This document shows, piece after piece, positions 1 through 64,000 of a stretch of 64,000 bases of DNA. Both the position numbers and the translations under genes were made by a program. Every line of letters begins with the position of its first letter. Within the stretch, counting starts at the first letter, position 1. The stretch comes from Lysobacterales bacterium (lineage in GTDB: Bacteria; Pseudomonadota; Gammaproteobacteria; Xanthomonadales; BPKI01). The stretch spans positions 1,858,566 through 1,922,565 of the forward strand of contig BPKI01000001.1 of NCBI GenBank assembly GCA_026005055.1, written 5' to 3'. Below the pieces are notes generated by a model. It worked only from the letters and a program-made list of their open reading frames with translations. It made no database searches and was not told the DNA's origin.

Positions 1-802
1 ATTCGCGGGTGGCGAAGAGCGAGAGATCCCAGGCCATCCGCCTGAGGTCGAGCAGCGCCTGGCTCAAGGCCTCGAGCGCCGCGAGCTCGAATTTGCCGCG
101 CGCAAGCTGGCAGTAATGCGGGTTGAGTTGAAGGCGCGCGAAACCGAGGGCCTCGGTGGCGAAATCGCGATCGAGCGCGAGATTCACCCCATAGCCCGCT
201 GCCGACCCCAAGGGATTGGCATCCACATAAGCAAGCGTCTGACGGGCGCGCCAGGCATCGTCGATGAAGGCCTCGGCGTAACCCGCCCACCAGTGGCCCA
301 CGGTCTGGACCACGGCCGGCTGAAGGTGGGTGTAGGCAGGCATGAGCCAATCGCTCTCCTGCCGCGCACGAGAGAGCGCGCAGTCGGCAAGAGCCCGGCA
401 CTGGTCCGCGAGCGCGCGCAGCCTCGCCTTGAGCCAAAGGCGGGTGGCGACCAGGATCTGGTCATTGCGGCTTCGGCCCGCATGGATCTTGCGTCCAAGC
501 TCGCCGAGGCGTTCGCTCAGCCAATGCTCGATGGCGCTGTGACCATCCTCAAAGCGTCCATCGAGCCTGAGTGCACCGGCTTGCCACTCTCGCTCGAGGC
601 TTTCGAGTGCCTCGCTCAGACGCCGCTCTTCCTCTTCGCTCAGCACCCCTGCCCGCCGAAGACAAGCCGCGTGGACGCGGCTTGCGCGCAGGTCCTCGGC
701 GAGCCACTCGCGATCGAGCAGCACGTCTTCGCCAGCGAGAAAAGCTTGAATCTCCTCGTCGATCTCGGCCTCAACGCCGGCCCACAGGGTTTTCGCGCTC
801 AC
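1..802 (-). CDS. argH: Argininosuccinate lyase, N-terminal part (3' end outside window)
   Basis: Last step of arginine synthesis: splits argininosuccinate into arginine and fumarate in the cytosol. About 267 residues are visible in one open frame. They include the lyase-family block GRSRNDQ near residue 117 and MPAYTHLQPA about 40 residues later, both typical of ArgH in the fumarase/aspartase superfamily. The GSSxMPxKxN signature lies beyond the window edge. The start is the GTG at 802, whose GTGA overlaps the argC stop by four bases. It is the last visible gene of the minus-strand arginine operon. No frameshift is present in the visible part. Confidence 0.93.
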   Translation of the reverse strand, partial: MSAKTLWAGVEAEIDEEIQAFLAGEDVLLDREWLAEDLRASRVHAACLRRAGVLSEEEERRLSEALESLEREWQAGALRLDGRFEDGHSAIEHWLSERLGELGRKIHAGRSRNDQILVATRLWLKARLRALADQCRALADCALSRARQESDWLMPAYTHLQPAVVQTVGHWWAGYAEAFIDDAWRARQTLAYVDANPLGSAAGYGVNLALDRDFATEALGFARLQLNPHYCQLARGKFELAALEALSQALLDLRRMAWDLSLFATRE

Positions 803-1752
803 TGAACCGACTCCGAAAGACCGAGGGTTTCGGGCCAGCCCACCGCGGCGTTCAAATTCTGGATCGCTTGGCTCGCCGCTCCTTTGAGCAGATTGTCGAG
901 CACACAGACCAACACCAGACGTCGGCCGCCATCGGCGAGGGCGAGCCCGCCGAGAGCCGCGACCGGCCGGCCGAGGACATGGCGAATCCACGGTATCGAG
1001 TTCCCATGAAGCTCGATCAGCGGCTCGTTGCGATAGGCATGCTCGAGCCGGCTTTGGGCTTCCTCGATGGTGAGCGGATGAGAGAGCCTCAGATTGGCGG
1101 TGATGCTGATGCCGCGAAAGAAGGCGGCGACGTGCGGGAAGAACTCGACCGAATGGGCGAGGCGATGAGTCACTTCCCGCTCGTGCAGATGGCCGGTGAG
1201 CTGGTAAGGCATGAGGTTGTTCTCAAGCAGCTTCGGATCGTTGCGCGGCGAAGGGGTGGTGCCTGCGCCGGAATAACCCGAAACCCCGAAGCATTGCGGC
1301 GCCGCGGCGAGAAGCGCTCTGAAGGGATGAAGCGCAAGCTGCATCGCCGTCGCATAACAGCCGGGGTTGGCGATGCGGCCGGCGCCGACCAGGCTTCGGC
1401 GATCGAGCTCAGGAAGCCCGTAGATCCAGTCACTCGCGAAACGGTGATCGGCGCTGAGATCGATGATCAGCCGCGGAGGCCTCGCCGCGAGGGCTTCGAG
1501 CCACGGTCCGGATTGGCCATTCGGCAAGGCGAGCACGACCACATCGGCACCCCGCGCAGCCGCTTCCTCCGGGGTTAGAGCCTCGTAGCGGAGGCTCGGT
1601 TCATATCCTGGCACGGGCTGTCCCGCCCATTCGCGCGAGAGGGCATAAGCCAAGTCGAGACGGGGATGGCGGCGCAGAATGGCCAGAAGCTCGGCGCCCA
1701 CGTAACCCCGTGCGCCGATGACACCGACTAAGAGTTTTTCCGGTGCATGCAC
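799..1752 (-). CDS. argC: N-acetyl-gamma-glutamyl-phosphate reductase
   Basis: NADPH-dependent reduction of N-acetylglutamyl phosphate to the semialdehyde, third step of arginine synthesis. 317 residues, normal for the family. The N-terminal Rossmann motif GARGYVGAEL is near residue 12. The catalytic cysteine sits in NPGCYAT near residue 130. It lies four bases after the argB stop and overlaps argH by four bases, so it is surely co-transcribed with the rest of the arginine operon. Confidence 0.96.
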   Translation of the reverse strand: MHAPEKLLVGVIGARGYVGAELLAILRRHPRLDLAYALSREWAGQPVPGYEPSLRYEALTPEEAAARGADVVVLALPNGQSGPWLEALAARPPRLIIDLSADHRFASDWIYGLPELDRRSLVGAGRIANPGCYATAMQLALHPFRALLAAAPQCFGVSGYSGAGTTPSPRNDPKLLENNLMPYQLTGHLHEREVTHRLAHSVEFFPHVAAFFRGISITANLRLSHPLTIEEAQSRLEHAYRNEPLIELHGNSIPWIRHVLGRPVAALGGLALADGGRRLVLVCVLDNLLKGAASQAIQNLNAAVGWPETLGLSESVQ

Positions 1753-1756
1753 GGCT

Positions 1757-3069
<1,313 letters not shown>

Positions 3070-3073
<4 letters not shown>

Positions 3074-4182
3074 CCTCCGAGGATTCGTCGATAGTGTTCG
3101 GCGGCTTTCTCGAGCTGTTCCAGCGTGACCCACTCGTTCGCAGCGTGGGCCTGTGCGATATCGCCCGGACCGAAGACCAGTGCGGGCCATCCCGCTTGGG
3201 AGAAAAGCGAGGCTTCGGTCCAGAAGTCCACGGGCTCACCGAGCGGAAGACCGAGCGCCTCCGCGGCCTCGCGGGCTCGCGCGAAACTTTCCGCGGCCGT
3301 CGTGGGATTGGCCGGAAGCGGAGGGCCGATGAAGCTCGGCTCGAAGGCGAGCAGCTCCTCATCGGCGACGAGTTCGCGGAAACTCCGGAGCAAAGTCTCT
3401 ATCGACTGCCCGGGAAGGGGCCGGAAGCCGAATCGAACGTAGGCTTCGGGAGCGACGACGTTGGCTTTGATCCCGCCCTCGATCCGACCGATGTTGAAAC
3501 GAAAGCCGGAGAGCCCGTCGAAGGAGGCTTCATCGAGCGAATCGGCGAATGCCAAGGCCCGGGCCGACCAGCCTACCGCCCGGTGAAGGGCGTTCTCGCG
3601 CCGACTGCTCGCTCGTGCGGCATGACCGGCCCGACCTCGGAAGCGCAGATCCACCGATGCGATGCCCCGGTGCGCGAGCACCGCCCGGCAACCCGTCGGC
3701 TCGGCCACCACCGCCAGCTCGAAACGCGGTCCCTCCGCGAGGAAGGCGGCCACCCCGCGGGCATCGTTCGCCTCCTCATCGGTGGTGAAAAGGAGGGCTG
3801 CGTCTCCTCCGGCGAGCTCGCAGGCGGCGAGCATCGCCGCGGCGGCACCTTTGACATCGCAGGCACCGAGCCCATAGGCGCGGTCCTCCGCGACATGCAG
3901 ACGCAAAGGGTCGCGATGCCAGCCGGGCGCATCGGGGACGGTGTCGAGATGGAAGTTGAAGAGGATGCGCGGACGGCCCCTCATCGCGAAGATTGAGACC
4001 GATCCGGCCCCATGATCGCGGACCTCGACTCGGAAGCTCGGCCGGAGCACGGCCGCGACATAGGCGATGATGCCTTCGGTGTCGATCCGCCGAGGCGGAT
4101 TGCGGGTATCGTGCGCCACCAGGGCCGCCAGATGCTCCAAGGTGAGATCGAGCAACCTCGATCCGCGGGCGGCCTGGCTCAT
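3070..4182 (-). CDS. argE: M20-family deacetylase, probably N-acetyl-L-citrulline deacetylase
   Basis: 370-residue M20/M28-type metal-dependent amidohydrolase. Visible blocks are [10 protein letters not shown] near residue 70 (metal-binding His-x-Asp), [15 protein letters not shown] near 105, and LFTTDEEA with the catalytic/metal acidic residues near 135. In the Xanthomonas pathway this position is held by acetylcitrulline deacetylase rather than acetylornithine deacetylase. The presence of an acetylornithine transcarbamylase in the same operon makes acetylcitrulline the likely substrate here; that assignment is from context. ATG at 4182 in an ATGA overlap with argG. Confidence 0.9.
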
Positions 4183-5423
4183 GCCTTGCTCTCCTGCCGG
4201 CGGATCTCCGCCCAGAGCGTGCTGCTCATCCCGTAAAGCCGAATGAAACCCTCGGCCTCCTGCACGCCCCAGTCGGCGCCCTGGGCGTAGGTCGCCCGTG
4301 GGGTGATCAGCAGCCGCGAGGATCTCACCGCCACCGCCTCCACCACTCCGCCATGGCTCTCGAGGAGCACCTCGCCTTCCACCTCGCTCTGCGAAGACGC
4401 GAGGAAGGCCTCCAGATCGCGTTTGAGCGGATCGAAATAGAAACCCTCGTAGACCAGTTCGGTCCACTTGCTCGCCACCAGCGGCTTGAAGCGATTCTGA
4501 TGCTTGCTCAGGATCGCTTCCTCCAGCGCCCGGTGTGCGGTCGCGAGCGCAGTGAGACCAGGCGCCTCGAAGACGATCCGGCCCTTCAGCCCGATCGTCG
4601 TGTCCCCGGTGTAGATCCCTCGTCCGACGCCGTAGCGGGCGAACTCCCGATTGAGCCGATCGAGGATCTCGATACCCGGCAGGGATCGCCCGTCGAGGGC
4701 GACCGGCTCCCCGCGCTCGAAACGGAGCCGAACCCGCAACGGCTCATTCGGCCACGCCTCGCGCGGCGCGCACCATGCGCGGGCCTCCGCCGAGGGCTCT
4801 TCGAAACGGTCGATCTCACCGCCCGAGAGGGTCACGCCGAGGATGTTCTCATTGATCGTGTAACGCTTGGCCTTGGCCGGGATCGAAAAACCCCTCTCCT
4901 CGAGGAAACGCTGCTCGAAGGCCCGGACCTCGCGATGCTCGCGCTGGATCTCACGGATCGGGGCGTGGATGGTGAAGTCTCCGAGGGCGCGGATCGCGAG
5001 GTCGAAACGCACTTGGTCGTTGCCCATGCCGGTGCAGCCATGAGCGATGTGGCGAGTGCCAAGCTCCCGGCAGCGAGCGACGCAGGCATCGACGATGGCG
5101 TAACGGTCGGAGACGAGCAGCGGATAACGCCCCTGATACCAAGCCCCCGACCAGAGAAAGGGGCGAACGAAGCCCTCCCAGAGGGCTGCGCGCAAGTCCA
5201 CCGTGCGATGGCTGGCCGCTCCCAGAGCGATCGCCCTCGCTTCGATGGCCCGCCGCTCGCTCTCCTCGACGCCTCCCGTATCGGCGAAGACGGTGTGGAC
5301 TCGGAAACCCTGTTCGCGCAGATAAGGGACGCAGAAGCTCGTATCCAGTCCACCCGAGAATGCGAGCACGACGTCGCGCGCCTCTGTGCCCCCGACGGAT
5401 ACCGATTCCTCGCGTTCAGACAT
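4179..5423 (-). CDS. argG: Argininosuccinate synthase
   Basis: ATP-dependent condensation of citrulline with aspartate. 414 residues. The N-type ATP pyrophosphatase P-loop AFSGGLDTS is near residue 23. The family blocks [13 protein letters not shown] near residue 129 and [18 protein letters not shown] near 188 follow. It overlaps argF' by eight bases and argE by four, so it sits in the centre of the coupled arginine operon. Confidence 0.96.
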
Positions 5424-6435
5424 GAGGGGTGTTCTCCGCGATCAGCCAAGTCATCATCGCCTTTTGCACGTGCAGGCGATTCTCCGCCTCGTCGATGGCG
5501 AAGCAGTAGGGCGCGTCCATCACCGCATCGGTGGCCTTGACGTTGCGGCGAAGCGGCAGGCAGTGGCTGAAGAGCCCGCCGCGGGTGAGCGCCATCTTCG
5601 CTTCGTCCACGATGAAATGCCGGAAGCGCTCGCGCAGCGGACGCTCCTCTTCGGGACGGCCGTAGAAGGGCAAGGCGCCCCAGCTCTTGGCATAGACCAC
5701 GGCCGCGTCGCGGTAGCCCTCCTCGATGTCGGTGGTGATCCTGAGCGAGCCCCCGCTCTCCTGGCAGTTGGCCTCTGCGGCCGCGAGGAAGCGTTCGTCC
5801 AGCCGATACTCCTCACTCGGGATCAACAGCGTCACGTCCATGCCGAGGCGGGTGGCGATGAGCAGCGCCGAGTTCGCCACCGCCGTGTTGAGCGGCCTCG
5901 GGTGGTACGTCCACGTAAGGAGATACTTGCGCCCGCGCAGATCGCCGAGCCGCTCGCGCATCGCCAGCGCGTGCGCGAGCTCTTGGCAAGGATGGAGGAT
6001 CGTCTCCATGTTGAACACGGGCACCGTCGCATGGCGGACGAAAGCCGACAGCACCGGATCCTCTCGGTCCTCCGCCCAATCGCGGAAGCGGGGAAACGCG
6101 CGCACTCCGATCAGCGCCACGTAGCGGCTCAAGACCCGCGCGACCTCGGCCACGTGTTCCTCCGCCTCCCCGTCCATCACCGCGCCCTCGCGCCACTCGA
6201 TGCCCCACGCGCCCCGCCCCGGCTCCAAGACCACCGCGTGTCCCCCGAGCTGATGCACCCCGAGCTCGAAGCTGGTGCGGGTGCGAAGCGAGGGGTTCAA
6301 GAACACCAAAGCGACCCCTTTGCCCGCGAGCGCATGCCCCGTGGGCTCACGCTTGAAGGCGGAGGCCAGAGAAAAAATCGCCTCCAGTTCGGCGCGGGAA
6401 AGATGCTGCGTACTCAGGAAATGGCGCAGGCTCAT
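5416..6435 (-). CDS. argF': N-acetylornithine carbamoyltransferase
   Basis: Transfers the carbamoyl group to N-acetylornithine to give N-acetylcitrulline. 339 residues, the same length as the Xanthomonas enzyme. The carbamoyl-phosphate loop [10 protein letters not shown] is at residues 48-57. The proline-rich loop [17 protein letters not shown] is a hallmark of the acetylornithine type and absent from ordinary OTCase. [13 protein letters not shown] carries the lysine that is carboxylated in the Xanthomonas protein. Glu92 is present, the residue recalled from the literature as separating acetyl- from succinyl-ornithine enzymes (Pro in the latter). First gene of the operon. Confidence 0.95.
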
Positions 6436-6460
6436 CGGCGGACAAACGAGGGAATCGCGT

Positions 6461-6485
6461 CCCGGCGGGGAAAGCCCCGACCGGG
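6461..6485 (-). promoter_or_regulatory. Strong stem-loop in the leader of the arginine operon
   Basis: Ten paired GC-rich bases (two five-pair halves with a single bulged base) close a four-base loop. It ends 26 bases before the argF' start codon on the minus strand. No T-run follows, so it is not a standard intrinsic terminator. It could shape translation initiation or mark an attenuation region; I see no ArgR box. Confidence 0.4.
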
Positions 6486-6514
6486 CAGGCGCGTGAGTTT
6501 CTCACAAGCCTGAT

Positions 6515-6531
6515 GCCGCGCAAAGCGCGGC
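6515..6531 (-). terminator. Small hairpin after the glycine-zipper gene
   Basis: Seven perfect GC pairs around a three-base AAA loop, starting seven bases beyond the stop of the gene ending at 6538. There is no clear T-run, so the terminator role is tentative. A shorter repeat, GTGAG-AAA-CTCAC, lies between this hairpin and the next one downstream. Confidence 0.35.
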
Positions 6532-6537
6532 GAGTCT

Positions 6538-7047
6538 TCATTCCGCCGGCTCTACGGTGATCCGGATGCGCAAGCGCTTGCCCGGATCGTAGGGCAAACG
6601 CGAGACGTAGAGCTGGCCCCGGTGGCGGTATTCCACCTCGTAGCCGACGATCTGCTTCTCTTCGACCCACTCCTCCACGACGCGGCAGTGTCGCTCGACC
6701 GACTCGCGCGGCGGCTCATCGGCGCCGGCGACCTGACTGCCGATGACCGCCCCCGCGACGGCACCGGCCACCGTCGCGGCACGGCGACCGCTGCCGCGAC
6801 CGACCTGGTTGCCCACCGCCCCTCCGACGATCGCCCCGACCACCGCGCCGCCGGCACGGCGACCCTCCCCGCCGCGCCGGATGACGGTCTCCTCCGTGCA
6901 TTCCTCGCGCGGCCGGACCACACGCTGATGCTCATAGATCGGATCGGCGCGCAGCACCTCGGCGTAGGCATAGCTCACGTTCGGGCTGGCAGCGACCGGC
7001 CCGGCGGCAAGAAGGGTCGGAAGCAGCAAGGAGATTACCCGTGTCAT
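6538..7047 (-). CDS. Glycine-zipper 2TM (UmoD-like) envelope protein
   Basis: 169 residues. The N-terminus has an export-signal character (positive residue, then a Leu/Ala-rich core, AxA-like site near residue 20). The middle part, about residues 60-105, is a glycine zipper with repeated GxxxG spacing (GGAVVGAIVGGAVGNQ, then AGAVAGAVIGSQ). The C-terminal ~50 residues are a soluble domain with a Cys in ESVERHCRVVEEW. This matches the glycine-zipper 2TM family of periplasmic or outer-membrane proteins, whose precise role is unclear. Transcribed divergently from cysS, probably as a single gene. Confidence 0.8.
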   Translation of the reverse strand: MTRVISLLLPTLLAAGPVAASPNVSYAYAEVLRADPIYEHQRVVRPREECTEETVIRRGGEGRRAGGAVVGAIVGGAVGNQVGRGSGRRAATVAGAVAGAVIGSQVAGADEPPRESVERHCRVVEEWVEEKQIVGYEVEYRHRGQLYVSRLPYDPGKRLRIRITVEPAE

Positions 7048-7158
7048 CGGGAAGTCGAGTGGTCATGACGGCATCGCTCCCATCATTCGACCGAACGATG
7101 ACTGAACGCAAGCGGAAGCGGTGGCTAAAATGCGACCATGAGCCTCCGATGAGATGGC

Positions 7159-8520
7159 ATGGACATCCGTCTTTACAACACTGCCTCGCGTTCTCTCGAA
7201 ATCTTTCGCCCGCTCGACCCTGAGCGGGTGACGATGTACGTTTGCGGGCCGACGGTCTATCACTATGCCCACATCGGCAACGCCCGACCCTACGTCGTGT
7301 TCGGGCTGCTCGCTCGGCTGCTCCGGCGGCGTTACCCACGGGTGATCTACGCCCGGAACATCACCGACGTCGATGACAAGATCAACGCCGCGGCCCTCGC
7401 GGCCGGCGTGCCGATCGAGGCGATCACCCGCCGCTATACCGCGACCTTCCACGAGGACATGGAGGCGCTCGGCGCCGATCCGCCGGACGTGGAGCCGCGG
7501 GCGACGGAGCACGTCTCGCAGATCATCGCCATGATCGAGAGGCTCATCGCCCGCGGCCATGCTTACTTGGCGCAGGGGCATGTCCTCTTTGCGATCGAGA
7601 GCTTCCCGGAGTACGGCAAGCTCTCCCGCCGCTCGCTGGAGGAGATGATCGCGGGCGCCCGCGTGGAAGTGGCGCCGTACAAGCGCCACCCGGCGGATTT
7701 CGTGCTCTGGAAACCCTCCCCGCCGGAGCTTCCCGGCTGGGAGAGCCCCTGGGGACGGGGCCGCCCCGGCTGGCACATCGAGTGCTCGGCGATGAGCGAG
7801 ACCCATCTCGGCGACACCATCGACATCCACGCCGGCGGGGTGGATTTGGTCTTCCCCCACCATGAGAACGAAATCGCCCAAAGCGTTTGCGCCCATGGCG
7901 GCAAGCCCTTCGTGCGCTACTGGCTCCACAACGGCTTCGTCACCGTGGAAGGGGCGAAGATGTCGAAGTCGCTCGGCAACATCCTCTTGATCAGCGAGCT
8001 ACGCCAGCAGGCACCCGCCGAGGCGATTCGTTATCTCTTGCTCAAGGCGCACTATCGGCAGCCGCTCGACTGGTCGCGCCTCGCGCTCGAACAGGCGCGC
8101 CGCACCCTCGATCGGCTTTATGGCGTGCTCCGCGACCTCGAACACGTGGAAGCCCTACCCGCACCCTGCCCGGAACCCATCGAGGCGGCCCTCGCGGATG
8201 ATCTCAATACGCCGCGGGCTCTGGCCGAGCTTTCCGCCCTCGCCGACCGGGCGCGGGAGCGCGCCGATCCCGAGAGCAAGGGCGAGCTCCTCGCCGCCGG
8301 CGAGCTGCTCGGGTTGCTGCGGTTGCGGCCCGAAGAATGGTTCGGACAAGAGCGCCCGCCCCTCGATCAGGCCGAGATCGAACGCTTGATCGCCGCGCGC
8401 ACCGCGGCGCGGAAGGCGCGCGATTTCGCACGCGCCGATGCGATCCGCGCCGAGCTCGCCGCGCTCGGCGTGGTGCTCGAGGACGGCGCGGATGGCACAC
8501 GCTGGAGGATCGCACGGTGA
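7159..8520 (+). CDS. cysS: Cysteinyl-tRNA synthetase
   Basis: Class I aminoacyl-tRNA synthetase charging tRNA-Cys. 453 residues, the normal length. The zinc-binding cysteine lies in YVCGPTVY near residue 29. The HIGH-type signature HIGN is at 38-41. KMSKSLGN follows near residue 268, and the linker [12 protein letters not shown] holds further zinc ligands. It starts a three-gene run with sufE (four-base overlap) and a rhomboid gene. A TAAAAT hexamer at 7126-7131 could be its -10 element, but no good -35 is visible. Confidence 0.97.
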
Positions 8521-8960
8521 GCGTGGCACTGCCGCCCGCCGAGGACACCGCGGCGAAGGCGCAGGAGGCGATCATCGCCGAGTTCGAGAGCCTGCCCGAC
8601 TGGGGCGAACGCTATCAATACCTCATCGATCTCGGTCGGCGCCTGCCGCCCTTCCCCGAGGATTGGAAGACGGAGGAGAACCGCCTACGCGGCTGTCAGT
8701 CGCAGGTGTGGATCGTGTGCGAACCCGCTCAGGGGCGCCTTTTCTTCCGCGCGGCGAGCGACTCGGCGATCGTCTCCGGACTCATCGCCCTGGTGTTGCG
8801 GGTCTATTCCGGGCGGAGCGCTGAGGAAATCCTCGCGACCGAACCGAGCTTCGTGGAGCGCATCGGACTCAAGTCGCATCTCTCGCTCACGCGCGCCAAC
8901 GGTCTGGCGGCCTTGCTCCAGCGGATCCGCGAGCTGGCCGCCGCTGCCCTCGGGCGATGA
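8517..8960 (+). CDS. sufE: SufE-type cysteine desulfuration protein
   Basis: 147 residues. The acceptor cysteine is C60 in GCQSQVW, the conserved SufE/CsdE motif that takes persulfide sulfur from a SufS/CsdA cysteine desulfurase for Fe-S assembly. The family's [13 protein letters not shown] and CQSQVW blocks are both intact. The start is GTG at 8517, inside the cysS stop (GTGA overlap); the frame is open further upstream but only as a shadow of cysS. No desulfurase gene is next to it. Confidence 0.93.
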
Positions 8961-9667
8961 TGTTCGATGCCACGAGCCTGCTCGTTCTGAGCACGCTGGC
9001 CTTTTCGCTGCTCGCCTGGCAGAGCCCAGCCTTGCTCGAAGCCGCGATCTTCTCCATGCGGCGCTTGCATCAGGGTCAATGGTGGCGAGTCCTGAGCTAC
9101 GGCTTCGTCCACGCCGACGCTGCCCATCTGCTGTTCAATCTCCTGGCCCTCTATAGCTTCGGGCGGGCGCTCGAGCCGGTCTTCGACCGGACGTTCCCGC
9201 TCGGCGGATTCGCTGGCTTTTACCTGAGCGCCCTGCCCCTCGCCGTGCTGCCCGTGCTGATCGGTCGTTGGCAGGTGGCCGAATATCGCAGCCTCGGCGC
9301 CTCCGGCGCCGTGAGCGCGGTGATCTTCGCCTATGTGCTGCTCGATCCGCGAGGACTGCTCCTGGTCTTCCTCGTGCCGATGCCGGCGTTCCTTTTTGCC
9401 GTCCTTTTCCTCGCCTACTCGGTTTGGGCGGCGAATGCCCGGCGCGACCGCATCGCCCACGAAGTCCATCTGGCCGGCGCCGCCTATGGTCTTGCCTGCG
9501 CGGCCCTGTTCGTGCCGAATGCGCTCTCCGGCTTCCTCGATCGCCTGCTCGGCCCGTCGCCGGGAAATCACATCGTCTGCGTGGGACGGTCGGAAGTGAG
9601 CAGCCCGGCGAGGATCGATTCGATCTTGGTCTTCACCGCCTCCCCGTCCGGCGTGTCGTTGAACTGA
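8957..9667 (+). CDS. Rhomboid-family intramembrane serine protease
   Basis: Polytopic inner-membrane protein of 236 residues. YGFVHADAAHLLFNLLALYSFG (48-69) is the conserved His/Asn-rich helix. The catalytic Ser is probably S116 in GASGA, and the catalytic His H171 in the HEVHLAGAAYG helix. Two consecutive ATGs at 8957 and 8960 could serve, the first in an ATGA overlap with sufE. The rhomboid core ends near residue 195. The last ~33 residues run antisense over the 3' end of pilZ and have no family support. Confidence 0.88.
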   Translation: MMFDATSLLVLSTLAFSLLAWQSPALLEAAIFSMRRLHQGQWWRVLSYGFVHADAAHLLFNLLALYSFGRALEPVFDRTFPLGGFAGFYLSALPLAVLPVLIGRWQVAEYRSLGASGAVSAVIFAYVLLDPRGLLLVFLVPMPAFLFAVLFLAYSVWAANARRDRIAHEVHLAGAAYGLACAALFVPNALSGFLDRLLGPSPGNHIVCVGRSEVSSPARIDSILVFTASPSGVSLN

Positions 9668-9933
9668 ACGCCGACTCCAGCCGAACGACTGCCTTGCGCG
9701 CGGGCGGGCGTGATCCAAACCACTTTACCGGCCACCGGCACCCGTCCGCCCTCTTCCGGCAGGGTCACGAGCAGGAAAACGCTGTCGCCGATCTGATAGG
9801 TGCGCGTGGTCGGCACGAACAGTCCGCCTCCTTTGAGGAAAGGCATGTAGGACGAGTAGAGCGAGGCCTTGTCCTTGAAGGCGACGCTCAGGATGCCCTG
9901 CTTCGCCGCACCCGCACCGAAATTCGCGACCAT
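9568..9933 (-). CDS. pilZ: PilZ-domain protein, type IV pilus assembly PilZ
   Basis: 121 residues, close to the 118 of Pseudomonas PilZ. Visible family features are GGLFVPT near residue 36, DSVFLLVTLPEE near 50, VAGKVVWITP near 67 and GVGVQF near 86. Like pilus-assembly PilZ proteins it lacks the RxxxR stretch used for c-di-GMP binding by other PilZ domains. It lies eight bases behind holB, the same tmk-holB-pilZ order as in Pseudomonas. The start is ATG 9933. Confidence 0.9.
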   Translation of the reverse strand: MVANFGAGAAKQGILSVAFKDKASLYSSYMPFLKGGGLFVPTTRTYQIGDSVFLLVTLPEEGGRVPVAGKVVWITPARAQGSRSAGVGVQFNDTPDGEAVKTKIESILAGLLTSDRPTQTM

Positions 9934-9941
9934 GCTTTCCC

Positions 9942-10895
9942 TCAGCGATCGAGGATCGATGGACCCGGCCAGCGCGCCAGAACCCCCGCGATCAGGAACT
10001 CTGCCCGCAAAGGTGTGGAGAGCTCCTGTCGCACGCGCTCGGCTTCCGCCAACCACGCCTCCAGCTTGGAGAAAAGCGCCGGATCGGTCAAGGCTCGAGG
10101 ACGCAGCCAACGCCATGCGAAGCGCTCCGCCAAACGCATGCGAAGCTCCGGCCGGTCGGCGACCCAGTCGCGAGCCAGGGCCGCGGCCGATAAAGTTCCG
10201 CGCGCGAGCTCGCTCAATTCCGAGGCGACCGCAGCCGAGAGGGCCAGGGCATCGCCTCGGGCGAGCTCCAGCGCGCGCAAGGGCTGCCCGTCGGCGAGCT
10301 CGAGCGCTTTCCTCGCCGATTCCCCGTCGAGACCCTGCTCCTCGAGCCACGAGAGCGCATGCGCTGGTGAAGGCGTCCGAACCTCGATCCGGGTACAACG
10401 GCTGCGCACGGTCGCAGGCACCCGCTCGACTTCATCCGCAACCAGGATCAGCAGCCTTCGGGGCGCCGGCTCCTCCAGCGTCTTGAGGAAGGCATTGGCT
10501 GCGGAGGGCGTGAGGCGATCGGCCGGGTCCACGATCGCAAGGCAATGGCCGCCGCGCTGGCCCGCGGCCGCGAGATGGGGGATCAGTTCGCGGATTTGAT
10601 CGATCAGGATCTCCTGGCGGCGCCCCCCGTCGGCGCGCTCCTGAGGCTCCGTCCGCCAAAGATCGGGGTGGGTGCCCGCCAAGCGCAGAATGCACTCCCG
10701 GCAGCGCCCGCAGGCCGTTCCGTCCGGCCCGGGAGCCATGCAGAGCACGCGCGCCACGAGCCAGTCCACGAGCCGCCTCTTGCCGAGGCCCCGGGGACCG
10801 GCAATCAGCAGCGCATGGGGCAGCCCGCCCGAACGCAGCCTTTGGTCGAGGGCGAGGGCGATCTCCCCGAGCCACGGTGGAAGCGCCTCGCTCAC
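9942..10895 (-). CDS. holB: DNA polymerase III delta' subunit
   Basis: Clamp-loader subunit, 317 residues. AAA+ fold with the degenerate P-loop GPRGLGKR near residue 33. A four-cysteine zinc cluster lies in C-x8-C-x2-C-x2-C near 50-65, and LKTLEEPAPRRLLILV carries the SRC region shortly after. The ATG at 10895 overlaps the tmk stop by four bases. It is part of the mltG-tmk-holB-pilZ run. Confidence 0.93.
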   Translation of the reverse strand: MSEALPPWLGEIALALDQRLRSGGLPHALLIAGPRGLGKRRLVDWLVARVLCMAPGPDGTACGRCRECILRLAGTHPDLWRTEPQERADGGRRQEILIDQIRELIPHLAAAGQRGGHCLAIVDPADRLTPSAANAFLKTLEEPAPRRLLILVADEVERVPATVRSRCTRIEVRTPSPAHALSWLEEQGLDGESARKALELADGQPLRALELARGDALALSAAVASELSELARGTLSAAALARDWVADRPELRMRLAERFAWRWLRPRALTDPALFSKLEAWLAEAERVRQELSTPLRAEFLIAGVLARWPGPSILDR

Positions 10896-11524
10896 CCCCG
10901 CCCCTCCAGGATCGAAGCCAGCGCCCGCTTCACCTGTGCCGCCACCGATTCGGGCGGCTGCCCCGCATCGATGATCCGGAAGCGATCTGGCTCACGGCGC
11001 GCACGTTCGAGGTAGGAGGAGCGCACCCGTTCGAAGAAGGCATCGTCCTCTCGCTCGATTCGGTCGCACGCACGCTCGGCCAGCCGCTGCCGCGCGAGAT
11101 GGATCGGCAGGTCGAGGAGAATGGTCAGATGAGGCTTGATCCCCACGACTCGACGCTCGAGCTCCGCGATCCACGAAAGCGGCAGCCCGCGCCCGCCGCC
11201 CTGGTAAGCGAAGCTCGCATCGGTGAAGCGATCGCAGAGCACGATGAAACCTTCCGCGAGCGCCGGTCGTATGCGCTCGGCAAGCAGCTGGGCTCGGCTC
11301 GCGAACATGAGCAACAGCTCCGCCTCGGGGGCGATCCCCTCCACGCCCCCATCGAGAAGCAAAGCCCTCAGCCGCTCGCCGAGGATCGTCCCGCCCGGCT
11401 CGCGCAAGACCAGAACCGGCTCGCCCGATCCGCGCAGGAAAGCCTCGGCGGCCGCGAGCGCGGTGCTCTTTCCGACACCCTCGCCGCCCTCGAAGCTGAC
11501 CAGCACGCCCGGATTCACCGGCAT
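10892..11524 (-). CDS. tmk: Thymidylate kinase
   Basis: Phosphorylates dTMP to dTDP. 210 residues, the typical length. The P-loop GGEGVGKST is at 13-21, followed by LREPGGT near 40, the DR motif in LCDRFTDASFAYQGGGRG near 97, and a lid region near 155. The ATG at 11524 lies inside the end of mltG (ten-base overlap). The frame upstream is open but would only overlap mltG further. Confidence 0.95.
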   Translation of the reverse strand: MPVNPGVLVSFEGGEGVGKSTALAAAEAFLRGSGEPVLVLREPGGTILGERLRALLLDGGVEGIAPEAELLLMFASRAQLLAERIRPALAEGFIVLCDRFTDASFAYQGGGRGLPLSWIAELERRVVGIKPHLTILLDLPIHLARQRLAERACDRIEREDDAFFERVRSSYLERARREPDRFRIIDAGQPPESVAAQVKRALASILEGRG

Positions 11525-12582
11525 TCCCCCCCGCAAGACTCGCGACCGGTGCCGAGGATGTAACGCCTGACCGCCCGGTTGTGCTCCTCGAGCGTCGCGG
11601 AGAAATGATGACTGCCATCGCCGCGGGCGACGAAGTAGAGCGCATCCCCCGGTTCCGGGCGAAGGGCCGCTTCGATCGAAGCGCGGCCCGGCAAGGCGAT
11701 CGGCGTCGGCGGCAAGCCGGTCCGGGTATAGGTGTTGTAAGGGGTGTCGCGCTCGAGGTCCGCTCGGCGCAGGCGACCGGCGAAATCGGGGCCCAGGCCG
11801 TAGGCGACCGTAGGATCGGCCTGCAGACGCATTCCGCGCCGCAGACGGCGCACCAGCACACCGGCGATCTTGGCCCGCTCCTCCGGAAGCTTCGCCTCCT
11901 TCTCGATCACCGAGGCGAGGATCAAGGCTTCGTAGGGCTCTTGCAGGGGAAGGCTCGGGTCGCGTTCCGGCCAGAGGCGGTCGAGCAGCTCGCGCATGCC
12001 GAGGTGCGCGCGCCGCAGGATTTCCAAGTCGCGGGTACCGCGCGGAAACAGATAGGTCTCCGGCAGGAACCAGCCCTCGGGGTGCCAGCCAGGGGCGCCG
12101 AGTGCGGCCATCACCTCCTCGTCGCTCAGTCCCGGGATGGTGTGCGACACCGCCTCGTGCCGCGCGAGCGCGCGGCGCAGCTCGGCGAAGGTCCATCCCT
12201 CGACGATGGTGAAGCGGTGCTGCACCACCTGCCCGCTGGCCAGACGCCTGAGCACCTGCGTCGGCGTCATGCCGGGTTCGAGTCGATACTCGCCCGAGCG
12301 CAGGCGCGTGGCGAGATTCAGCTCATGGGCCAGCCACTGCCATTGCCAATCGCCGCCCTCGCGGATCCCGGCGGCGCGCAGCAGGCGGAGGACGGCGTTG
12401 AAGGATGCTCCGCGCGGGATGTCGAGGATGCGTTCCTCGGCGAGCGAAGGCAGCGGCGTCTCGACGAAGCGGCGCTGCGACTGCCAGAGAACGAAACCTA
12501 CTGCGGCCAACACAATGCCCGCGAGCGACAACCCCGCGAGGAATCTCAGCGCCCGCCTCCCGCGATCAGTCTTCACCCTCAT
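11515..12582 (-). CDS. mltG: Endolytic murein transglycosylase MltG (YceG)
   Basis: 355 residues. One N-terminal membrane helix (about residues 11-33) anchors a periplasmic LysM-like region and the YceG catalytic domain. The catalytic Glu is E227 in ASVIEKEA. Further family blocks are LQADPTVAYGLG and YNTYTRTGLPPTPIALPG. It cleaves nascent glycan strands to set their length. Its position behind pabC and before tmk is the conserved gammaproteobacterial order. It overlaps pabC by 17 bases. Confidence 0.95.
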   Translation of the reverse strand: MRVKTDRGRRALRFLAGLSLAGIVLAAVGFVLWQSQRRFVETPLPSLAEERILDIPRGASFNAVLRLLRAAGIREGGDWQWQWLAHELNLATRLRSGEYRLEPGMTPTQVLRRLASGQVVQHRFTIVEGWTFAELRRALARHEAVSHTIPGLSDEEVMAALGAPGWHPEGWFLPETYLFPRGTRDLEILRRAHLGMRELLDRLWPERDPSLPLQEPYEALILASVIEKEAKLPEERAKIAGVLVRRLRRGMRLQADPTVAYGLGPDFAGRLRRADLERDTPYNTYTRTGLPPTPIALPGRASIEAALRPEPGDALYFVARGDGSHHFSATLEEHNRAVRRYILGTGRESCGGECR

Positions 12583-13405
12583 CCGTGCGAGGTTGCAGCA
12601 AAGGCTCCGCCGCCTGCAAGAGCCTCATCGCGGCGCGCGTGCACGGCCCCACCCGAAACCGCTTCCGCCCGACGGCGCAGACCGGCACGATGCCCTGCAC
12701 GGCGTTGCTCAGGAAGATCTCCTCCGCCGCGAGCAGGCGCTCGCGCGGAATCCGCGCGACTTCGACGGGCAGATGCCTGATCAGGAAGGCGCGCACCGTG
12801 CCCGCCACGCCGCAGCGATGAAGCGCAGGCGTCAGCAGCCGGCCATCCTCGACGATGAAAACGTTAGCCGCGGTCGCCGCCACCAAAGCGCCGCTGGAAT
12901 CGAACAGCAATCCCTCGGCGATGCGCGGATCGCGCCACTCCCGTCTCGCGAGAACCTGCTCGAGACGGTTGAGATGCTTGATGCCGGCAAGCTCAGGACG
13001 ATCGGCCAGCCGGAGCCGACAAAAGCGCACTCGCACCCCGCTCCGGTAAGGACCGGGATCGGCGGGTTCGGCGGGCCATGCGCAGACGATGCGGGTCGGC
13101 GTTTCCGCTCGGGCGCCATAGCCGCGCTCCGCCGCGACGCCGCCGCAGAGGGTGATGCGCACGATGGCGCGGGGCAGCCCCTCCGCCACACAGGCGATCT
13201 CGCTTCGGAGCAGCGACTCCGCCGGCAAGGCGATACCCAGGCGGCGGCAGCCCTCGGCGAGCCGCCGCCAGTGCTCGCTCCAGAGGGTCGGACGCCCCTC
13301 GCCGCACAGGATGGTCTCGAAAAGCCCCTCGCCATAGAGCAACCCGCGATCGAGCGGCGAGATCGCGGCCGCGCGGACGCCATCCACCAGCCAGCGCACC
13401 TTCAT
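12566..13405 (-). CDS. pabC: Aminodeoxychorismate lyase
   Basis: PLP enzyme of fold type IV that releases pyruvate from aminodeoxychorismate to form p-aminobenzoate for folate. 279 residues. The PLP lysine is K143 in GIKHLNRLEQ. The N-terminal DRGLLYGEGLFET block and the FDSSGALVAATAANVF region are also typical. The ATG at 13405 overlaps the pabB stop (ATGA), which pairs it with the enzyme making its substrate. Confidence 0.93.
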   Translation of the reverse strand: MKVRWLVDGVRAAAISPLDRGLLYGEGLFETILCGEGRPTLWSEHWRRLAEGCRRLGIALPAESLLRSEIACVAEGLPRAIVRITLCGGVAAERGYGARAETPTRIVCAWPAEPADPGPYRSGVRVRFCRLRLADRPELAGIKHLNRLEQVLARREWRDPRIAEGLLFDSSGALVAATAANVFIVEDGRLLTPALHRCGVAGTVRAFLIRHLPVEVARIPRERLLAAEEIFLSNAVQGIVPVCAVGRKRFRVGPCTRAAMRLLQAAEPLLQPRTDEGED

Positions 13406-14727
13406 TGGCTGCGCAGCGCCCTGAGCATCCCCTCCGCCTTGGCTCGCGACTCGGCGAGCTCGTCGCGCCCGCGCGAGTCCGCGACGATGCCGCAGCCGGC
13501 ACGGAACTCGACGCTCTGGCGCTCCGCCGACCAGAGGCTACGGATGAGAATGTTGAGGTCGAGCCCGCCGTCGCGCGAGAGATAGCCGAACCCCCCCGTA
13601 TAGGGACCGCGCGGCGCGCCCTCGAGCTCGGCGATGATCTCCATCGAGCGGATCTTCGGGCAGCCAGTGATCGTGCCGCCGGGAAACAAGGCCGCCAAGG
13701 CGTCGGTCGCATCCATCCCCGGACGTAGCCGCCCCCGCACCGAGGACACCAGGTGATGGACGTGACGGTAACTCTCGACGCTCAGGAGCTCGGCGACCTC
13801 GACACTCCCGGGCAGGCAGACGCGGCCGAGATCGTTACGCACCAGATCGACCAGCATCACATGTTCGGCACGCTCCTTGGGGTGGGCTCGAAGCTCACTC
13901 ACCAGGCGGGCGTCTTCGGCGGGGTCCTCGGCACGCGGTCGGGTGCCGGCGATCGGCCGTGACTCGGCGCGATCCCCGCTCACGGCCAGCAAGCGCTCCG
14001 GCGAGGAGCTCAGCAGCCAGCGGCCGCCCCATTGCATCAACCCGGCGAAAGGGGCGGGATTGGCCCGCCGCAACGCGATGGCGAGGGCGGCTGGGTGAGG
14101 CGCCTGCGCGAAGATCGCTCGCCATCGGCGCGAGAGATTGACCTGAAAAATGTCGCCGGCCAGGAGATACTCCCGCGCCCGCGCCACCGCTCGCAGGAAC
14201 CGGGCGGGATCTTCTTCCTCGACCGCGAGCGGCGGCGGAAGGGCCGGGATGTCCTCGGCGAAGGCGGCCTCGGCTTCCTCTTCGACTCGGCCGACGAGCG
14301 ATTCCCATCCTGGCTCGACCACCAACAGGCATCGGCCCTCGTGCCGATCCCGTAGCAAGGCCAAGGGACAACGCCAGGCCAGTGCAAGGGGCCAGTCCCC
14401 ACGCGGCAAGCGCTCCCTCAGCCGTGGCTCGAGCGCGGCGGCGAACTCGTAGGCGAAGAAGAGGGCGTGTCCTCCGATGAAGGGCAGACCGGAGGTGGGG
14501 CCCCGGATGGCGATCCGGCGATGCTCGGCAGCGAGCCGCTCCAGGAAAGGCTCCTCCGGAGCGAAGATCGCAAGCGGCTCGCCGACCGCTCGGAAAAGCA
14601 GGTCGTAGCGACCCTGCGGACCTTGCTCGGAACTCTCGAGGAGGAGGGGGTAGCGATCGGGCCAACGCGCGGCCAGGGCCAGGAAGTCTCCCGGCCCGGT
14701 CCAGTCGATCGCGACCGCCGTACTCAG
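13402..14727 (-). CDS. pabB: Aminodeoxychorismate synthase component I, probable CTG start
   Basis: Amidates chorismate together with a PabA glutaminase. The C-terminal chorismate-binding domain is clear: [60 protein letters not shown]. No ATG, GTG or TTG gives a well-placed start: the in-frame ATGs at 14802 and 14838 lie 79-115 bases inside fabF. A CTG at 14727 would overlap the fabF stop as CTGA, the arrangement used by most neighbours, and puts the N-terminus where PabB homology begins. I chose it; the protein would be 441 residues. A Shine-Dalgarno sequence is not obvious. Confidence 0.85.
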
Positions 14728-15962
14728 ATGCGCCGGAAGGCGAGCGTGGCGTTGGTCCCGCCGAAGCCGAAGCCGTTCGAAATCGCCGCCTCGATACGGC
14801 ATTCGCGGGCAACGTGCGGGACGAAATCGAGGTCGCATCCCTCACCCGGCGCATCGAGGTTGATCGTCGGTGGGATCACGCCCTCCCTCAAGGCGAGGAC
14901 GGTGAAGATCGCCTCGACGCCGCCCGCGGCCCCGAGCAGGTGGCCAGTGACGGACTTGGTCGAGCTCACCATCAGACCGCGCGCTCGATCTCCGAAGCAA
15001 CGTTTGATGGCGAGCACCTCGGCCACGTCCCCGAGCGGGGTCGAGGTGCCGTGGGCATTGACGTAGCCGACCTCCTCGACCGACAAGCCGGCATCGGCGA
15101 GGGCGTTGGCCATGCACAATGCCGCTCCGGACCCGTCCTCGCTCGGAGCCGTCATGTGGTAGGCGTCACTGCTCATGCCGAAGCCGGCCAGCTCGGCGTA
15201 GATCCGCGCCCCGCGACGGCGGGCATGCTCGAACTCCTCGAGCACCAGAACGCCGGCCCCGTCGGAGAGCACGAAGCCGTCGCGATCCTTGTCCCAGGGC
15301 CGACTGGCGCGCTCCGGCTCCTCGTTGCGCGTGGAGAGCGCGCGAGCCGCGCAGAAACCGCCCACCGCGATCGCAGTGGTCGCGTATTCCGTGCCGCCTG
15401 CGATCATCACGTCGGCGTCGCCGGCTTGGATCGTGCGCATCGCGAGGCCGATGTTGTGGTTCGCCGTGGCGCAAGCCGAAACCGCCGCGAGATTGGGCCC
15501 TTTCAGCCCAAGCATGATCGAGAGATGGCCGGAGACCATATTGATGATCGAGCCAGGCACGAAGAACGGCGAGATGCGGCGGACCCCCTTCTCGGCGAAC
15601 TCGATGGCGGTGCGCTCGATCCAGGCGATGCCGCCGATGCCTGCGCCGACCGCGACCCCGATCCGTTCCGGACGCTCGCGGGCGATGTCCACCCCGGCAT
15701 CGCGCCATGCCTGGAGCGCGGCTGCGATGCCGTAGTGGATGAAGGGATCCATCTTCTTGACTTCCTTGGGCGTGATCCACGCCGAGGGATCGAAATCGCG
15801 AACCTCGCCGGCGATCCGAGTGGGGAAGCTCGAGGCATCGAAGTGGGTGATCGGACCGATCCCGGATCGCCCGGCGAGCACGTTCCGCCACGCGCTCTCG
15901 ACATCGTTGCCCACGGGGGAGACGATGCCGAGCCCAGTGACCACCACTCTGCGCCTGCTCAT
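14724..15962 (-). CDS. fabF: 3-oxoacyl-ACP synthase II
   Basis: Condensing enzyme elongating acyl-ACP with malonyl-ACP. 412 residues. The catalytic triad is C164 in [11 protein letters not shown], a His in [11 protein letters not shown] near 304 and a His in [12 protein letters not shown] near 341, matching the KAS II Cys-His-His pattern. It follows acpP by 25 bases in the fab operon. Confidence 0.97.
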
Positions 15963-15987
15963 CGAGGAACCCCGGGAGAGGAGCGCT

Positions 15988-16227
15988 TCACTCCTTGAGG
16001 TGCGCCCGAATGTAGTCGATCGCCTGCTGGACGTTGGTGATCTTCTCGGCCTCCTCGTCGGGAATCTCGCACTCGAACTCTTCCTCCAGGGCCATCACCA
16101 GCTCGACGATGTCGAGCGAGTCGGCGCCGAGATCGTCCACGAAGGATGCGTTCGGCGTCACCTCCTCCTCTTTGACGCCCAGTTGCTCGACGATGATCTT
16201 CTTCACCCGATCTTCGATGCTGCTCAT
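15988..16227 (-). CDS. acpP: Acyl carrier protein
   Basis: 79-residue acidic four-helix carrier. Ser37 in [18 protein letters not shown] is the phosphopantetheine attachment site. It carries growing acyl chains for the fatty acid synthase enzymes encoded around it. There is a 73-base gap to fabG upstream, the widest inside the fab run, so acpP may have its own promoter as is common, but I cannot point to one. Confidence 0.97.
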
Positions 16228-16300
16228 GAGACGAACGACCTCCCGGTAAGAAAAGCGCGCGGATTGTAGGTGAACTGCCTCGCCGACGCCATGCAGGCGA

Positions 16301-17053
16301 TCAGGCCATGTACATGCCGCCGTTGACGTGCAGGGTTTCTCCAGTGATGTAAGAGGCGGCGGGCGAGACCAGGAAGGCGACGGCGCGCGCGACCTCCCGC
16401 GCCTCCCCGAAGCGCCCCAGCGCGACCCGTTCCAGCATCGCCTGCCGCGCCGCCTCGGGCAAGCCCCTGGTCATGTCGGTCTCGATGAAACCCGGCGCCA
16501 CCACGTTGACCGTGATGCCGCGGCTTCCCACCTCGCGTGCGAGCGACTTCGAGAAGCCGACGATGCCGGCCTTCGCCGCTGCGTAGTTGCACTGGCCGGG
16601 GTTGCCGGTGAAGGCGACGACCGAGGCGATGTTGACGATCCGCCCTCGCCTGGCCTTCAGCATCGCGCGAAGCGCCGCTCGGCAGACCCGGAAGATCGAG
16701 GACAGGTCGGTCTGGATGACCCGCTCCCAATCCTCGTCCTTCATCCTGAGGAGCAATTGGTCGCGGGTGATGGCGGCATTGTTTACCACGATGGAAGGCG
16801 AACAGCCCTCGCGCGCGAGGGCCTCGAAGAACCGTTCCACGTCCTCGGGATCGGCGACGTCGAGCCGCTTTCCTCCTCCGCCGCGCGTTGCCAAGGCCTC
16901 GCCGATCGCCGCTGCCCCCTCGGGGGTGGTGGCAGTGCCGATCACCCTCGCGCCGAGCGAGGCGAGCTCCTCCGCGATCGCCCGCCCGATGCCGCGGCTC
17001 GCGCCGGTCACGAGCGCCGTCTCCCCGGCCAGCAGATTCGGATCGAAGATCAT
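16301..17053 (-). CDS. fabG: 3-oxoacyl-ACP reductase
   Basis: NADPH-dependent reduction of 3-oxoacyl-ACP. Short-chain dehydrogenase of 250 residues: cofactor loop TGASRGIG (16-23), NNAA (91-94), catalytic Ser144, Tyr157 and Lys161 (NIAS, YAAAK), and the GGMYMA C-terminus typical of FabG. I chose ATG 17053 because a GGAGAG sits just upstream and its ATGA overlaps the fabD stop; an in-frame ATG 12 bases earlier is the alternative. Confidence 0.95.
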
Positions 17054-18006
17054 GCCGCTCTCCATTCCTCGACGCTCTTCGCGAACACCTCCGCCTCGCC
17101 GAGGGGCCGCACCTCCGCATCCGGGCGAATGCGCCGAACGAGGCCGGTGAGCACCCGGCCCGGTCCGCACTCCCCGACCCGCAGCGCGCCCTCGCCGAGG
17201 CGCTCGACACAGGCTCGCCATCGGACCGGCCTGAACAGCTGCTGGTAGAGCAGCGCCCGCATGTCCTCCACATCATGCGCCGCGCGCGCCTCCGCATTGT
17301 GGATCACCGGAATCTCCGGCATTCGAAGCTCGAGTCGCGCGAGATCCTCGGCCAGCCGCTCCGCGGCCGACTTCATCAGCGAACAGTGCGAGGCGACGCT
17401 CACCGGCAGACGGACCGCCTTGCGCACCCCCTGCGTCGCGAGCCAAGCCAGTGCCGCCTCGACGGCGGCTCGTTCGCCGGCGATCACGATCTGACCGGGC
17501 GCGTTGTCGTTCGCGGCCTCGACGATGCCGCTGCCCCGCCCCACCTTGCAGGCTTCCTCCACCAGAGCCTCCTCCGCGCCGAGAACCGCAGCCATCGCTC
17601 CGGCTCCGGCCGGCACCGCCTCCTGCATCAGCTCGGCGCGACGCCGCACCAGGCGCAGCCCGTCGGCGAAGGAAAGCGCTCCGGCGCAGACGAGCGCGGT
17701 GTACTCGCCCAGACTGTGCCCAGCGGACACCGCCGGCCGCTCGCCTCCCGCCGCCCGCCACGCGCGATACACCGCCACTCCGGCCGCCAGCAGCGCGGGC
17801 TGGGTATTGACGGTGCGATCGAGATCCTCCGCAGGCCCCTCGCGAATGAGGCGCCAGAGATCGAAACCGAGCAGATCGCTCGCTTCACGAAAGGTGCTTT
17901 CGACTTCGGGTCGCGAGGCGGCGAGCCCGCTCAGCATTCCGACCGACTGCGAACCCTGGCCGGGGAAGACGAAGGCAAGCCGCGAAAATGGATTCGGCGA
18001 GGACAT
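17050..18006 (-). CDS. fabD: Malonyl-CoA:ACP transacylase
   Basis: Loads malonyl groups from CoA onto ACP. 318 residues. FVFPGQGSQSVGM lies at the N-terminus, the nucleophile is Ser98 in GHSLGEY, and the partner His is in VASHCSLM near 207. It follows fabH by 15 bases and overlaps fabG. Confidence 0.96.
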   Translation of the reverse strand: MSSPNPFSRLAFVFPGQGSQSVGMLSGLAASRPEVESTFREASDLLGFDLWRLIREGPAEDLDRTVNTQPALLAAGVAVYRAWRAAGGERPAVSAGHSLGEYTALVCAGALSFADGLRLVRRRAELMQEAVPAGAGAMAAVLGAEEALVEEACKVGRGSGIVEAANDNAPGQIVIAGERAAVEAALAWLATQGVRKAVRLPVSVASHCSLMKSAAERLAEDLARLELRMPEIPVIHNAEARAAHDVEDMRALLYQQLFRPVRWRACVERLGEGALRVGECGPGRVLTGLVRRIRPDAEVRPLGEAEVFAKSVEEWRAA

Positions 18007-18021
18007 CGCGCGAGGGGAAAC

Positions 18022-18990
18022 TCAGTAACGGATCAGGGCGGAGCCCCAAGTGAAACCGCCGCCGAAGGCTTCGAGAAGCAAAAGCTCTCCGGATCGGATC
18101 CGACCCGAGCGCACCGCCTCATCAAGGGCGAGCGGCACCGACGCCGCGGAGGTGTTGCCGTGGCGATCGACGGTGACCACCACGCGCTCCATCGGCATCT
18201 CCAGGCGGCGCGCCGTCGCGGCGATGATTCGCAGGTTGGCCTGGTGCGGGATCAGCCAGTCGATGTCGCTTTTGCTCAGGCCGTTGGCGGTGAGGGTCTC
18301 TTCGACGACCGCATCGAGGGTCCTCACCGCGACCTTGAACACCTCGTTGCCGGTCATCATCACCTTCACGCCATGATTGGGCTCGTCGCGGAAGCCCACG
18401 GAGACGCCCACCGGGTTGTAGAGCAGCTCCTTGTAGCCACCGTCGGCGTGGAGGTGGGTCGCGAGCACCCCGGGTTTCGAGTCGGCGGCGAGCACGACCG
18501 CCCCCGCACCATCACCGAAGAGCACACAGGTCGCGCGATCGCTCCAGTCGATCATCCGCGAGAGCGTCTCCGCGCCGACCACCAAAGCGCGCCGAACCGC
18601 TCCGGCGCGAATGAAGGCATCGGCGCTCGCCAGGGCGTAGATGAATCCGGTGCAAGCCGCGTTGAGGTCGAAGGCGGCGCAGCCGTTGGCGCCGAGGCGA
18701 TGCTGGAGCAGACAGGCGGTGCTTGGAAAGATGAGGTCGGGCGTGGTGGTACCGACCACGATCAGGTCGAGCTCGCTGGGCGCCACGCCCGCCGCCTCGA
18801 GCGCTGCGCGCGCCGCCTGTTCGGCGAGGTCGCAGGTCGTCTCACCCTCGGCGGCGATCCTCCGCTCGCGGATGCCCGTGCGCTCGCGGATCCACTCGTC
18901 GCTGGTCGCGACCATGCGCTCGAGCTCCGCATTCGTGAGCACCCGCTCCGGTAGATAGCCGCCGGTCCCGATCAGCCGCGCGTAGCTCAG
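18022..18990 (-). CDS. fabH: 3-oxoacyl-ACP synthase III, CTG start
   Basis: Initiates fatty acid synthesis by condensing acetyl-CoA with malonyl-ACP. The catalytic Cys is in NAACTGF (about 113), with the later HQANLRI and GNTSAASVP blocks. The family N-terminus ([19 protein letters not shown]) is encoded here as [19 protein letters not shown], but it is preceded by CTG rather than ATG/GTG/TTG. That CTG at 18990 has a GGAG seven bases upstream. It gives a normal 322-residue enzyme; the first standard start, GTG 18942, would remove 16 conserved residues. Confidence 0.93.
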
Positions 18991-19032
18991 GGCCTGACTC
19001 CGGTGGTGAAAGGAAGCGCGAGGGGAGCGCGA

Positions 19033-19245
19033 TCAGTGCTCGTGACCGTGTTCGTCTTCGACGTCCACGGCCCGACGCACATCGATCACCCGGCGACCGC
19101 GGTAAAACCCGTCGGCGGTCACGTGGTGGCGAAGATGCGTCTCTCCCGAGACCGGATCCACCGACAGCGTCTTCGCGCGAAGCGCATCGTGCGCGCGGCG
19201 CATGCCGCGGCGAGAGGGCGTTTTGCGACTCTTTTGGACAGCCAT
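19033..19245 (-). CDS. rpmF: 50S ribosomal protein L32
   Basis: 70 residues, starting [20 protein letters not shown], the diagnostic L32 N-terminus. The C-terminal tail is acidic and His-rich (DEHGHEH). A GGAG lies eight bases before the ATG. It follows yceD by 26 bases, the conserved pairing. The CxxC-type zinc site of some L32 proteins is absent, which is common. Directly downstream comes fabH, with no plsX between. Confidence 0.97.
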
Positions 19246-19271
19246 GAGCGTTACTCCAAAAACCCATGATT

Positions 19272-19775
19272 CTAATCGGGACGGAGTCGCTTGAGAACGG
19301 CGAAGGGATTCTCCGCCGTTTCCGCCTCCGGGTCGCCGAACGCCAGCGGTCCCTCGCCTGAGACCGCCGGATCGCGCGGGATCAGCGGCAGGGCGAGGAT
19401 CAGCTCGTCCTCGAGGATGTCCCGAGGGACGATGAAACCGTCGCTCGGAACCAGCAAGGGCTCATAGCCCGGCAGCAGCCCCGCCTCCTCCCGCTCCTCG
19501 CGGATCAGCCCCAAGCGCAGCCGAAGGCCGATCGGATGGCGGTAGGGCCGGAGGCTGCGCTGGCAGGTCAGCGTGAGGGCGCCTTCGATCGAGACTTCGA
19601 CGAAGGACCCTGCGAGCGCCTCGGAACCGAACTCCAGCGAGAAAACGATCTCATCGTCGGAAGCCGCGAGCAGCGGGGCGAGCCGCGGAAGCTGCCCGCC
19701 GAGAACCCGCCCTGAGAACACCTTGCGCTGAGCCGCAGCGCGCCAGACGTCGATCCGGTCCAGGAATCCGCCCAT
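19272..19775 (-). CDS. yceD: YceD family (DUF177) protein
   Basis: 167 residues. The family's Cys-containing block is present as [13 protein letters not shown] near residue 80, with the acidic C-terminus [16 protein letters not shown] and the final NPFAVLKRL typical of YceD. The protein is linked to 23S rRNA accumulation in other bacteria and almost always precedes rpmF, as here. On the minus strand TTGACG (19810-19805) and CACAGT (19787-19782) are spaced by 17 bases and could form a promoter placing the transcript start almost at the ATG. Confidence 0.88.
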
Positions 19776-19875
19776 GACCGAACTGTGGCGGCGCTACATC
19801 CGTCCGTCAAGGGCTTCACTTGGCGGCTGCCGGACCTTGCGGCAGACTTGCACTACCGAGCGCCGGTGCCTGCAC

Positions 19876-20370
19876 TTGACCACATCATTCGGCCTGCTGC
19901 TCAGTCTCTCCGCCCTCGCCATCCTCGCTTTGACCTGGATCGCGCGCCATTACTTCGCCCAGCGCCGCGCTCGTATGCTCGGCGAACTCCTCGATCAGAT
20001 CGACGAGCTGGAGCGCGTGCTCGCGGAATGCCGAAGCCGCATGGGTGCGGTGAGCCGGGTGGTGCATCGCACCCCAGCCGACATCAACCAGAACGCGCTC
20101 GCCTCGCTCGATGCCGACAGCAAGCTGAGGCTCGCGTTTCGCGACATTCTCGAGCACCGCTTGTGGATCCAGCGGCATGGCCGCGAGGCGCGGCTGAGCG
20201 AACTGAGCGCCGCGGTATCGGCCGTCCGGCGCTCGCGCGAGCAATTGAGCAAGCAGCTCGGACGGCTGGCGGATGCCGGTGCCGCCCTCGAGGCCGCCTG
20301 CGACGCCTCCGATGCGCTCACTGCGCCGCCGACGTCGGCGTCTTTGCGCCTGCGACGCGGTGGCGCCTGA
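19876..20370 (+). CDS. Membrane-anchored coiled-coil protein of unknown function
   Basis: I do not recognise a family. From the TTG at 19876 the protein has 164 residues: an N-terminal hydrophobic helix (about 5-21), then a charged helical stretch with heptad-like spacing (ELLDQIDELERVLAECR and onward), and a Ser/Ala-rich tail. This looks like a single-span protein with a cytoplasmic or periplasmic coiled coil. The frame is open back to ATG 19774, but that start would overlap the yceD start codon on the other strand. The end overlaps maf by 11 bases, so the two are likely co-translated. Confidence 0.6.
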   Translation: MTTSFGLLLSLSALAILALTWIARHYFAQRRARMLGELLDQIDELERVLAECRSRMGAVSRVVHRTPADINQNALASLDADSKLRLAFRDILEHRLWIQRHGREARLSELSAAVSAVRRSREQLSKQLGRLADAGAALEAACDASDALTAPPTSASLRLRRGGA

Positions 20371-20941
20371 GCTGATCCTCGCCTCCTCCTCGCCTCACCG
20401 CCGCGCGCTCCTCGAGCGGCTCGGTCTTCCATTCCGCGCCCTTGCACCGGACATCGAGGAGTTCGCCGATCCGAGCGAGGATCCGGCCGCGACGGCGCGG
20501 CGGCTGGCGGAGGAAAAAGCCCGGGTCATCGCCGAACGCCATCCACGGGCGCTGGTGATCGGCTCCGATCAAATCGCAGAGCTCGACGGAAGGCGGCTTG
20601 GCAAGCCCGGGACGAGGGAGCGCGCCGCCGCACAGCTTGCCGCGATGTCCGGGCGGAGCGTCCGGTTTCTCACCGGGCTTTGCGTCCTGCGCCTCGAACC
20701 CCACTTCCATGCCACGGCGCTCGATCGCACCGAGGTCAGGATGCGCCCCCTCGAAGCCGCCGAAATCGAACGCTATCTCGACCGCGAGGCGGTGCTCGAT
20801 TGCGCCGGCTCCTTCCGCAGCGAGGGTCTCGGGATCTGTCTCTTCGAGGAAGTGCGCTGCCTCGACCCGAGCGCCCTCATCGGTTTGCCTTTGATCGCCC
20901 TCTGCCGACTCCTACGCGAAGCGGGCATCCCCTTACCCTGA
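20360..20941 (+). CDS. maf: Maf family nucleotide pyrophosphatase
   Basis: 193 residues from GTG 20360. N-terminal LILASSSPHRRALLERLG is the Maf signature. VIGSDQIAELDGRRLGKPG and the later ERYLDREAVLDCAGSFRSEGLG match the YceF/Maf subfamily, which hydrolyses noncanonical or methylated nucleoside triphosphates such as 7-methyl-GTP. In many gammaproteobacteria yceF sits beside yceD-rpmF, which fits this location. The 3' end overlaps the convergent glycosyltransferase gene by nine bases. Confidence 0.93.
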   Translation: MAPELILASSSPHRRALLERLGLPFRALAPDIEEFADPSEDPAATARRLAEEKARVIAERHPRALVIGSDQIAELDGRRLGKPGTRERAAAQLAAMSGRSVRFLTGLCVLRLEPHFHATALDRTEVRMRPLEAAEIERYLDREAVLDCAGSFRSEGLGICLFEEVRCLDPSALIGLPLIALCRLLREAGIPLP

Positions 20942-22813
20942 TTCCTGAGCGGCGGAGGGCTCGTGTGAGGCAAAGGGCTGCTCAGGGAAATCGCGAACCG
21001 ATCCGTCCGCCCCATAGAGCCTGAGGCCGATTCGACGCGGAGGGGGCTCATCCGGCGGCAGCTCGACCTCGATGCGGAATCCCACGCGGGGATGACGGGG
21101 ATCCTGCGAGAAAGGCCATTGCGCGAGCACCTTTGACGCCGGCAACTCGACCTCCGCGCGCCCGCGCTCCCGCCCATCGAGGAGAAGGCCCACGCGCGCG
21201 ACCCCGGAGAACTCCTTGAGCGCCCATCCCTCCACGCGCAGGACGCGGCGCGGCCCCTCCTCGAGCTCGATGCGGTCGATATAGGCGATCGGCGGTAGTC
21301 GGCAATCTTCGATCGAGCGGTCCACTCGGAAAAACAGGAAACGGCGGCGACCGCCGCTGAGCGCGAGTTCGCCCTCCCAGCGCACCGTCGGCGCGAGCCC
21401 ACAGAGTCGGCGGTAGTTCGCGAGACGTTGCCGGAAGGGCGTCGCCTCATCCTCTACGACCAAAAGCGCCGGCAGGCTGCCCGAAGCCCGGAAGCTTTCT
21501 TCATCCACCCCCCATCGCCGGAGCTGAACCGCGCGGCCATGGAAGGCATTTCTCGGGTGGTCGAGGACGAACAGGGGCAGATGCGATCTCGCGAAAGCCA
21601 GTTGCGCGCCGAGAAGCACGTTGTCGGCGAGGAGCGCGCCATAGGACTGAGCCTGCAAACGCTCCTTCACCGCCCCGCGAAGCTCGCGCCAGCCCACGAA
21701 GCCTTCCGGAAACGCCTTGTACGCCGCCAGCCGCGCGGCCGAGTAGGGTGAGGAGGCTGCCACCAGGTAGGTGGCCGCCAGCAGGCTGCCGGATCCGAGC
21801 AGTGCGAAGACGCCCAAACGCAGCCCACGAGCCCGCTCGGACCAGCCGAGAAAGGCGGCCGGAAGCAGCACCAGGAATGAGGCGAAGGGCCAATGCAGCG
21901 AAGTCCGCGACTGATCCACGAGCGGGGCGAGGGCAGCGAAGACGAGCAGGGGGAACACGCCCACACCCACCATCACCGCAGCCGCCGCATCCTGCAGTAG
22001 CCGCTCGCGGAGGCGGAAAAGCCCGAGCCAAGCCATGAGCCAGAGCAGCGGGGTGGTGATCAAGGCCTGTATCGGCAGATGCCAAAGGCCCTCGAAGCCG
22101 AAGCGCCAAGGATGGCGGTCGGCGAATTGGAACGCGAGGCTCGCCGAGAAAACCTCCCGCTCGAAGAGCCAGGCCGGCAACATGCCGGCGAGGGCGATCA
22201 CGCCTGCGATCCAGGGCCAGGGGCCGCGCAGGGCGATGCGCCCGCGCGGATGGATGATGAGGGTAAGCCCGAGCCCGGCCGCCGGAATCAAGAAACGATG
22301 GTGGATCTGGAATCCGAGAGCGAGTACGAGCCCCAAGAGCAGCCAATCCCGGGCCCGGCCGCGCGCGAGCACCTCTCTGGCCGTCAGCGCGAGGGCGAGC
22401 GTGACGAGCGCAAGAGGAGCCTCGGGAAGAGCGAGCAGTCCGACGGGCACGAACAGGGGCAGGAACATCGCGGCCGTGCCCACGCGCCACGCATCCCTCT
22501 CCGCCACGAAGCACCGTGACCACTTCACCACCCACCAGGGAAGCAGCGAGCCGAGCAAGAGGAAAGGCAGCCTCAAGGCGAAGGGCGATCCGGGGCCGAA
22601 GCCAAGACCCAGGGCCGCGAGCAAAGCCGTCGCCGGCGGCAGATCGCTGAAGGCGGGTGCGAGATGTCGGGCCTCCCAGGCGTAGTAGGCCTCGTCGCCG
22701 AAGAGATCGAGGACCGCAGCGAGGCCGAGCCGAACGGCGAGGAGGACCGCCCAGCAGAAGACGAAGACCGATCGCGCCCTCCGGGCCGAGCGGTCCATGC
22801 CACCATCACTCAT
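20933..22813 (-). CDS. Membrane glycosyltransferase of the GT39/ArnT-like type
   Basis: 626 residues with about ten hydrophobic segments in the first ~400. The catalytic loop FGDEAYYAWEARHLAPAFSDLPP (about 39-61) is the DEAYY-W motif of ArnT/PMT-family enzymes that use polyprenyl-phosphate sugars. The last ~220 residues form a soluble, probably periplasmic domain with beta-rich character (VLRVEGWALKEFSGVARVGLLLDGR). Acceptor and sugar cannot be inferred. It is a single gene facing maf. Confidence 0.8.
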   Translation of the reverse strand: MSDGGMDRSARRARSVFVFCWAVLLAVRLGLAAVLDLFGDEAYYAWEARHLAPAFSDLPPATALLAALGLGFGPGSPFALRLPFLLLGSLLPWWVVKWSRCFVAERDAWRVGTAAMFLPLFVPVGLLALPEAPLALVTLALALTAREVLARGRARDWLLLGLVLALGFQIHHRFLIPAAGLGLTLIIHPRGRIALRGPWPWIAGVIALAGMLPAWLFEREVFSASLAFQFADRHPWRFGFEGLWHLPIQALITTPLLWLMAWLGLFRLRERLLQDAAAAVMVGVGVFPLLVFAALAPLVDQSRTSLHWPFASFLVLLPAAFLGWSERARGLRLGVFALLGSGSLLAATYLVAASSPYSAARLAAYKAFPEGFVGWRELRGAVKERLQAQSYGALLADNVLLGAQLAFARSHLPLFVLDHPRNAFHGRAVQLRRWGVDEESFRASGSLPALLVVEDEATPFRQRLANYRRLCGLAPTVRWEGELALSGGRRRFLFFRVDRSIEDCRLPPIAYIDRIELEEGPRRVLRVEGWALKEFSGVARVGLLLDGRERGRAEVELPASKVLAQWPFSQDPRHPRVGFRIEVELPPDEPPPRRIGLRLYGADGSVRDFPEQPFASHEPSAAQESG

Positions 22814-22854
22814 CGGCCGCTACACTCGCCTGAAGCATTCGAGCGGAGCGCGGC

Positions 22855-23805
22855 ATGCTGATCAGCCTGGAGCGACCTGCAGCCCTGCCGGAGGATCTCG
22901 GCGCGGCGATCGCCGCCGTCGAGCGCATCGTCCTCGGCAAACCCGAGGCCGTGCGCATGGCCTTCATCGCGTTGCTCGCCGAAGGCCATCTCCTGATCGA
23001 GGATTTGCCGGGCGTCGGCAAGACGACCCTCGCGCATGCGGTGGCCTCGGTCTCCGGTCTCCGTTTCCAGCGCATCCAGTTCACCTCGGATCTTCTGCCT
23101 TCGGACATTCTCGGCGTTTCGATCTTCGAGCGCGAAAGCCAGCGCTTCCATTTCCATCCGGGTCCGGTCTTCACCGAGTTGCTCCTGGCCGATGAGATCA
23201 ACCGGGGCTCGCCGAAGACTCAGAGTGCGCTGCTCGAGGCCATGGCCGAGCGGCAGGTCAGCATCGATGGCGAATGCCATCCCTTGCCGCGACCCTTCCT
23301 GGTGATCGCCACGCAGAACCCCGTCGATCTCGCGGGCACCTTCCCCCTGCCCGACTCGCAGCTCGATCGCTTCCTGCTGTGTATCGGCATGGGCTACCCC
23401 GACCGCAGCGCCGAGCGCCGCATGCTCGAGGAACCCGACCGTCGGCGACTGCTCGCCGAACTGAGGCCCGTGCTTTCGGCCAGCCGCGTGCTCGAACTGA
23501 TCGAACGCGTGCGGCAAGTGCACGTGAGCCCGGCATTGCTCGATTATCTGCAGGACCTGCTGGCCGCCAGCCGCCGCCTCCCGGAGGTGACCGCCGGCCT
23601 CTCGCCGAGGGCCGGACTCGGCCTGCTCGCCGCAGCGCGCGCACACGCCTTCCTCGCCGGGCGTCTTTTCGTGCTGCCCGAAGACCTTCAGGCGATCTTC
23701 GTGCCGGTGGTGGCGCATCGCCTGGTGCTGCGCGGCTCGGCCGTGATTCATCGGCGCGAGCTGGCCCGTCGCCTGCTCGCCGAGGTGGCGATCGACCGAG
23801 CGTGA
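22855..23805 (+). CDS. MoxR family AAA+ ATPase
   Basis: 316 residues. Walker A GVGKTT is at 53-58 and Walker B LLLADEINR near 109. The MoxR-typical TQNPVDLAGTFPLPDSQLDRF lies near 158-178. MoxR proteins act as chaperone-like ATPases for metal insertion or complex assembly. It is the first gene of a moxR-DUF58-transglutaminase operon, the standard TgpA neighbourhood, with a GTGA overlap to the next gene. Confidence 0.93.
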   Translation: MLISLERPAALPEDLGAAIAAVERIVLGKPEAVRMAFIALLAEGHLLIEDLPGVGKTTLAHAVASVSGLRFQRIQFTSDLLPSDILGVSIFERESQRFHFHPGPVFTELLLADEINRGSPKTQSALLEAMAERQVSIDGECHPLPRPFLVIATQNPVDLAGTFPLPDSQLDRFLLCIGMGYPDRSAERRMLEEPDRRRLLAELRPVLSASRVLELIERVRQVHVSPALLDYLQDLLAASRRLPEVTAGLSPRAGLGLLAAARAHAFLAGRLFVLPEDLQAIFVPVVAHRLVLRGSAVIHRRELARRLLAEVAIDRA

Positions 23806-24779
23806 GGGCGCTGAGCGAGCAGCTGTCGCACGGAGCACTCGCTGCCCTGGAGCGGCGACTGCCCGCGCTCACCCGGCTCAGGGCACCCGAATCCCTTCCG
23901 CTCAGGCTGGGGATGCGCCGGATCTACGTGCTGCCCACTCGCTTCGGCCTTTTCTTCGCCGTGAGCGTGTTCGCGATGCTGCTCACCGCGCTCAACTACG
24001 ACAACGCGAGCGCGCTGATCCTCTGCTTCTTCGCCGCGGCGCTCGGCCACAATGCGCTTTTCGCGACCTTCCGCAACCTGCACGGACTCAGGGTCGAGTC
24101 GCTGCGGGCTCTACCCGTCTTCGCCGGCGAGCCGCTCCTCCTCCGCATCGAGCTCTGCGAGGGGGAAGGCCGCGATCGCGACGCCCTGAGGCTGCATCGC
24201 GGCTCGGTCGAGGCCCTGTTCGCGGTCCCCGCCCGAGGGCGTTGCGAAGTCGAACTCGCGATACCGACGCAACGACGCGGAATCTTTCCTCTCGGCACGC
24301 TCCGGATCGCCACCAGTGCGCCCTACGGCCTTTTCGTCGCATGGTCGTACCTCCATCCGGATACGGCGCTGCTCGTGTACCCGCGGCCGGAGACCGACGG
24401 TCCGCCGCTGCCCACCATCGGCGAGCAGGGTGAAATCACTACTGCCCGGCGGGGAGGCGAGGAGCCGGAGGGGCTTCGAGAATGGCGGCGAGGAGATCCG
24501 ATGCGACTCATCGCCTGGCGTGCCAGCGCCCGGGCGGATCGCCTACTGAGCAAGGAGTTGGCTGAGGCCGCCTCGGCCGAAGTCGAGCTCCGCTACGAGG
24601 AGCTGAGCGGTCTCGACCATGAGGCGCGGATCGCGCGTCTGACTCGATGGGTGCTGCTCGCCGAGCGCGAGGGGCGGCGTTACGCCCTGCGCGTTCCCGG
24701 CAGCATCATCCCTCCGGGGCATGGTCCTGAGCACTTGGACCGCTGCCTGAGCACGCTCGCGAGGCTGCCCGAGGGATGA
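23802..24779 (+). CDS. DUF58 domain protein
   Basis: 325 residues from GTG 23802 (GTGA overlap with moxR). Two hydrophobic helices near residues 47-85 are followed by a cytoplasmic domain with EPEGLREWRRGDPMRLIAWRASAR, the conserved DUF58 block. DUF58 proteins usually accompany MoxR ATPases and may provide a VWA-like substrate-binding part; the exact job is unknown. The frame is open upstream but that region belongs to moxR. Confidence 0.9.
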   Translation: MRALSEQLSHGALAALERRLPALTRLRAPESLPLRLGMRRIYVLPTRFGLFFAVSVFAMLLTALNYDNASALILCFFAAALGHNALFATFRNLHGLRVESLRALPVFAGEPLLLRIELCEGEGRDRDALRLHRGSVEALFAVPARGRCEVELAIPTQRRGIFPLGTLRIATSAPYGLFVAWSYLHPDTALLVYPRPETDGPPLPTIGEQGEITTARRGGEEPEGLREWRRGDPMRLIAWRASARADRLLSKELAEAASAEVELRYEELSGLDHEARIARLTRWVLLAEREGRRYALRVPGSIIPPGHGPEHLDRCLSTLARLPEG

Positions 24780-26770
24780 GCGCGGGGCAACGGCTGCTGC
24801 TCGACCGGCGCGGTGAGCTTTGGTGTGCGCTGCTGGTCGCAGGCGCCCTCGCCCCGCATTTCGCGCGTCTCCATCCTGCGCTCTTGGTGGTCCTCGGCAC
24901 CCTCTTCGCCGGAAAACTGGTGCTCTCCTGGCGCGGCGTCGGCGCGATCGCGGCGTGGCAGCGGCTGCTCCTGGTCGGAGCCGTCTTCGGCCTCGTAGTC
25001 CTGGTCCATGGCGGCGGGGCTCCGCGCGACGGCGGTATCGCCCTGCTCGCCTCGATGCTCGTGCTCAAGCTCTACGAGACGCACCGAGTCCGCGACGCCC
25101 GCGCACTGGCGGGCTTCGCCTTGTTTTCGCTGCTCGGGGCGCTGCTTCTCGACAGCTCGCTGCTCTTGAACGCCTATGCCCTCGCGATCACCACCCTCAT
25201 CTTCCTGGCCCTTCGCGACTTCGCCGACCTGGGTCCAGGACGGCAGCGGAGCCGACCGCGAGCCTTTCCGCTCGGTCTTCGGGCCACGCTCGTCTCCAGC
25301 CTGGCGGCTCTGCCGCTGACCGCCCTGCTCTTCGTGCTGTTTCCGCGCCTCCCCGGGCCGCTCTGGGGCGCAGGGATCATCGAGTCCGGCCGCACCGGCC
25401 TCGGCGGGGACATGAGCCCCGGCGATCTGCGCGAGCTGTTGATCGATGACCGCACGGCCGCGCGCGTGGAAATCCGGGCCGGGGCGATGCCGGATGAAGG
25501 GAACCGCTACCTTCGCGGCCCGGTGCTGTGGGATTTCGACGGGCGGCGCTGGAGTCGGGGCGCACCGCCCCCGCGCATGCGATCGCCCGAGCCGGTGCCC
25601 CCCGGCGCCCCGCGCATCCTCTACGACCTGAGCCTCGAGCCGAGCGATCGGCATTGGGTTCCCGCGCTGGATGCGCCCCTCGCGGCGCCCGATGGGCTCC
25701 TGCTCGACCGAGATCGGGTTTTGCGCAGCCGCGAGCCGATCACCCGCGTCCAATCCTTTCGTCTCGAGAGCGCCCGCACCGGCGGCGGGCTCATCGGTCC
25801 CGCCTCCGCCTCCGAGCGCGCGCGCGCCCTCGCCCTGCCCGAAGGCTTCGATCCACGGAGCCGAGCGCTGGCCCGCCGCTGGATGAGCGAGGCGGGCGGC
25901 GATGCGCGCGGCTACATCGAACGCATCCTGCGCTGGTTCGGCGAGGATTTCCGATACGACCTGGCCGCCCCCCCGCTCGGCAGGGACTCGGTCGACGATT
26001 TCCTGTTCTCCACTCGCACCGGATATTGCGAACATTTCGCCTCCGCCTTCGCGGTGCTGATGCGCGCGGCGGGGATTCCCGCGCGGGTGGTCACCGGCTT
26101 CCATGGGGGCTATCGCAATCCGATCGGGGATTACTGGATCTTCCGCTACTCCGACGCCCACGCCTGGGTCGAGGTGCTGCTCGGCGACACCTGGGTTCGG
26201 ATCGACCCCACGGCGGCCGTCGCCCCGGAAAGGCGCACCCTCGGTACGGAACTCGGAGGACCGGCCTTGGAAGGCGTCTTCGGCCTCCGCCGCTCCCTGG
26301 CCATGCTCGGCGACTGGATCGCCCTGCGCTGGCACCGCCTGGTGCTCGATTTCGACCATCTGCGCCAGCAACGACTGCTCCGGCCGCTGGGCATCGAGGA
26401 GACGACATGGCGGGAACTCGCCTTCCTCATCGCCCTGATCCTGGTGCTCAGCGCCATCGTCGGCTTCGCCCTGATCCTGCGCGGCGGAAGGCAGCCGCGC
26501 ACCGACGCCGCCCTGCGCGCCTGGGCCCTCCTCGGGCGCAAGCTCGGGCGACTGGGCCTCGATCGCCGAGCATGCGAGGGGCCGACCGATTGGATCGCGC
26601 GAGCGGCCGCCGCGCTCCCGTCCGCCCAGGCGGAACTCTGGGGTTTCGCCGAGCGCTTCGTCGCGGCCCGCTATGCCGGGCTCGGCGCGCGGCCCGGAGA
26701 GGAACTGCTCGAGGCGGTGCGCCGCTGGCAGCCGCCGCGGACGAGCCGCCTCAGCCGGGCGGCCAACTGA
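24776..26770 (+). CDS. tgpA: TgpA-like transglutaminase-family membrane protein (DUF3488)
   Basis: 664 residues. About six N-terminal membrane helices (first ~190 residues) precede a periplasmic transglutaminase-like domain with Cys418 in RTGYCEHFASAFAVLMR, His in SDAHAWVEV near 462 and Asp in RIDPTAAV near 477. A final helix near 550 leads to a C-terminal cytoplasmic part. TgpA is the essential periplasmic transglutaminase of Pseudomonas. ATGA overlap with the DUF58 gene confirms the operon. The 3' end overlaps the convergent HIT gene by 20 bases. Confidence 0.93.
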   Translation: MSAGQRLLLDRRGELWCALLVAGALAPHFARLHPALLVVLGTLFAGKLVLSWRGVGAIAAWQRLLLVGAVFGLVVLVHGGGAPRDGGIALLASMLVLKLYETHRVRDARALAGFALFSLLGALLLDSSLLLNAYALAITTLIFLALRDFADLGPGRQRSRPRAFPLGLRATLVSSLAALPLTALLFVLFPRLPGPLWGAGIIESGRTGLGGDMSPGDLRELLIDDRTAARVEIRAGAMPDEGNRYLRGPVLWDFDGRRWSRGAPPPRMRSPEPVPPGAPRILYDLSLEPSDRHWVPALDAPLAAPDGLLLDRDRVLRSREPITRVQSFRLESARTGGGLIGPASASERARALALPEGFDPRSRALARRWMSEAGGDARGYIERILRWFGEDFRYDLAAPPLGRDSVDDFLFSTRTGYCEHFASAFAVLMRAAGIPARVVTGFHGGYRNPIGDYWIFRYSDAHAWVEVLLGDTWVRIDPTAAVAPERRTLGTELGGPALEGVFGLRRSLAMLGDWIALRWHRLVLDFDHLRQQRLLRPLGIEETTWRELAFLIALILVLSAIVGFALILRGGRQPRTDAALRAWALLGRKLGRLGLDRRACEGPTDWIARAAAALPSAQAELWGFAERFVAARYAGLGARPGEELLEAVRRWQPPRTSRLSRAAN

Positions 26771-27095
26771 GGCGCCGACCGGCCAGCAGGTGGAGGTGGA
26801 GGTGGTACACGCTCTGCCCCCCGTCGCCGCGGCAGTTGATGACGATCCGGTAGCCGCGCTCGGCAAGCCCCTCGCGGCGCGCGTAAGCCGCCGCCGCGAG
26901 CATGAGCTTGCCGAGAAGCAAGGCATCCTCGGGCGCGGCCTCGTCGAGCGTGGGAATCGCCCGCTTGGGGATGAAGAGCACGTGCACCGGCGCCTGCGGA
27001 TGGATGTCGCGGAAAGCGAGGATTTCCTCGTCCTCGTAAACGATGTCGGCCGGAATCTCGCGGCGGACGATTCTGGAAAAGAGGGTATCGCTCAT
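26751..27095 (-). CDS. Histidine triad (HIT) nucleotide-binding protein
   Basis: 114 residues. The catalytic triad HLHLHLL (H98, H100, H102) and the N-terminal SRIVRREIPADIVYEDEE match the HinT branch, purine nucleoside phosphoramidases. The C-terminus is short. It ends the dnaX-ybaB-recR run, joined to recR by an ATGA overlap; HIT is not usually part of that operon, so the coupling is a local addition. Confidence 0.94.
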   Translation of the reverse strand: MSDTLFSRIVRREIPADIVYEDEEILAFRDIHPQAPVHVLFIPKRAIPTLDEAAPEDALLLGKLMLAAAAYARREGLAERGYRIVINCRGDGGQSVYHLHLHLLAGRRLSWPPG

Positions 27096-27703
27096 GGCTG
27101 AGAGGCTCCCGTGGGTCTACGCGACTGGAACGCATGGGCGAGCGTGCTGCGGTCGACGTAATCGAGATCGCTGCCCACCGGCAATCCGAAGGCGAGCCGG
27201 CTCGCCCGCACGCCGCGCGCAGCAGCGAGCTCGGCCAGATAATGAGCCGTCGCCTCGCCCTCCACCGTCGCCCCGGTGGCGACGATCAGCTCCCTTACTT
27301 CTCCCTCTTCGAGACGCCGGATGAGCCGATCGAAGCCGAGCTCTTCCGGACCCAGGCCGTCGACCGGCGAAAGACGCCCGTGGAGGACGAAGTACCGGCC
27401 GCGATAACCGGTCGCCAGTTCGATCGAGAGCAGATCGAGCGGCGTCTCGACCACGCAAAGGAGGCTTCCGTCCCGATCCGCGGCGCTGCAGATCGCACAG
27501 GTCTCGGCATCGCTCAGCATCCGGCAGCGTGCGCAATGACCCACCCGCTCGACGGCTTCTCGCAGCGCCTCGGCAAGCCGTCTCGCGCCATCCCGGTCGC
27601 GTTCGAGCAAGTGGAACGCCAGACGCTGCGCGCTCTTCGGACCGATCCCGGGAAGACGACGCAGCGCCTCGATCAAGGCTTCGACCCGATTCGGCAGGCT
27701 CAC
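27092..27703 (-). CDS. recR: Recombination mediator RecR
   Basis: Works with RecF/RecO to load RecA at gaps. 203 residues. An N-terminal helix-hairpin-helix (LPGIGPKSAQRL) leads to a zinc finger with C57, C60, C69 and C72. The Toprim domain has VETPLDLLSIE and FDRLIRRL, and the C-terminus ASRLAFGLPVGSDLDYVD is typical. It is joined to ybaB upstream and HIT downstream by four-base overlaps. Confidence 0.97.
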   Translation of the reverse strand: MSLPNRVEALIEALRRLPGIGPKSAQRLAFHLLERDRDGARRLAEALREAVERVGHCARCRMLSDAETCAICSAADRDGSLLCVVETPLDLLSIELATGYRGRYFVLHGRLSPVDGLGPEELGFDRLIRRLEEGEVRELIVATGATVEGEATAHYLAELAAARGVRASRLAFGLPVGSDLDYVDRSTLAHAFQSRRPTGASQP

Positions 27704-28035
27704 GGCGGCGCGATGCCCGGAAGGATTCCCGGTACCAGCCCAGCGGCCATTCCCAACGCGGACAAACGCTCGCGAGCCAGCGCGCGGGCACGCTCGAGCG
27801 CATCGTTCACCGCGGCGGCGAGGAGATCCTCGAGCAGCTCCGGATTGGCTTCGCGAAGCGAAGCTTCGATCCGCACCGCTTTGACCACCATGCTGCCGCT
27901 CATCCGCACCTCCACCATCCCGCCCCCGGCTCGTCCCAGCACCTCCTCGCGCTCGAGCGCCGCCTGGACTTCGCTCATGCGCTCCTGAAGCTCGCGGGCG
28001 CGGCGCAGCAGCTCGGCGATGGGTCCCTTGATCAT
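27700..28035 (-). CDS. ybaB: YbaB/EbfC nucleoid-associated protein
   Basis: 111 residues. N-terminal helix IAELLRRARELQERMSEVQAAL is followed by the beta-strand pair GGGMVEVRMSGSMVVKAVRI and the ELLEDLLAAAVNDAL helix, the YbaB fold. It is a dimeric DNA-binding protein usually encoded between dnaX and recR, as here. ATG 28035 lies ten bases after the dnaX stop. The tail after residue 98 is Gly/Pro-rich. Confidence 0.94.
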   Translation of the reverse strand: MIKGPIAELLRRARELQERMSEVQAALEREEVLGRAGGGMVEVRMSGSMVVKAVRIEASLREANPELLEDLLAAAVNDALERARALARERLSALGMAAGLVPGILPGIAPP

Positions 28036-28045
28036 GACGGCGGCC

Positions 28046-29620
28046 TCAGGTCGGTTCGATCGAATCGGGAAGGATCCTCGCCCCGAGCCTCGCGCGCAAC
28101 TCCCGCACCGTCGGATCCGCCTCCGCGGCATGAACGGCCGCTTGCCGCCGCCCCTCGTCCTCACGACGCCGCTGCTCATGCCAGGTCGGACCGCGGAAGC
28201 GGCGCCCGACGGCGATCTCGATCCGGATCGGACGGCCGAGGGCCTCGCCGACGGCGCGCTCGAGGGCGCTCTTGCTGTTCGGGGTGAGCAGCGGACGGTC
28301 TTCCTCGTCGATCTCGAGCCGCAAGAGCTCACCCTCCAGCGAAGCGAAACGGGTGATCTCGGCGAGGCTGGCCTCGGGTCCGGAAAGACCGAGACCCTGC
28401 AGGAACGCGGGCCAACGCTCGGCATCGAGCGCCACCGGCCGCGGCGGATCGCCCACCGCTCGCCGCGAATCCTCCTCCTTGACGGCCGACCTCGTCGCTT
28501 TCGCGAGCATTGCGGAGGATGGGGTGTCGTCCGCCCCAACGCCCGCGAGCGGCCGGAAGGCGAACATCCTCCAGATCGTCATTTCGAATCCGATGCGGCG
28601 GCTCGGGGCGAGCGGGAGGTCCCGACGCCCGAGCAGAGCCATCTGGTACCAGAGCTGGAGCGTCTCATCGGAGAGGCTTTCGGCCAACGGCCGCCAAGGC
28701 GCGGACAGGCGGTCGCGGGCGCTCGGCACCAGGCGTGCCACCTGGAGACGGTGGAGACCCTCCGCCAGCGCGGCGAGCAAATTGCCATGGTCGAGGTCGA
28801 TGGCGCTCAGCGCCGTGAGCACGGCGTCCACGCGCTCTGCATCACCCGAGGCGAGCGCCAGCAACAGCTCCGGAAGACGGTCGCGCCCCGCCCAGCCGAG
28901 CATCGCCTCGACTTCCGCGTGGAGCACCCGGCCGCCCCCGAAGGCGATGGCCTGGTCGAGGAGGGACAGGCCGTCCCGGAGGCTGCCTTCGGCGGCTTGT
29001 GCGAGCGATCGCATCGCCTCCGGCTCGAAGACGATGTCCTCGCGCTCGGCAATGAAGGCGAGACGCTCGGCGATCCGCTCCGGCTCGAGCGCGGTCAGGG
29101 AGAGTTTGAGACAGCGCGAGAGCACGGTGGCCGGCAGCCGCTCGGGGTCGGTGGTGGCGAAGAGGAAACGGACATGCCCAGGCGGCTCCTCCAGGGTCTT
29201 GAGCAGCGCGTTGAACGCCGAGCGCGAGAGCATGTGCACCTCGTCGATGAGATACACCTTCGAACGGCCCCGCACCGGCGCGTATTGAGCGCCCTCGATG
29301 AGATCGCGCACGTGGTCCACGCCGGTGTTCGAGGCGGCGTCGATCTCGATCAGATCGGGGTGGCAACCCTCGTCGATCTCGCGACAGGAACCGCAAATCC
29401 CACAGGGCTCCGGTCGGACCCCTTCCTCGCATTGCAGGGCCTTGGCGAAGATCCGCGCCAGCGTGGTCTTGCCCACGCCCCGAGTTCCCGCGAAGAGGAT
29501 CGCATGGTGAATGCGACCGCTGGCGAGCGCATGGGTGAGGACCCGGACGACGTGCTCCTGTCCGACCAGCTCGGCGAAACGACGCGGTCGCCACTTGCGG
29601 GCGAGTGCGAGATAGGACAT
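28046..29620 (-). CDS. dnaX: DNA polymerase III tau/gamma subunit
   Basis: Clamp-loader ATPase, 524 residues. P-loop GTRGVGKT is at 45-52, the zinc cysteines are C64, C73, C76 and C79, and Walker B is in VYLIDEVHMLS. The sensor and arginine-finger SRC motif is in ATVLSRCLKL. The C-terminal ~150 residues form the tau-specific part. I see no A-rich slippery heptamer for programmed frameshifting, so separate gamma production is uncertain. No SRP RNA-like sequence lies upstream. Confidence 0.96.
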   Translation of the reverse strand: MSYLALARKWRPRRFAELVGQEHVVRVLTHALASGRIHHAILFAGTRGVGKTTLARIFAKALQCEEGVRPEPCGICGSCREIDEGCHPDLIEIDAASNTGVDHVRDLIEGAQYAPVRGRSKVYLIDEVHMLSRSAFNALLKTLEEPPGHVRFLFATTDPERLPATVLSRCLKLSLTALEPERIAERLAFIAEREDIVFEPEAMRSLAQAAEGSLRDGLSLLDQAIAFGGGRVLHAEVEAMLGWAGRDRLPELLLALASGDAERVDAVLTALSAIDLDHGNLLAALAEGLHRLQVARLVPSARDRLSAPWRPLAESLSDETLQLWYQMALLGRRDLPLAPSRRIGFEMTIWRMFAFRPLAGVGADDTPSSAMLAKATRSAVKEEDSRRAVGDPPRPVALDAERWPAFLQGLGLSGPEASLAEITRFASLEGELLRLEIDEEDRPLLTPNSKSALERAVGEALGRPIRIEIAVGRRFRGPTWHEQRRREDEGRRQAAVHAAEADPTVRELRARLGARILPDSIEPT

Positions 29621-29701
29621 GACCGCTTGAGCAAGGGACCTCCCTCATTCTGCCCATGGCGCAGGCGAGCCGCCATGCCGGCGAAGCACGCGGGGGACCG
29701 T

Positions 29702-29707
29702 TATACT
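29702..29707 (+). promoter_or_regulatory. -10 element of the cytochrome operon
   Basis: TATACT matches the sigma-70 -10 consensus in five of six bases and lies 45 bases before the ATG of the first cytochrome gene. A good -35 hexamer is not visible. Confidence 0.4.
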
Positions 29708-29752
29708 CTTCCGCCGTTCGCCCCGGCGAGGGGCCAATCCCTTCGAGCTTCG

Positions 29753-30097
29753 ATGATCCATCCTTTCCGCATGCGCCTGTTGCCCGCCTTCCTGTTGCTC
29801 GGCCTCGGTGTCACCGCGACCGCCGCCGAGCTCCCCGCCGGCGATGCCGATCGCGGCAGGACGAAGGCCTACACCTGCCGCGGGTGCCACGGCATTCCCG
29901 GTTATCGCAACGTCTACCCGCACTACCACGTGCCGCTGATCGCCGGCCAGAACGAGGCCTACCTGGCGCAAGCGCTGCTCAGCTATCGGGAGGGTCGCCG
30001 CCGTCACCCGACCATGCGCGCGCAGGGGCTGACGCTCTCCGACCAGGACATCGCCGACATCGCCGCCTTTCTCGCGCGCGCCGGAGAACGCCCATGA
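29753..30097 (+). CDS. Small periplasmic c-type cytochrome (class I)
   Basis: 114 residues. Signal peptide with Leu-rich core (about 7-20) and a cut site near TAA-AELPAGD. A single haem site CRGCH is at 42-46, and the axial Met is probably in the PTMRAQGLTLSDQDI stretch near 87-88. This is the cytochrome c4/c553-like half-domain. ATG 29753 chosen; ATG 29771 is also possible. The stop is overlapped by the next cytochrome gene, so the pair may form a two-haem unit comparable to a split cytochrome c4. Confidence 0.88.
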   Translation: MIHPFRMRLLPAFLLLGLGVTATAAELPAGDADRGRTKAYTCRGCHGIPGYRNVYPHYHVPLIAGQNEAYLAQALLSYREGRRRHPTMRAQGLTLSDQDIADIAAFLARAGERP

Positions 30098-30432
30098 GCA
30101 TTCGCGAGCTATTGATCGCCCTTGCCATGCTCCCGGTCATGCCCGTCTGGGCGGGTGATCCCATCGCCGGCCAACAAAAGTCCCAGCCCTGCCAGGCTTG
30201 CCACGGTCCGGATGGCAATCAGACCGTCGACCCGAGCTACCCGAAGATCGGCGGGCAGTACGAGGATTATCTCGTCCGCGCGATGCTCGCCTACAAGAAC
30301 GGCGAACGCGAGAATGCGATCATGCAGGGCTTCATGGCCCCCTTGAGCGAGCGGGACATCCGCGATCTCGCCGCGTTCTATGCGAGGCAGCCGCGAATCA
30401 TCGGCGACCTGAGGAACGCCTACCGCGACTGA
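30094..30432 (+). CDS. Small periplasmic c-type cytochrome (c553-like)
   Basis: 112 residues, signal peptide ending near VWAGDP (about 20). The haem site CQACH is at 33-37, KIGGQYEDYLVRAMLAYKNGER is typical of cytochrome c4/c553 domains, and the axial Met is probably in IMQGFMAPLSERDI near 80. It is coupled to the previous gene by an ATGA overlap. Electron carrier role is inferred from the family; the partner is unknown. Confidence 0.9.
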   Translation: MSIRELLIALAMLPVMPVWAGDPIAGQQKSQPCQACHGPDGNQTVDPSYPKIGGQYEDYLVRAMLAYKNGERENAIMQGFMAPLSERDIRDLAAFYARQPRIIGDLRNAYRD

Positions 30433-30434
30433 GC

Positions 30435-31055
30435 TCAGCGGGCGCGGGGGTGATAGGGATTCCTCCCCGCGGCATGGTCGGTGACATCCACGACCTCGAC
30501 GATCTCCGGGAAGCGCTCGCGCAGGCTCCGAGCGATGCCTTCGCGGAGCGTCTGATCGACCAGCCCGCAGCCCTGGCAACTGCCGCCGAAACGCAGCACG
30601 ACGACCCCGCCCGCCTCGATCGCGACCAGTTCGACGTGTCCGCGATGACGGGCGAGCGCCGGATTGATCTCCTGCTCGATCAGATAGCGGACGCGATCGG
30701 ACAGGGGCGCATCCGGCTCGGGAGCGATGCCCCGAAGCCTCGGCGCCCGGATGCTGAGGGCATGGCCCGCGCCCTCCTTGATCAGGTCGATCACCGCTCC
30801 CTCGAGGAATGGGATCGCCGTGGAATCCACCCAGAGGGTGAAGCCCTCGCAAGGAATCGCGAGCTCTCCGCCGGAAAGCTCGGAGGGCGCGCAGAATTCC
30901 AGGCGGCAATCCGCGGCAGGGGTTCCGCCGCGGATCACCGACAGCCGAATGCCCAGTCCCGGCTCCTCTTGGGCCTCGATCAGTCGCCGGAAGTGGGTCC
31001 TGGCCGCCTCGCTCAGTTCGATCACCGCCAATTTCGCCGATTGGTCGCTCAGCAT
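30435..31055 (-). CDS. nfuA: Fe-S biogenesis protein NfuA
   Basis: 206 residues. The N-terminal part (about 1-100) is a degenerate A-type carrier domain. The C-terminal NifU-like domain carries the CxxC cluster ligands C160 and C163 in GGSCQGCGLVDQTL. It receives and delivers [4Fe-4S] clusters under stress. ATG 31055 was chosen because TAGAAT and the inverted repeat lie immediately upstream, leaving no room for a longer protein. Convergent with the cytochrome pair, divergent from phhB. Confidence 0.93.
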   Translation of the reverse strand: MLSDQSAKLAVIELSEAARTHFRRLIEAQEEPGLGIRLSVIRGGTPAADCRLEFCAPSELSGGELAIPCEGFTLWVDSTAIPFLEGAVIDLIKEGAGHALSIRAPRLRGIAPEPDAPLSDRVRYLIEQEINPALARHRGHVELVAIEAGGVVVLRFGGSCQGCGLVDQTLREGIARSLRERFPEIVEVVDVTDHAAGRNPYHPRAR

Positions 31056-31096
31056 CCATTCTAGGCCGCGACGCGGCTTCGGCGGCCCTAGAATGG
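31056..31096. repeat. Inverted repeat between nfuA and phhB
   Basis: Two 14-15-base arms with a single-base bulge, separated by about 12 bases. Each arm contains CCTAGAATGG, so a TAGAAT -10-like hexamer faces both genes symmetrically. It begins one base before the nfuA start codon. It could be a shared regulator site, a divergent promoter pair, or both. Confidence 0.55.
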
Positions 31097-31129
31097 TCGG
31101 GTCGCCTCCTGAGAAGCCGCCGCACGCCG

Positions 31130-31468
31130 ATGAGAACCCTCTCCGATCTCCTGAACGCACGCTGCCGTCCTCGCCGGCCGGACACCGACCGACTCGACGC
31201 GGATCGGATCGAGGCCCTGCTCGCGTTGCTGCCGGGCTGGACGCGGGAGGGTGCGGGCATCGCGAAGACCTTCCGCTTCCCGGATTACCACCGAACGATG
31301 GCCTTCGTGAACGCGGTGGCCTGGATCGCCCACCGGGAGGACCACCATCCCGATTTGACGGTCTCCTACGCGAGCTGTCGGGTGTATTTCAGCACCCACG
31401 ACACCGGCGGTCTCTCGGAGAACGACTTCATCTGCGCCGCCAAGGTCGAGGCCTTGCTCGGCGGCTGA
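31130..31468 (+). CDS. phhB: Pterin-4a-carbinolamine dehydratase
   Basis: 112 residues. The family motif is present as HREDHHPDLTVSY (about 68-80), preceded by TFRFPDYHRTMAFVNAVAWIA. The enzyme recycles 4a-hydroxytetrahydrobiopterin for aromatic amino acid hydroxylases. No phenylalanine hydroxylase gene is adjacent. Divergent from nfuA across the inverted repeat. Confidence 0.92.
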   Translation: MRTLSDLLNARCRPRRPDTDRLDADRIEALLALLPGWTREGAGIAKTFRFPDYHRTMAFVNAVAWIAHREDHHPDLTVSYASCRVYFSTHDTGGLSENDFICAAKVEALLGG

Positions 31469-31486
31469 ACGCCGCCCGCCGCGGGC

Positions 31487-32335
31487 TCAGTCCTCGAGCT
31501 GCTCGCGGGCGTAAGCCGCATCGAGGGCCTGCATCGCATCGATCGGTTCGATCGAGGCGGCGCGGCGATAGGCCTTTTCGGCCTCTTCGAGGCCCTTGTC
31601 GCCCTCGAGCAGCAGCAGGCCGTTGCCGTACTCGATCCAGGCGATCGGCGCTGCCGGCGTGAGTTCGGTGGCGCGCCGCAGGTGCTCACGGGCAGCGCTC
31701 GCTTTGGCGCCATAGGTCAATCCGCCGATGGTCGCGCCGACCTTGGCGATGATCTCCGCGTGATAAAGACCCATCGCCGAATGCGCCTCGGCATGATCCG
31801 GAACCGCCGCGAGCGTCTTCGACAGGCTCTCCCGCACCTTGCCGCCGAGGCCCTCGGCGAGCGCGCGCGCGATGGAGATACCCTGCCCGTAACGCCCGAG
31901 CGCGAAGGCACGCAAGTAATGCAGGTTCACCGCATCGGGGAGAGCGGCCAGCGCCTGCTCGCAGCGTTCGGCGACCGCCATGAAACGCCGGAGCTTGGCC
32001 GTCTCATCCGTTTCCAGGTATTGCGCGTAGATCCCTTCGGCCTTCGCGGCCACCACGGCCCCGACGGGCCCGAGCTCGCTGCCCCGACGATAGGCCTCCT
32101 CGAAATCGCCGCGGTGGAATGCCCCCCAGGCTGCGATCAGCGAGGACAGAGCCGCCTCGACTTCCCGCGCCCCGGCTCGCGCCCCGCTGGCCTTCAGCCC
32201 TTTCCCGACCGTCGTCGGATCGGGAAAAGGCTCGCGATCGCCGCGATGGAGCTCATCCCAGTCGCGGCGCAGCTTCTCCACCGAACGGTCGAAGGATGCC
32301 TGGGAACCGGGGTACGCCCGCCACTTCTTGCTCAT
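31487..32335 (-). CDS. TPR-like protein of unknown function
   Basis: 282 residues, all alpha-helical by composition, with several tetratricopeptide-like pairs: AWGAFHRGDFEEAYRRGSELG near 75, HAEAHSAMGLYHAEI near 185, and GLEEAEKAYRRAASIEPIDAM near 255. No signal peptide. Probably a cytosolic scaffold; I recognise no named family. ATG 32335 is preferred over the GTG-side start 12 bases earlier because GGAG lies about eight bases upstream. Confidence 0.7.
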   Translation of the reverse strand: MSKKWRAYPGSQASFDRSVEKLRRDWDELHRGDREPFPDPTTVGKGLKASGARAGAREVEAALSSLIAAWGAFHRGDFEEAYRRGSELGPVGAVVAAKAEGIYAQYLETDETAKLRRFMAVAERCEQALAALPDAVNLHYLRAFALGRYGQGISIARALAEGLGGKVRESLSKTLAAVPDHAEAHSAMGLYHAEIIAKVGATIGGLTYGAKASAAREHLRRATELTPAAPIAWIEYGNGLLLLEGDKGLEEAEKAYRRAASIEPIDAMQALDAAYAREQLED

Positions 32336-32465
32336 CGGAGACTCCACCGCAAAGACCCGGAATCAAGCTTGGGTGAGCTCTAGGACCCTCGCAAGCGCCC
32401 TAGGGTGTTTGTTCTAGGGAGAGGCCTTAGCCTGGAACGCCTCTCGGTCATCTTGAGCTCGCACC

Positions 32466-32855
32466 ATGCACGACAAGCATACGCACCGTTCAATCAGCCT
32501 TTCCTCGCTCGGCGATTTCCGCCGTCTTTGGCTCGCCGGCCTGGGCGCCGTGGCCCTCGCCGAGCGCCATGGACGAGACTGGTTCGCCCGCCTGGTCGAT
32601 GAGGGCGAGCGCATCCGCGAGGAAAGTGCCACGGCCGCCCGAATGCTCTATCGGCGGGCGGGACGAAGCCTCGCTTCGCGGCGCGATTGGATCCGGGAGC
32701 GGATCGCCGATGCCGCGGAGCGACTCGGCCGGAGTGTGGAGGACCTGGCTTCCTCTCTCGTCGAGCGCGTGGGCATTCCCTCGCGCCGCGAGCTCCGCGA
32801 GCTCTCCGCGCGGATGGCGGAACTCCGGCAACGCTTGCGCGAACTCGCGAACTGA
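32466..32855 (+). CDS. Short phasin-like (PHA granule-associated) protein
   Basis: 129 residues. It resembles the phasin at 58087 along its length: RRLWLAGLGAVALAERHGR here against QQIWLAGLGAFAKAQQEGT there, and VERVGIPSRRELRELSARM against LARLGVPNREELKELMERV. Both fit the poly(hydroxyalkanoate) granule-associated family, amphipathic helix followed by a coiled coil. The Lys/Ala-rich tail of the larger paralogue is missing. It is next to a PhaD-like regulator, which supports a PHA role. Confidence 0.75.
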   Translation: MHDKHTHRSISLSSLGDFRRLWLAGLGAVALAERHGRDWFARLVDEGERIREESATAARMLYRRAGRSLASRRDWIRERIADAAERLGRSVEDLASSLVERVGIPSRRELRELSARMAELRQRLRELAN

Positions 32856-32882
32856 GCGGCCCGCCTCGAGTCCTCCGCGCGC

Positions 32883-33518
32883 TCAACGCCGGTAAGCCGC
32901 GGCCAAGGCGAGCAGATGGTTGCGAGCCGGCTGCGCCAGCAGCGGCGCGATCAGCATCATCACCTGATAAACGCCGGCGGCGAGATCGGCGCTCGCGCCC
33001 TCGGTCTGGCCGCGACGAGCGGCATCGTAGCCCAGCCAGAACACGGTCACGAGCAGAACGTTCTCGGTCGCCGCCTCCATCTCCCGCGGGGAGGCGGCGA
33101 CCATGCCGCGCAGGGCCAGCCCGGAGAGGAGCCGTTGCACGCTCTCGCGCGCCCGCCTGAGCAGCCGCCCGAAGCGGACGCGGATCCGGCGGTGACGGCT
33201 GAGGATGTCCACCAGATCGCGGTAGAGGAAACGCGAGGCCCAGAGGCACTCGAAGACCGAGTGGAGCTGGAACCAGAGGTCCTCGAGATCGGGCAGTCGC
33301 TCCCCCGGCATCGTCAGGGCTTCGTCCAGGCGCATCTCGTGCGCCGCGAAGAGCTGCTCGACAATGTCCTCTTTGCTGCGGAAGTGGTAATAGAGGTTGC
33401 CCGGGCTGATCTCGAGCTCCTCGGCGATGTGATTGGTGCTGACGTTGGGCTCGCCGCGCTCGTTGAACAGCGCGAGGCTGGTTTCGAGGATGCGCTCGCG
33501 CGTCTTGCGCGCCGGCAC
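32883..33518 (-). CDS. TetR-family regulator, PhaD-like
   Basis: 211 residues. The N-terminal helix-turn-helix ERILETSLALFNERGEPNVSTNHIAEELEISPGNLYYHFRSKEDIV is very close to PhaD of pseudomonads. PhaD controls phasin gene expression and senses a PHA-metabolism intermediate. Co-transcribed with the acyl-CoA-binding protein ten bases upstream and convergent with the phasin-like gene. Ligand unknown; an acyl-CoA is a natural guess. Confidence 0.85.
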   Translation of the reverse strand: MPARKTRERILETSLALFNERGEPNVSTNHIAEELEISPGNLYYHFRSKEDIVEQLFAAHEMRLDEALTMPGERLPDLEDLWFQLHSVFECLWASRFLYRDLVDILSRHRRIRVRFGRLLRRARESVQRLLSGLALRGMVAASPREMEAATENVLLVTVFWLGYDAARRGQTEGASADLAAGVYQVMMLIAPLLAQPARNHLLALAAAYRR

Positions 33519-33528
33519 GGTGCTGTGC

Positions 33529-33789
33529 TCAGAGGCCCGCGAGCTTGTTGACCAGTGCGATGTACTGGCGCATCGCCTCGTCCTGACTCATCCCCTTGAG
33601 CTTGGCCCACGCCTCGTACTTCGCCGTCCCGACGAAGTCGAAGAAGCTCGGCTTGGGCCCGCTGACATCGCCCACGCTTCCCTGCTTGTAGAGGGCGTAG
33701 AGCTTGAGAAGGGTGTCGTTGTCGGGCCGCTCGGGAAGATTCATCGCCCGCTGCGCCGCTTCCTCGAACTGCTTTTTGAGATCGTTCAT
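33529..33789 (-). CDS. Acyl-CoA-binding protein
   Basis: 86 residues, the full ACBP fold: MNLPERPDNDTLLKLYALYKQ, then GDVSGPKPSFFDFVGTAKYEAWAKLKGMS and EAMRQYIALVNKL. The Tyr and Lys residues contacting CoA are present. ACBP is common in eukaryotes and patchy in bacteria. ATG 33789 follows GAGAGG; an in-frame start 39 bases earlier lacks support. A GGCGTGC/GCACGCC inverted repeat with CTAG inside lies at 33810-33831 and could be an operator. Confidence 0.9.
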   Translation of the reverse strand: MNDLKKQFEEAAQRAMNLPERPDNDTLLKLYALYKQGSVGDVSGPKPSFFDFVGTAKYEAWAKLKGMSQDEAMRQYIALVNKLAGL

Positions 33790-33921
33790 CGCCGCCTCTC
33801 CCGCGAATCGGCGTGCCGGTTCTAGCACGCCCCGCAGGCGGGGGTCAAATGCCGCTCATGCTTCATCGCCAGGCATCTTCCGCCGCTTCCCCTTCCCCTC
33901 CGCGCCGAGGCATGAGCGCGA

Positions 33922-35811
33922 TCACTCGCCGATGTGGATCAGGCGCAATCGCCGATCGCTTTGCGCCATCGCCGCGCGCACGCGATCGAGTTCCGGCAGG
34001 TAGTCGGACGCGAGCCAAAGGCCGGGATCGGGCCTCGGCCAGCCCTGCTTGGGGATCGCGCGCCAACGCGCCCAGAGCTCGGGCAAGAGACCGCGGTTGC
34101 GCGGCTCCGTGAGCGGCCTCATCCAGTCGAGCTCGGTCAGCGGCGGAAGCAAAACGGCCAGTTCCGGATCGCGCCCGGCGATCTCGAGGAGGCTTCGTCG
34201 CGCGAAGCGGCGGCTCGAGGGATAAGGATCCTCCAAGGCCAGCAACAGGTGCGGGACCAGCATCCGATTGGCCTCGCGGGAGCGATATCCCGCATAGCGG
34301 CCGGCCGCATCGAGTGCCACCGCCCGCCTGAGCGGATCGCCTCGATGAAGCGCCCGCACCAGCTCCGCTTCCGCCGCATCCTTTGCCACGATTCCTTCGA
34401 TAAGCGCGGCTTGCGCCCACTCAGGACTGCGCTCGAGATGGCAGAGATTGCAGGCGTTCGGGCGATCGGCCTCGGACTGCGCCTCGGGCGAGGGATTTTC
34501 GATGCGGTGGCTTTTGTGAATCTCCATCACCCCATAGACGATCCGCGGCATGTGACAGGCATAACAGTCCTCGGCCACGGGCGCGGCATGACGGGCATGC
34601 GCTACGGCTTCCTTTGCCTCGCGCGCATGGCATCCGGCGCAGGCGGCTTTGCTGCGCATCACCGGCTCGATCATCCCCAAGGGATCGCCGCCGTGCATCG
34701 CATGGCAACCGATGCAGCTCAGCCCCGCTTCGAGGTGCGGGCCGGAGAGCAGCCATCCCTGGTACTCGTAGGCAGTCAGCCGCGGCGTGCGATCGGGCCA
34801 GAAGCGAAGCGCGAAGAGGTCCGAGCCCGGCAGGCCCGGGACCGGCGTCTCCGGCCACAGCGGCTGCGCGTGCTGGTGGAGATCCTCCCCTGGTCGGTAG
34901 GTGGGTCCTTCCGTGAGCCAGCGCTCGAGCGCCTGAGGCCCCGGAGGCAGGCGCTGCCCGTGGCACTGGCCACAAACCTGGGCGCTGCGTAACGGATCGA
35001 GCCGGGCCGGATTGACGATGGTCGGGTCGGCCCAGCCGAAGATACGGAAGGCGAGCCGGCGCAGGGGATCGCGATGGTGTTCGATGTGGCGTGCGCCTGG
35101 AGCATGGCAGGCCTCGCAGGCGATGCCGAGCTCGGCGACTCGCGATTCGTACTCGGTGAGGCTTGCGGTCTCCACGACTTCGCCCGCGGCCAGGCGCCGC
35201 CCGAGCGCCTCGAGGTTGCGCACCCCAGGCTTGGGCCCGGTGTTGTGGCAAAAGATGCAGTTTTGCTCCCAGACGTTGAGATGCGCATCGAAATCCTGGC
35301 CATCTGGCCCGAGGAAGGCCGCATTGAGATGAACGAAGCGCCCTTCCTCGCGATGCCAGAGCCAATGAAGGCGGTAGTGATTGGGCGAGCGGGCCGGGTC
35401 ATGCCCCAGATACTGCTGGTAACGCCGCGAGCCGACGGTGCGCACGACCGGGATCCGATCGAGGACGCGGCCCGTCTCTGGATCGAGGTACTCGAAGAAA
35501 TAGCGCTCGCCCTCGCGCACGGGCCGCGTGCGTACGCCCTGGAAATCGAGCAGCCGTCCGTCGAAGGGGGCGATGACGCTTTCTTGCCCGGCCTGCTGCG
35601 TCATCGTGCGATGAAAGGTCACGAACCAGGTGGCGTGCCGCTCGCGGTGACAGGAGAAGCAGCTTTCCGAGCCCACGAACTCAAGCGACGCGAAATCGGG
35701 CCGATCCTCGGGCTTCGGGGCGTATCCCAAAGCCAGGCCGAGCAAGACGCCTGCCACCGCAATGAAGGCGGCGGCAAGCACCAGGGCGATGACCGGAAGG
35801 CGAGTCGCCAT
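33922..35811 (-). CDS. Octaheme c-type cytochrome with HEAT-like C-terminus
   Basis: 629 residues from ATG 35811 (ATG 35823 also possible). An N-terminal hydrophobic segment (about 6-29) exports or anchors it. Eight CxxCH haem sites start near residues 51, 185, 232, 280, 366, 391, 416 and 454. The last ~150 residues lack haem sites and look like HEAT/armadillo helices (RRAVALDAAGRYAGY, ALEDPYPSSRRFARRSLLEIAG). This is a periplasmic multihaem electron-transfer or oxidoreductase protein of the cytochrome c554/NrfA-like superfamily. Substrate unknown. Divergent from the subtilase. Confidence 0.85.
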   Translation of the reverse strand: MATRLPVIALVLAAAFIAVAGVLLGLALGYAPKPEDRPDFASLEFVGSESCFSCHRERHATWFVTFHRTMTQQAGQESVIAPFDGRLLDFQGVRTRPVREGERYFFEYLDPETGRVLDRIPVVRTVGSRRYQQYLGHDPARSPNHYRLHWLWHREEGRFVHLNAAFLGPDGQDFDAHLNVWEQNCIFCHNTGPKPGVRNLEALGRRLAAGEVVETASLTEYESRVAELGIACEACHAPGARHIEHHRDPLRRLAFRIFGWADPTIVNPARLDPLRSAQVCGQCHGQRLPPGPQALERWLTEGPTYRPGEDLHQHAQPLWPETPVPGLPGSDLFALRFWPDRTPRLTAYEYQGWLLSGPHLEAGLSCIGCHAMHGGDPLGMIEPVMRSKAACAGCHAREAKEAVAHARHAAPVAEDCYACHMPRIVYGVMEIHKSHRIENPSPEAQSEADRPNACNLCHLERSPEWAQAALIEGIVAKDAAEAELVRALHRGDPLRRAVALDAAGRYAGYRSREANRMLVPHLLLALEDPYPSSRRFARRSLLEIAGRDPELAVLLPPLTELDWMRPLTEPRNRGLLPELWARWRAIPKQGWPRPDPGLWLASDYLPELDRVRAAMAQSDRRLRLIHIGE

Positions 35812-35936
35812 GTTGCAAAGCATCTTGACGCAAGCCGCTCTTCCTTGCGATACGCTACGCAACGTTTGCGACCGAACGCCCGCGCACGCACCGGCGTCGG
35901 TGGCCGTCCCGCCCACCGCTCTCGCTCCATTCGCCC

Positions 35937-38222
35937 ATGAAGTCGAGTCTCTTTCTCCTCGCCCTCTTCGCCGCGACTGCTGTCGCCGCCGAGCGCAGCA
36001 CCTACCTGATCGAGTTCAAGGACGAAGGTCTCATCCAATACCGAGGCGGCATTCCCGGACTGCGGGCGGTTTCCCCGCTGGTCACCGGTCAGCGTCTCGA
36101 TCCGAACGATCCTTCGGTTCAGGCCTTCCTCGCCTTCGCCGAACAGCGCCTCTCCCAACGCATCCAAGAAATCGCACAAGCGATCGGTCGCAGCCCCGAG
36201 GTGCGCGGGCGCTATACCGTCACCCAGATCGGCGCGGCGCTGGCGCTCTCCCCGGCGGAAGCGGAGACGGTCGCACGATTGGGCAGCGTCAAGCACATCA
36301 TGCCCGAGCCGATCGAGGTCCCCCAGACCTACAATAGCCCGCAGTTCATCGGCGCGAACTCGATTTGGAACGGTAGCGCCACGCCCGGCAACCTCCCGAA
36401 TCAGGGCCAGGGCGTGCGCATCGGCATCGCCGACAGCGGTTTGCACACGCTGAGCCATCCCTCGTTCTCGGACATGGGCGCGGAATGCGGTTATTCCACG
36501 CCCACCCCGAAAGTGCTCCAGCGCTGGGATTGCCTGAGCGGCACCTGCTCGCTTCTGACCAGCGACCCGACCGGCTCGGCGAACTATGACCATGGGGTCC
36601 ATGTCGCCGGCACCGCCGCCGGACGGCCCGTACCGGCCAATACCGGCACGCCGCCGCCTCTTTACAACATCGCCGGCGTCGCGCCCTGTGCGCAGCTCAT
36701 CACTTACCGGGTCTGCGATTCCAACTGCCCGGGCGCTGCCATCCTCGCCGCCATTCAGCGGATGCCCCTTGACAACGTCCAGGTCGCGAACTTTTCGCTC
36801 GGTCCGACGGGCCCGGCGCAGTTCTCGCCATGGGATCCGGCCGAGGGAAGCCTGCGCTATCTGCCGCTGACCCAGGCCGGGATTTACGTTGCGGTGGCTG
36901 CGGGCAACACACGCCCTGCCGCGCAGGGCGGCCCGGAGAACCCCACCGGCAACGTCAAGAGTACCGGCCCGTGGATCACCACCGTGGCCAACATCACCGA
37001 TAACGTGCGCGCGAGCGGAACCGCGACCGTGCAGATTCTCGGCCCCGGCAGCGTCCCTCCCGCGCTTCAGAACGTGGTGGTGAACCCCACCTCGACCTCG
37101 AGCAATCTCTCGAGCAGCCTGCTCAACACGCCCCTCACCCACTATGAGGCGAACGTGCGCGGCTGCACTTTGAACGGCGGTTTCCCATCCGGATTTTTCA
37201 CGGGCCGGATCGCCCTGATCGAACGCGGCGACTGCACCTTCGCCGAGAAGGCCAACAATGCGGCCGCGGCGGGGGCGCTCGCGGTGCTGATCTACAACAA
37301 CACGACGGGGACCTTCAATCCCGTGCTCTCCGGTGTGACCGTGCCGGTGTTCGCCATGCTCCAGGTCGATGGGCAGGCGATTCGCAACTTCGTCAATGCC
37401 GCGGGCCAGCCGGCCGACAGCAACCTCCTCATCGACAACCTGGTCTATGGCAACGTCCTCGCCGATTCGAGTCTGACCGGTCCCGCCCAGTTCACCGACG
37501 GTATCACCAAGCCCGACATCGCCGCTCCGGGCACGGCGATCTATGCCGCCACTTTCTCCAATCCCGGGTACGGCAATCTCACGGGCACCTCGATGGCGTC
37601 CCCGCACATCGCCGGCGCCGCGGCACTCATCCGCGCCATCCATCCCTCCTGGACGCCGGCCGAGGTCAAGTCGGCGCTGATGCTCACCGCCTACAATCCC
37701 GGTTGGAAGCCCAATACCACCACGCCCTGGGACGTGGACGACGTCGGTAGCGGTCGAGTCGATCTGACCAAGGCGGCCCTCTCCGGCCTGGTCATGGACA
37801 TCGATCCGACGATCTACAACACGCCGGCGATCAATCCACTCAATGGTGGCAACCCCACCCTGCTCAACCTCCCCTCGATGCGCACGAGGAACAATCAGGT
37901 GTGCAAGCCGGCCTGCACCTGGACGCGCACCGTGCGCAACACCTTGAGCACGCCGACCACTTGGAATGCCGGCGGCAATCCCCCGAACGGCATGAGCCTG
38001 ATCGTCCAGCCGGCGAGCTTCTCCTTCAGCGGCAATCCGAACGAGACGCAGACGCTGACGATCACCGTCGTGGCCAACAACGACGTGATCTTCAGCGGCT
38101 TCCGCTTTGGCGATGTGATCCTCACCGAAGCGGGCAACCAGGCGCCGCCGGCGCGGATGACGATTGCGGTCGGCGCAGCCAACGGCCGCGATCTCTTCGC
38201 CGACGGCTTCGAGAGCCCGTGA
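35937..38222 (+). CDS. Secreted subtilisin-like serine protease (S8) with PA insert
   Basis: 761 residues. Signal peptide (1-18, ending AVAA). A propeptide-like region runs to about 130. The S8 triad is Asp166 (IADSG), His219 (HGVHVAGT) and Ser552 (GTSMASPHIAG). A protease-associated (PA) domain is inserted near 380-470 (GRIALIERGDCTFAEKANNAAAAGALAVLIYNN). A beta-rich C-terminal domain follows. The protein ends LFADGFESP, a tail shared with two other exported proteins in the window. The strong hairpin behind it closes the unit. Confidence 0.93.
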   Translation: MKSSLFLLALFAATAVAAERSTYLIEFKDEGLIQYRGGIPGLRAVSPLVTGQRLDPNDPSVQAFLAFAEQRLSQRIQEIAQAIGRSPEVRGRYTVTQIGAALALSPAEAETVARLGSVKHIMPEPIEVPQTYNSPQFIGANSIWNGSATPGNLPNQGQGVRIGIADSGLHTLSHPSFSDMGAECGYSTPTPKVLQRWDCLSGTCSLLTSDPTGSANYDHGVHVAGTAAGRPVPANTGTPPPLYNIAGVAPCAQLITYRVCDSNCPGAAILAAIQRMPLDNVQVANFSLGPTGPAQFSPWDPAEGSLRYLPLTQAGIYVAVAAGNTRPAAQGGPENPTGNVKSTGPWITTVANITDNVRASGTATVQILGPGSVPPALQNVVVNPTSTSSNLSSSLLNTPLTHYEANVRGCTLNGGFPSGFFTGRIALIERGDCTFAEKANNAAAAGALAVLIYNNTTGTFNPVLSGVTVPVFAMLQVDGQAIRNFVNAAGQPADSNLLIDNLVYGNVLADSSLTGPAQFTDGITKPDIAAPGTAIYAATFSNPGYGNLTGTSMASPHIAGAAALIRAIHPSWTPAEVKSALMLTAYNPGWKPNTTTPWDVDDVGSGRVDLTKAALSGLVMDIDPTIYNTPAINPLNGGNPTLLNLPSMRTRNNQVCKPACTWTRTVRNTLSTPTTWNAGGNPPNGMSLIVQPASFSFSGNPNETQTLTITVVANNDVIFSGFRFGDVILTEAGNQAPPARMTIAVGAANGRDLFADGFESP

Positions 38223-38244
38223 TCGGAATCTGAGCGAGGACGCG

Positions 38245-38278
38245 GGAGAGGGGCCGCACGCGGAGGCGGCCCCTCTCC
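38245..38278. terminator. Bidirectional hairpin between convergent secreted-protein genes
   Basis: A perfect 13-base GC-rich stem with an eight-base loop, 22 bases after the subtilase stop and in the 221-base gap before the convergent delta-60 gene. No T-run on either side, so termination would rely on stem strength. The rest of this gap shows nothing else I can name. Confidence 0.6.
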
Positions 38279-38443
38279 ATGGATGCGCCCGAGGAACGAA
38301 CTCTCTCCCAAGCGAGCAACCGACGTGCCCGGCCGGCGTCGGACCCGTGCGTTAGGCTGACTTGAGGCGCGCCCTCATCCCACGACGGAAGGAGCGCCAC
38401 CACTGGCGTGGCTGCGAGACTCTTCCACGTTGGCGCTTCGACC

Positions 38444-39832
38444 TTATTGGGACGTCTCGAAGCCGTCCTTGAACAGTCCTCGGCCCAGGCGCGCCACCGC
38501 GAAATCGAAGTCCAGGTTTTGCCAACGTCGCCAGCCAGCAATCACCGTGCGCCCGCCCGCCTCCCGGAGAATGCCGATAGCACCGCCCGCGGGGCCTGGG
38601 CTGCTCATCTGATGGGGGAAATCGATGATGAGCGGAACGCCACCGTTGAAGGCGGGATCGAGCTCGAGCAGATCCGGATTCGCCGGATTACTCAGACGCA
38701 GACCGAGCACACAGAAACGGGGCGTGACAGCCGAGCCGCAGGTCGCCGCGAGCACGATACGGTTGCCATCGAATCCGGGCTGGTAGGCGGCCGCGGTCCC
38801 GTAAACACCCGTCGGCAGGCTCGCGGTCAGGCAGCGCACGCGCCGATTCGGGCCTCCGGCGGCATCGTCCACGCTGGCGAACCAGGCGCGCCAGACGCCG
38901 CCGACATCCGATCCACCGAACATCTTGAGGGTCCCGCGCATGGTCAGCAGGGAAATCGGTCGATGGTCAATCCCGGTCCCACAGCCGTTTTCCCCGCCAC
39001 TGCTCTGCACGTCCTGCAGTCCGAGCGACCCGAAAGCGGTGTCATTGGAGAGCGCCGAGGTCAGCCGCCAGAAAACCGCAGTTCCGGCGGCGAGCGTCTG
39101 GTCGCGGTCAACCGCCCACACCACCCCGTCGTCGGCGACCGCGCGACCGGCGACGATCCGCGCCGGAACCGAGTAGGACGCGCCCGGTACGTTGACGATG
39201 TCGTTCCCGTTCGCATCCAGCCGGCGGAACGCTGGACGCTCGATATGCGTCGGTCCGCTTCCGTCGTTATCGACCGATCCTCCGACGAGGATCTCCCCGC
39301 TGCCGCGCACGACGAGAGCGAAGGCGCGCTCTTGCGCTGCGGTCACCGTGGTGAAAGTGATGTTGCGCACCCCGCCGCCGCTGAAGGAGATGTCGAGCGC
39401 ACCGCCCGCGGTGAGGCGCGCCAGCCGGCCATCCTCGCTACCTGCCGTTCCGCAAGCGGTGGTATTCCCGAGGATGAGGATCCGGCCTGAGGCATCCAGC
39501 GCCGCATCGGTGACCTCGTTCATGCACAGGTCGAGGTGAAGCTTCCCCCCGCTCCCGAAGCTCGGATCGAGGATCCCCTCCGAGTCGAAACGGGCGATCG
39601 CCACCTCCACGGCGCTCGCCGTAGCCGCGGTCCCGATCAGAAGGTAACGACCATCGTTGCGCCGCAGCACACGCATCGCCACATCGGTGAGATTGCCCCC
39701 GAGGTCGAAGCTCGCCGTCGCGCGGCCCGACGCAGAGCCGAAATCGCCATCGAGCGCATCGTCCTCCGCGGCGAAGGCAGAATGAGCAAAGAGGATGGTG
39801 AAGGGAAGGAGCAAGGCATGGGAGGGGCGCAT
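38444..39832 (-). CDS. Secreted delta-60 repeat protein
   Basis: 462 residues from ATG 39832; the N-terminus is a signal peptide (cut near AFA-AEDD). Several delta-60-like repeats are visible (ILDPSFGSGGKLHLDL, ALDISFSGGGVRNIT, ELDPAFNGGVPLIIDF), suggesting a beta-propeller-like secreted protein. The C-terminus LFKDGFETSQ repeats the tail seen on the subtilase. The frame is open upstream to 40030, but that part lacks a signal peptide and overlaps fumC. Function unknown. Confidence 0.82.
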   Translation of the reverse strand: MRPSHALLLPFTILFAHSAFAAEDDALDGDFGSASGRATASFDLGGNLTDVAMRVLRRNDGRYLLIGTAATASAVEVAIARFDSEGILDPSFGSGGKLHLDLCMNEVTDAALDASGRILILGNTTACGTAGSEDGRLARLTAGGALDISFSGGGVRNITFTTVTAAQERAFALVVRGSGEILVGGSVDNDGSGPTHIERPAFRRLDANGNDIVNVPGASYSVPARIVAGRAVADDGVVWAVDRDQTLAAGTAVFWRLTSALSNDTAFGSLGLQDVQSSGGENGCGTGIDHRPISLLTMRGTLKMFGGSDVGGVWRAWFASVDDAAGGPNRRVRCLTASLPTGVYGTAAAYQPGFDGNRIVLAATCGSAVTPRFCVLGLRLSNPANPDLLELDPAFNGGVPLIIDFPHQMSSPGPAGGAIGILREAGGRTVIAGWRRWQNLDFDFAVARLGRGLFKDGFETSQ

Positions 39833-39941
39833 TGGCGAGGCCGCGGGGGGTTCGCGGAGTCTAACCGCGCGAACCCGGAGGCGGGGATACCGCGATCGAG
39901 CCGCGGCGACGAACGGGCGCGGGGATCCGCCGCGAGGACGC

Positions 39942-41345
39942 TCAGCCCCCGCCGCCGCCCGGTTTGCCGTGGATCCCGCCTTTGGTGAGCAAGAGCGGAT
40001 CGAGAAGCGCCTTGAGCGCCTCTTCCGCAAGACCGCTTTCCTCGCGAGCCACCTCGAGCACCGGACGGCCCTCGCGATAGGCGCGCTTGGCGATGGCCGC
40101 GCCCTTCTCGTAGCCGATCAGCGGATTGAGCGCAGTGATGAGGATTGGATTCCGATCGAGGGCCTCGCGGATCCGATCTTCGCGAACGCGGAAGCCAGCG
40201 ATCGCCCGGTCGGCGAGCAGGCGGGCGGCATGCGCCAGAAGCTCGATCGACTGGATCAGATCGTAGGCGATGAGCGGGAGCATGACGTTGAGCTGGAAGT
40301 TGCCGCTCTGCCCCGCGATGGTGATGGCGGTGTGGTGACCCATCACCTGGGCGCAGACCATCGTCACCGCTTCGGGAATCACCGGATTCACCTTGCCGGG
40401 CATGATCGAAGAGCCGGGCTGCAAGGCCGGCAGTTCGATCTCGCCCAGCCCCGCCAAGGGCCCTGAGTTCATCCACCGCAGATCGTTGGCGATCTTCATC
40501 AGGGCGCAGGCGAGCGCATTGAGATGACCCGCCATTTCCACGGCATGATCCTGTGCCGAAATGCCCTCGAAGAAATTCTTGGCCGGCTTGAACTCGAAAT
40601 TCGCCGCCTGCGAAAGCGCCTCGCAGAACAGCTTGGGAAACTTGCGATCGGCATTGATGCCGGTGCCCACCGCCGTCCCCCCCTGGGGCAGTCGCCGCAG
40701 GCGCTTGAGCCCATCCTCGATGCGCGCCTCCGCCGAGGCGATCTGCGCCGCCCAACCGGAGAGCTCCTGACCGAAGGTGATCGGCATGGCATCCATGAGG
40801 TGGGTGCGGCCGGTCTTGACCAGCTTGTCGAGCTCCTTGCTCCGCCGGGTGATGGTCTCGCGCAGATGCGCCAGGGCCGGGAGCAGCGCCTCATGAAGGC
40901 TCAAGCAAGCGCTCACCTGGATCGCCGTCGGGATCACGTCATTGGAGCTCTGCCCCATGTTGACCTGATCGTTGGGATGGACCTTCGTCCCGGCGATCTC
41001 GCTCGCCACCGCGGCGATCACTTCGTTGGCGTTCATGTTGCTCGAGGTGCCCGATCCGGTCTGAAAGACATCGACCGGGAAATGGGCATCGAACTCGCCG
41101 GCCGCCACCTTCTCCGCCGCCTTGCGGATCGCTTTCGCCACGGACTTATCGAGGTGACCGAGCTCGGCATTCGCACTGGCCGCCGCCGCCTTGATCAAGC
41201 CGAGCGCTCGGATGAAGGCGCGCGGCATCCGCAGCCCCGAAACCGGGAAGTTTTCGACGGCGCGTTGGGTCTGGGCGCCGTAAAGGGCCTCGGCGGGGAC
41301 CTTGATCTCACCCATGCTGTCGCGCTCGATGCGGTGGCGGCTCAT
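39942..41345 (-). CDS. fumC: Class II fumarate hydratase
   Basis: TCA cycle hydration of fumarate to malate. 467 residues. Substrate blocks GSGTSSNMNANEVIA near 103 and THLMDAMPITFGQE near 190 are present, and the superfamily signature GSSIMPGKVNP lies near 322. Class II enzymes are iron-free homotetramers. Downstream of the promoter-like TATAAT at 41375; divergent from purB. Confidence 0.97.
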   Translation of the reverse strand: MSRHRIERDSMGEIKVPAEALYGAQTQRAVENFPVSGLRMPRAFIRALGLIKAAAASANAELGHLDKSVAKAIRKAAEKVAAGEFDAHFPVDVFQTGSGTSSNMNANEVIAAVASEIAGTKVHPNDQVNMGQSSNDVIPTAIQVSACLSLHEALLPALAHLRETITRRSKELDKLVKTGRTHLMDAMPITFGQELSGWAAQIASAEARIEDGLKRLRRLPQGGTAVGTGINADRKFPKLFCEALSQAANFEFKPAKNFFEGISAQDHAVEMAGHLNALACALMKIANDLRWMNSGPLAGLGEIELPALQPGSSIMPGKVNPVIPEAVTMVCAQVMGHHTAITIAGQSGNFQLNVMLPLIAYDLIQSIELLAHAARLLADRAIAGFRVREDRIREALDRNPILITALNPLIGYEKGAAIAKRAYREGRPVLEVAREESGLAEEALKALLDPLLLTKGGIHGKPGGGGG

Positions 41346-41374
41346 GGATCGGCTCCGGCTTGTAGGATCGGCGG

Positions 41375-41380
41375 ATTATA
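41375..41380 (-). promoter_or_regulatory. -10 element upstream of fumC
   Basis: A perfect TATAAT on the minus strand, 30 bases before the fumC start, giving a leader of about 20 bases. No matching -35 at the right spacing is evident. The divergent purB has TAGAAT at 41426-41431. Confidence 0.5.
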
Positions 41381-41459
41381 GGCGGGAGCTTGCTGCGGCG
41401 CCGCAAGCGCGGGATTCTTCGCCGTTAGAATCGCGCTTTCCCTCATCAGCCCCCGGATC

Positions 41460-42833
41460 ATGCAAGAAGCCCGTCTCCTCGCCCTCTCCCCGCTCGATGG
41501 CCGCTATGCGGAAGAACTCGGAGGGCTTTCGGAGCTGCTCGGCGAGTTCGGGCTGATCCGCGAGCGGCTCGCCGTCGAACTGGCCTGGTTCCTCGCGCTT
41601 GCGGAGGAACCCGGCATTCCCGAACTGCCTCCGCCGCCGGAGGAGGAGCGCGCCTGGTTGAGGGATTTGCTCGCCGGATTCTCGCCGGCGCAGGCGGCGG
41701 AGGTGAAGGCGCTCGAGCGTCGAACGCGCCACGACGTGAAGGCACTCGAGTACTGGATCAAAGCGCGCTTCGCGGAGCGTCCCTGGCTGGCCTCGCATCG
41801 GGAATGGGTCCACTTCGCGCTCACCTCCGAGGACGTCAACAACCTCGCCTGGGCCCGCCTGCTGCTGCGCGCGCGCGCAGAGGTGTTGCTGCCCACCCTC
41901 GACCGACTCGAGGAGGGGCTTCGGGCGCACGCTGAGGCACACGCCGGCCTCGCGATGCTGGCGCGAACCCACGGACAGCCCGCATCGCCGACCACCGTCG
42001 GCAAGGAGTTCGCGGTCTTCGCGGCCCGGCTGAGGCGACAACGCGACGGCCTGGCAGCGATCGAGGTGCTCGGAAAGTGCAATGGCGCGACGGGCAACTT
42101 CAACGCCCACCGCATCGCCTACCCGGATGTGGACTGGCTGCGGCTCACGCGAGCCTTCGTGCAAAGTCTCGGTCTTTCTCACAATCCGCTCACCACCCAG
42201 ATCGAGCCGCACGACTGGATCGCGGAGTACGCCCACGCCCTGTGCCGTCTCGCCACCGTTCTCCTCGACCTGGCGCGCGATGTCTGGGGCTACATCGCGC
42301 TCGGCTACTTCCGCCAGCGCGCGGTCGCCGGAGAAGTGGGAAGCTCCACGATGCCGCACAAGATCAATCCCATCGACTTCGAGAATGCGGAGGGTCATCT
42401 CGGCATCGCCCGCGCCTTGTGTGCGCACTTCGCCGACAAACTCCCGATCTCGCGCTGGCAGCGCGACCTCTCCGATTCCACCGTGCTCAGGAATCTGGGT
42501 GTGGCCATCGGTCATTTCCTGCTCGCCTGCCGCGGCGTGGAGCGAGGTCTCTCGCGGATCGAGCCCGAGCGGGAACGACTCGCGGAAGATCTCGAGCGGC
42601 ACTGGGAGGTCCTCGCCGAGGCCATCCAGACCGTGATGCGCCGCCACGGCCTGCCCGAACCCTATGAGCGCCTCAAGGCGCTCACCCGCGGCATGACCCT
42701 CGATCGCGAGGCCCTGCACGGCTTCATCTCTGAGCTCGAGCTGCCCGAAGAGGAGAAGAGGCGGCTCCTCGACCTCGCGCCTGCGACCTACCTGGGCTAC
42801 GCCGCCGAGCTCGCCCGATCCCTCGGAGCATGA
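41460..42833 (+). CDS. purB: Adenylosuccinate lyase
   Basis: Acts twice in purine synthesis (SAICAR and adenylosuccinate cleavage). 457 residues, the E. coli-like length. LSPLDGRYAEEL at the N-terminus, TSEDVNNLAWA near 122, ARTHGQPASPTT near 167 and the lyase signature GSSTMPHKINPIDFENAEG near 295 are diagnostic. The stop is overlapped by kmo (ATGA). Confidence 0.97.
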   Translation: MQEARLLALSPLDGRYAEELGGLSELLGEFGLIRERLAVELAWFLALAEEPGIPELPPPPEEERAWLRDLLAGFSPAQAAEVKALERRTRHDVKALEYWIKARFAERPWLASHREWVHFALTSEDVNNLAWARLLLRARAEVLLPTLDRLEEGLRAHAEAHAGLAMLARTHGQPASPTTVGKEFAVFAARLRRQRDGLAAIEVLGKCNGATGNFNAHRIAYPDVDWLRLTRAFVQSLGLSHNPLTTQIEPHDWIAEYAHALCRLATVLLDLARDVWGYIALGYFRQRAVAGEVGSSTMPHKINPIDFENAEGHLGIARALCAHFADKLPISRWQRDLSDSTVLRNLGVAIGHFLLACRGVERGLSRIEPERERLAEDLERHWEVLAEAIQTVMRRHGLPEPYERLKALTRGMTLDREALHGFISELELPEEEKRRLLDLAPATYLGYAAELARSLGA

Positions 42834-44179
42834 AGCCGCCGATCGCCATCGTCGGAGGCGGACTCGCCGGCGCATTGCTCGCCATCCTGCTTTGCCGCCG
42901 CGGCTTCTCGATCGACGTCTTCGAGAAGCGATCCGATCCTCGACTCGGCGGATGGGCCGGCGGGCGCTCGATCAATCTGGCCCTCGCCGAGCGCGGTCTG
43001 CACGCCCTCGCCCTCGCGGGCGTCCTCGATCGGGTCCTGGCGGAGGCCGTGCCGATGCGCGGGCGAATGATCCATGCGCGCGACGGCAAGAACCATTTCC
43101 AGGCGTACGGGCCTCATCCGAACGACTTCATCCGCTCCGTTCACCGCGCTCGGCTCAATGCCACCCTGCTCGGCGCGGCCGAGGCGAGCGGTGCGCGGCT
43201 TCACTTCGGCATGAGCCTGATCGATGGAGACCTCCGGGCCGGCCGACTGCTGTTCCGCGACGAGCTCGGCGGGCTCCACGAACGCCATGCGCAGGTGATC
43301 ATCGGGGCCGATGGCATCGCCTCCGCCGTGCGCCGCCTGATCGCCCGCGAAAAGCCTTTGGGCGAGCGGCTCGATCCCCTCGACCACGGCTACAAGGAGA
43401 TTCATCTGGCGCCGCGTGCGGGCGAGTTCGCGCTCGAGCCCGAGGCACTGCACATCTGGCCGCGGCTCGGCTACATGCTGATCGCATTACCGAATGCGGA
43501 TCGAAGCTTCACCTGCACGCTGTTCCTGCCGCGCGTCGGCCCCGCCCCCTCCTTCGCCTGGCTCGGCTCCGCCCTGCGCGATGAGGTCGAGCAGTGGACC
43601 CGGCAAGATTTTCCCGACCTTTGCGCCCTCGTCCCTGACCTCAGCGAGCAGATCATCAGCCATCCGCTTGGTGAGCTTGGAACGCTCTGGCTCGAGCACT
43701 GGCATTTCGAAGGACGCGCGGTCCTGATCGGCGATGCCGCGCATGCGATCGTTCCCTTCCACGGACAGGGGATGAACGCCGCCTTCGAGGATTGCGCCTG
43801 GATCGCCGAGGCGATCGATCGCACCGGCGGTGAACCCGATTGGGGGGAGCTCTTCGCGGCCTTCGCCCGAGAGCGCAAGCCGCAGGCCGATGCCATCGCC
43901 GCGATGGCGCTCGAAAACTACGAGGAAATGCGGGCCAAAGTGCTCGATCCGCGCTTCCAGCGCCAACGCGAGCTCGAGCGCGAGCTCGAGCGCCGCCATC
44001 CCGGCCGCTTCCGCTCGCGCTATGCGATGGTGATGTTCACCCGCCTGCCCTATGCCGAAGCCCGCGCACAAGGGATGCGGCAGCAGCAAATCTTCGATCG
44101 CTTCCTCGCCGACGCGACCGTCCCGGACGAGATCTTGATCCGACGCCTGGAGGAGGCTTTCGGCCTCACGCCGGGCTGA
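42830..44179 (+). CDS. kmo: Kynurenine 3-monooxygenase
   Basis: FAD-dependent aromatic hydroxylase turning L-kynurenine into 3-hydroxykynurenine, leading to quinolinate and NAD in bacteria that make NAD from tryptophan. 449 residues. FAD motif GGGLAGALLA (9-18). The KMO-specific GRSINLALAERG is near 45, HGYKEIHLAP near 187, and the second FAD motif GDAAHAIVPFHGQGMNAAFEDC near 301. Coupled to purB by a four-base overlap; no other kynurenine gene is in the window. Confidence 0.93.
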   Translation: MKPPIAIVGGGLAGALLAILLCRRGFSIDVFEKRSDPRLGGWAGGRSINLALAERGLHALALAGVLDRVLAEAVPMRGRMIHARDGKNHFQAYGPHPNDFIRSVHRARLNATLLGAAEASGARLHFGMSLIDGDLRAGRLLFRDELGGLHERHAQVIIGADGIASAVRRLIAREKPLGERLDPLDHGYKEIHLAPRAGEFALEPEALHIWPRLGYMLIALPNADRSFTCTLFLPRVGPAPSFAWLGSALRDEVEQWTRQDFPDLCALVPDLSEQIISHPLGELGTLWLEHWHFEGRAVLIGDAAHAIVPFHGQGMNAAFEDCAWIAEAIDRTGGEPDWGELFAAFARERKPQADAIAAMALENYEEMRAKVLDPRFQRQRELERELERRHPGRFRSRYAMVMFTRLPYAEARAQGMRQQQIFDRFLADATVPDEILIRRLEEAFGLTPG

Positions 44180-44185
44180 AAAAGC

Positions 44186-44209
44186 GAGGGGCGCCTCGCG
44201 GCGCCCCTC
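44186..44209 (-). terminator. Intrinsic terminator of the cold-shock gene (also closes kmo)
   Basis: Ten GC-rich base pairs with a four-base loop, followed on the minus strand by a run of five T. It lies 25 bases after the csp stop and just after the kmo stop on the other strand. A 16-base palindrome (TCCTCGGA and its complement, 44213-44228) stands between it and csp. Confidence 0.8.
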
Positions 44210-44234
44210 CGGTCCTCGGAACCGAGGATGGGGA

Positions 44235-44444
44235 TCAAATCTTCGTCACGTCCTCCGCCTGCGGGCCCTTCTGGCCGGGCACCACGCGAAAGCTCACGCG
44301 CTGACCCTCGCTCAGGGTACGGAAACCCGAGCCGCTGATGGCCCGGAAGTGAACGAAGACATCCGGCCCGTTGTCACGGGAGATGAAACCGAAGCCCTTG
44401 GCCTCGTTGAACCATTTGACGGTGCCGGTCTCGCGATCGGACAT
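44235..44444 (-). CDS. csp: Cold-shock domain protein
   Basis: 69 residues, a single CSD. The RNA-binding motifs KGFGFI (about 16-21) and DVFVHF (28-33) are intact, with [20 protein letters not shown] at the end. It binds single-stranded RNA/DNA as an RNA chaperone. ATG 44444 is far downstream of its likely promoter, giving a long leader as in cspA-type genes; whether it is cold-induced cannot be told. Confidence 0.95.
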
Positions 44445-44604
44445 GGGTACTACACTCCACTCAAACACGGAAAACACCGTCCCTTGCGGGACGCACTCAC
44501 TGGTGTTGCAGGGAAGCGGCGGGAGCGGTGGAACGGATCGCGGAACGGCGATGCATTCGGCCACGGCCGCAGCGTGACCTTGCAGCAACAGCGCGACGAG
44601 TATA
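44445..44604 (-). promoter_or_regulatory. Promoter and long 5' leader of the cold-shock gene
   Basis: TATACT (44604-44599, minus strand, five of six -10 matches) lies between the upstream hydrolase stop and csp. A start near 44592 would give a leader of about 148 bases, comparable to the cspA leader. Inside it, 44478-44493 forms a perfect six-pair hairpin with a GNRA-type loop. No -35 is evident. Confidence 0.5.
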
Positions 44605-44646
44605 GCCGAACTCGCAACGGCTTGGCGCGAAAGCGTCCAGCTGCGC

Positions 44647-45600
44647 TCACTCTTCCCGGCGCAAGGGCTGCGAGCGGATGCTTTCGGAGAGAAACCCGAG
44701 CAGCGCGTCGTGAAAGGCTTGCGGATGGGTTTCCATGGGATTGTGAGCCGCCTCCTCGATCCATGCGATGCGCGCGGAGGGAAAACGCGCAAGGAAACGC
44801 TCGGCGACTTGCGGAGGCACCCAGCGATCTTCCCGCCCCCAAATGAGCAAGGTCGGTTGGTCCCATCGCCCACCACCGCCGCCATAAAAGCCAAAGGCGA
44901 AGACCGCGCCTGCCGTGCCGGCGATCTTGAGCGGCCTGAGATAGCCCTCGACCTCCTCGGCCGTCGCCGGCCGACCGTAGGCCGAGGAGAGTGATCTCGC
45001 GAACGACTCGCGCCCGAGCAGACGCCAATGGGCAAAGAGTTCCGCGTAGCGAGAAAAAGGCGGGTACGACAACAAACCGAACAGGCCACGCCCTGCCCGC
45101 CGCCCCTGCGGCACCCCATCCACCAGCACCAACGCGAAGGCGCGACTTCCCAAGCGTTCGGCGAGCAGGGAAGCGACCGAGGCACCCATCGAGTGCCCGA
45201 TCGCCGCGACGGGATCAGGGCCTCCCACGCGATCGGCAAGCTCCACGAGGCATGTTGCGAGGTCCCCTCGCGGCTTTCGCCGCTCGCTGTAGCCCCACGG
45301 AGGAAGATCGATCGCGATCGCATCGAAGCCGGCATCGGCCAAGGCCGGGCCGGTGTAGCGCCAGGAAAAGCTCGAGCCGCCGAGGCCATGCAGAAGGATC
45401 GCCCGGCCGCGCGCGAACCAGCCCGCGCGCCAGACCTGGACATGCCACCGGATCCCGCAAGCCTCCACCATCTCGCCGTTCGGGAAAGGCGAGGCACCCG
45501 GCCAAGGCTCGCGTTCGGGCAAGGGAACGAGGTAGGGGAGCAACGCGAGACCTAAGACCGCCGCAGCCGATGCCATCAGGAATCGCTTCAAAGCCGACAC
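44647..45600 (-). CDS. Alpha/beta hydrolase, membrane-anchored or exported
   Basis: 317 residues. The N-terminal hydrophobic segment (about 8-25) is a signal anchor. The oxyanion block is [14 protein letters not shown] near 70, the nucleophile Ser in GHSMGAS near 138, an Asp in [12 protein letters not shown], and the His in [11 protein letters not shown]. The family is broad (esterases, epoxide hydrolases, carboxylesterases), so substrate is undetermined. Single gene. Confidence 0.88.
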
Positions 45601-45671
45601 GGTGCAGATGCTAGGGCATCCGTCGGCAGAGCGCGCGCACGAGGCCCCATGAGGAGCCGCGCTGCAAACCC

Positions 45672-46484
45672 TCAGCGTGTGGCCGCGAACGAAGGCGGCG
45701 CTCCGTCATCCGACTCGCGGGCCGGCCACGCCTCGCCGGCGAGCGCCTCCCGGCTGGCGTGGAAGGTGGCATAGCCAAGCCAAGGGACGATCCCGGCCAA
45801 CCCGATAAGGGCGAGGGCGATCCCGAGCAAGGCCGAGATCAGGATGACCGAAGCCCAAACGATGCTCGCCCCCGGGTTGGCGAACACCGCGCGTACGCTC
45901 GAGAGAACCGCGATCGTCATGTCCACGCGGCGGTCGGCGACCAAGGGCAAGGAAAAAGCCGACGCCGCGAAGACCAAAGCGGCGAAGATCGCCCCGACGG
46001 CGGCGATCACGACCAGGAACCCAAGCCAGGACCCGATCCCCGCATCCGCCTCGGCAGGGAAAAACACATGCGCCAGCGAGACTGCCCGGATCCACAGCAA
46101 AGCCACCACGAAGAGCACGATCGCGAGCACCATCGCCTCGCCGAGGGTGCGCCGCGCGAGCCCAATCACGCCGCGGCATGTCGGCCTGCGCCCGGCCAGC
46201 CTCGCGCGGGGAACCTCGTAGCAAGCGATCGCGAGCAAGGGCCCGACGAAGACGAAAGCGGAAAGACCGGCGAGCAGGGCCACGCCGCCGCCGAGCAGGA
46301 AGAAGAGCCCCGAGAGCGCCAGGCTGATCGCGACCACGACGAGGCCCAAGCCCAGGCTGATGGCCGGTGCCGCGCGCAGGTCCTCCAAGCCACGTCCCAA
46401 CCAACCAAAAGGCGCCCATGGCCGAAGTCGCCGGTAAGGCACCAAGCGCTCGCTTTCCTCGGGTTGCTGATCGCTCCCGCTCAT
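45672..46484 (-). CDS. DUF2189 integral membrane protein
   Basis: 270 residues from ATG 46484. Six hydrophobic segments (around 45-65, 72-95, 130-150, 165-190, 210-240) with the DUF2189 pattern: an N-terminal RLRPWAPFGWLGRGLEDLRAAP and the loop VRAVFANPGASIVWA. Function unknown for the family. Divergent from the sua5 gene. Confidence 0.8.
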   Translation of the reverse strand: MSGSDQQPEESERLVPYRRLRPWAPFGWLGRGLEDLRAAPAISLGLGLVVVAISLALSGLFFLLGGGVALLAGLSAFVFVGPLLAIACYEVPRARLAGRRPTCRGVIGLARRTLGEAMVLAIVLFVVALLWIRAVSLAHVFFPAEADAGIGSWLGFLVVIAAVGAIFAALVFAASAFSLPLVADRRVDMTIAVLSSVRAVFANPGASIVWASVILISALLGIALALIGLAGIVPWLGYATFHASREALAGEAWPARESDDGAPPSFAATR

Positions 46485-46555
46485 GCCGCTCTGCCCAGCG
46501 ATCCTCCCGCGCGCTATTCTCCGACCTCTGCGCTTCTCGCGCCCAGCGCCCAACG

Positions 46556-47497
46556 ATGTCGTTGTCCGCCGACGCCCTGTCCCGGGCTCTCGCCGCCCTC
46601 GCCGCCGGCGAGTGCATCGGGCTTCCCACCGAAACGGTCTATGGGCTCGCCGCCGACGCCGAGAACCCGGAAGCGATCCGGAAAGTCTTCGCGCGCAAGG
46701 GCCGACCCGCCGACCATCCTCTCATCCTTCACCTCGGGGCGGTCGGCTGGATGGAACGGTATGCCCGAGACATCCCCGCCCAAGCATTCGACCTCGCCGA
46801 GCGCTTCTGGCCAGGCCCCCTCACCTTGGTGCTCGAGCGCGGCGCGGCCGTTCCCCTGGAGGCCACCGGAGGACAGGACACGGTCGCGCTGCGCATGCCC
46901 GACCATGCGCTCGCGCTCGAGGTGTTGCGCCGATTCGGCCGAGCCCTGGTCGCGCCATCGGCCAACCGTTTCGGCGGCCTCAGCCCCACCCGCGCCGAGC
47001 ACGTGCGCGAGGCCTTCCCGGACCTCATCGTCCTCGACGGCGGGCCGTGCCGGCACGGCATCGAGAGCACGATCCTCGATCTGAGCCGCGAGCCACCCCT
47101 CATTCTCCGTCCCGGCGCCATTCCGCGCCACGCCCTCGAGACCGTCATCGGCAAGCTGCCCATCGCCGCCGAGGTGCCGCGTCCGCGCGTTCCCGGTGGC
47201 CTTCCCCGCCACTACGCGCCCGAGACGCCCATTCGGCTCCTCCCTCGCGAAGCCCTCTCGAGCACGACGGGGGGAAGCCTCGTCCTCGCCATCGGGACGC
47301 TGCCCGAGGGCCTATCTGGTATCGCCCTGCCGAACGATCCCAGCGCGTACGCCCAGCGACTCTACGCCGCCCTGCGCGAGCTCGACCGCGCCGGCGCGGC
47401 CTCGATCCTGGTCGAGCTGCCGCCGAACGAACCCGCCTGGGAAGCCATCCAGGATCGTCTGCGCCGCGCGGCCGCGACGCCGGATCGGGCATCATGA
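46556..47497 (+). CDS. sua5: L-threonylcarbamoyladenylate synthase, Sua5 type
   Basis: First enzyme of the tRNA t6A modification: makes threonylcarbamoyl-AMP. 313 residues. The YrdC domain has GLPTETVYGLAADA near 23, KGRPADHPLILHL near 47 and SANRFGGLSPTRAEHV near 135. The C-terminal ~100 residues form the extra Sua5 domain, so this is the long form and not TsaC. ATG 46556 begins the YrdC homology. It overlaps the S9 peptidase gene by four bases. Confidence 0.93.
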   Translation: MSLSADALSRALAALAAGECIGLPTETVYGLAADAENPEAIRKVFARKGRPADHPLILHLGAVGWMERYARDIPAQAFDLAERFWPGPLTLVLERGAAVPLEATGGQDTVALRMPDHALALEVLRRFGRALVAPSANRFGGLSPTRAEHVREAFPDLIVLDGGPCRHGIESTILDLSREPPLILRPGAIPRHALETVIGKLPIAAEVPRPRVPGGLPRHYAPETPIRLLPREALSSTTGGSLVLAIGTLPEGLSGIALPNDPSAYAQRLYAALRELDRAGAASILVELPPNEPAWEAIQDRLRRAAATPDRAS

Positions 47498-49968
47498 GCC
47501 TTCCCCGCGAAAACGTTCCGCCGACGATGCCCATCCTGCTGCTGCTTGGCCTTCTTGCTTGGGCGAATCTCGCCCGAGCCGAAGCCGACGCCCTCCTCAT
47601 CGCCGAGCTGCTCGCTGCGGACAGCCCGCTCTCGGTGTACGCGATACGCGAGCGCAAGGAGGCGGCGAACCTCGAGCAGGCGCTCCTCGCCGCGCTCCGC
47701 CGTGAGCCGCCCGAGGAAGGCCGGCGCATCCTCTTTCCGGGTCATTCGCGCGCCTGGCGGACCATCGAAATCGCGAAGGCGCGCGAAGGGGGTCTTTGGG
47801 CGATCTACCTCGAAGCCGACCGATTCATGCGGCCGCGCCTGCGCCTCTCCGGGCTACGCGAGCCGCTGCTTTGGCTTGGCGAACGCAGGCTCGAAGCCAA
47901 GGAGGGTGAGGTCGAGCTTCGCCTCACCCGCGGTGTCCATCGCCTGCTGCTCCTTCACTCAGGAGCCGAGGGCGAGACCGAGCCCTCGCTTCGCCTCTCC
48001 GGCGAGCGCCTGCCGCGCTTGCGTCTCGCGCCCTCCGGATTCGTGGAACCTGAGCGTTTGACCAATGCGCGCACCGCCGAGCGGCTGGCGATGGATCCGG
48101 CGGGACGCTGGCTCGCCGTCGCCTATCGACGGCGCGAGGAGACCACGGGCGAAACCGATCGCTGGCTGGCGATCTATGCCCTTCCGGAGGGCACGCTGCA
48201 CACGAGCCTGCCGGTGGCCGCGGACGCGCTGGCCTTCTCCAACGCGGGCCGGCTCGCGATCGTGAGCGGCGAGGCCTTGCTGCTCCTCGATCCGCTCAGT
48301 GGCGAACTCAAGACGCTCCTGCGCAAGCGAAAAGGGCTCGCGAACCCGCGTTGGCTTGGCGATGAGACCTTGCTCTTCCTCGCCTCCGAGCCGCTCGAAG
48401 GGACCGAGCCCAAGGGCTTGAAGCGCTTGACCGCCCTCGAGGACCGCTGGCCGGAATTCCGCGCTCCCAAGCAGCTCTTCCGCGTCCATCCGGAAAGCGG
48501 CCTCATCCTGCCCCTCAGCGCCCGCCCGCTCGGGGTGGATCTGCTCGACGTGCATCCGAAAGAGGCGCGGGTCCTGCTCGGCGAGCGCCTGATCGACTAC
48601 GAAGAACCGCCGCACGAGCGTTTCCGGGTGTTCGAGCTCGACTTGGCGAACGGTGCCGAACGAGAACTCGCCCGTCCGCGTCAGCTCGAGGCCTGGCGCT
48701 ATCGCGAGGACGGTGGCTTCTTCGTCCTCGCCGGTCCCAATGCCTTCGCCGGCGGCTGTCGCGAGGAAGGCCTCGAGGTCGCCAACGACTACGAGCATGA
48801 ACTCTTCGCCCTCAACCCCGCGGGAGGCTTCGAGCGTTGCCTGAGCCTCGACTTCGCACCCTCGATCGCGCGGCTCGAACGCGCCGGGCGCGGCTGGCTG
48901 GCCAGCGCACACGATGGCGACCGAGTGCGCCTCTACGCGATAGCCGCCTCCGGGCGTTTCGAGCCTTTGCCGCTGGCCATCGAGGTCATCGAGGATTTCG
49001 CGGCCGATGCCGAGGGGCGTCTGATCGCAGCGCTCGGAAGCGGCGCCGCCCTGCCACAGCGCATCGAGTTGCTGCGCGGCAACCGCAGCCGCGTGCTCTT
49101 CGACGGGACCGAGGATTACCGCCGGCTCACCCTCGGCGAAGTCCGCGATTTCCGCTTCAGGGCCCGCGACGGGCTCAGTATCGACGGCCGCTACTACCTG
49201 CCGCCGGATTTCTCGGCCGATCGCCGCTATCCCCTGATCGTCTATTGGTACGGCGGCACCTTGCCGGTCAGCCGCGCCTTCACCGGCCGCTACCCCTTTC
49301 ACCTCTGGGCGGCGCATGGCTACGTCGTCTACGTCCTTCAGCCGCGCGGCACCATCGGTTACGGCCAGCGTTTCTCCGCATGGCATGTCAACGCCTGGGG
49401 CAAGGAGACCGCCGAGGACATCCTCGAAGGGGTCGAGGCCTTCGTCCGCGCCCACTCCTTCGTCGATCCGGAGCGGATCGGAGGCATCGGGGCGAGTTAC
49501 GGCGGCTTCATGAGCATGTACCTCGCCACCCGAAGCGAGCGTTTCCGGGCGCTCGTCGCCCACGCCGGCATCAGCCTGCTGCCCGCCTACTGGGGCGAGG
49601 GCTTCTGGGGCTACAGCTACTCCGGCATCGCGAGCCGCGGCAGCTTCCCCTGGAATGCGCGCGAGCTCTACGTCGAGCAAAGCCCGCTCTTCTCCGCCGA
49701 TCGCATCCGCACGCCGCTGCTTTTGCTCACCGGCAACCAGGATCGCAACGTCCCTCCCGGCGAAAGTCATGCGATATTCACCGCCCTCAAGCTGCTCGGC
49801 CGCGAGGTCGAACTGATCGAAGTCGAGGGCGAGGACCATTGGATCCTCGATCCGGTGAAACGCTACGCCTGGTGGGAGGCGATGCTCGCTTGGTTCGACC
49901 GTCACCTCAAAGGGGAAGGGGAGTGGTGGCGGCAACTCTTTCCCGAACGCCCGGGGATCGCGCCATGA
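47494..49968 (+). CDS. Secreted S9-family prolyl oligopeptidase-like peptidase
   Basis: 824 residues. The signal peptide begins at MPILLLLGLLAWANLARA (12-29); start ATG 47494 has the ATGA overlap, ATG 47527 is the alternative. The middle ~430 residues should be a beta-propeller. The C-terminal catalytic domain has the charge relay Ser668 (GASYGGF), Asp750 (NQDRNVPPGES) and His782 (EDHWI). Similar to periplasmic acylaminoacyl- or dipeptidyl-peptidases. The frame is open upstream but only as a shadow of sua5. Confidence 0.9.
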   Translation: MSLPRENVPPTMPILLLLGLLAWANLARAEADALLIAELLAADSPLSVYAIRERKEAANLEQALLAALRREPPEEGRRILFPGHSRAWRTIEIAKAREGGLWAIYLEADRFMRPRLRLSGLREPLLWLGERRLEAKEGEVELRLTRGVHRLLLLHSGAEGETEPSLRLSGERLPRLRLAPSGFVEPERLTNARTAERLAMDPAGRWLAVAYRRREETTGETDRWLAIYALPEGTLHTSLPVAADALAFSNAGRLAIVSGEALLLLDPLSGELKTLLRKRKGLANPRWLGDETLLFLASEPLEGTEPKGLKRLTALEDRWPEFRAPKQLFRVHPESGLILPLSARPLGVDLLDVHPKEARVLLGERLIDYEEPPHERFRVFELDLANGAERELARPRQLEAWRYREDGGFFVLAGPNAFAGGCREEGLEVANDYEHELFALNPAGGFERCLSLDFAPSIARLERAGRGWLASAHDGDRVRLYAIAASGRFEPLPLAIEVIEDFAADAEGRLIAALGSGAALPQRIELLRGNRSRVLFDGTEDYRRLTLGEVRDFRFRARDGLSIDGRYYLPPDFSADRRYPLIVYWYGGTLPVSRAFTGRYPFHLWAAHGYVVYVLQPRGTIGYGQRFSAWHVNAWGKETAEDILEGVEAFVRAHSFVDPERIGGIGASYGGFMSMYLATRSERFRALVAHAGISLLPAYWGEGFWGYSYSGIASRGSFPWNARELYVEQSPLFSADRIRTPLLLLTGNQDRNVPPGESHAIFTALKLLGREVELIEVEGEDHWILDPVKRYAWWEAMLAWFDRHLKGEGEWWRQLFPERPGIAP

Positions 49969-50597
49969 GCGAAACGCTGTTTCCGCTCCACCCCCACGAA
50001 GCGCGCGCCCTCGCCGTGCTCGTCGAGAAGGAGCATCTGACGCCGGAGCAGTATCCGCTGACCGCCAACGCGGTCATGCTCGCCTGCAATCAGAAGAGCG
50101 CGCGCGAGCCGGTCATGAACTTGAGCGAAGGCGAGGTCGGCCATGCGCTGCGCAGGCTGGAGGACCGCGGTCTGGTCCAGGTGGTCCACGGCGCCCGGGC
50201 GCTGCGCTACCGGCACCGCCTCGGTGAACGGCTCTCCCTGCCGGTCGCGCAGAGAGTGGCCCTGGCCATCCTCATCCTGCGCGGGCCGCAGACCGTCGCC
50301 GAGTTGATGGCGCACGCCGAGCGACTCCATCGCTTCGCCGACGTCGAGGAGGCCGCCGCGGTGTTGGATCGCCTGGCTCGCCGTGATCCTCCGCTCGCCG
50401 TCCAACTCCCGCGCGCGGCCGGGCAGCGCGAGCCGCGTTTCGCCCACCGGCTTTGCGGCGATCCCGCTCCGCCGGGGCCCGAACCATCGCCCGAGCCAGA
50501 GGATGCGCTCGCGGTGCGCATCGCCCGTCTCGAACAGCGCCTCTCCGAGCTCGAGCGTCGGATCGCCGAGCTGCTCTCGGGCGCGAAGTCCACCTAG
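49965..50597 (+). CDS. yceH: YceH (DUF480) family protein
   Basis: 210 residues. The family N-terminus RALAVLVEKEHLTPEQYPLTANAVMLACNQKSAREPVMNLSEGEV is unmistakable. Two winged-helix-like units (residues 1-90 and about 95-165) are followed by a short Pro/Glu linker and a C-terminal coiled coil (VRIARLEQRLSELERRIAELL). Function unknown; possibly DNA-binding. ATGA overlap with the peptidase gene; the stop overlaps the convergent tcdA stop by four bases. Confidence 0.92.
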   Translation: MSETLFPLHPHEARALAVLVEKEHLTPEQYPLTANAVMLACNQKSAREPVMNLSEGEVGHALRRLEDRGLVQVVHGARALRYRHRLGERLSLPVAQRVALAILILRGPQTVAELMAHAERLHRFADVEEAAAVLDRLARRDPPLAVQLPRAAGQREPRFAHRLCGDPAPPGPEPSPEPEDALAVRIARLEQRLSELERRIAELLSGAKST

Positions 50598-51364
50598 GTC
50601 CCCAGGGCGGAGGCTTCCAGCGCGCTTCCCTGCCCTCCTTCGGCGAGCAGCAGGCGCAGGATCTCCCCCGCGGCGATCAGGCCCATGCTCGCCGTCACGT
50701 GCATCGCCGAGCCGAGCGCGCCGCGGCAGTCGAGGCGTCCGCCGGCTTCGCAGCCGCCGCGGCGGAGCGGTTCGCGGGAAAAGACGGCGCGTATCCCGAA
50801 AGAGCGGCCACGTGGAAAGCCGTATTCTCGCCGCAGCCGGCGTCTGAGCTCGGCGAGCAGAGGGTCCTGCTCGCTCGCCCCGAGGTCCGCGACCTCGATG
50901 GCGGTGGGGTCCGTCTTGCCGCCGGCGGCTCCGCAGACCACGAGCGGGATGTCCCTCTCCCGGCAGTACGCGGCGAGCGCCGCCTTCGCCTTGAGCTGAT
51001 CGCAGGCGTCGAGCACCGCATCGGGACCAGGCTCGAGCAAGTCCCCGAGGTTTCCCGGAAGCAGGAAGGCTTGCACAGGGACCAGCGCGAGCCGGGGATG
51101 GATCGCGCGGAGCCGCTCGCCGAGAACCGCGACCTTCGGCTTGCCGTAAGCGCCCTCGAGCGCCTGGACCTGCCGGTTGGTGTTGCTCACGCAGACCTCA
51201 TCGCCATCGATCAGCGTGAGCCCGCCGACGGCGCTGCGCGCCAATGCCTCGGCCGCCCACCCTCCGACCCCGCCGACGCCCACGACCGTCACCCGTGCGG
51301 AACCGAGGCGCGCAAGCGCCCCCGGACCGTAAAGCCGCTCGATGCCCGCGAAGCGCTCCTCCAC
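50594..51364 (-). CDS. tcdA: tRNA t6A dehydratase (TcdA/CsdL, HesA/MoeB/ThiF family)
   Basis: ATP-dependent cyclisation of t6A37 to ct6A in tRNAs. 256 residues. VVGVGGVGGWAAEALARSAVG binds the nucleotide, DGDEVCVSNTNRQVQAL and ACDQLKAKAALAAYC (catalytic-type Cys) follow, and KTDPTAIEVADLGASEQDPLLAELRRRLRREYGF fits TcdA. GTG 51364 is a standard start; a CTG nine bases upstream overlaps the pheA stop as CTGA and has AAGG before it, so the real start may be non-canonical. It pairs functionally with sua5. Confidence 0.88.
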   Translation of the reverse strand: MEERFAGIERLYGPGALARLGSARVTVVGVGGVGGWAAEALARSAVGGLTLIDGDEVCVSNTNRQVQALEGAYGKPKVAVLGERLRAIHPRLALVPVQAFLLPGNLGDLLEPGPDAVLDACDQLKAKAALAAYCRERDIPLVVCGAAGGKTDPTAIEVADLGASEQDPLLAELRRRLRREYGFPRGRSFGIRAVFSREPLRRGGCEAGGRLDCRGALGSAMHVTASMGLIAAGEILRLLLAEGGQGSALEASALGT

Positions 51365-51369
51365 CGGAT

Positions 51370-52467
51370 TCAGAGGATCGCCTTCGGGTAGGAGCCGAGC
51401 ACCTTGAGCATCGAGGCCGCCGGGCCGAGCTCGGCGAGCGCACCCTTGAGCGGCTCTTCCTCCACGTGCCCCTCCACGTCGATGAAGAAGGCGTAGTCCC
51501 ATTTGCCGCTGCGGGTCGGACGGGACTCGATCCTGGTCATGCTGATGCCTCGCCGGGCCAGAGGCTCGAGCAGATGATAGAGCGCACCCGGCTGGTCCTT
51601 GACCGTGAGCAGCAGCGAACTCTTGTCGTGCCCGCTCGGCGGGAAAGGCTCGCGTCCGAGCACCAGGAACCGCGTCGTGTTGTCGGGGCGGTCCTCGATC
51701 GGTCCCGCCAGCACCCGAAGCCCATAGATCCGCGCCGCCGTCTCGCCGGCGATCGCAGCCGCGTCCTCGGCGTTGCGGGCACGCCGCGCCGCCTCGGCAT
51801 TGCTCGCCACCGCGATCCGCTCGGCCTTCGGCAGATGCTGGCGCAACCAGTGACGGCACTGCGCCAGCGACTGAGGATGGGAGTAGACCCGCTCGATGGC
51901 CGCAAGATCGCTGTTGCGACCGAGCAGGTATTGGTGGATGCGAAGCTCGACCTCCCCGCAGATCCTGAGCGGGGAGATCATGAACATGTCGAGGGTGGAC
52001 TGCACCGATCCCTCGGCCGAGTTCTCCACCGGTACGATGCCGAAATCAGCATGTCCGGCCTCGACCTCCTGGAACACCTCCTCGATGGAGCCGAGCGGCA
52101 GGGCCCGCGCCGAATGCCCGAAATGCTTGCGCAGCGCCATCTCGGAGAAGGTGCCCTCCGGACCGAGATAGCCCACGGCGAGGGGTTCCTGCTGGGCCAG
52201 GCAGGCGGACATGATCTCGCGAAAAAGCCGGACCATTTCCTCGTCCGAGAGGGGGCCGCGATTGCGGTCGATCACGCCCCTGAGCACCTGCGCCTCGCGC
52301 TCGGGACGGTAATAATCCACCGCCCGCGCGAGTTCGCCCTTGGCCTTGCCGACCATGCGCGCGTATCGCGCCCGTTCGGAAATGAGCTCCTGGATGCGCC
52401 GATCGATCTCGTCGATGCGCGCCCGGATCTCGAGGAGGCTCTCCGCGCCGCGATCGGTCTCGCTCAC
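51370..52467 (-). CDS. pheA: Chorismate mutase / prephenate dehydratase
   Basis: Bifunctional P-protein of phenylalanine synthesis, 365 residues. The N-terminal chorismate mutase helix bundle is about 8-90 (RARIDEIDRRIQELISERARYARMVGKAK). The prephenate dehydratase domain is about 95-275 with YLGPEGTFSEMA, VPVENSAEGSV and RFLVLGRE. The C-terminal ACT domain has KDQPGALYHLLEPLARRGISMTRIESRP, the allosteric Phe site. GTG 52467 overlaps the serA stop (GTGA). Confidence 0.96.
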   Translation of the reverse strand: MSETDRGAESLLEIRARIDEIDRRIQELISERARYARMVGKAKGELARAVDYYRPEREAQVLRGVIDRNRGPLSDEEMVRLFREIMSACLAQQEPLAVGYLGPEGTFSEMALRKHFGHSARALPLGSIEEVFQEVEAGHADFGIVPVENSAEGSVQSTLDMFMISPLRICGEVELRIHQYLLGRNSDLAAIERVYSHPQSLAQCRHWLRQHLPKAERIAVASNAEAARRARNAEDAAAIAGETAARIYGLRVLAGPIEDRPDNTTRFLVLGREPFPPSGHDKSSLLLTVKDQPGALYHLLEPLARRGISMTRIESRPTRSGKWDYAFFIDVEGHVEEEPLKGALAELGPAASMLKVLGSYPKAIL

Positions 52468-53642
52468 ACCACCCTCGCCGAAAGGACACCCTCGATGCGG
52501 CGGAGCTCGTCGACGATGTCGGGAGCCACCTCCCCGTCGATGTCGAGCAGGTTGTAGGCGAGCTCCCCGCGCGAGGCGTTGTGCATCTGCGCGATGTTGA
52601 GCCCGCGCCCGCCGAGCAGTTGGGTGACCTGCGCGATCATGTTCGGCACGTTGCGATTGGCCAGGCAAATCCGCGCCTGTCCGGCTCGCTCCATGCGCGT
52701 GGTCGGGAAGTTCACCGAGTTCTGCACGTTGCCGTGCTCTAGGAATTCGCGGATTTGATCGACGACCATGATGGCGCAGTTCTCCTCCGCCTCCTGGGTC
52801 GAGGCCCCCAGGTGCGGCAAGGCGATCACCCGCGCATCGCCGAGCAGCTCCGCCTGCGGGAAATCGCTGACGTAGCGCGCGATGATGCCTTCATCGAGAC
52901 CGCGACGGATGGCGGCTGCATCCACCACCGCCTCGCGGGCGAAGTTGAGCACCACCACACCCCGGCGCACCCGCGCCAGCGCGCGCTCGTCGAACATGCC
53001 GCGGGTCTTGTCGTTGAGCGGCACGTGGAAACTCAGGAAATCGCTCGCCGCGTAGAGCTCGTCGAGGGAATGGGCCTTGCCCACTTCCGAGGACAGTTGC
53101 CAGGCACCCTCCACGGTCATGTGCGGGTCGTAACCGAGCACTCGCATCCCGAGGCCGAGGGCGGCATTGGCCACGCGTACGCCGATCGCGCCGAGTCCGA
53201 CCACGCCGAGCGTGCGCCCCGCGAGCTCGGAACCGACGAAGCGCTTTTTCTCCCTCTCGACCCGCTCGTGCAGATCGGCCTCTCGGGGAAGGGCGGCGAC
53301 GAACGCGAGGGCTTCGTGCAGGTTGCGCGCGGCGATCAACATGCCGGCGATGACCAGCTCGCGAACGGCGTTGGCGTTTGCCCCGGGCGCATTGAAGACG
53401 GGGATACCGAGGGCGCTCAGACGCGCCACCGGAATGTTATTGACGCCGGCCCCGGCCCGACCGACGCACAGCAAGCTCTTCGGGATCTCGATTTCGTGCA
53501 GGTCGGCGGAGCGCACGAGGAAGGCATGAGGATCGGCGATCTCGGTGCCCACGAGATACTGACCTGCGGGCAAGCGCGAGAGCCCACGCGGAGAGATGTG
53601 GTTGTAGAGGCGGATACGGAACATCGTGCTCGACTCAGCCAT
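52464..53642 (-). CDS. serA: D-3-phosphoglycerate dehydrogenase
   Basis: First step of serine synthesis. 392 residues with a C-terminal ACT-type domain (NMIAQVTQLLGGRGLNIAQMHNASRGELAYNLLDI). NAD motif VGLGAIGVRVANAA near 146, catalytic Arg/Glu/His in NFAREAVVD and ALPHLGASTQEAEENCA. The short form with one ACT domain, which can be serine-regulated. Overlaps serC by eight bases. Confidence 0.95.
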   Translation of the reverse strand: MAESSTMFRIRLYNHISPRGLSRLPAGQYLVGTEIADPHAFLVRSADLHEIEIPKSLLCVGRAGAGVNNIPVARLSALGIPVFNAPGANANAVRELVIAGMLIAARNLHEALAFVAALPREADLHERVEREKKRFVGSELAGRTLGVVGLGAIGVRVANAALGLGMRVLGYDPHMTVEGAWQLSSEVGKAHSLDELYAASDFLSFHVPLNDKTRGMFDERALARVRRGVVVLNFAREAVVDAAAIRRGLDEGIIARYVSDFPQAELLGDARVIALPHLGASTQEAEENCAIMVVDQIREFLEHGNVQNSVNFPTTRMERAGQARICLANRNVPNMIAQVTQLLGGRGLNIAQMHNASRGELAYNLLDIDGEVAPDIVDELRRIEGVLSARVV

Positions 53643-54717
53643 GACGACGGGCGAAGTCGCCCATGAAATCGGTCAGCGCCTCCACCGCCGCGACGGGCAC
53701 GGCGTTGTAGAGGGACGCGCGCATCCCACCGACCGCGCGGTGGCCTTTGAGCGCCAAGAGCCCGTGCGCCTGCGCCTCGCGCAGGAAGAGCTCGTCCAGG
53801 GAAGGATCCGCCAGGATGAAGGGCACGTTCATCCAGGAACGGAAAGCCGGCTCCACCGGATTACGGTAAAACCCGCCTGAACCATCGATCGCCGCGTAAA
53901 GCAGCTCGGCCTTGCGGCGGTTGCGTCGCTCCATCTCCTCGAGCCCCCCCTGTCGCTCGATCCAGGCGAAGACCTTGCCGGCGAGATACCAGGCGAAGGT
54001 CGGGGGCGTGTTGAGCATTGAGCCCTCCTCGGCGTGGCGTCGGTAGCTCAGGATCTCGGGAAGCGTCGCGGGACAACGCTCGAGAAGGTCGCGCCGTAGG
54101 ATCAGCAGCACCAAACCCGCGGGCCCGATGTTCTTTTGGGCGCCGGCGTAGATCATGCCGTAGCGGCGCACCTCGAGCGGACGCGAAAGCAAGGTCGAGG
54201 ACATGTCGGCGATGACCGGCACGGCGCCGAGGTCGGGAAAGTCGTGGAACTCGACGCCGTGAATGGTCTCGTTGGGCGTCAGATGAACGTAAGCGGCGCC
54301 CGGATCGAGGTCCCACGCCGAGAACGACGGCACCGTGACGTAGCGGCTGTGTTTGGAGGACGCCGCCACGCGCGCCTCGCTGATCCGACCGCCCTCCTTG
54401 AAAGCCTTCTCGCTCCAATACCCGGTCAGGACATAGTCGGCACGCGCCCCCGCGGCGAAGTTCATCGGGATCAGAGCGAAATGCAGTCTCGCCCCGCCCT
54501 GCAGGAAGAGAACCGCGTAGTCCTCCGGTACCGCGAGCAGACGGCGCAAGCTCGCCTCGGCCTCCTCCGCGAGACGCATGAAAGCTTTGCCGCGATGACT
54601 GAGCTCGAGCACCGAGGCACCTTCGCCACGCCATTCGAGCAACTCCTCCTGCGCCTCGCGCAGGACTTCTTCCGGCAGCGCCGCCGGACCAGCACTGAAG
54701 TTGTGAGCGCGGGCCAC
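53635..54717 (-). CDS. serC: Phosphoserine aminotransferase
   Basis: PLP enzyme of serine and pyridoxal synthesis. 360 residues. HNFSAGPAALPEEVL near 6, LQGGARLHFALIP near 74, the PLP lysine in YAGAQKNIGPAGLVLLIL near 196, and SMLNTPPTFAWYLAGKV near 232. GTG 54717 gives the family N-terminus and has GGGTGA upstream; GTG 54729 is the alternative. First gene of serC-serA-pheA-tcdA. Confidence 0.95.
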   Translation of the reverse strand: MARAHNFSAGPAALPEEVLREAQEELLEWRGEGASVLELSHRGKAFMRLAEEAEASLRRLLAVPEDYAVLFLQGGARLHFALIPMNFAAGARADYVLTGYWSEKAFKEGGRISEARVAASSKHSRYVTVPSFSAWDLDPGAAYVHLTPNETIHGVEFHDFPDLGAVPVIADMSSTLLSRPLEVRRYGMIYAGAQKNIGPAGLVLLILRRDLLERCPATLPEILSYRRHAEEGSMLNTPPTFAWYLAGKVFAWIERQGGLEEMERRNRRKAELLYAAIDGSGGFYRNPVEPAFRSWMNVPFILADPSLDELFLREAQAHGLLALKGHRAVGGMRASLYNAVPVAAVEALTDFMGDFARRHG

Positions 54718-54791
54718 GATCGCATTCACCCCGGGTTGAGGACCGGAGCTAGCATGTCGCAGTGCAACAAGGGCGACAAGCCCCTCGCGGC

Positions 54792-55613
54792 TCAGGGAAC
54801 GAGCAGCAGGAAGGCGATCGCCACCGCGACCAGGAACGCCACCGCCAGCATCAACCAGGGACTGCCCGCGGCCTGAGGTTCCTGAGGTTGCTCCGCCTGC
54901 TTCGCGGCGGCCGTCGGCAGAACCGCCGTGCTTGAGGCGACCGGCTCGGGGGACTTGGGCCGCGAGGACAGGCCCGGGGCCTCGACCAGAAAGCGCTGGC
55001 GGCCGCAGGCGATCTGGTCCCCATTGACGACGAAGGCGCGGGAGACCGGGACACCGTTGACCTCGACCACCACCTCTTCCGAGAGGACTTCGAGTAAGGC
55101 ATGACGACCATCCGTGCTGAGCGCGAAGGCCCTCGCCGGGGCGCGTCGGTCCTCGAGCCGAAGTTCGCAGGAGGCATCCGAACCCGCGAGCAGCCGCCCG
55201 GGGACCGGCACGACCTGGCCGCTCGCTCGCCCCGAGACGGCGCGCAGCACCACGCGCGGCGGACCGCCGCGCTGCGTCTCGATGCCCGAGGGATCGAGCT
55301 CCCAAGCGCTATCGCAAGCGAAGCGCTCATCGCTCTCCGGCTTGAGGACGAAAGCAGCTCGCCCGATCGTGATCCGATCGCCGAGGCGCAGAAGGGCGCG
55401 CTCGCGCACCGGACGCGCGTTGACGAAAGCCCCGCCCTGCTCGCTCAACAGCCACAGGATGGGACCCCGCGCATCGACGGTGAGGACGGCATGATGCGGC
55501 TCCACGCCCGGCGCCGAAAGCACGATCTCGTTGTCGGGCGCGCTGCCGATGCGAAGCTCCCCGCTCGAGAAACGAAGCTCTGCGTGCTCCCCGTTCGGAA
55601 ACTCCAGTCTCAT
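54792..55613 (-). CDS. FHA-domain protein with C-terminal membrane anchor
   Basis: 273 residues. A first FHA domain covers about 1-90 (LRIGSAPDNEIVLSAPGVEPHHAVLTV, where GS, R/S-type and H residues lie on binding loops). A weaker second one covers about 105-200 (LLAGSDASCELRLEDRRAPARAFAL). A Pro/Gln linker leads to a 22-residue hydrophobic C-terminal helix, so the domains face the cytoplasm. FHA domains bind phosphothreonine, but no Ser/Thr kinase is in the window. ATG 55613 follows GGGGG. Confidence 0.85.
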   Translation of the reverse strand: MRLEFPNGEHAELRFSSGELRIGSAPDNEIVLSAPGVEPHHAVLTVDARGPILWLLSEQGGAFVNARPVRERALLRLGDRITIGRAAFVLKPESDERFACDSAWELDPSGIETQRGGPPRVVLRAVSGRASGQVVPVPGRLLAGSDASCELRLEDRRAPARAFALSTDGRHALLEVLSEEVVVEVNGVPVSRAFVVNGDQIACGRQRFLVEAPGLSSRPKSPEPVASSTAVLPTAAAKQAEQPQEPQAAGSPWLMLAVAFLVAVAIAFLLLVP

Positions 55614-55721
55614 GTCGCCCCCCACGTGGCGGCATCACTTTACCACTCCATGACGGGCTTCGATGGCAACATAGGGGTTTTGGCAGGACCCTCGAAAAAC
55701 CCCTCCCGCATCAGCGAAACC

Positions 55722-55997
55722 ATGTCGCGCATCTGCATCCGACGCCGTCATGAGAAAGGACTTGAGGAAGCCCGTCGCGCGATCGAAAGGGTGGCGCAAC
55801 GGATCGCCGAGCGCTTCGAGATCGGCTATGCCTGGCGCGGCAACCGCCTGCTCTTCGAGCGCCCGGGAGTGGAGGGCTCGATCACGGTCGAAGATTCCGC
55901 GGTCGCGGTCGAGGCCGAGCTCAGTTTCTGGCTTTTCGCCCTGCGCGGGACGATCGAGCGCGAGATCGAGCGCTACCTGGAGGAAGCGCTCGGCTGA
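55722..55997 (+). CDS. Polyhydroxyalkanoic acid system (PHA_gran_rgn) protein
   Basis: 91 residues. The N-terminal RRRHEKGLEEARRAIERVAQRIAERFEIGYAW and the following FERPGVEGSITVEDSAVAVEAELSFWLFALRGTIEREIERYLEEAL match the PHA_gran_rgn family, small proteins found beside phasin and PHA genes. It is not next to a PHA synthase here. Divergent from the FHA gene with 108 bases between, convergent with the peroxiredoxin gene five bases away. Confidence 0.85.
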   Translation: MSRICIRRRHEKGLEEARRAIERVAQRIAERFEIGYAWRGNRLLFERPGVEGSITVEDSAVAVEAELSFWLFALRGTIEREIERYLEEALG

Positions 55998-56001
55998 GGC
56001 T

Positions 56002-56463
56002 TCAGCGGGCCTGCTCGGCGTCGAGGCGACGGCAGACCTCGAGCAGCTCCTCGCGGCTGCGCCGGAAGAGGGCGATGGCCTCAACATGCTCGTAGCGCAC
56101 GATGCCGTCGCGATCGACGAGGAAAACCGCCCGTTTCATCCCGAACAGGCCCCATGCGCCGTAGCGCCGCGCGACCTCGCCGTCCGGATCGCTGAGCAGG
56201 CGGAACGGCAGAGCGCGCGCCTCGCGGAAGCGGCGGTGCGACTCGGCATCATCGGGCGAAATCCCGATCAACTCGACGCCGAGGTCGGCGAACGCCTCGA
56301 TGCCGTCGCGATAATCGCACAGCTGCGCGGTGCACACGGGCGTTTCATCGCCGGGGTAGAACACGAGCAGGAGCCGACGTCCCCTCGCCTCGCGCAGGCT
56401 GAAGGGGCGTCCGTCCTGATCGGGAAGGGTGAAATCGGGAGCGGGCTTGCCGAGCAGGGTCAT
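56002..56463 (-). CDS. Peroxiredoxin of the PrxQ/BCP type
   Basis: Reduces hydroperoxides. 153 residues. Peroxidatic Cys44 and resolving Cys49 lie in PGDETPVCTAQLCDYRD, with the CxxxxC spacing typical of PrxQ/BCP. VFYPGDETPVC and IGISPDDAESHRRFR complete the signature. Reductant would be thioredoxin. Starts at 56463, divergent from the patatin gene. Confidence 0.93.
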   Translation of the reverse strand: MTLLGKPAPDFTLPDQDGRPFSLREARGRRLLLVFYPGDETPVCTAQLCDYRDGIEAFADLGVELIGISPDDAESHRRFREARALPFRLLSDPDGEVARRYGAWGLFGMKRAVFLVDRDGIVRYEHVEAIALFRRSREELLEVCRRLDAEQAR

Positions 56464-56566
56464 GGAGCTTCTCCGGATCGCCGATCGTCAGACTACGCCC
56501 CCATTTTCGAGTCCTTGCTCGATCGGCTGGGGCTAATATGAGAAACGATTGGAGGGCGGAGACGAC

Positions 56567-57829
56567 ATGCTTCTGATCCATCGCGCCCGCAACCGCCGCG
56601 GAGGAGGCCGCGTCGGACTTGCCGTCGCCGGCGGCGGCCCACTTGGCGGAACTTACGAGCTGGGCGCGCTTCGCGCGCTCGAGGAGGCGATCGAGGGCCT
56701 CGACCTCACCCGCCTGGACGTGTACGTCGGCGTCAGTTCCGGCGCCTTCATCGCAGCGGGCCTCGCCAACGGGATCAGCATCGAGCAGATGATCCGCATC
56801 TACATCCTCGGCGATCCGGACGAACCGCGCTTCCGGCCCGAAACCTTCCTGCGGCCCGCATTCCGCGAGTTTCTCCGGCGCTCGAGTCGCGTGCCTCGGA
56901 TCTTCGCCGACTGGCTTCGCGAGCTGCTCCGTCACCCCGGCGGCGACGGATTCGGAGAGATCTTCGGCAGTCTCGGCACGCTCGTGCCCACGGGCTTGTT
57001 TGACAACGAGGCGATCGGCGCCTTCCTGTCGGAGCTCTTTTCGCGCCCCGGCCGCACCGACGATTTCCGCCGCCTACGGCGCCTGCTCTACATCGTCGCC
57101 GTGGAGCTCGACACCGGTGAGATCGTGCGCTTCGGCGCGCCTGGGCACGACCACGTGCCCATCTCCCGCGCCGTGCAGGCCAGCGCCGCCCTGCCCGGAC
57201 TCTATCCCCCGGTCGAGATCGACGGACGCTACTTCGTGGATGGTGCGCTGCGCCGCACGCTCCACGCCTCGGTGGCGATGGATGAGGGCATCGACCTCCT
57301 GATCGGCCTGAACCCCTTGGTGCCTTTCGATGCGCGCCTCGCCCGTGGGTCGCACCGACCGGCCGGCACGACCTTGCTCGAAGGTGGATTGCCCGCCGTC
57401 CTTTCCCAAACCTTCCGCACCCTGCTGCAATCCCGGATGCAGGTGGGCCTCGCCAAGTACGATCAGGCCTATCCACGCACCGACCGCATCATCTGCGAGG
57501 CGGATCCCGACGACGCGGAACTGTTCTTCACCAACGTCTTCAGTTACGCGAGCCGCCGCCGCATGTGCGAACACGCCTACCGGCGGACGCTCGCCGACCT
57601 CGGGCAGCGACGCGCCGAACTCGCGGAATTGCTTGACCGGCATGGGCTGCGCCTGCGTCCGGAGATCATCGAGGATCGCGAGCGCAGCCTCTTTGACGGG
57701 ATCCGCCCACGACGGCCGGCCTCGATCCCGGCCATCGCCGACCTGCGCAACGCGCTCGATGCGCTCGACCGGCATCTCGCTGCCCGACGGGCGCGCCGCC
57801 GCGAATCGCGCTCTCCTGCAACTTCCTGA
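56567..57829 (+). CDS. Patatin-like phospholipase
   Basis: 420 residues. The anion hole is GGGPLGGTYELGAL (22-35), the nucleophile Ser57 in GVSSG, and the Asp225 of the dyad in DGALRR. Patatins are acyl hydrolases acting on lipids; some have been linked to PHA granules, which would fit the nearby PHA genes, but that is inference. ATG 56567 has GGAG five to eight bases upstream; a TTG in frame 18 bases earlier is not needed. TAATAT at 56534-56539 could be its -10. Confidence 0.9.
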   Translation: MLLIHRARNRRGGGRVGLAVAGGGPLGGTYELGALRALEEAIEGLDLTRLDVYVGVSSGAFIAAGLANGISIEQMIRIYILGDPDEPRFRPETFLRPAFREFLRRSSRVPRIFADWLRELLRHPGGDGFGEIFGSLGTLVPTGLFDNEAIGAFLSELFSRPGRTDDFRRLRRLLYIVAVELDTGEIVRFGAPGHDHVPISRAVQASAALPGLYPPVEIDGRYFVDGALRRTLHASVAMDEGIDLLIGLNPLVPFDARLARGSHRPAGTTLLEGGLPAVLSQTFRTLLQSRMQVGLAKYDQAYPRTDRIICEADPDDAELFFTNVFSYASRRRMCEHAYRRTLADLGQRRAELAELLDRHGLRLRPEIIEDRERSLFDGIRPRRPASIPAIADLRNALDALDRHLAARRARRRESRSPATS

Positions 57830-58005
57830 GGCCGCTTCCTGCGCGAATCCGAAGCAACGCCCGAAGGTCCGATCGGCATCGCGCGATCCCTCGCCCGACG
57901 CAGCCCCGAAGCTCGACCCCGGGACCGCAGCGCGCATCTCCTCCGAAAGAGCAAATGCGCGGTGCTCTCGCGCTTTTCGCCTCCTTCCGGTGCGGCTAGT
58001 GCGAA

Positions 58006-58030
58006 CACTCTAAGGCGGATCGCTAGAGTG
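58006..58030. promoter_or_regulatory. Palindrome upstream of the phasin gene, possible TetR-type operator
   Basis: Seven-base arms CACTCTA and TAGAGTG are separated by 11 bases, 56 bases before the phasin start. A further TAGTG/CACT pair overlaps its left arm. PhaD-type regulators bind palindromes before phasin genes, and a PhaD-like gene lies at 32883. The remaining 57830-58005 shows nothing I can name. Confidence 0.4.
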
Positions 58031-58086
58031 GTCTTCCAGGGACGCCCACGAAGCGGCGTCGCCACTGCGATCAAGAGGAACCGACG

Positions 58087-58569
58087 ATGAGCAAGCTGAA
58101 GGCCAAAGTGGCCAAGAACGAATCCGGCAAGGGCGGACTGCTCGAGTCCGCACAGCAGATCTGGCTCGCGGGGCTCGGCGCCTTCGCCAAGGCCCAGCAG
58201 GAAGGTACCCGTCTCTTTGAGGCGCTGGTCCGCGAGGGCATGGCGCTCGAGCAGCGCACCCGCGAGCTCGCAAGCGGCAAGGCCGATGAAATCCGCGAAG
58301 CGGTGCAGGGCAAGGTGCAGCAGGTGCGCGAGCGCGCCGCCGACACCTGGGACCGGCTCGAGAAGGTCTTCGAGGAACGCGTCCAGAAGGCCCTCGCCCG
58401 TCTCGGCGTCCCCAATCGCGAGGAGCTCAAGGAGCTCATGGAGCGGGTGGAGGCGCTCAACGCCGCCATCCGTGAGCTCAGCGGCGAACCCGCCCCGCGC
58501 CGCAGCACGCGCAAGGCGCCGGCGAAGCGCAGCCGCGCCAAGGGGGCCGAGGCTTCGACGAGCGCCTGA
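58087..58569 (+). CDS. Phasin (PHA granule-associated protein)
   Basis: 160 residues. IWLAGLGAFAKAQQEGTRLFEALVREG (27-53) is the phasin core helix. A long coiled coil follows (VEALNAAIRELSG). The tail PRRSTRKAPAKRSRAKGAEA is Lys/Arg/Ala-rich like the DNA-binding C-terminus of PhaF. It would coat PHA granules and could tie them to the nucleoid. AAGAGG precedes the ATG. Paralogue at 32466. Confidence 0.88.
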   Translation: MSKLKAKVAKNESGKGGLLESAQQIWLAGLGAFAKAQQEGTRLFEALVREGMALEQRTRELASGKADEIREAVQGKVQQVRERAADTWDRLEKVFEERVQKALARLGVPNREELKELMERVEALNAAIRELSGEPAPRRSTRKAPAKRSRAKGAEASTSA

Positions 58570-58595
58570 GCTCGCGCCGCACTCCGTTTCCCTTC

Positions 58596-58668
58596 AAGCC
58601 CGCCAGCCATCCCCTCCCGCCGCGAGTCCCCTCCCCTCCCGGCCCGGCTGGCGGGCTTCTTCTTACTC
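58596..58668 (+). terminator. Terminator of the phasin gene
   Basis: A perfect 13-base GC-rich stem (58596-58608 with 58646-58658) with a 37-base Pro-like C-rich loop, followed by TCTTCTTACT. The stem overlaps nothing coding but ends five bases before the convergent gene's stop. Confidence 0.65.
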
Positions 58669-60603
58669 GAAGCCGTCGCGGAAGACGCGCGTGATGCTCG
58701 CCGGCCCGGCGATCATACCGGAGAGCTGGGTGCCGCTGTCGGGCTCGATGAGCGTCAGGGGATAGAGCGCGCTCTCCTCCAGCGGCTGATCGGTGAGGAA
58801 ACCAAAGCGGTAAAGGGTGCCCCACAAGAGATCGGTTCCCGGGGATCCGGAAAACACCAAGGCGCCGCCGTCGCGCATCGCCGTCCAGTCATTCGCCGGC
58901 TGGGTGTCGAGATCGGCAAAGGCATCGGGCGGAATCCACACCGCCAACCCCGCATCGAGTCCGAGCCTGAACTCGCGCAGCCCGCGCTGCGCGAGCACGC
59001 GCAAGTTCGGGGGCGTACCGCTGGTCTGGCTTACCGCGAAGTCGAGGTTCTGCACGGCATAATCGAAACGGTAACAGGGTGGGCTCAGCCCGGATGCAGG
59101 CGGACAAGCGGCGAGCGGCTGGACGCGCACCGCCACTTTCACCCGCCCGTGCGGGCTCGTGATCTCGCGGTTGCGATGGGGATAAAGGTTCGGATCCACC
59201 CAGCGGTCGATCACCGGCCCGCGCGTCATCGGCCCGCTCACCGTCGGGCTCCAAGCATAGCCGTCGAACTCGATCGTCACCGGCACGTGACCCATCGTGT
59301 TGTAGATGTCCTGATCGTCCTGGATCACGTACCAACCCTCGGCGAAGAACTGCGCGCCGGCAGCCGAAAGCTGCGACTCGCGCACGATCAGCCGATGGTC
59401 GTAAGGACCGTTGGGGTTGGGATGGGTCTGGCTGCCGGTGCAGCCGGGATCGAAGATCGAGCCGCAACGGCCCCATTGGCCGGTGAAGGGGATGAGCTCA
59501 CGCCGGGGGCCGAGCTCGGGACCGTAGTCGTTGCTCGACTGCGAGTAGATGTCGTAGCAGGCGCGGCCGAGGATGTTGCCGCCGCCCGCCCCGCAAGCGC
59601 CCGGGGCGCAGTACCAATTGATGGTGTAGAAGGCGTGCTTGAGCCCCGACGCCCCGATCTGCTCGAGCCGCCCATCGAGGATCCGATAGAGGTTCCACAC
59701 GAGGTAGGGGTGCTGATCGTTGCCCGGGTAGGGGTAGGGATGAGGACTGGTCTGGAACTTCCTGTACCACGGCACGTCGGCGGTGTGCGGGGTGTCGCCG
59801 TTGCGAAGTGCCGCCCCCGGCGCGAAGACGACTACACCGTCATCGCCGCCCGGGCCGTCGCAAGGGCCCGAGGCCGCGGAATGGCGGCAGCGCATCACGT
59901 GCCAACTGAGGCTTTCGATGAGCACGTCCGTGCGATAGGTCCCGCCGCTCGGATGCGGCATGCCGTGAAAATTGGGGGAGGCACACTTGGCGATCAGGGG
60001 TTCTTCCCCCGGCCCCTGCACGATCGGCATGCGAAGTCGGAGTTCGCCCACGGTCTTGCCCGAAAGCGCTGCGACGCCCAAGCGCTCGGCCAGCCGCGGC
60101 TCCACGATCAGATCGGCCGTGTGGATCATAAGCCGCCGCCGCGCCTCCTCGATGCCGATCATCGGATGGGTGACACGGAGCACGCCCTCGCCCGCCTCGT
60201 CCACCAGTTGAAGATCCGCTGTCGAGCCATCTTTCGGCCGCAGTTGCAGCGACGAGAGGCGGATCCGGCCCGCGGGACCCTCGAACACCAGCCATCCTCG
60301 GGCCTCCAGAGCGCCGCCTGAGAGGCGCTGAAGCCCTTCCCGACTGACCCCCAGCTCGAGCGCCGTCGAGGAAAGGATGGGAAACAGCGCGAAGGAGGGC
60401 TCGCCGCTGTCCACCGGCGTCTTGGGAAGGCGGAGCCGAACACCGTAGAGGCCAAGCACATCGTGGTTGAAACGAAGCCTCAGCTCCCCGCCTCGCGCCG
60501 CCCAAGAGACCGGAGCAGTGACGGTGTCGGCCTCCGTCCCTCTCGAGGGCTCGCCCCAAAGAAGAACGCCGACCGCGAGCAAGAGCAACCACGATGGGCG
60601 CAT
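58663..60603 (-). CDS. Large secreted protein of unknown family with VFRDGFE tail
   Basis: 646 residues. Signal peptide (1-22, ending SRGTEA). I recognise no enzyme family. Seen: an N-terminal ~150-residue beta-rich part, then Cys-rich stretches (HVMRCRHSAASGPCDGPGGDD, NWYCAPGACGAGG, GRCGSIFDPGCTGSQ, LAACPPASGLSPPCYRF), probably disulfide-bonded, with aromatic/Gly-rich segments near 280-330. The last residues ITRVFRDGFE match the tails of the subtilase and the delta-60 protein. Convergent with the phasin. Confidence 0.75.
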   Translation of the reverse strand: MRPSWLLLLAVGVLLWGEPSRGTEADTVTAPVSWAARGGELRLRFNHDVLGLYGVRLRLPKTPVDSGEPSFALFPILSSTALELGVSREGLQRLSGGALEARGWLVFEGPAGRIRLSSLQLRPKDGSTADLQLVDEAGEGVLRVTHPMIGIEEARRRLMIHTADLIVEPRLAERLGVAALSGKTVGELRLRMPIVQGPGEEPLIAKCASPNFHGMPHPSGGTYRTDVLIESLSWHVMRCRHSAASGPCDGPGGDDGVVVFAPGAALRNGDTPHTADVPWYRKFQTSPHPYPYPGNDQHPYLVWNLYRILDGRLEQIGASGLKHAFYTINWYCAPGACGAGGGNILGRACYDIYSQSSNDYGPELGPRRELIPFTGQWGRCGSIFDPGCTGSQTHPNPNGPYDHRLIVRESQLSAAGAQFFAEGWYVIQDDQDIYNTMGHVPVTIEFDGYAWSPTVSGPMTRGPVIDRWVDPNLYPHRNREITSPHGRVKVAVRVQPLAACPPASGLSPPCYRFDYAVQNLDFAVSQTSGTPPNLRVLAQRGLREFRLGLDAGLAVWIPPDAFADLDTQPANDWTAMRDGGALVFSGSPGTDLLWGTLYRFGFLTDQPLEESALYPLTLIEPDSGTQLSGMIAGPASITRVFRDGFE

Positions 60604-60715
60604 CGAATTCGACCCCGAGCGACTTCAAGACACGCTAAACCTCCGGCGACTCGGCCGCAATGCTTCGCGACGACCCTCGCCGGCGATGCGGAACCTTTCG
60701 TCGGATGATCCGGAT

Positions 60716-60744
60716 TTGCCCGAATCCTGCTGCACCGCGATAAT
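60716..60744 (+). promoter_or_regulatory. Sigma-70-like promoter of the thiolase gene
   Basis: TTGCCC (four of six -35 matches) and GATAAT (five of six -10 matches) spaced by exactly 17 bases. A start near 60751 gives a 25-base leader that contains the GGGGAG ribosome site. The region 60604-60715 shows nothing else. Confidence 0.6.
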
Positions 60745-60775
60745 CTCAGGATTCATCACTTGGGGAGACCGGATC

Positions 60776-61951
60776 ATGTCGGACATCGTCATCCTTGGCG
60801 CCAAGCGCACCGCGATCGGGGCCATGCTCGGCCAGTTCACCGGCGTTTCGGCCACGGAGCTTGGTAGCACCGCGATCAAGGCCGCTCTCTCCGATGCCGG
60901 GGTGGCCGCCGAGCAGGTCCAGGAAGTGATCATGGGCTGCGTGCTGCCGGCCGGCCTCGGTCAGGCGCCTGCGCGCCAAGCGGCGCTCGGTGCCGGCATC
61001 CCGCCGGCTTCGGGCTGCACCACGATCAACAAGGTCTGCGGCTCCGGGATGAAGGCGATCATGTTCGCCCACGACCTGATCCGCGCCGGCTCGGCGGAGC
61101 TCGTGGTCGCAGGCGGCATGGAGAACATGACCAACGCCCCGCACATCCTGCCCGGCGCGCGCGGCGGCTTCCGGCTCGGCGATGCCACGCTCCTCGATCA
61201 CATGATGTTCGACGGTCTGCAGAACGCCTACGACCGCCAGGCGATGGGGGTCTTCGCCGAAAGCTGCGTGGCCAAATACGGCATGACTCGCGAGGAGCAG
61301 GATGCCTTTGCTGCCGAGTCGGTGCGCCGTGCCCTCGAGGCGCAGAAGAACGGCGCCTTCGCCCGCGAGATCGCGCCCGTGCTGGTCAAGGGGCGGAAGG
61401 GCGAGACCCTTGTCGAGCTCGATGAGGAGCCCGGCCGCATGGATGTCAGCAAAATCCCCTCCCTGAAGCCGGCTTTCAAGAAAGACGGCACCGTCACCGC
61501 AGCCACCTCATCGAAGATTTCCGATGGCGCCGCCGCCGTGGTCGTGGCCTCGGCCGAGTACGCCGCGCGCCACGGCCTCAAGCCGAAAGCGCGCATCCTC
61601 GCCCACGCCACCCAGTCGCAGGAACCCGAGTGGTTCACGATCGCGCCGGTCGGCGCCATCCGCCGCTTGCTCGACAAGCTCGGCTGGAGCGTGGCCGATG
61701 TGGACCTGTTCGAGATCAACGAGGCCTTCGCCTGCGTGGCGATGGCGCCGATGAAGGAGCTTTCCATCCCGCACGAGAAGCTCAACGTCTTGGGCGGCGC
61801 CTGCGCGCTCGGCCATCCGATCGGCGCCACCGGCGCTCGCATCGTGGTGACCTTGCTCAATGCGCTCGCGCTTCGCGGCGGCAAGCGCGGCGTGGCGGCG
61901 CTGTGCATCGGCGGAGGCGAAGCGACCGCGCTCGCAGTCGAGTTGCTCTGA
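60776..61951 (+). CDS. Acetyl-CoA C-acetyltransferase (thiolase)
   Basis: 391 residues. Nucleophile Cys88 in [13 protein letters not shown]; later [13 protein letters not shown] with the catalytic His region, and [17 protein letters not shown] with the second Cys and His. Condenses or cleaves acetoacetyl-CoA. It could serve ketone or leucine breakdown with the next gene, or supply acetoacetyl-CoA for PHA as PhaA; the sequence does not settle it. GGGGAG lies eight bases before the ATG. Confidence 0.93.
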
Positions 61952-61967
61952 GCCGCTGGCCATTGCC

Positions 61968-63575
61968 ATGAGCCGCATTCGCTCGCGCATCGACACGCGC
62001 AGCGAGGAATTCCGCCGCTACGAGGCGCACAACCGAGCGTTGGTCGAGGACCTCAAGCGCTTGCAGGCCGAAGCCGCCCTCGGCGGCGGCGAGGAAGCGC
62101 GCCGCAAGCACGAAGCCCGCGGCAAACTGCTGCCGCGCGAGCGCATCCGGGCGCTGCTCGATCCAGGATCGCCTTTCCTCGAGCTCTCGCCGCTCGCGGC
62201 CTACGGCATGTACGAGGGCCAAGCGCCGGCGGCCGGCATCATCACCGGCATCGGCCGGGTGCATGGCCGCGAGGTGATGGTGGTGGCCAACGATGCCACG
62301 GTGAAGGGCGGCACCTATTTCCCGATCACGGTCAAGAAGCACCTGCGCGCCCAGGAGATCGCCCTCGAGAATCATTTGCCCTGCGTGTACCTCGTGGATT
62401 CCGGCGGCGCCTTCCTGCCGCTTCAGGACGAGGTCTTTCCGGACCGGGACCACTTCGGCCGCATCTTTTACAACCAGGCGCGGATGTCGGCGCGCGGCAT
62501 CCCCCAGATCGCGGTGGTGATGGGTTCCTGCACCGCCGGCGGCGCTTACGTGCCGGCGATGAGCGACGAGACGATCATCGTGCGCAACCAGGGCACGATC
62601 TTTCTCGGCGGTCCGCCGCTCGTCAAAGCAGCCACCGGCGAGGTCGTGGACGCCGAGTCCCTCGGCGGCGCCGAAGTGCACACGACCATCTCCGGCGTCG
62701 CCGACCATCTCGCCGAAAACGACCAGCACGCGCTCGAAATCGCGCGCGCCATCATCGCCCACCTCGGCCCGCGCGACCGCCAGAGCGTTCCGCTCGCAAG
62801 CCCGCGCGAGCCCGCCTATCCGCCTGAGGAGCTTTACGGGATCATCCCGCCCGACACCCGCATTCCTTACGACGTGCGCGAGGTCATCGCGCGACTGGTG
62901 GACGGCTCGGAGCTTTTCGAGTTCAAGGCCCGCTACGGAAAGACGCTGGTCTGCGGCTTCGCCCACATCCACGGCATCCCGGTCGGCATCCTCGCCAACA
63001 ACGGCATCTTGTTTTCGGAATCGGCGCTCAAGGGCGCGCATTTCATCCAGCTCTGCAACCAGCGCGGCATCCCTTTGCTCTTCCTCCAGAACATCACCGG
63101 CTTCATGGTCGGCAAGAAGTACGAGAATGCCGGCATCGCCAAAGACGGGGCGAAGATGGTCACCGCCGTCGCTTGCTCGCACGTGCCCAAGTTCACGGTG
63201 ATCATCGGCGGCAGCTTCGGTGCCGGCAACTACGCCATGTGCGGCCGCGCCTATCAGCCGCGTTTCCTCTGGACCTGGCCCAATGCCCGCATCAGCGTCA
63301 TGGGCGGGGAGCAAGCCGCGAGCGTTCTCGCCACCGTGCGCCGCGACGCTCTCGAGGCCCAAGGCAAATCCTGGAGCGCCGAGGAAGAGGAGAACTTCAA
63401 GCGTCCGATCCGCGAGCAATACGAGCGCCAAGGGCATCCGCTCTATGCCACCGCCAGGCTCTGGGACGATGGCATTCTCGATCCCGCCGACACCCGCCGC
63501 GCCCTCGCGCTCGCCCTTTGGGCGAGCCTGAACGCGCCCTTCGCGAAGGAGCCTTACGGCGTCTTCCGCATGTGA
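61968..63575 (+). CDS. mccB: Methylcrotonyl-CoA carboxylase carboxyltransferase subunit
   Basis: 535 residues, the length of MCC beta. Carboxyltransferase domains: [35 protein letters not shown] near 131 and the acyl-CoA loop [15 protein letters not shown] near 183 are characteristic of MCC rather than propionyl-CoA carboxylase. C-terminal half has [20 protein letters not shown] and [20 protein letters not shown]. Carboxylates 3-methylcrotonyl-CoA in leucine catabolism with a biotin subunit not in this window. 16 bases after the thiolase stop, so co-transcribed. Confidence 0.94.
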
Positions 63576-63705
63576 GCGCCGCGTGAGGGGCAGGTGATCA
63601 CTCTCGCGCGCTTTCGCTCGCAACCTGAGCGGGCCAGCATCGCCGCAGATAAAGGCGCTTGCGCCATCCGCCCGGAGCGGCGGCGGGAGCGCCGAGGTCA
63701 TGGAC

Positions 63706-64000
63706 TCAGGCCCGCATCAACCGGTTGCGCCCGGCTTCCTTCGCCCGATAGAGCGCCTCATCGGCCTTGGCGCGAAGCGCCCAAGCGTCCAAGGGCCCGC
63801 CCTCGGCGATCGCGAGACCGATGCTCACCGTCACTCGCAGTTCACGCGCTCCCCCTTTGCCGCTGACGCTCAGCCGCTCGCGCCCGATCCGCCGTCGCAG
63901 CGCCTCCAAGGCGGGCTCCGCCCGCGCGGCCGACCGTTTCGTGAAGATCAGGCAGAACTCCTCCCCGCCGTAGCGGTAAGCCGAAGCCCCTGGAATCCGC
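63706..64000 (-). CDS. GGDEF-domain protein, C-terminal part (5' end outside window)
   Basis: About 97 residues in one open frame running to the window edge. The signature is GGEEF in AYRYGGEEFCLIF, an active diguanylate cyclase form. RVTVSIGLAIA and ADEALYRAKEAGRNRL are the typical C-terminal blocks. It would make cyclic di-GMP; N-terminal sensor domains are unseen. Convergent with mccB; the gap 63576-63705 holds only a weak GGCGC-TT-GCGCC hairpin. Confidence 0.92.
   Translation of the reverse strand, partial: RIPGASAYRYGGEEFCLIFTKRSAARAEPALEALRRRIGRERLSVSGKGGARELRVTVSIGLAIAEGGPLDAWALRAKADEALYRAKEAGRNRLMRA

Follow-up and report, generated by a model that had tools for sequence, protein, structure and literature searches.

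Type II secretion systems (T2SSs) carry folded proteins from the periplasm through the outer membrane, and how they choose what to carry has long been an open question. According to recent papers, no conserved or linear T2SS signal is known (PMC12369372, PMC11981180), and the signals are treated as structural and protein-specific (PMC7949064). In two precedents, secretion of VesB requires the PDZ domain of EpsC, and in PelI a disordered loop of Fn3 binds the PDZ domain of OutC (PMC12369372, PMC7949064). The open-access literature that was searched contained no description of the letters of the tag reported here, no named tail of this kind and no linear T2SS motif. We describe a six-residue tag, F-x-D-G-F-E, carried by unrelated exported proteins and co-occurring with a second, canonical T2SS, hereafter T2SS-A.

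Three Tagged Proteins of the Window

The window, that is, the whole stretch of 64,000 nucleotides analysed, belongs to a Lysobacterales bacterium (contig BPKI01000001.1) and encodes three tagged proteins:

35937 to 38222, plus strand: subtilase gene; 761 aa, exported, with signal peptide, S8, PA and fn3 (Pfam)
38193 to 38219, plus strand: subtilase tag L-FADGFE-SP at the C-terminus; stop codon at 38220-38222
38444 to 39832, minus strand: delta-60 (DUF5122) beta-propeller gene; 462 aa, exported, convergent with the subtilase gene
38447 to 38476, minus strand: delta-60 protein tag L-FKDGFE-TSQ at the C-terminus
58663 to 60603, minus strand: gene of a 646-aa exported protein of no known family
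58666 to 58686, minus strand: tag V-FRDGFE of the 646-aa protein, at the extreme C-terminus

The first-pass annotation, made from the sequence alone, had reported these three tails on proteins with signal peptides and otherwise no similarity. The tails held exactly at their coordinates, the final residues before the stop being RDLFADGFESP in the subtilase, RGLFKDGFETSQ in the delta-60 protein and TRVFRDGFE in the 646-aa protein. All three N-terminal segments are signal-peptide-like. Pfam recognised S8, PA and fn3 in the first protein and DUF5122/delta-60 in the second, and returned no match for the third. Since no Pfam domain is common to all three, the tails are not explained by a shared domain. 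Two further statements also held: the tails lack the transmembrane helix and basic cluster of PEP-CTERM and LPXTG signals, and no named sorting domain corresponds to the pattern, which no NCBIfam or Pfam model covers.

In an AlphaFold2 model of the subtilase (mean only 65), the last fn3 strand stops at residue 746, and residues 748-761 have a pLDDT below 50. Homologs of this subtilase show 32-45% identity and most lack the tag; the nearest homologs in T2SS-A genomes are likewise untagged, indicating that the tag is not obligatory for the family.

Tag Counts, Positions and Distribution

The tag was searched for with an 18-base back-translated pattern, TTYNNNGAYGGNTTYGAR, using the reversed pattern as control. 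This yielded 19 matches in the 2.44 Mb source genome and none for the control; compared with a mean of 0.46 control matches per genome across the order, the Poisson P is about 2e-24, and a chance origin of the matches is excluded. Sixteen of the 19 lie 0-4 codons ahead of a stop and one immediately behind a signal peptide, while two seem accidental (in a PEPCK-like enzyme and in a probable antisense frame). A relaxed pattern revealed four more tails in this genome, F-x-N-G-F-E, and another post-signal-peptide copy, FASGFE. The consensus is [ILV]-F-x-[D/N]-[G or R]-F-E; a D frequently stands three positions ahead of the first F, and 0 to about 13 residues trail behind. The C-terminal location first claimed held only in part: a minority of copies directly follow the signal peptide, stand between two domains, lie within an Fn3 loop or are arranged in tandem, positions that fit a peptide epitope.

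A chance or mutational artefact, in which the pattern arises from a repeat in the DNA, from codon bias or from a mobile element located at gene ends, is suggested by the favoured DNA form TTCGCCGACGGCTTCGAG in GC-rich genomes. However, synonymous codons and residue x are free to vary, the same peptide is encoded by different DNA in AT-rich genomes (TTTAAAGATGGATTTGAATAA in G107), and reversed controls are near zero. The artefact is virtually ruled out, and the DNA repeat or codon version was rejected as already refuted by conservation at the protein level.

Regulators recur among the gene neighbours of tagged genes: an ECF-like sigma factor accompanied by a Ser/Thr kinase-TPR protein is one recurrent group, and winged-helix/TPR regulators are another. 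A sorting enzyme is missing from both, and these neighbours were rejected as the sorting machine.

The observation reaches far beyond the window, being both genome-wide and order-wide. The tag recurs through the order, in Marinicella, Dokdonella, Tahibacter and many Lysobacterales MAGs, on unrelated carriers that nearly all have signal peptides. It is restricted to this order and stays at background level in 271 other gammaproteobacterial genomes; chance matches outside the order fall in tiny ORFs. The motif had to be refined, because its fourth position switches from G to R across whole proteomes: F-x-D-R-F-E replaces F-x-D-G-F-E in two genera, with 94 DRFE matches in genome G036 (control 2) and 48 in G138, against 3-9 in sister genera. 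Such a coordinated switch implies one trans-acting reader. A beta-hairpin reading of the tag, based on a D/N-G turn, was weakened, as a type I' turn is unlikely in the R variant.

Co-Occurrence of the Tag with a Second Type II Secretion System

T2SS-A meets the criteria of a canonical PDZ-type T2SS, namely GspC with HR and PDZ domains, GspD with N0, GspE/F and GspG-N. Its genes lie in two loci, C-D-E(-F) and G-N, although GspF was not seen adjoining gspE in genome G000. The PDZ domain of GspC-A is related to those of EpsC, PulC and OutC, and the components match Pfam T2SSC, PDZ and Secretin/N0 as well as OutC, PulC and EpsC in the PDB. The T2SS-A gene neighbourhoods are conserved (rho-trxA-rhlB; bioA-rsmE / cysQ-nudE).

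Two T2SS secretins (GspD) were found in all 20 tag-rich genomes and in 3 of 20 tag-poor ones. The 14 extra secretins from tag-rich genomes that were placed in the secretin tree form one clade (support 99/96), separate from the Xps-like secretin, which is present in tag-rich and tag-poor genomes alike. GspC-A was surveyed in 300 genomes, reduced to 270 for the test by leaving out the R-variant genus; six or more tags occurred in 79 of 91 genomes with GspC-A vs 8 of 179 without it (Fisher p 2.7e-45). The same contrast was seen inside families f2 (2/3 vs 0/75) and f12 (11/12 vs 0/65), with a combined p of about 1e-4 after both were collapsed to genera. A second canonical GspG was present in all 16 T2SS-A genomes examined and in none of 16 others. 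The tag thus co-occurs with a specific machine, as the first-pass annotation had proposed to check, and this is a second canonical T2SS, not a sortase-like enzyme.

Some limits apply. Only GspD, GspG, GspC and rhombosortase were profiled across genomes, and the scan is not unbiased for other co-distributed genes. The co-occurrence is partly inheritance, resting on at least four family-level joint absences rather than on 270 independent events, and the association is not significant in f7 or f8 taken alone. Three f7 genomes (G062, G096, G170) have 7-15 pattern matches and no GspC-A; one protein of G096 terminates in DVIFMNNFE, and this genome may possibly hold a real variant tag without GspC-A. 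Several genomes with GspC-A have few tags.

On the view of shared inheritance, the ancestor of the order already had both tag and T2SS-A, and the two disappeared jointly from the same lineages although they are functionally unconnected. The conserved T2SS-A neighbourhoods, as vertical inheritance predicts, and the small number of independent joint losses are in its favour. However, tag and T2SS-A are jointly missing from most of f2, f12 and f7, and again from f8/g16, whose genome G018 has zero GspG matches; a proteome with dozens of unrelated tagged proteins is not expected to lose the tag unless its reader is lost; and the genus-level tests inside f2 and f12 remain significant. We regard this explanation as most improbable.

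If the tag were a processing signal, at which a non-membrane sortase-like protease cuts, the co-occurrence would be a matter of shared ecology. The C-terminal location in most cases supports a processing role, and the invariant acidic and aromatic residues might form a protease site. Against it, the transmembrane helix and basic cluster are absent, the trailing residues vary, and copies behind the signal peptide and within domains lie where cleavage makes little sense. Moreover, rhombosortase (TIGR03902) scored above its cut-off in 0/20 tag-rich genomes and was rejected as the machine for the tag. This rival is hardly credible.

Comparing GspC and GspD of R-users with those of G-users within family f9 gave candidate columns in the GspC PDZ region (G036 positions 270-271, 282, 284, 286). 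These are leads only, because the R-users appear to form one lineage.

Export and Families of the Tagged Proteins

Signal peptides, called with a home-made heuristic, were scored in 77 of 89 tagged ORFs vs 254 of 666 untagged ORFs of the same stretches, and the three comparisons agreed (10/12 vs 31/120; 13/16 vs 28/92; 54/61 vs 195/454). By this heuristic, the tagged proteins meet the N-terminal signal peptide criterion of type II secretion substrates. Two outcomes had been named beforehand as refuting a recognition tag, a lack of enrichment at the C-termini of exported proteins and a single homologous C-terminal domain. Neither was seen: the enrichment is shown, and 86 tagged proteins match 72 different Pfam families, none of them matching a tail model (Pfam/NCBIfam). 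Nineteen of the 86 match choice-of-anchor Q and others rhombotarget A, delta-60 or a VesB-like Ig domain; many are enzymes (endonuclease I, M28 and S8 peptidases).

The main rival, surface retention, starts from these families. It states that a cell-surface partner (protein, glycan or matrix) holds the tag after secretion, that T2SS-A exports the proteins through other features, and that the tag tracks T2SS-A because this system alone delivers such cargo. In its support, the tagged families overlap those carrying surface anchors elsewhere, and terminal, exposed and tandem tags suit a surface ligand. A study of Wenzhouxiangella AB-CW3 also favours it: no proteolytic activity was detected in the medium, and the authors inferred outer-membrane-anchored proteases (PMC7691419). 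However, no candidate surface receptor was found, the gene neighbours being regulators without a shared machine; many tagged proteins are enzymes; and T2SS-A alone already explains the distribution. Surface retention is considered unlikely.

A Proposed Export Signal for T2SS-A

The reading that we favour, as more likely than not, is that the tag is a linear recruitment signal marking dozens of unrelated periplasmic proteins for a dedicated T2SS-A. A signal peptide at the N-terminus would take tagged proteins through the inner membrane; once folded in the periplasm, they would present the tag on a flexible tail, linker or loop. Binding of the tag by a periplasmic component of T2SS-A (most plausibly the GspC PDZ domain and/or the N-domains of the GspD secretin) would then recruit the protein for passage through the outer membrane. 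The existence of the tag, its enrichment on exported proteins, its terminal or exposed positions, its confinement to this order, its co-occurrence with T2SS-A and the G to R switch across proteomes are shown; the dependence of secretion on the tag and on T2SS-A, and the identity of the receptor component, are inferred, without any experiment. The suggestion that the tag is recognised by a machine for secretion, processing or surface attachment is therefore supported, with secretion via T2SS-A favoured.

Two further points weigh against this reading. Canonical T2SSs elsewhere in the class function without an F-x-D-G-F-E tag, and a tag with as many as about 5 residues trailing behind it is not a classical C-terminal PDZ ligand. 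A bolder version, for which we would not bet either way, regards the tag as the first linear, portable T2SS signal, a six-residue epitope that is read by PDZ-bearing GspC and/or GspD, has reached dozens of unrelated proteins in every such genome by convergent addition and co-evolves with its reader.

A linear tag countable in genomes, a natural G/R specificity switch and lineages lacking both tag and machine make the question of cargo choice directly testable, and the tag supplies a ready list of predicted T2SS-A cargo. If the recruitment reading is true, a destination could be named for hundreds of unannotated exported proteins in the order, and the tag could be put to use in engineering as a handle for secretion.

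Comparison with Known Sorting Systems

PEP-CTERM/exosortase, LPXTG/sortase and MYXO-CTERM/myxosortase resemble the tag in that one short signature marks many unrelated exported proteins per genome, presumably for one reading machine. The tails differ from all three in lacking a membrane helix or basic cluster and in matching no model. By sequence and NCBIfam scan, the PEP motif, transmembrane helix and basic cluster of PEP-CTERM are not met, nor are the LPXTG motif, helix and positive tail, the motif being absent and no CTERM model matched.

GlyGly-CTERM/rhombosortase is also a C-terminal tag on exported surface-type proteins, with overlapping families (rhombotarget A, VesB-like Ig), and some of its carriers in Vibrio (VesB) use the canonical T2SS. 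However, its Gly-rich stretch, helix and basic cluster are absent from the tails, which have no NCBIfam match, and F-x-D-G-F-E also occurs away from the C-terminus.

The sorting domains of type IX secretion in Bacteroidota are likewise C-terminal addresses for outer-membrane passage. Each of these signals is a folded domain tens of residues long; F-x-D-G-F-E, in another phylum, has only six residues and goes with a T2SS, and no type IX sorting-domain model was among the matches of tagged proteins. The C-terminal signal of type I secretion, which goes without an N-terminal signal peptide, is not met, since tagged proteins have signal peptides. Nor is the outer-membrane beta-signal read by BAM, a barrel strand with a final aromatic: the carriers are enzymes, propellers and beta-helices, and the tag tail ends in E or beyond.

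Known T2SS recruitment elements are loop 3 of the PelI/Pel3 Fn3 domain (OutC/OutD) and the Ig-fold of VesB (EpsC-PDZ). In these, GspC-PDZ and/or GspD recognises a flexible part of the folded periplasmic cargo, either a peptide or a domain, that lies exposed, and one F-x-D-G-F-E copy itself lies in an Fn3 loop. Those elements are structural and belong to one protein each, whereas F-x-D-G-F-E is linear and carried by dozens of unrelated proteins per genome.

The tag in the window and in its genome

All three tails that the first-pass annotation had placed on unrelated exported proteins were found where it had located them:

38193-38219, plus strand: subtilase tail, ...RDLFADGFESP before the stop; Pfam S8+PA+fn3
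38447-38476, minus strand: delta-60 protein tail, ...RGLFKDGFETSQ before the stop; Pfam DUF5122
58666-58686, minus strand: tail of a 646-aa protein, ...TRVFRDGFE before the stop; no Pfam match

No further F-x-D-G-F-E was found in the window in any frame. Since the Pfam matches differ or are absent, the tails are unexplained by any common domain, and the single shared homologous domain that would have refuted the annotation did not appear; no NCBIfam model for the tail was found either. The subtilase tail is predicted to be disordered past the last fn3 strand (model mean pLDDT 65). Its homologs in genomes lacking T2SS-A, a second, canonical type II secretion system, were without the terminal tag in 8/8 closed ORFs, and several homologs in T2SS-A genomes likewise end without it, showing that the tag is optional. 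Adjoining the tagged subtilase is an untagged, membrane-anchored protein of 664 aa that contains many CxxCH haem motifs (33922-35916, minus strand). A rhomboid-family protein (9044-9502, plus strand; G000:C1:1867609-1868067) matched rhombosortase weakly (53.6 bits, cut-off 84) and, judged from that score alone, is a rhomboid protease of the ordinary kind, not a rhombosortase.

The window spans G000:C1:1858566-1922565 of a single-contig genome of 2,441,650 bp, in which the back-translated tag pattern gave 19 matches versus none for the reversed control. Sixteen of the 19 sit 0-4 codons ahead of a stop (for example IFADGFEGP, VFSDGFESP and IFRDGFE), one at 105709 directly follows a signal peptide (MSRFRPWRALGAAATLLVPPSLSAQP-IFADGFE-), and two are probably accidental. 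A relaxed search added the tails FSNGFEGP, FWNGFE, FRNGFES and FRNGFE, each closed by a stop, and a second post-signal-peptide copy (SP-IFASGFE), whose carrier, read by eye, may be DUF1800-like. C-terminal tags thus number about 20, an estimated one percent or so of genes.

Form of the tag and its carriers

The tag core is F-x-[D/N]-[G or R]-F-E directly preceded by I, L or V, with D frequent at -3 (62/85 and 15/24). Because the pattern that retrieved the set from named taxa fixed both the I ahead of F and the stop behind E, that set leaves just the -3 preference and residue x free to vary. Tandem copies occur at three loci (L103, ..DLIFKNGFESDIIFKDGFE before the stop; L175; L256), one copy lies between domains (L068), and another (L262), read from sequence, probably occupies an fn3 loop. 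Together with the disordered subtilase tail, these placements are more in keeping with a peptide epitope than with a cleavage signal. One f8 genome (G107) carries F-x-[D/N]-S-F-[E/D] tails, a further position-4 variant, alongside a DGFE/NGFE majority.

Across 86 tagged proteins drawn from this genome and its relatives, only the two F of the tag are invariant, and the consensus is D-x-I-F-x-D-G-F-E. They match 72 Pfam families, including beta-helix, FG-GAP, glucose/sorbosone dehydrogenase, S8, MauG-type cytochrome peroxidase, M28, endonuclease I and reprolysin; 19 match choice-of-anchor Q and a few rhombotarget A. Choice-of-anchor Q is the NCBI family name for domains found with various C-terminal anchors. 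No CTERM or sorting model was among the families listed for the set. The proposed enrichment on signal-peptide proteins held in three comparisons of tagged versus untagged ORFs (10/12 v 31/120, 13/16 v 28/92 and 54/61 v 195/454), all strong, with signal peptides called by a home-made rule and ORF starts likewise heuristic.

Tagged genes (L119, L163, L171, L172, L186 and others) often adjoin genes for an ECF-like sigma factor and a Ser/Thr kinase-TPR protein or, alternatively, a winged-helix/TPR regulator (families read by eye); these neighbours suggest common regulation of exported cargo.

Association with a second type II secretion system

Tag counts ranged from 0 to 77 across 300 genomes of the same order (control mean 0.46). 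The scan of named taxa placed real tails in Marinicella, Dokdonella, Pseudofulvimonas, Tahibacter, Chiayiivirga and many Lysobacterales MAGs, and its Bacteroidota or Bacillota matches fell in tiny ORFs. Outside the order, 271 gammaproteobacterial genomes showed stop-adjacent tags only at background level (0-2 in each), and almost all of these were in tiny ORFs. The scope is one complete reference genome and sampled relatives.

Two GspD secretins scored above the family cut-off in 20/20 tag-rich genomes tested, versus one or none in 17/20 tag-poor genomes. In the GspD tree, the extra secretins of the tag-rich genomes group in a single clade (99/96) well separated from the Xps-like secretin present in both groups, and only two distant secretins of tag-poor genomes (G022, G060) lie beside that clade. 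The extra secretin belongs to the second system, T2SS-A, whose gspC-D-E(-F) adjoins rho-trxA-rhlB in many genomes and gspG-N adjoins bioA-rsmE and cysQ/nudE; the Xps-like T2SS-B has the order EFGHIJKLMND. In G000, the T2SS-A components profiled are:

565254-566114: GspC-A
566211-567902: GspD-A
2095510-2095917, minus strand: GspG-A

A GspC-A profile was run on the same 300 genomes, leaving the R-variant genus out of the counts; cross-genome profiling was confined to three T2SS components and rhombosortase. The median was 18 tags in the 91 genomes with GspC-A and 1 in the 179 without, and at least six tags occurred in 79/91 v 8/179 (p 2.7e-45, inflated by relatedness). The anticipated co-occurrence with a specific membrane family therefore held for GspC-A across the genomes profiled. 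The same threshold separated 2/3 v 0/75 genomes within family f2 and 11/12 v 0/65 within f12 (combined p about 1e-4 when collapsed to genera); the association was not significant in f7 alone or f8 alone. A second canonical GspG was found in 16/16 T2SS-A genomes versus 0/16 others. Of eight tag-bearing exceptions without GspC-A, five are fragmented or less complete MAGs and three are f7 genomes with one stop-adjacent match each; the tail DVIFMNNFE of one (G096) could be a real variant. Small g39 genomes, with GspC-A and few tags, hold a few genuine ones.

The complete genome G018 (f8/g16) gave no GspG match and four tags (control 1); its family is otherwise rich in tags and T2SS-A. In G090, which has 65 tags, GspC-A (C2:796941-797849, L287) contains an in-frame TGA, for which sequencing error, recoding and decay are each possible, and is accompanied by an unusually long GspD open frame.

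A switch from DGFE to DRFE

In genus g9 of family f9, where 26/30 genomes have GspC-A, DGFE is nearly absent and DRFE tags are many (G036, 94, control 2; G008, 51; G123, 53). The G036 tails, such as IFRDRFEAP and LFEDRFEFLGEN before the stop, belong to unrelated exported proteins. Genus g61 also uses DRFE (G138, 48 matches), and sister genera have 3-9 matches. The same residue changed together on dozens of unrelated proteins, which implies a common reader. G162 (f9/g65) shows mixed usage, 13 DRFE and 35 DGFE, and may be an intermediate of the specificity switch. Most discriminating GspC/GspD columns in this genome hold R-type residues.

Proposed mechanism and comparison with known systems

The simplest reading, which we favour with moderate confidence and without any experiment, is that the tag would recruit folded periplasmic proteins to T2SS-A via the GspC PDZ domain and/or GspD, the receptor being inferred. 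The main rival, which remains possible, is that the tag keeps T2SS-A cargo on the cell surface; in its favour, the medium of Wenzhouxiangella AB-CW3 showed no proteolytic activity (PMC7691419).

As regards known signals, membership of PEP-CTERM, GlyGly-CTERM, LPXTG, T9SS, T1SS and BAM each fails on the features tested. GspC-A combines a TM helix and an HR domain with a PDZ domain that is related to the PDZ domains of EpsC and PulC. The T2SS-B of G000 falls in the Xps-like group, whose Xanthomonas GspC is without a PDZ fold (PMC11981180). A linear universal signal is lacking according to PMC12369372. As precedents, VesB secretion requires the PDZ domain of EpsC, and in PelI a disordered loop of the Fn3 domain binds the PDZ domain of OutC (PMC12369372, PMC7949064).
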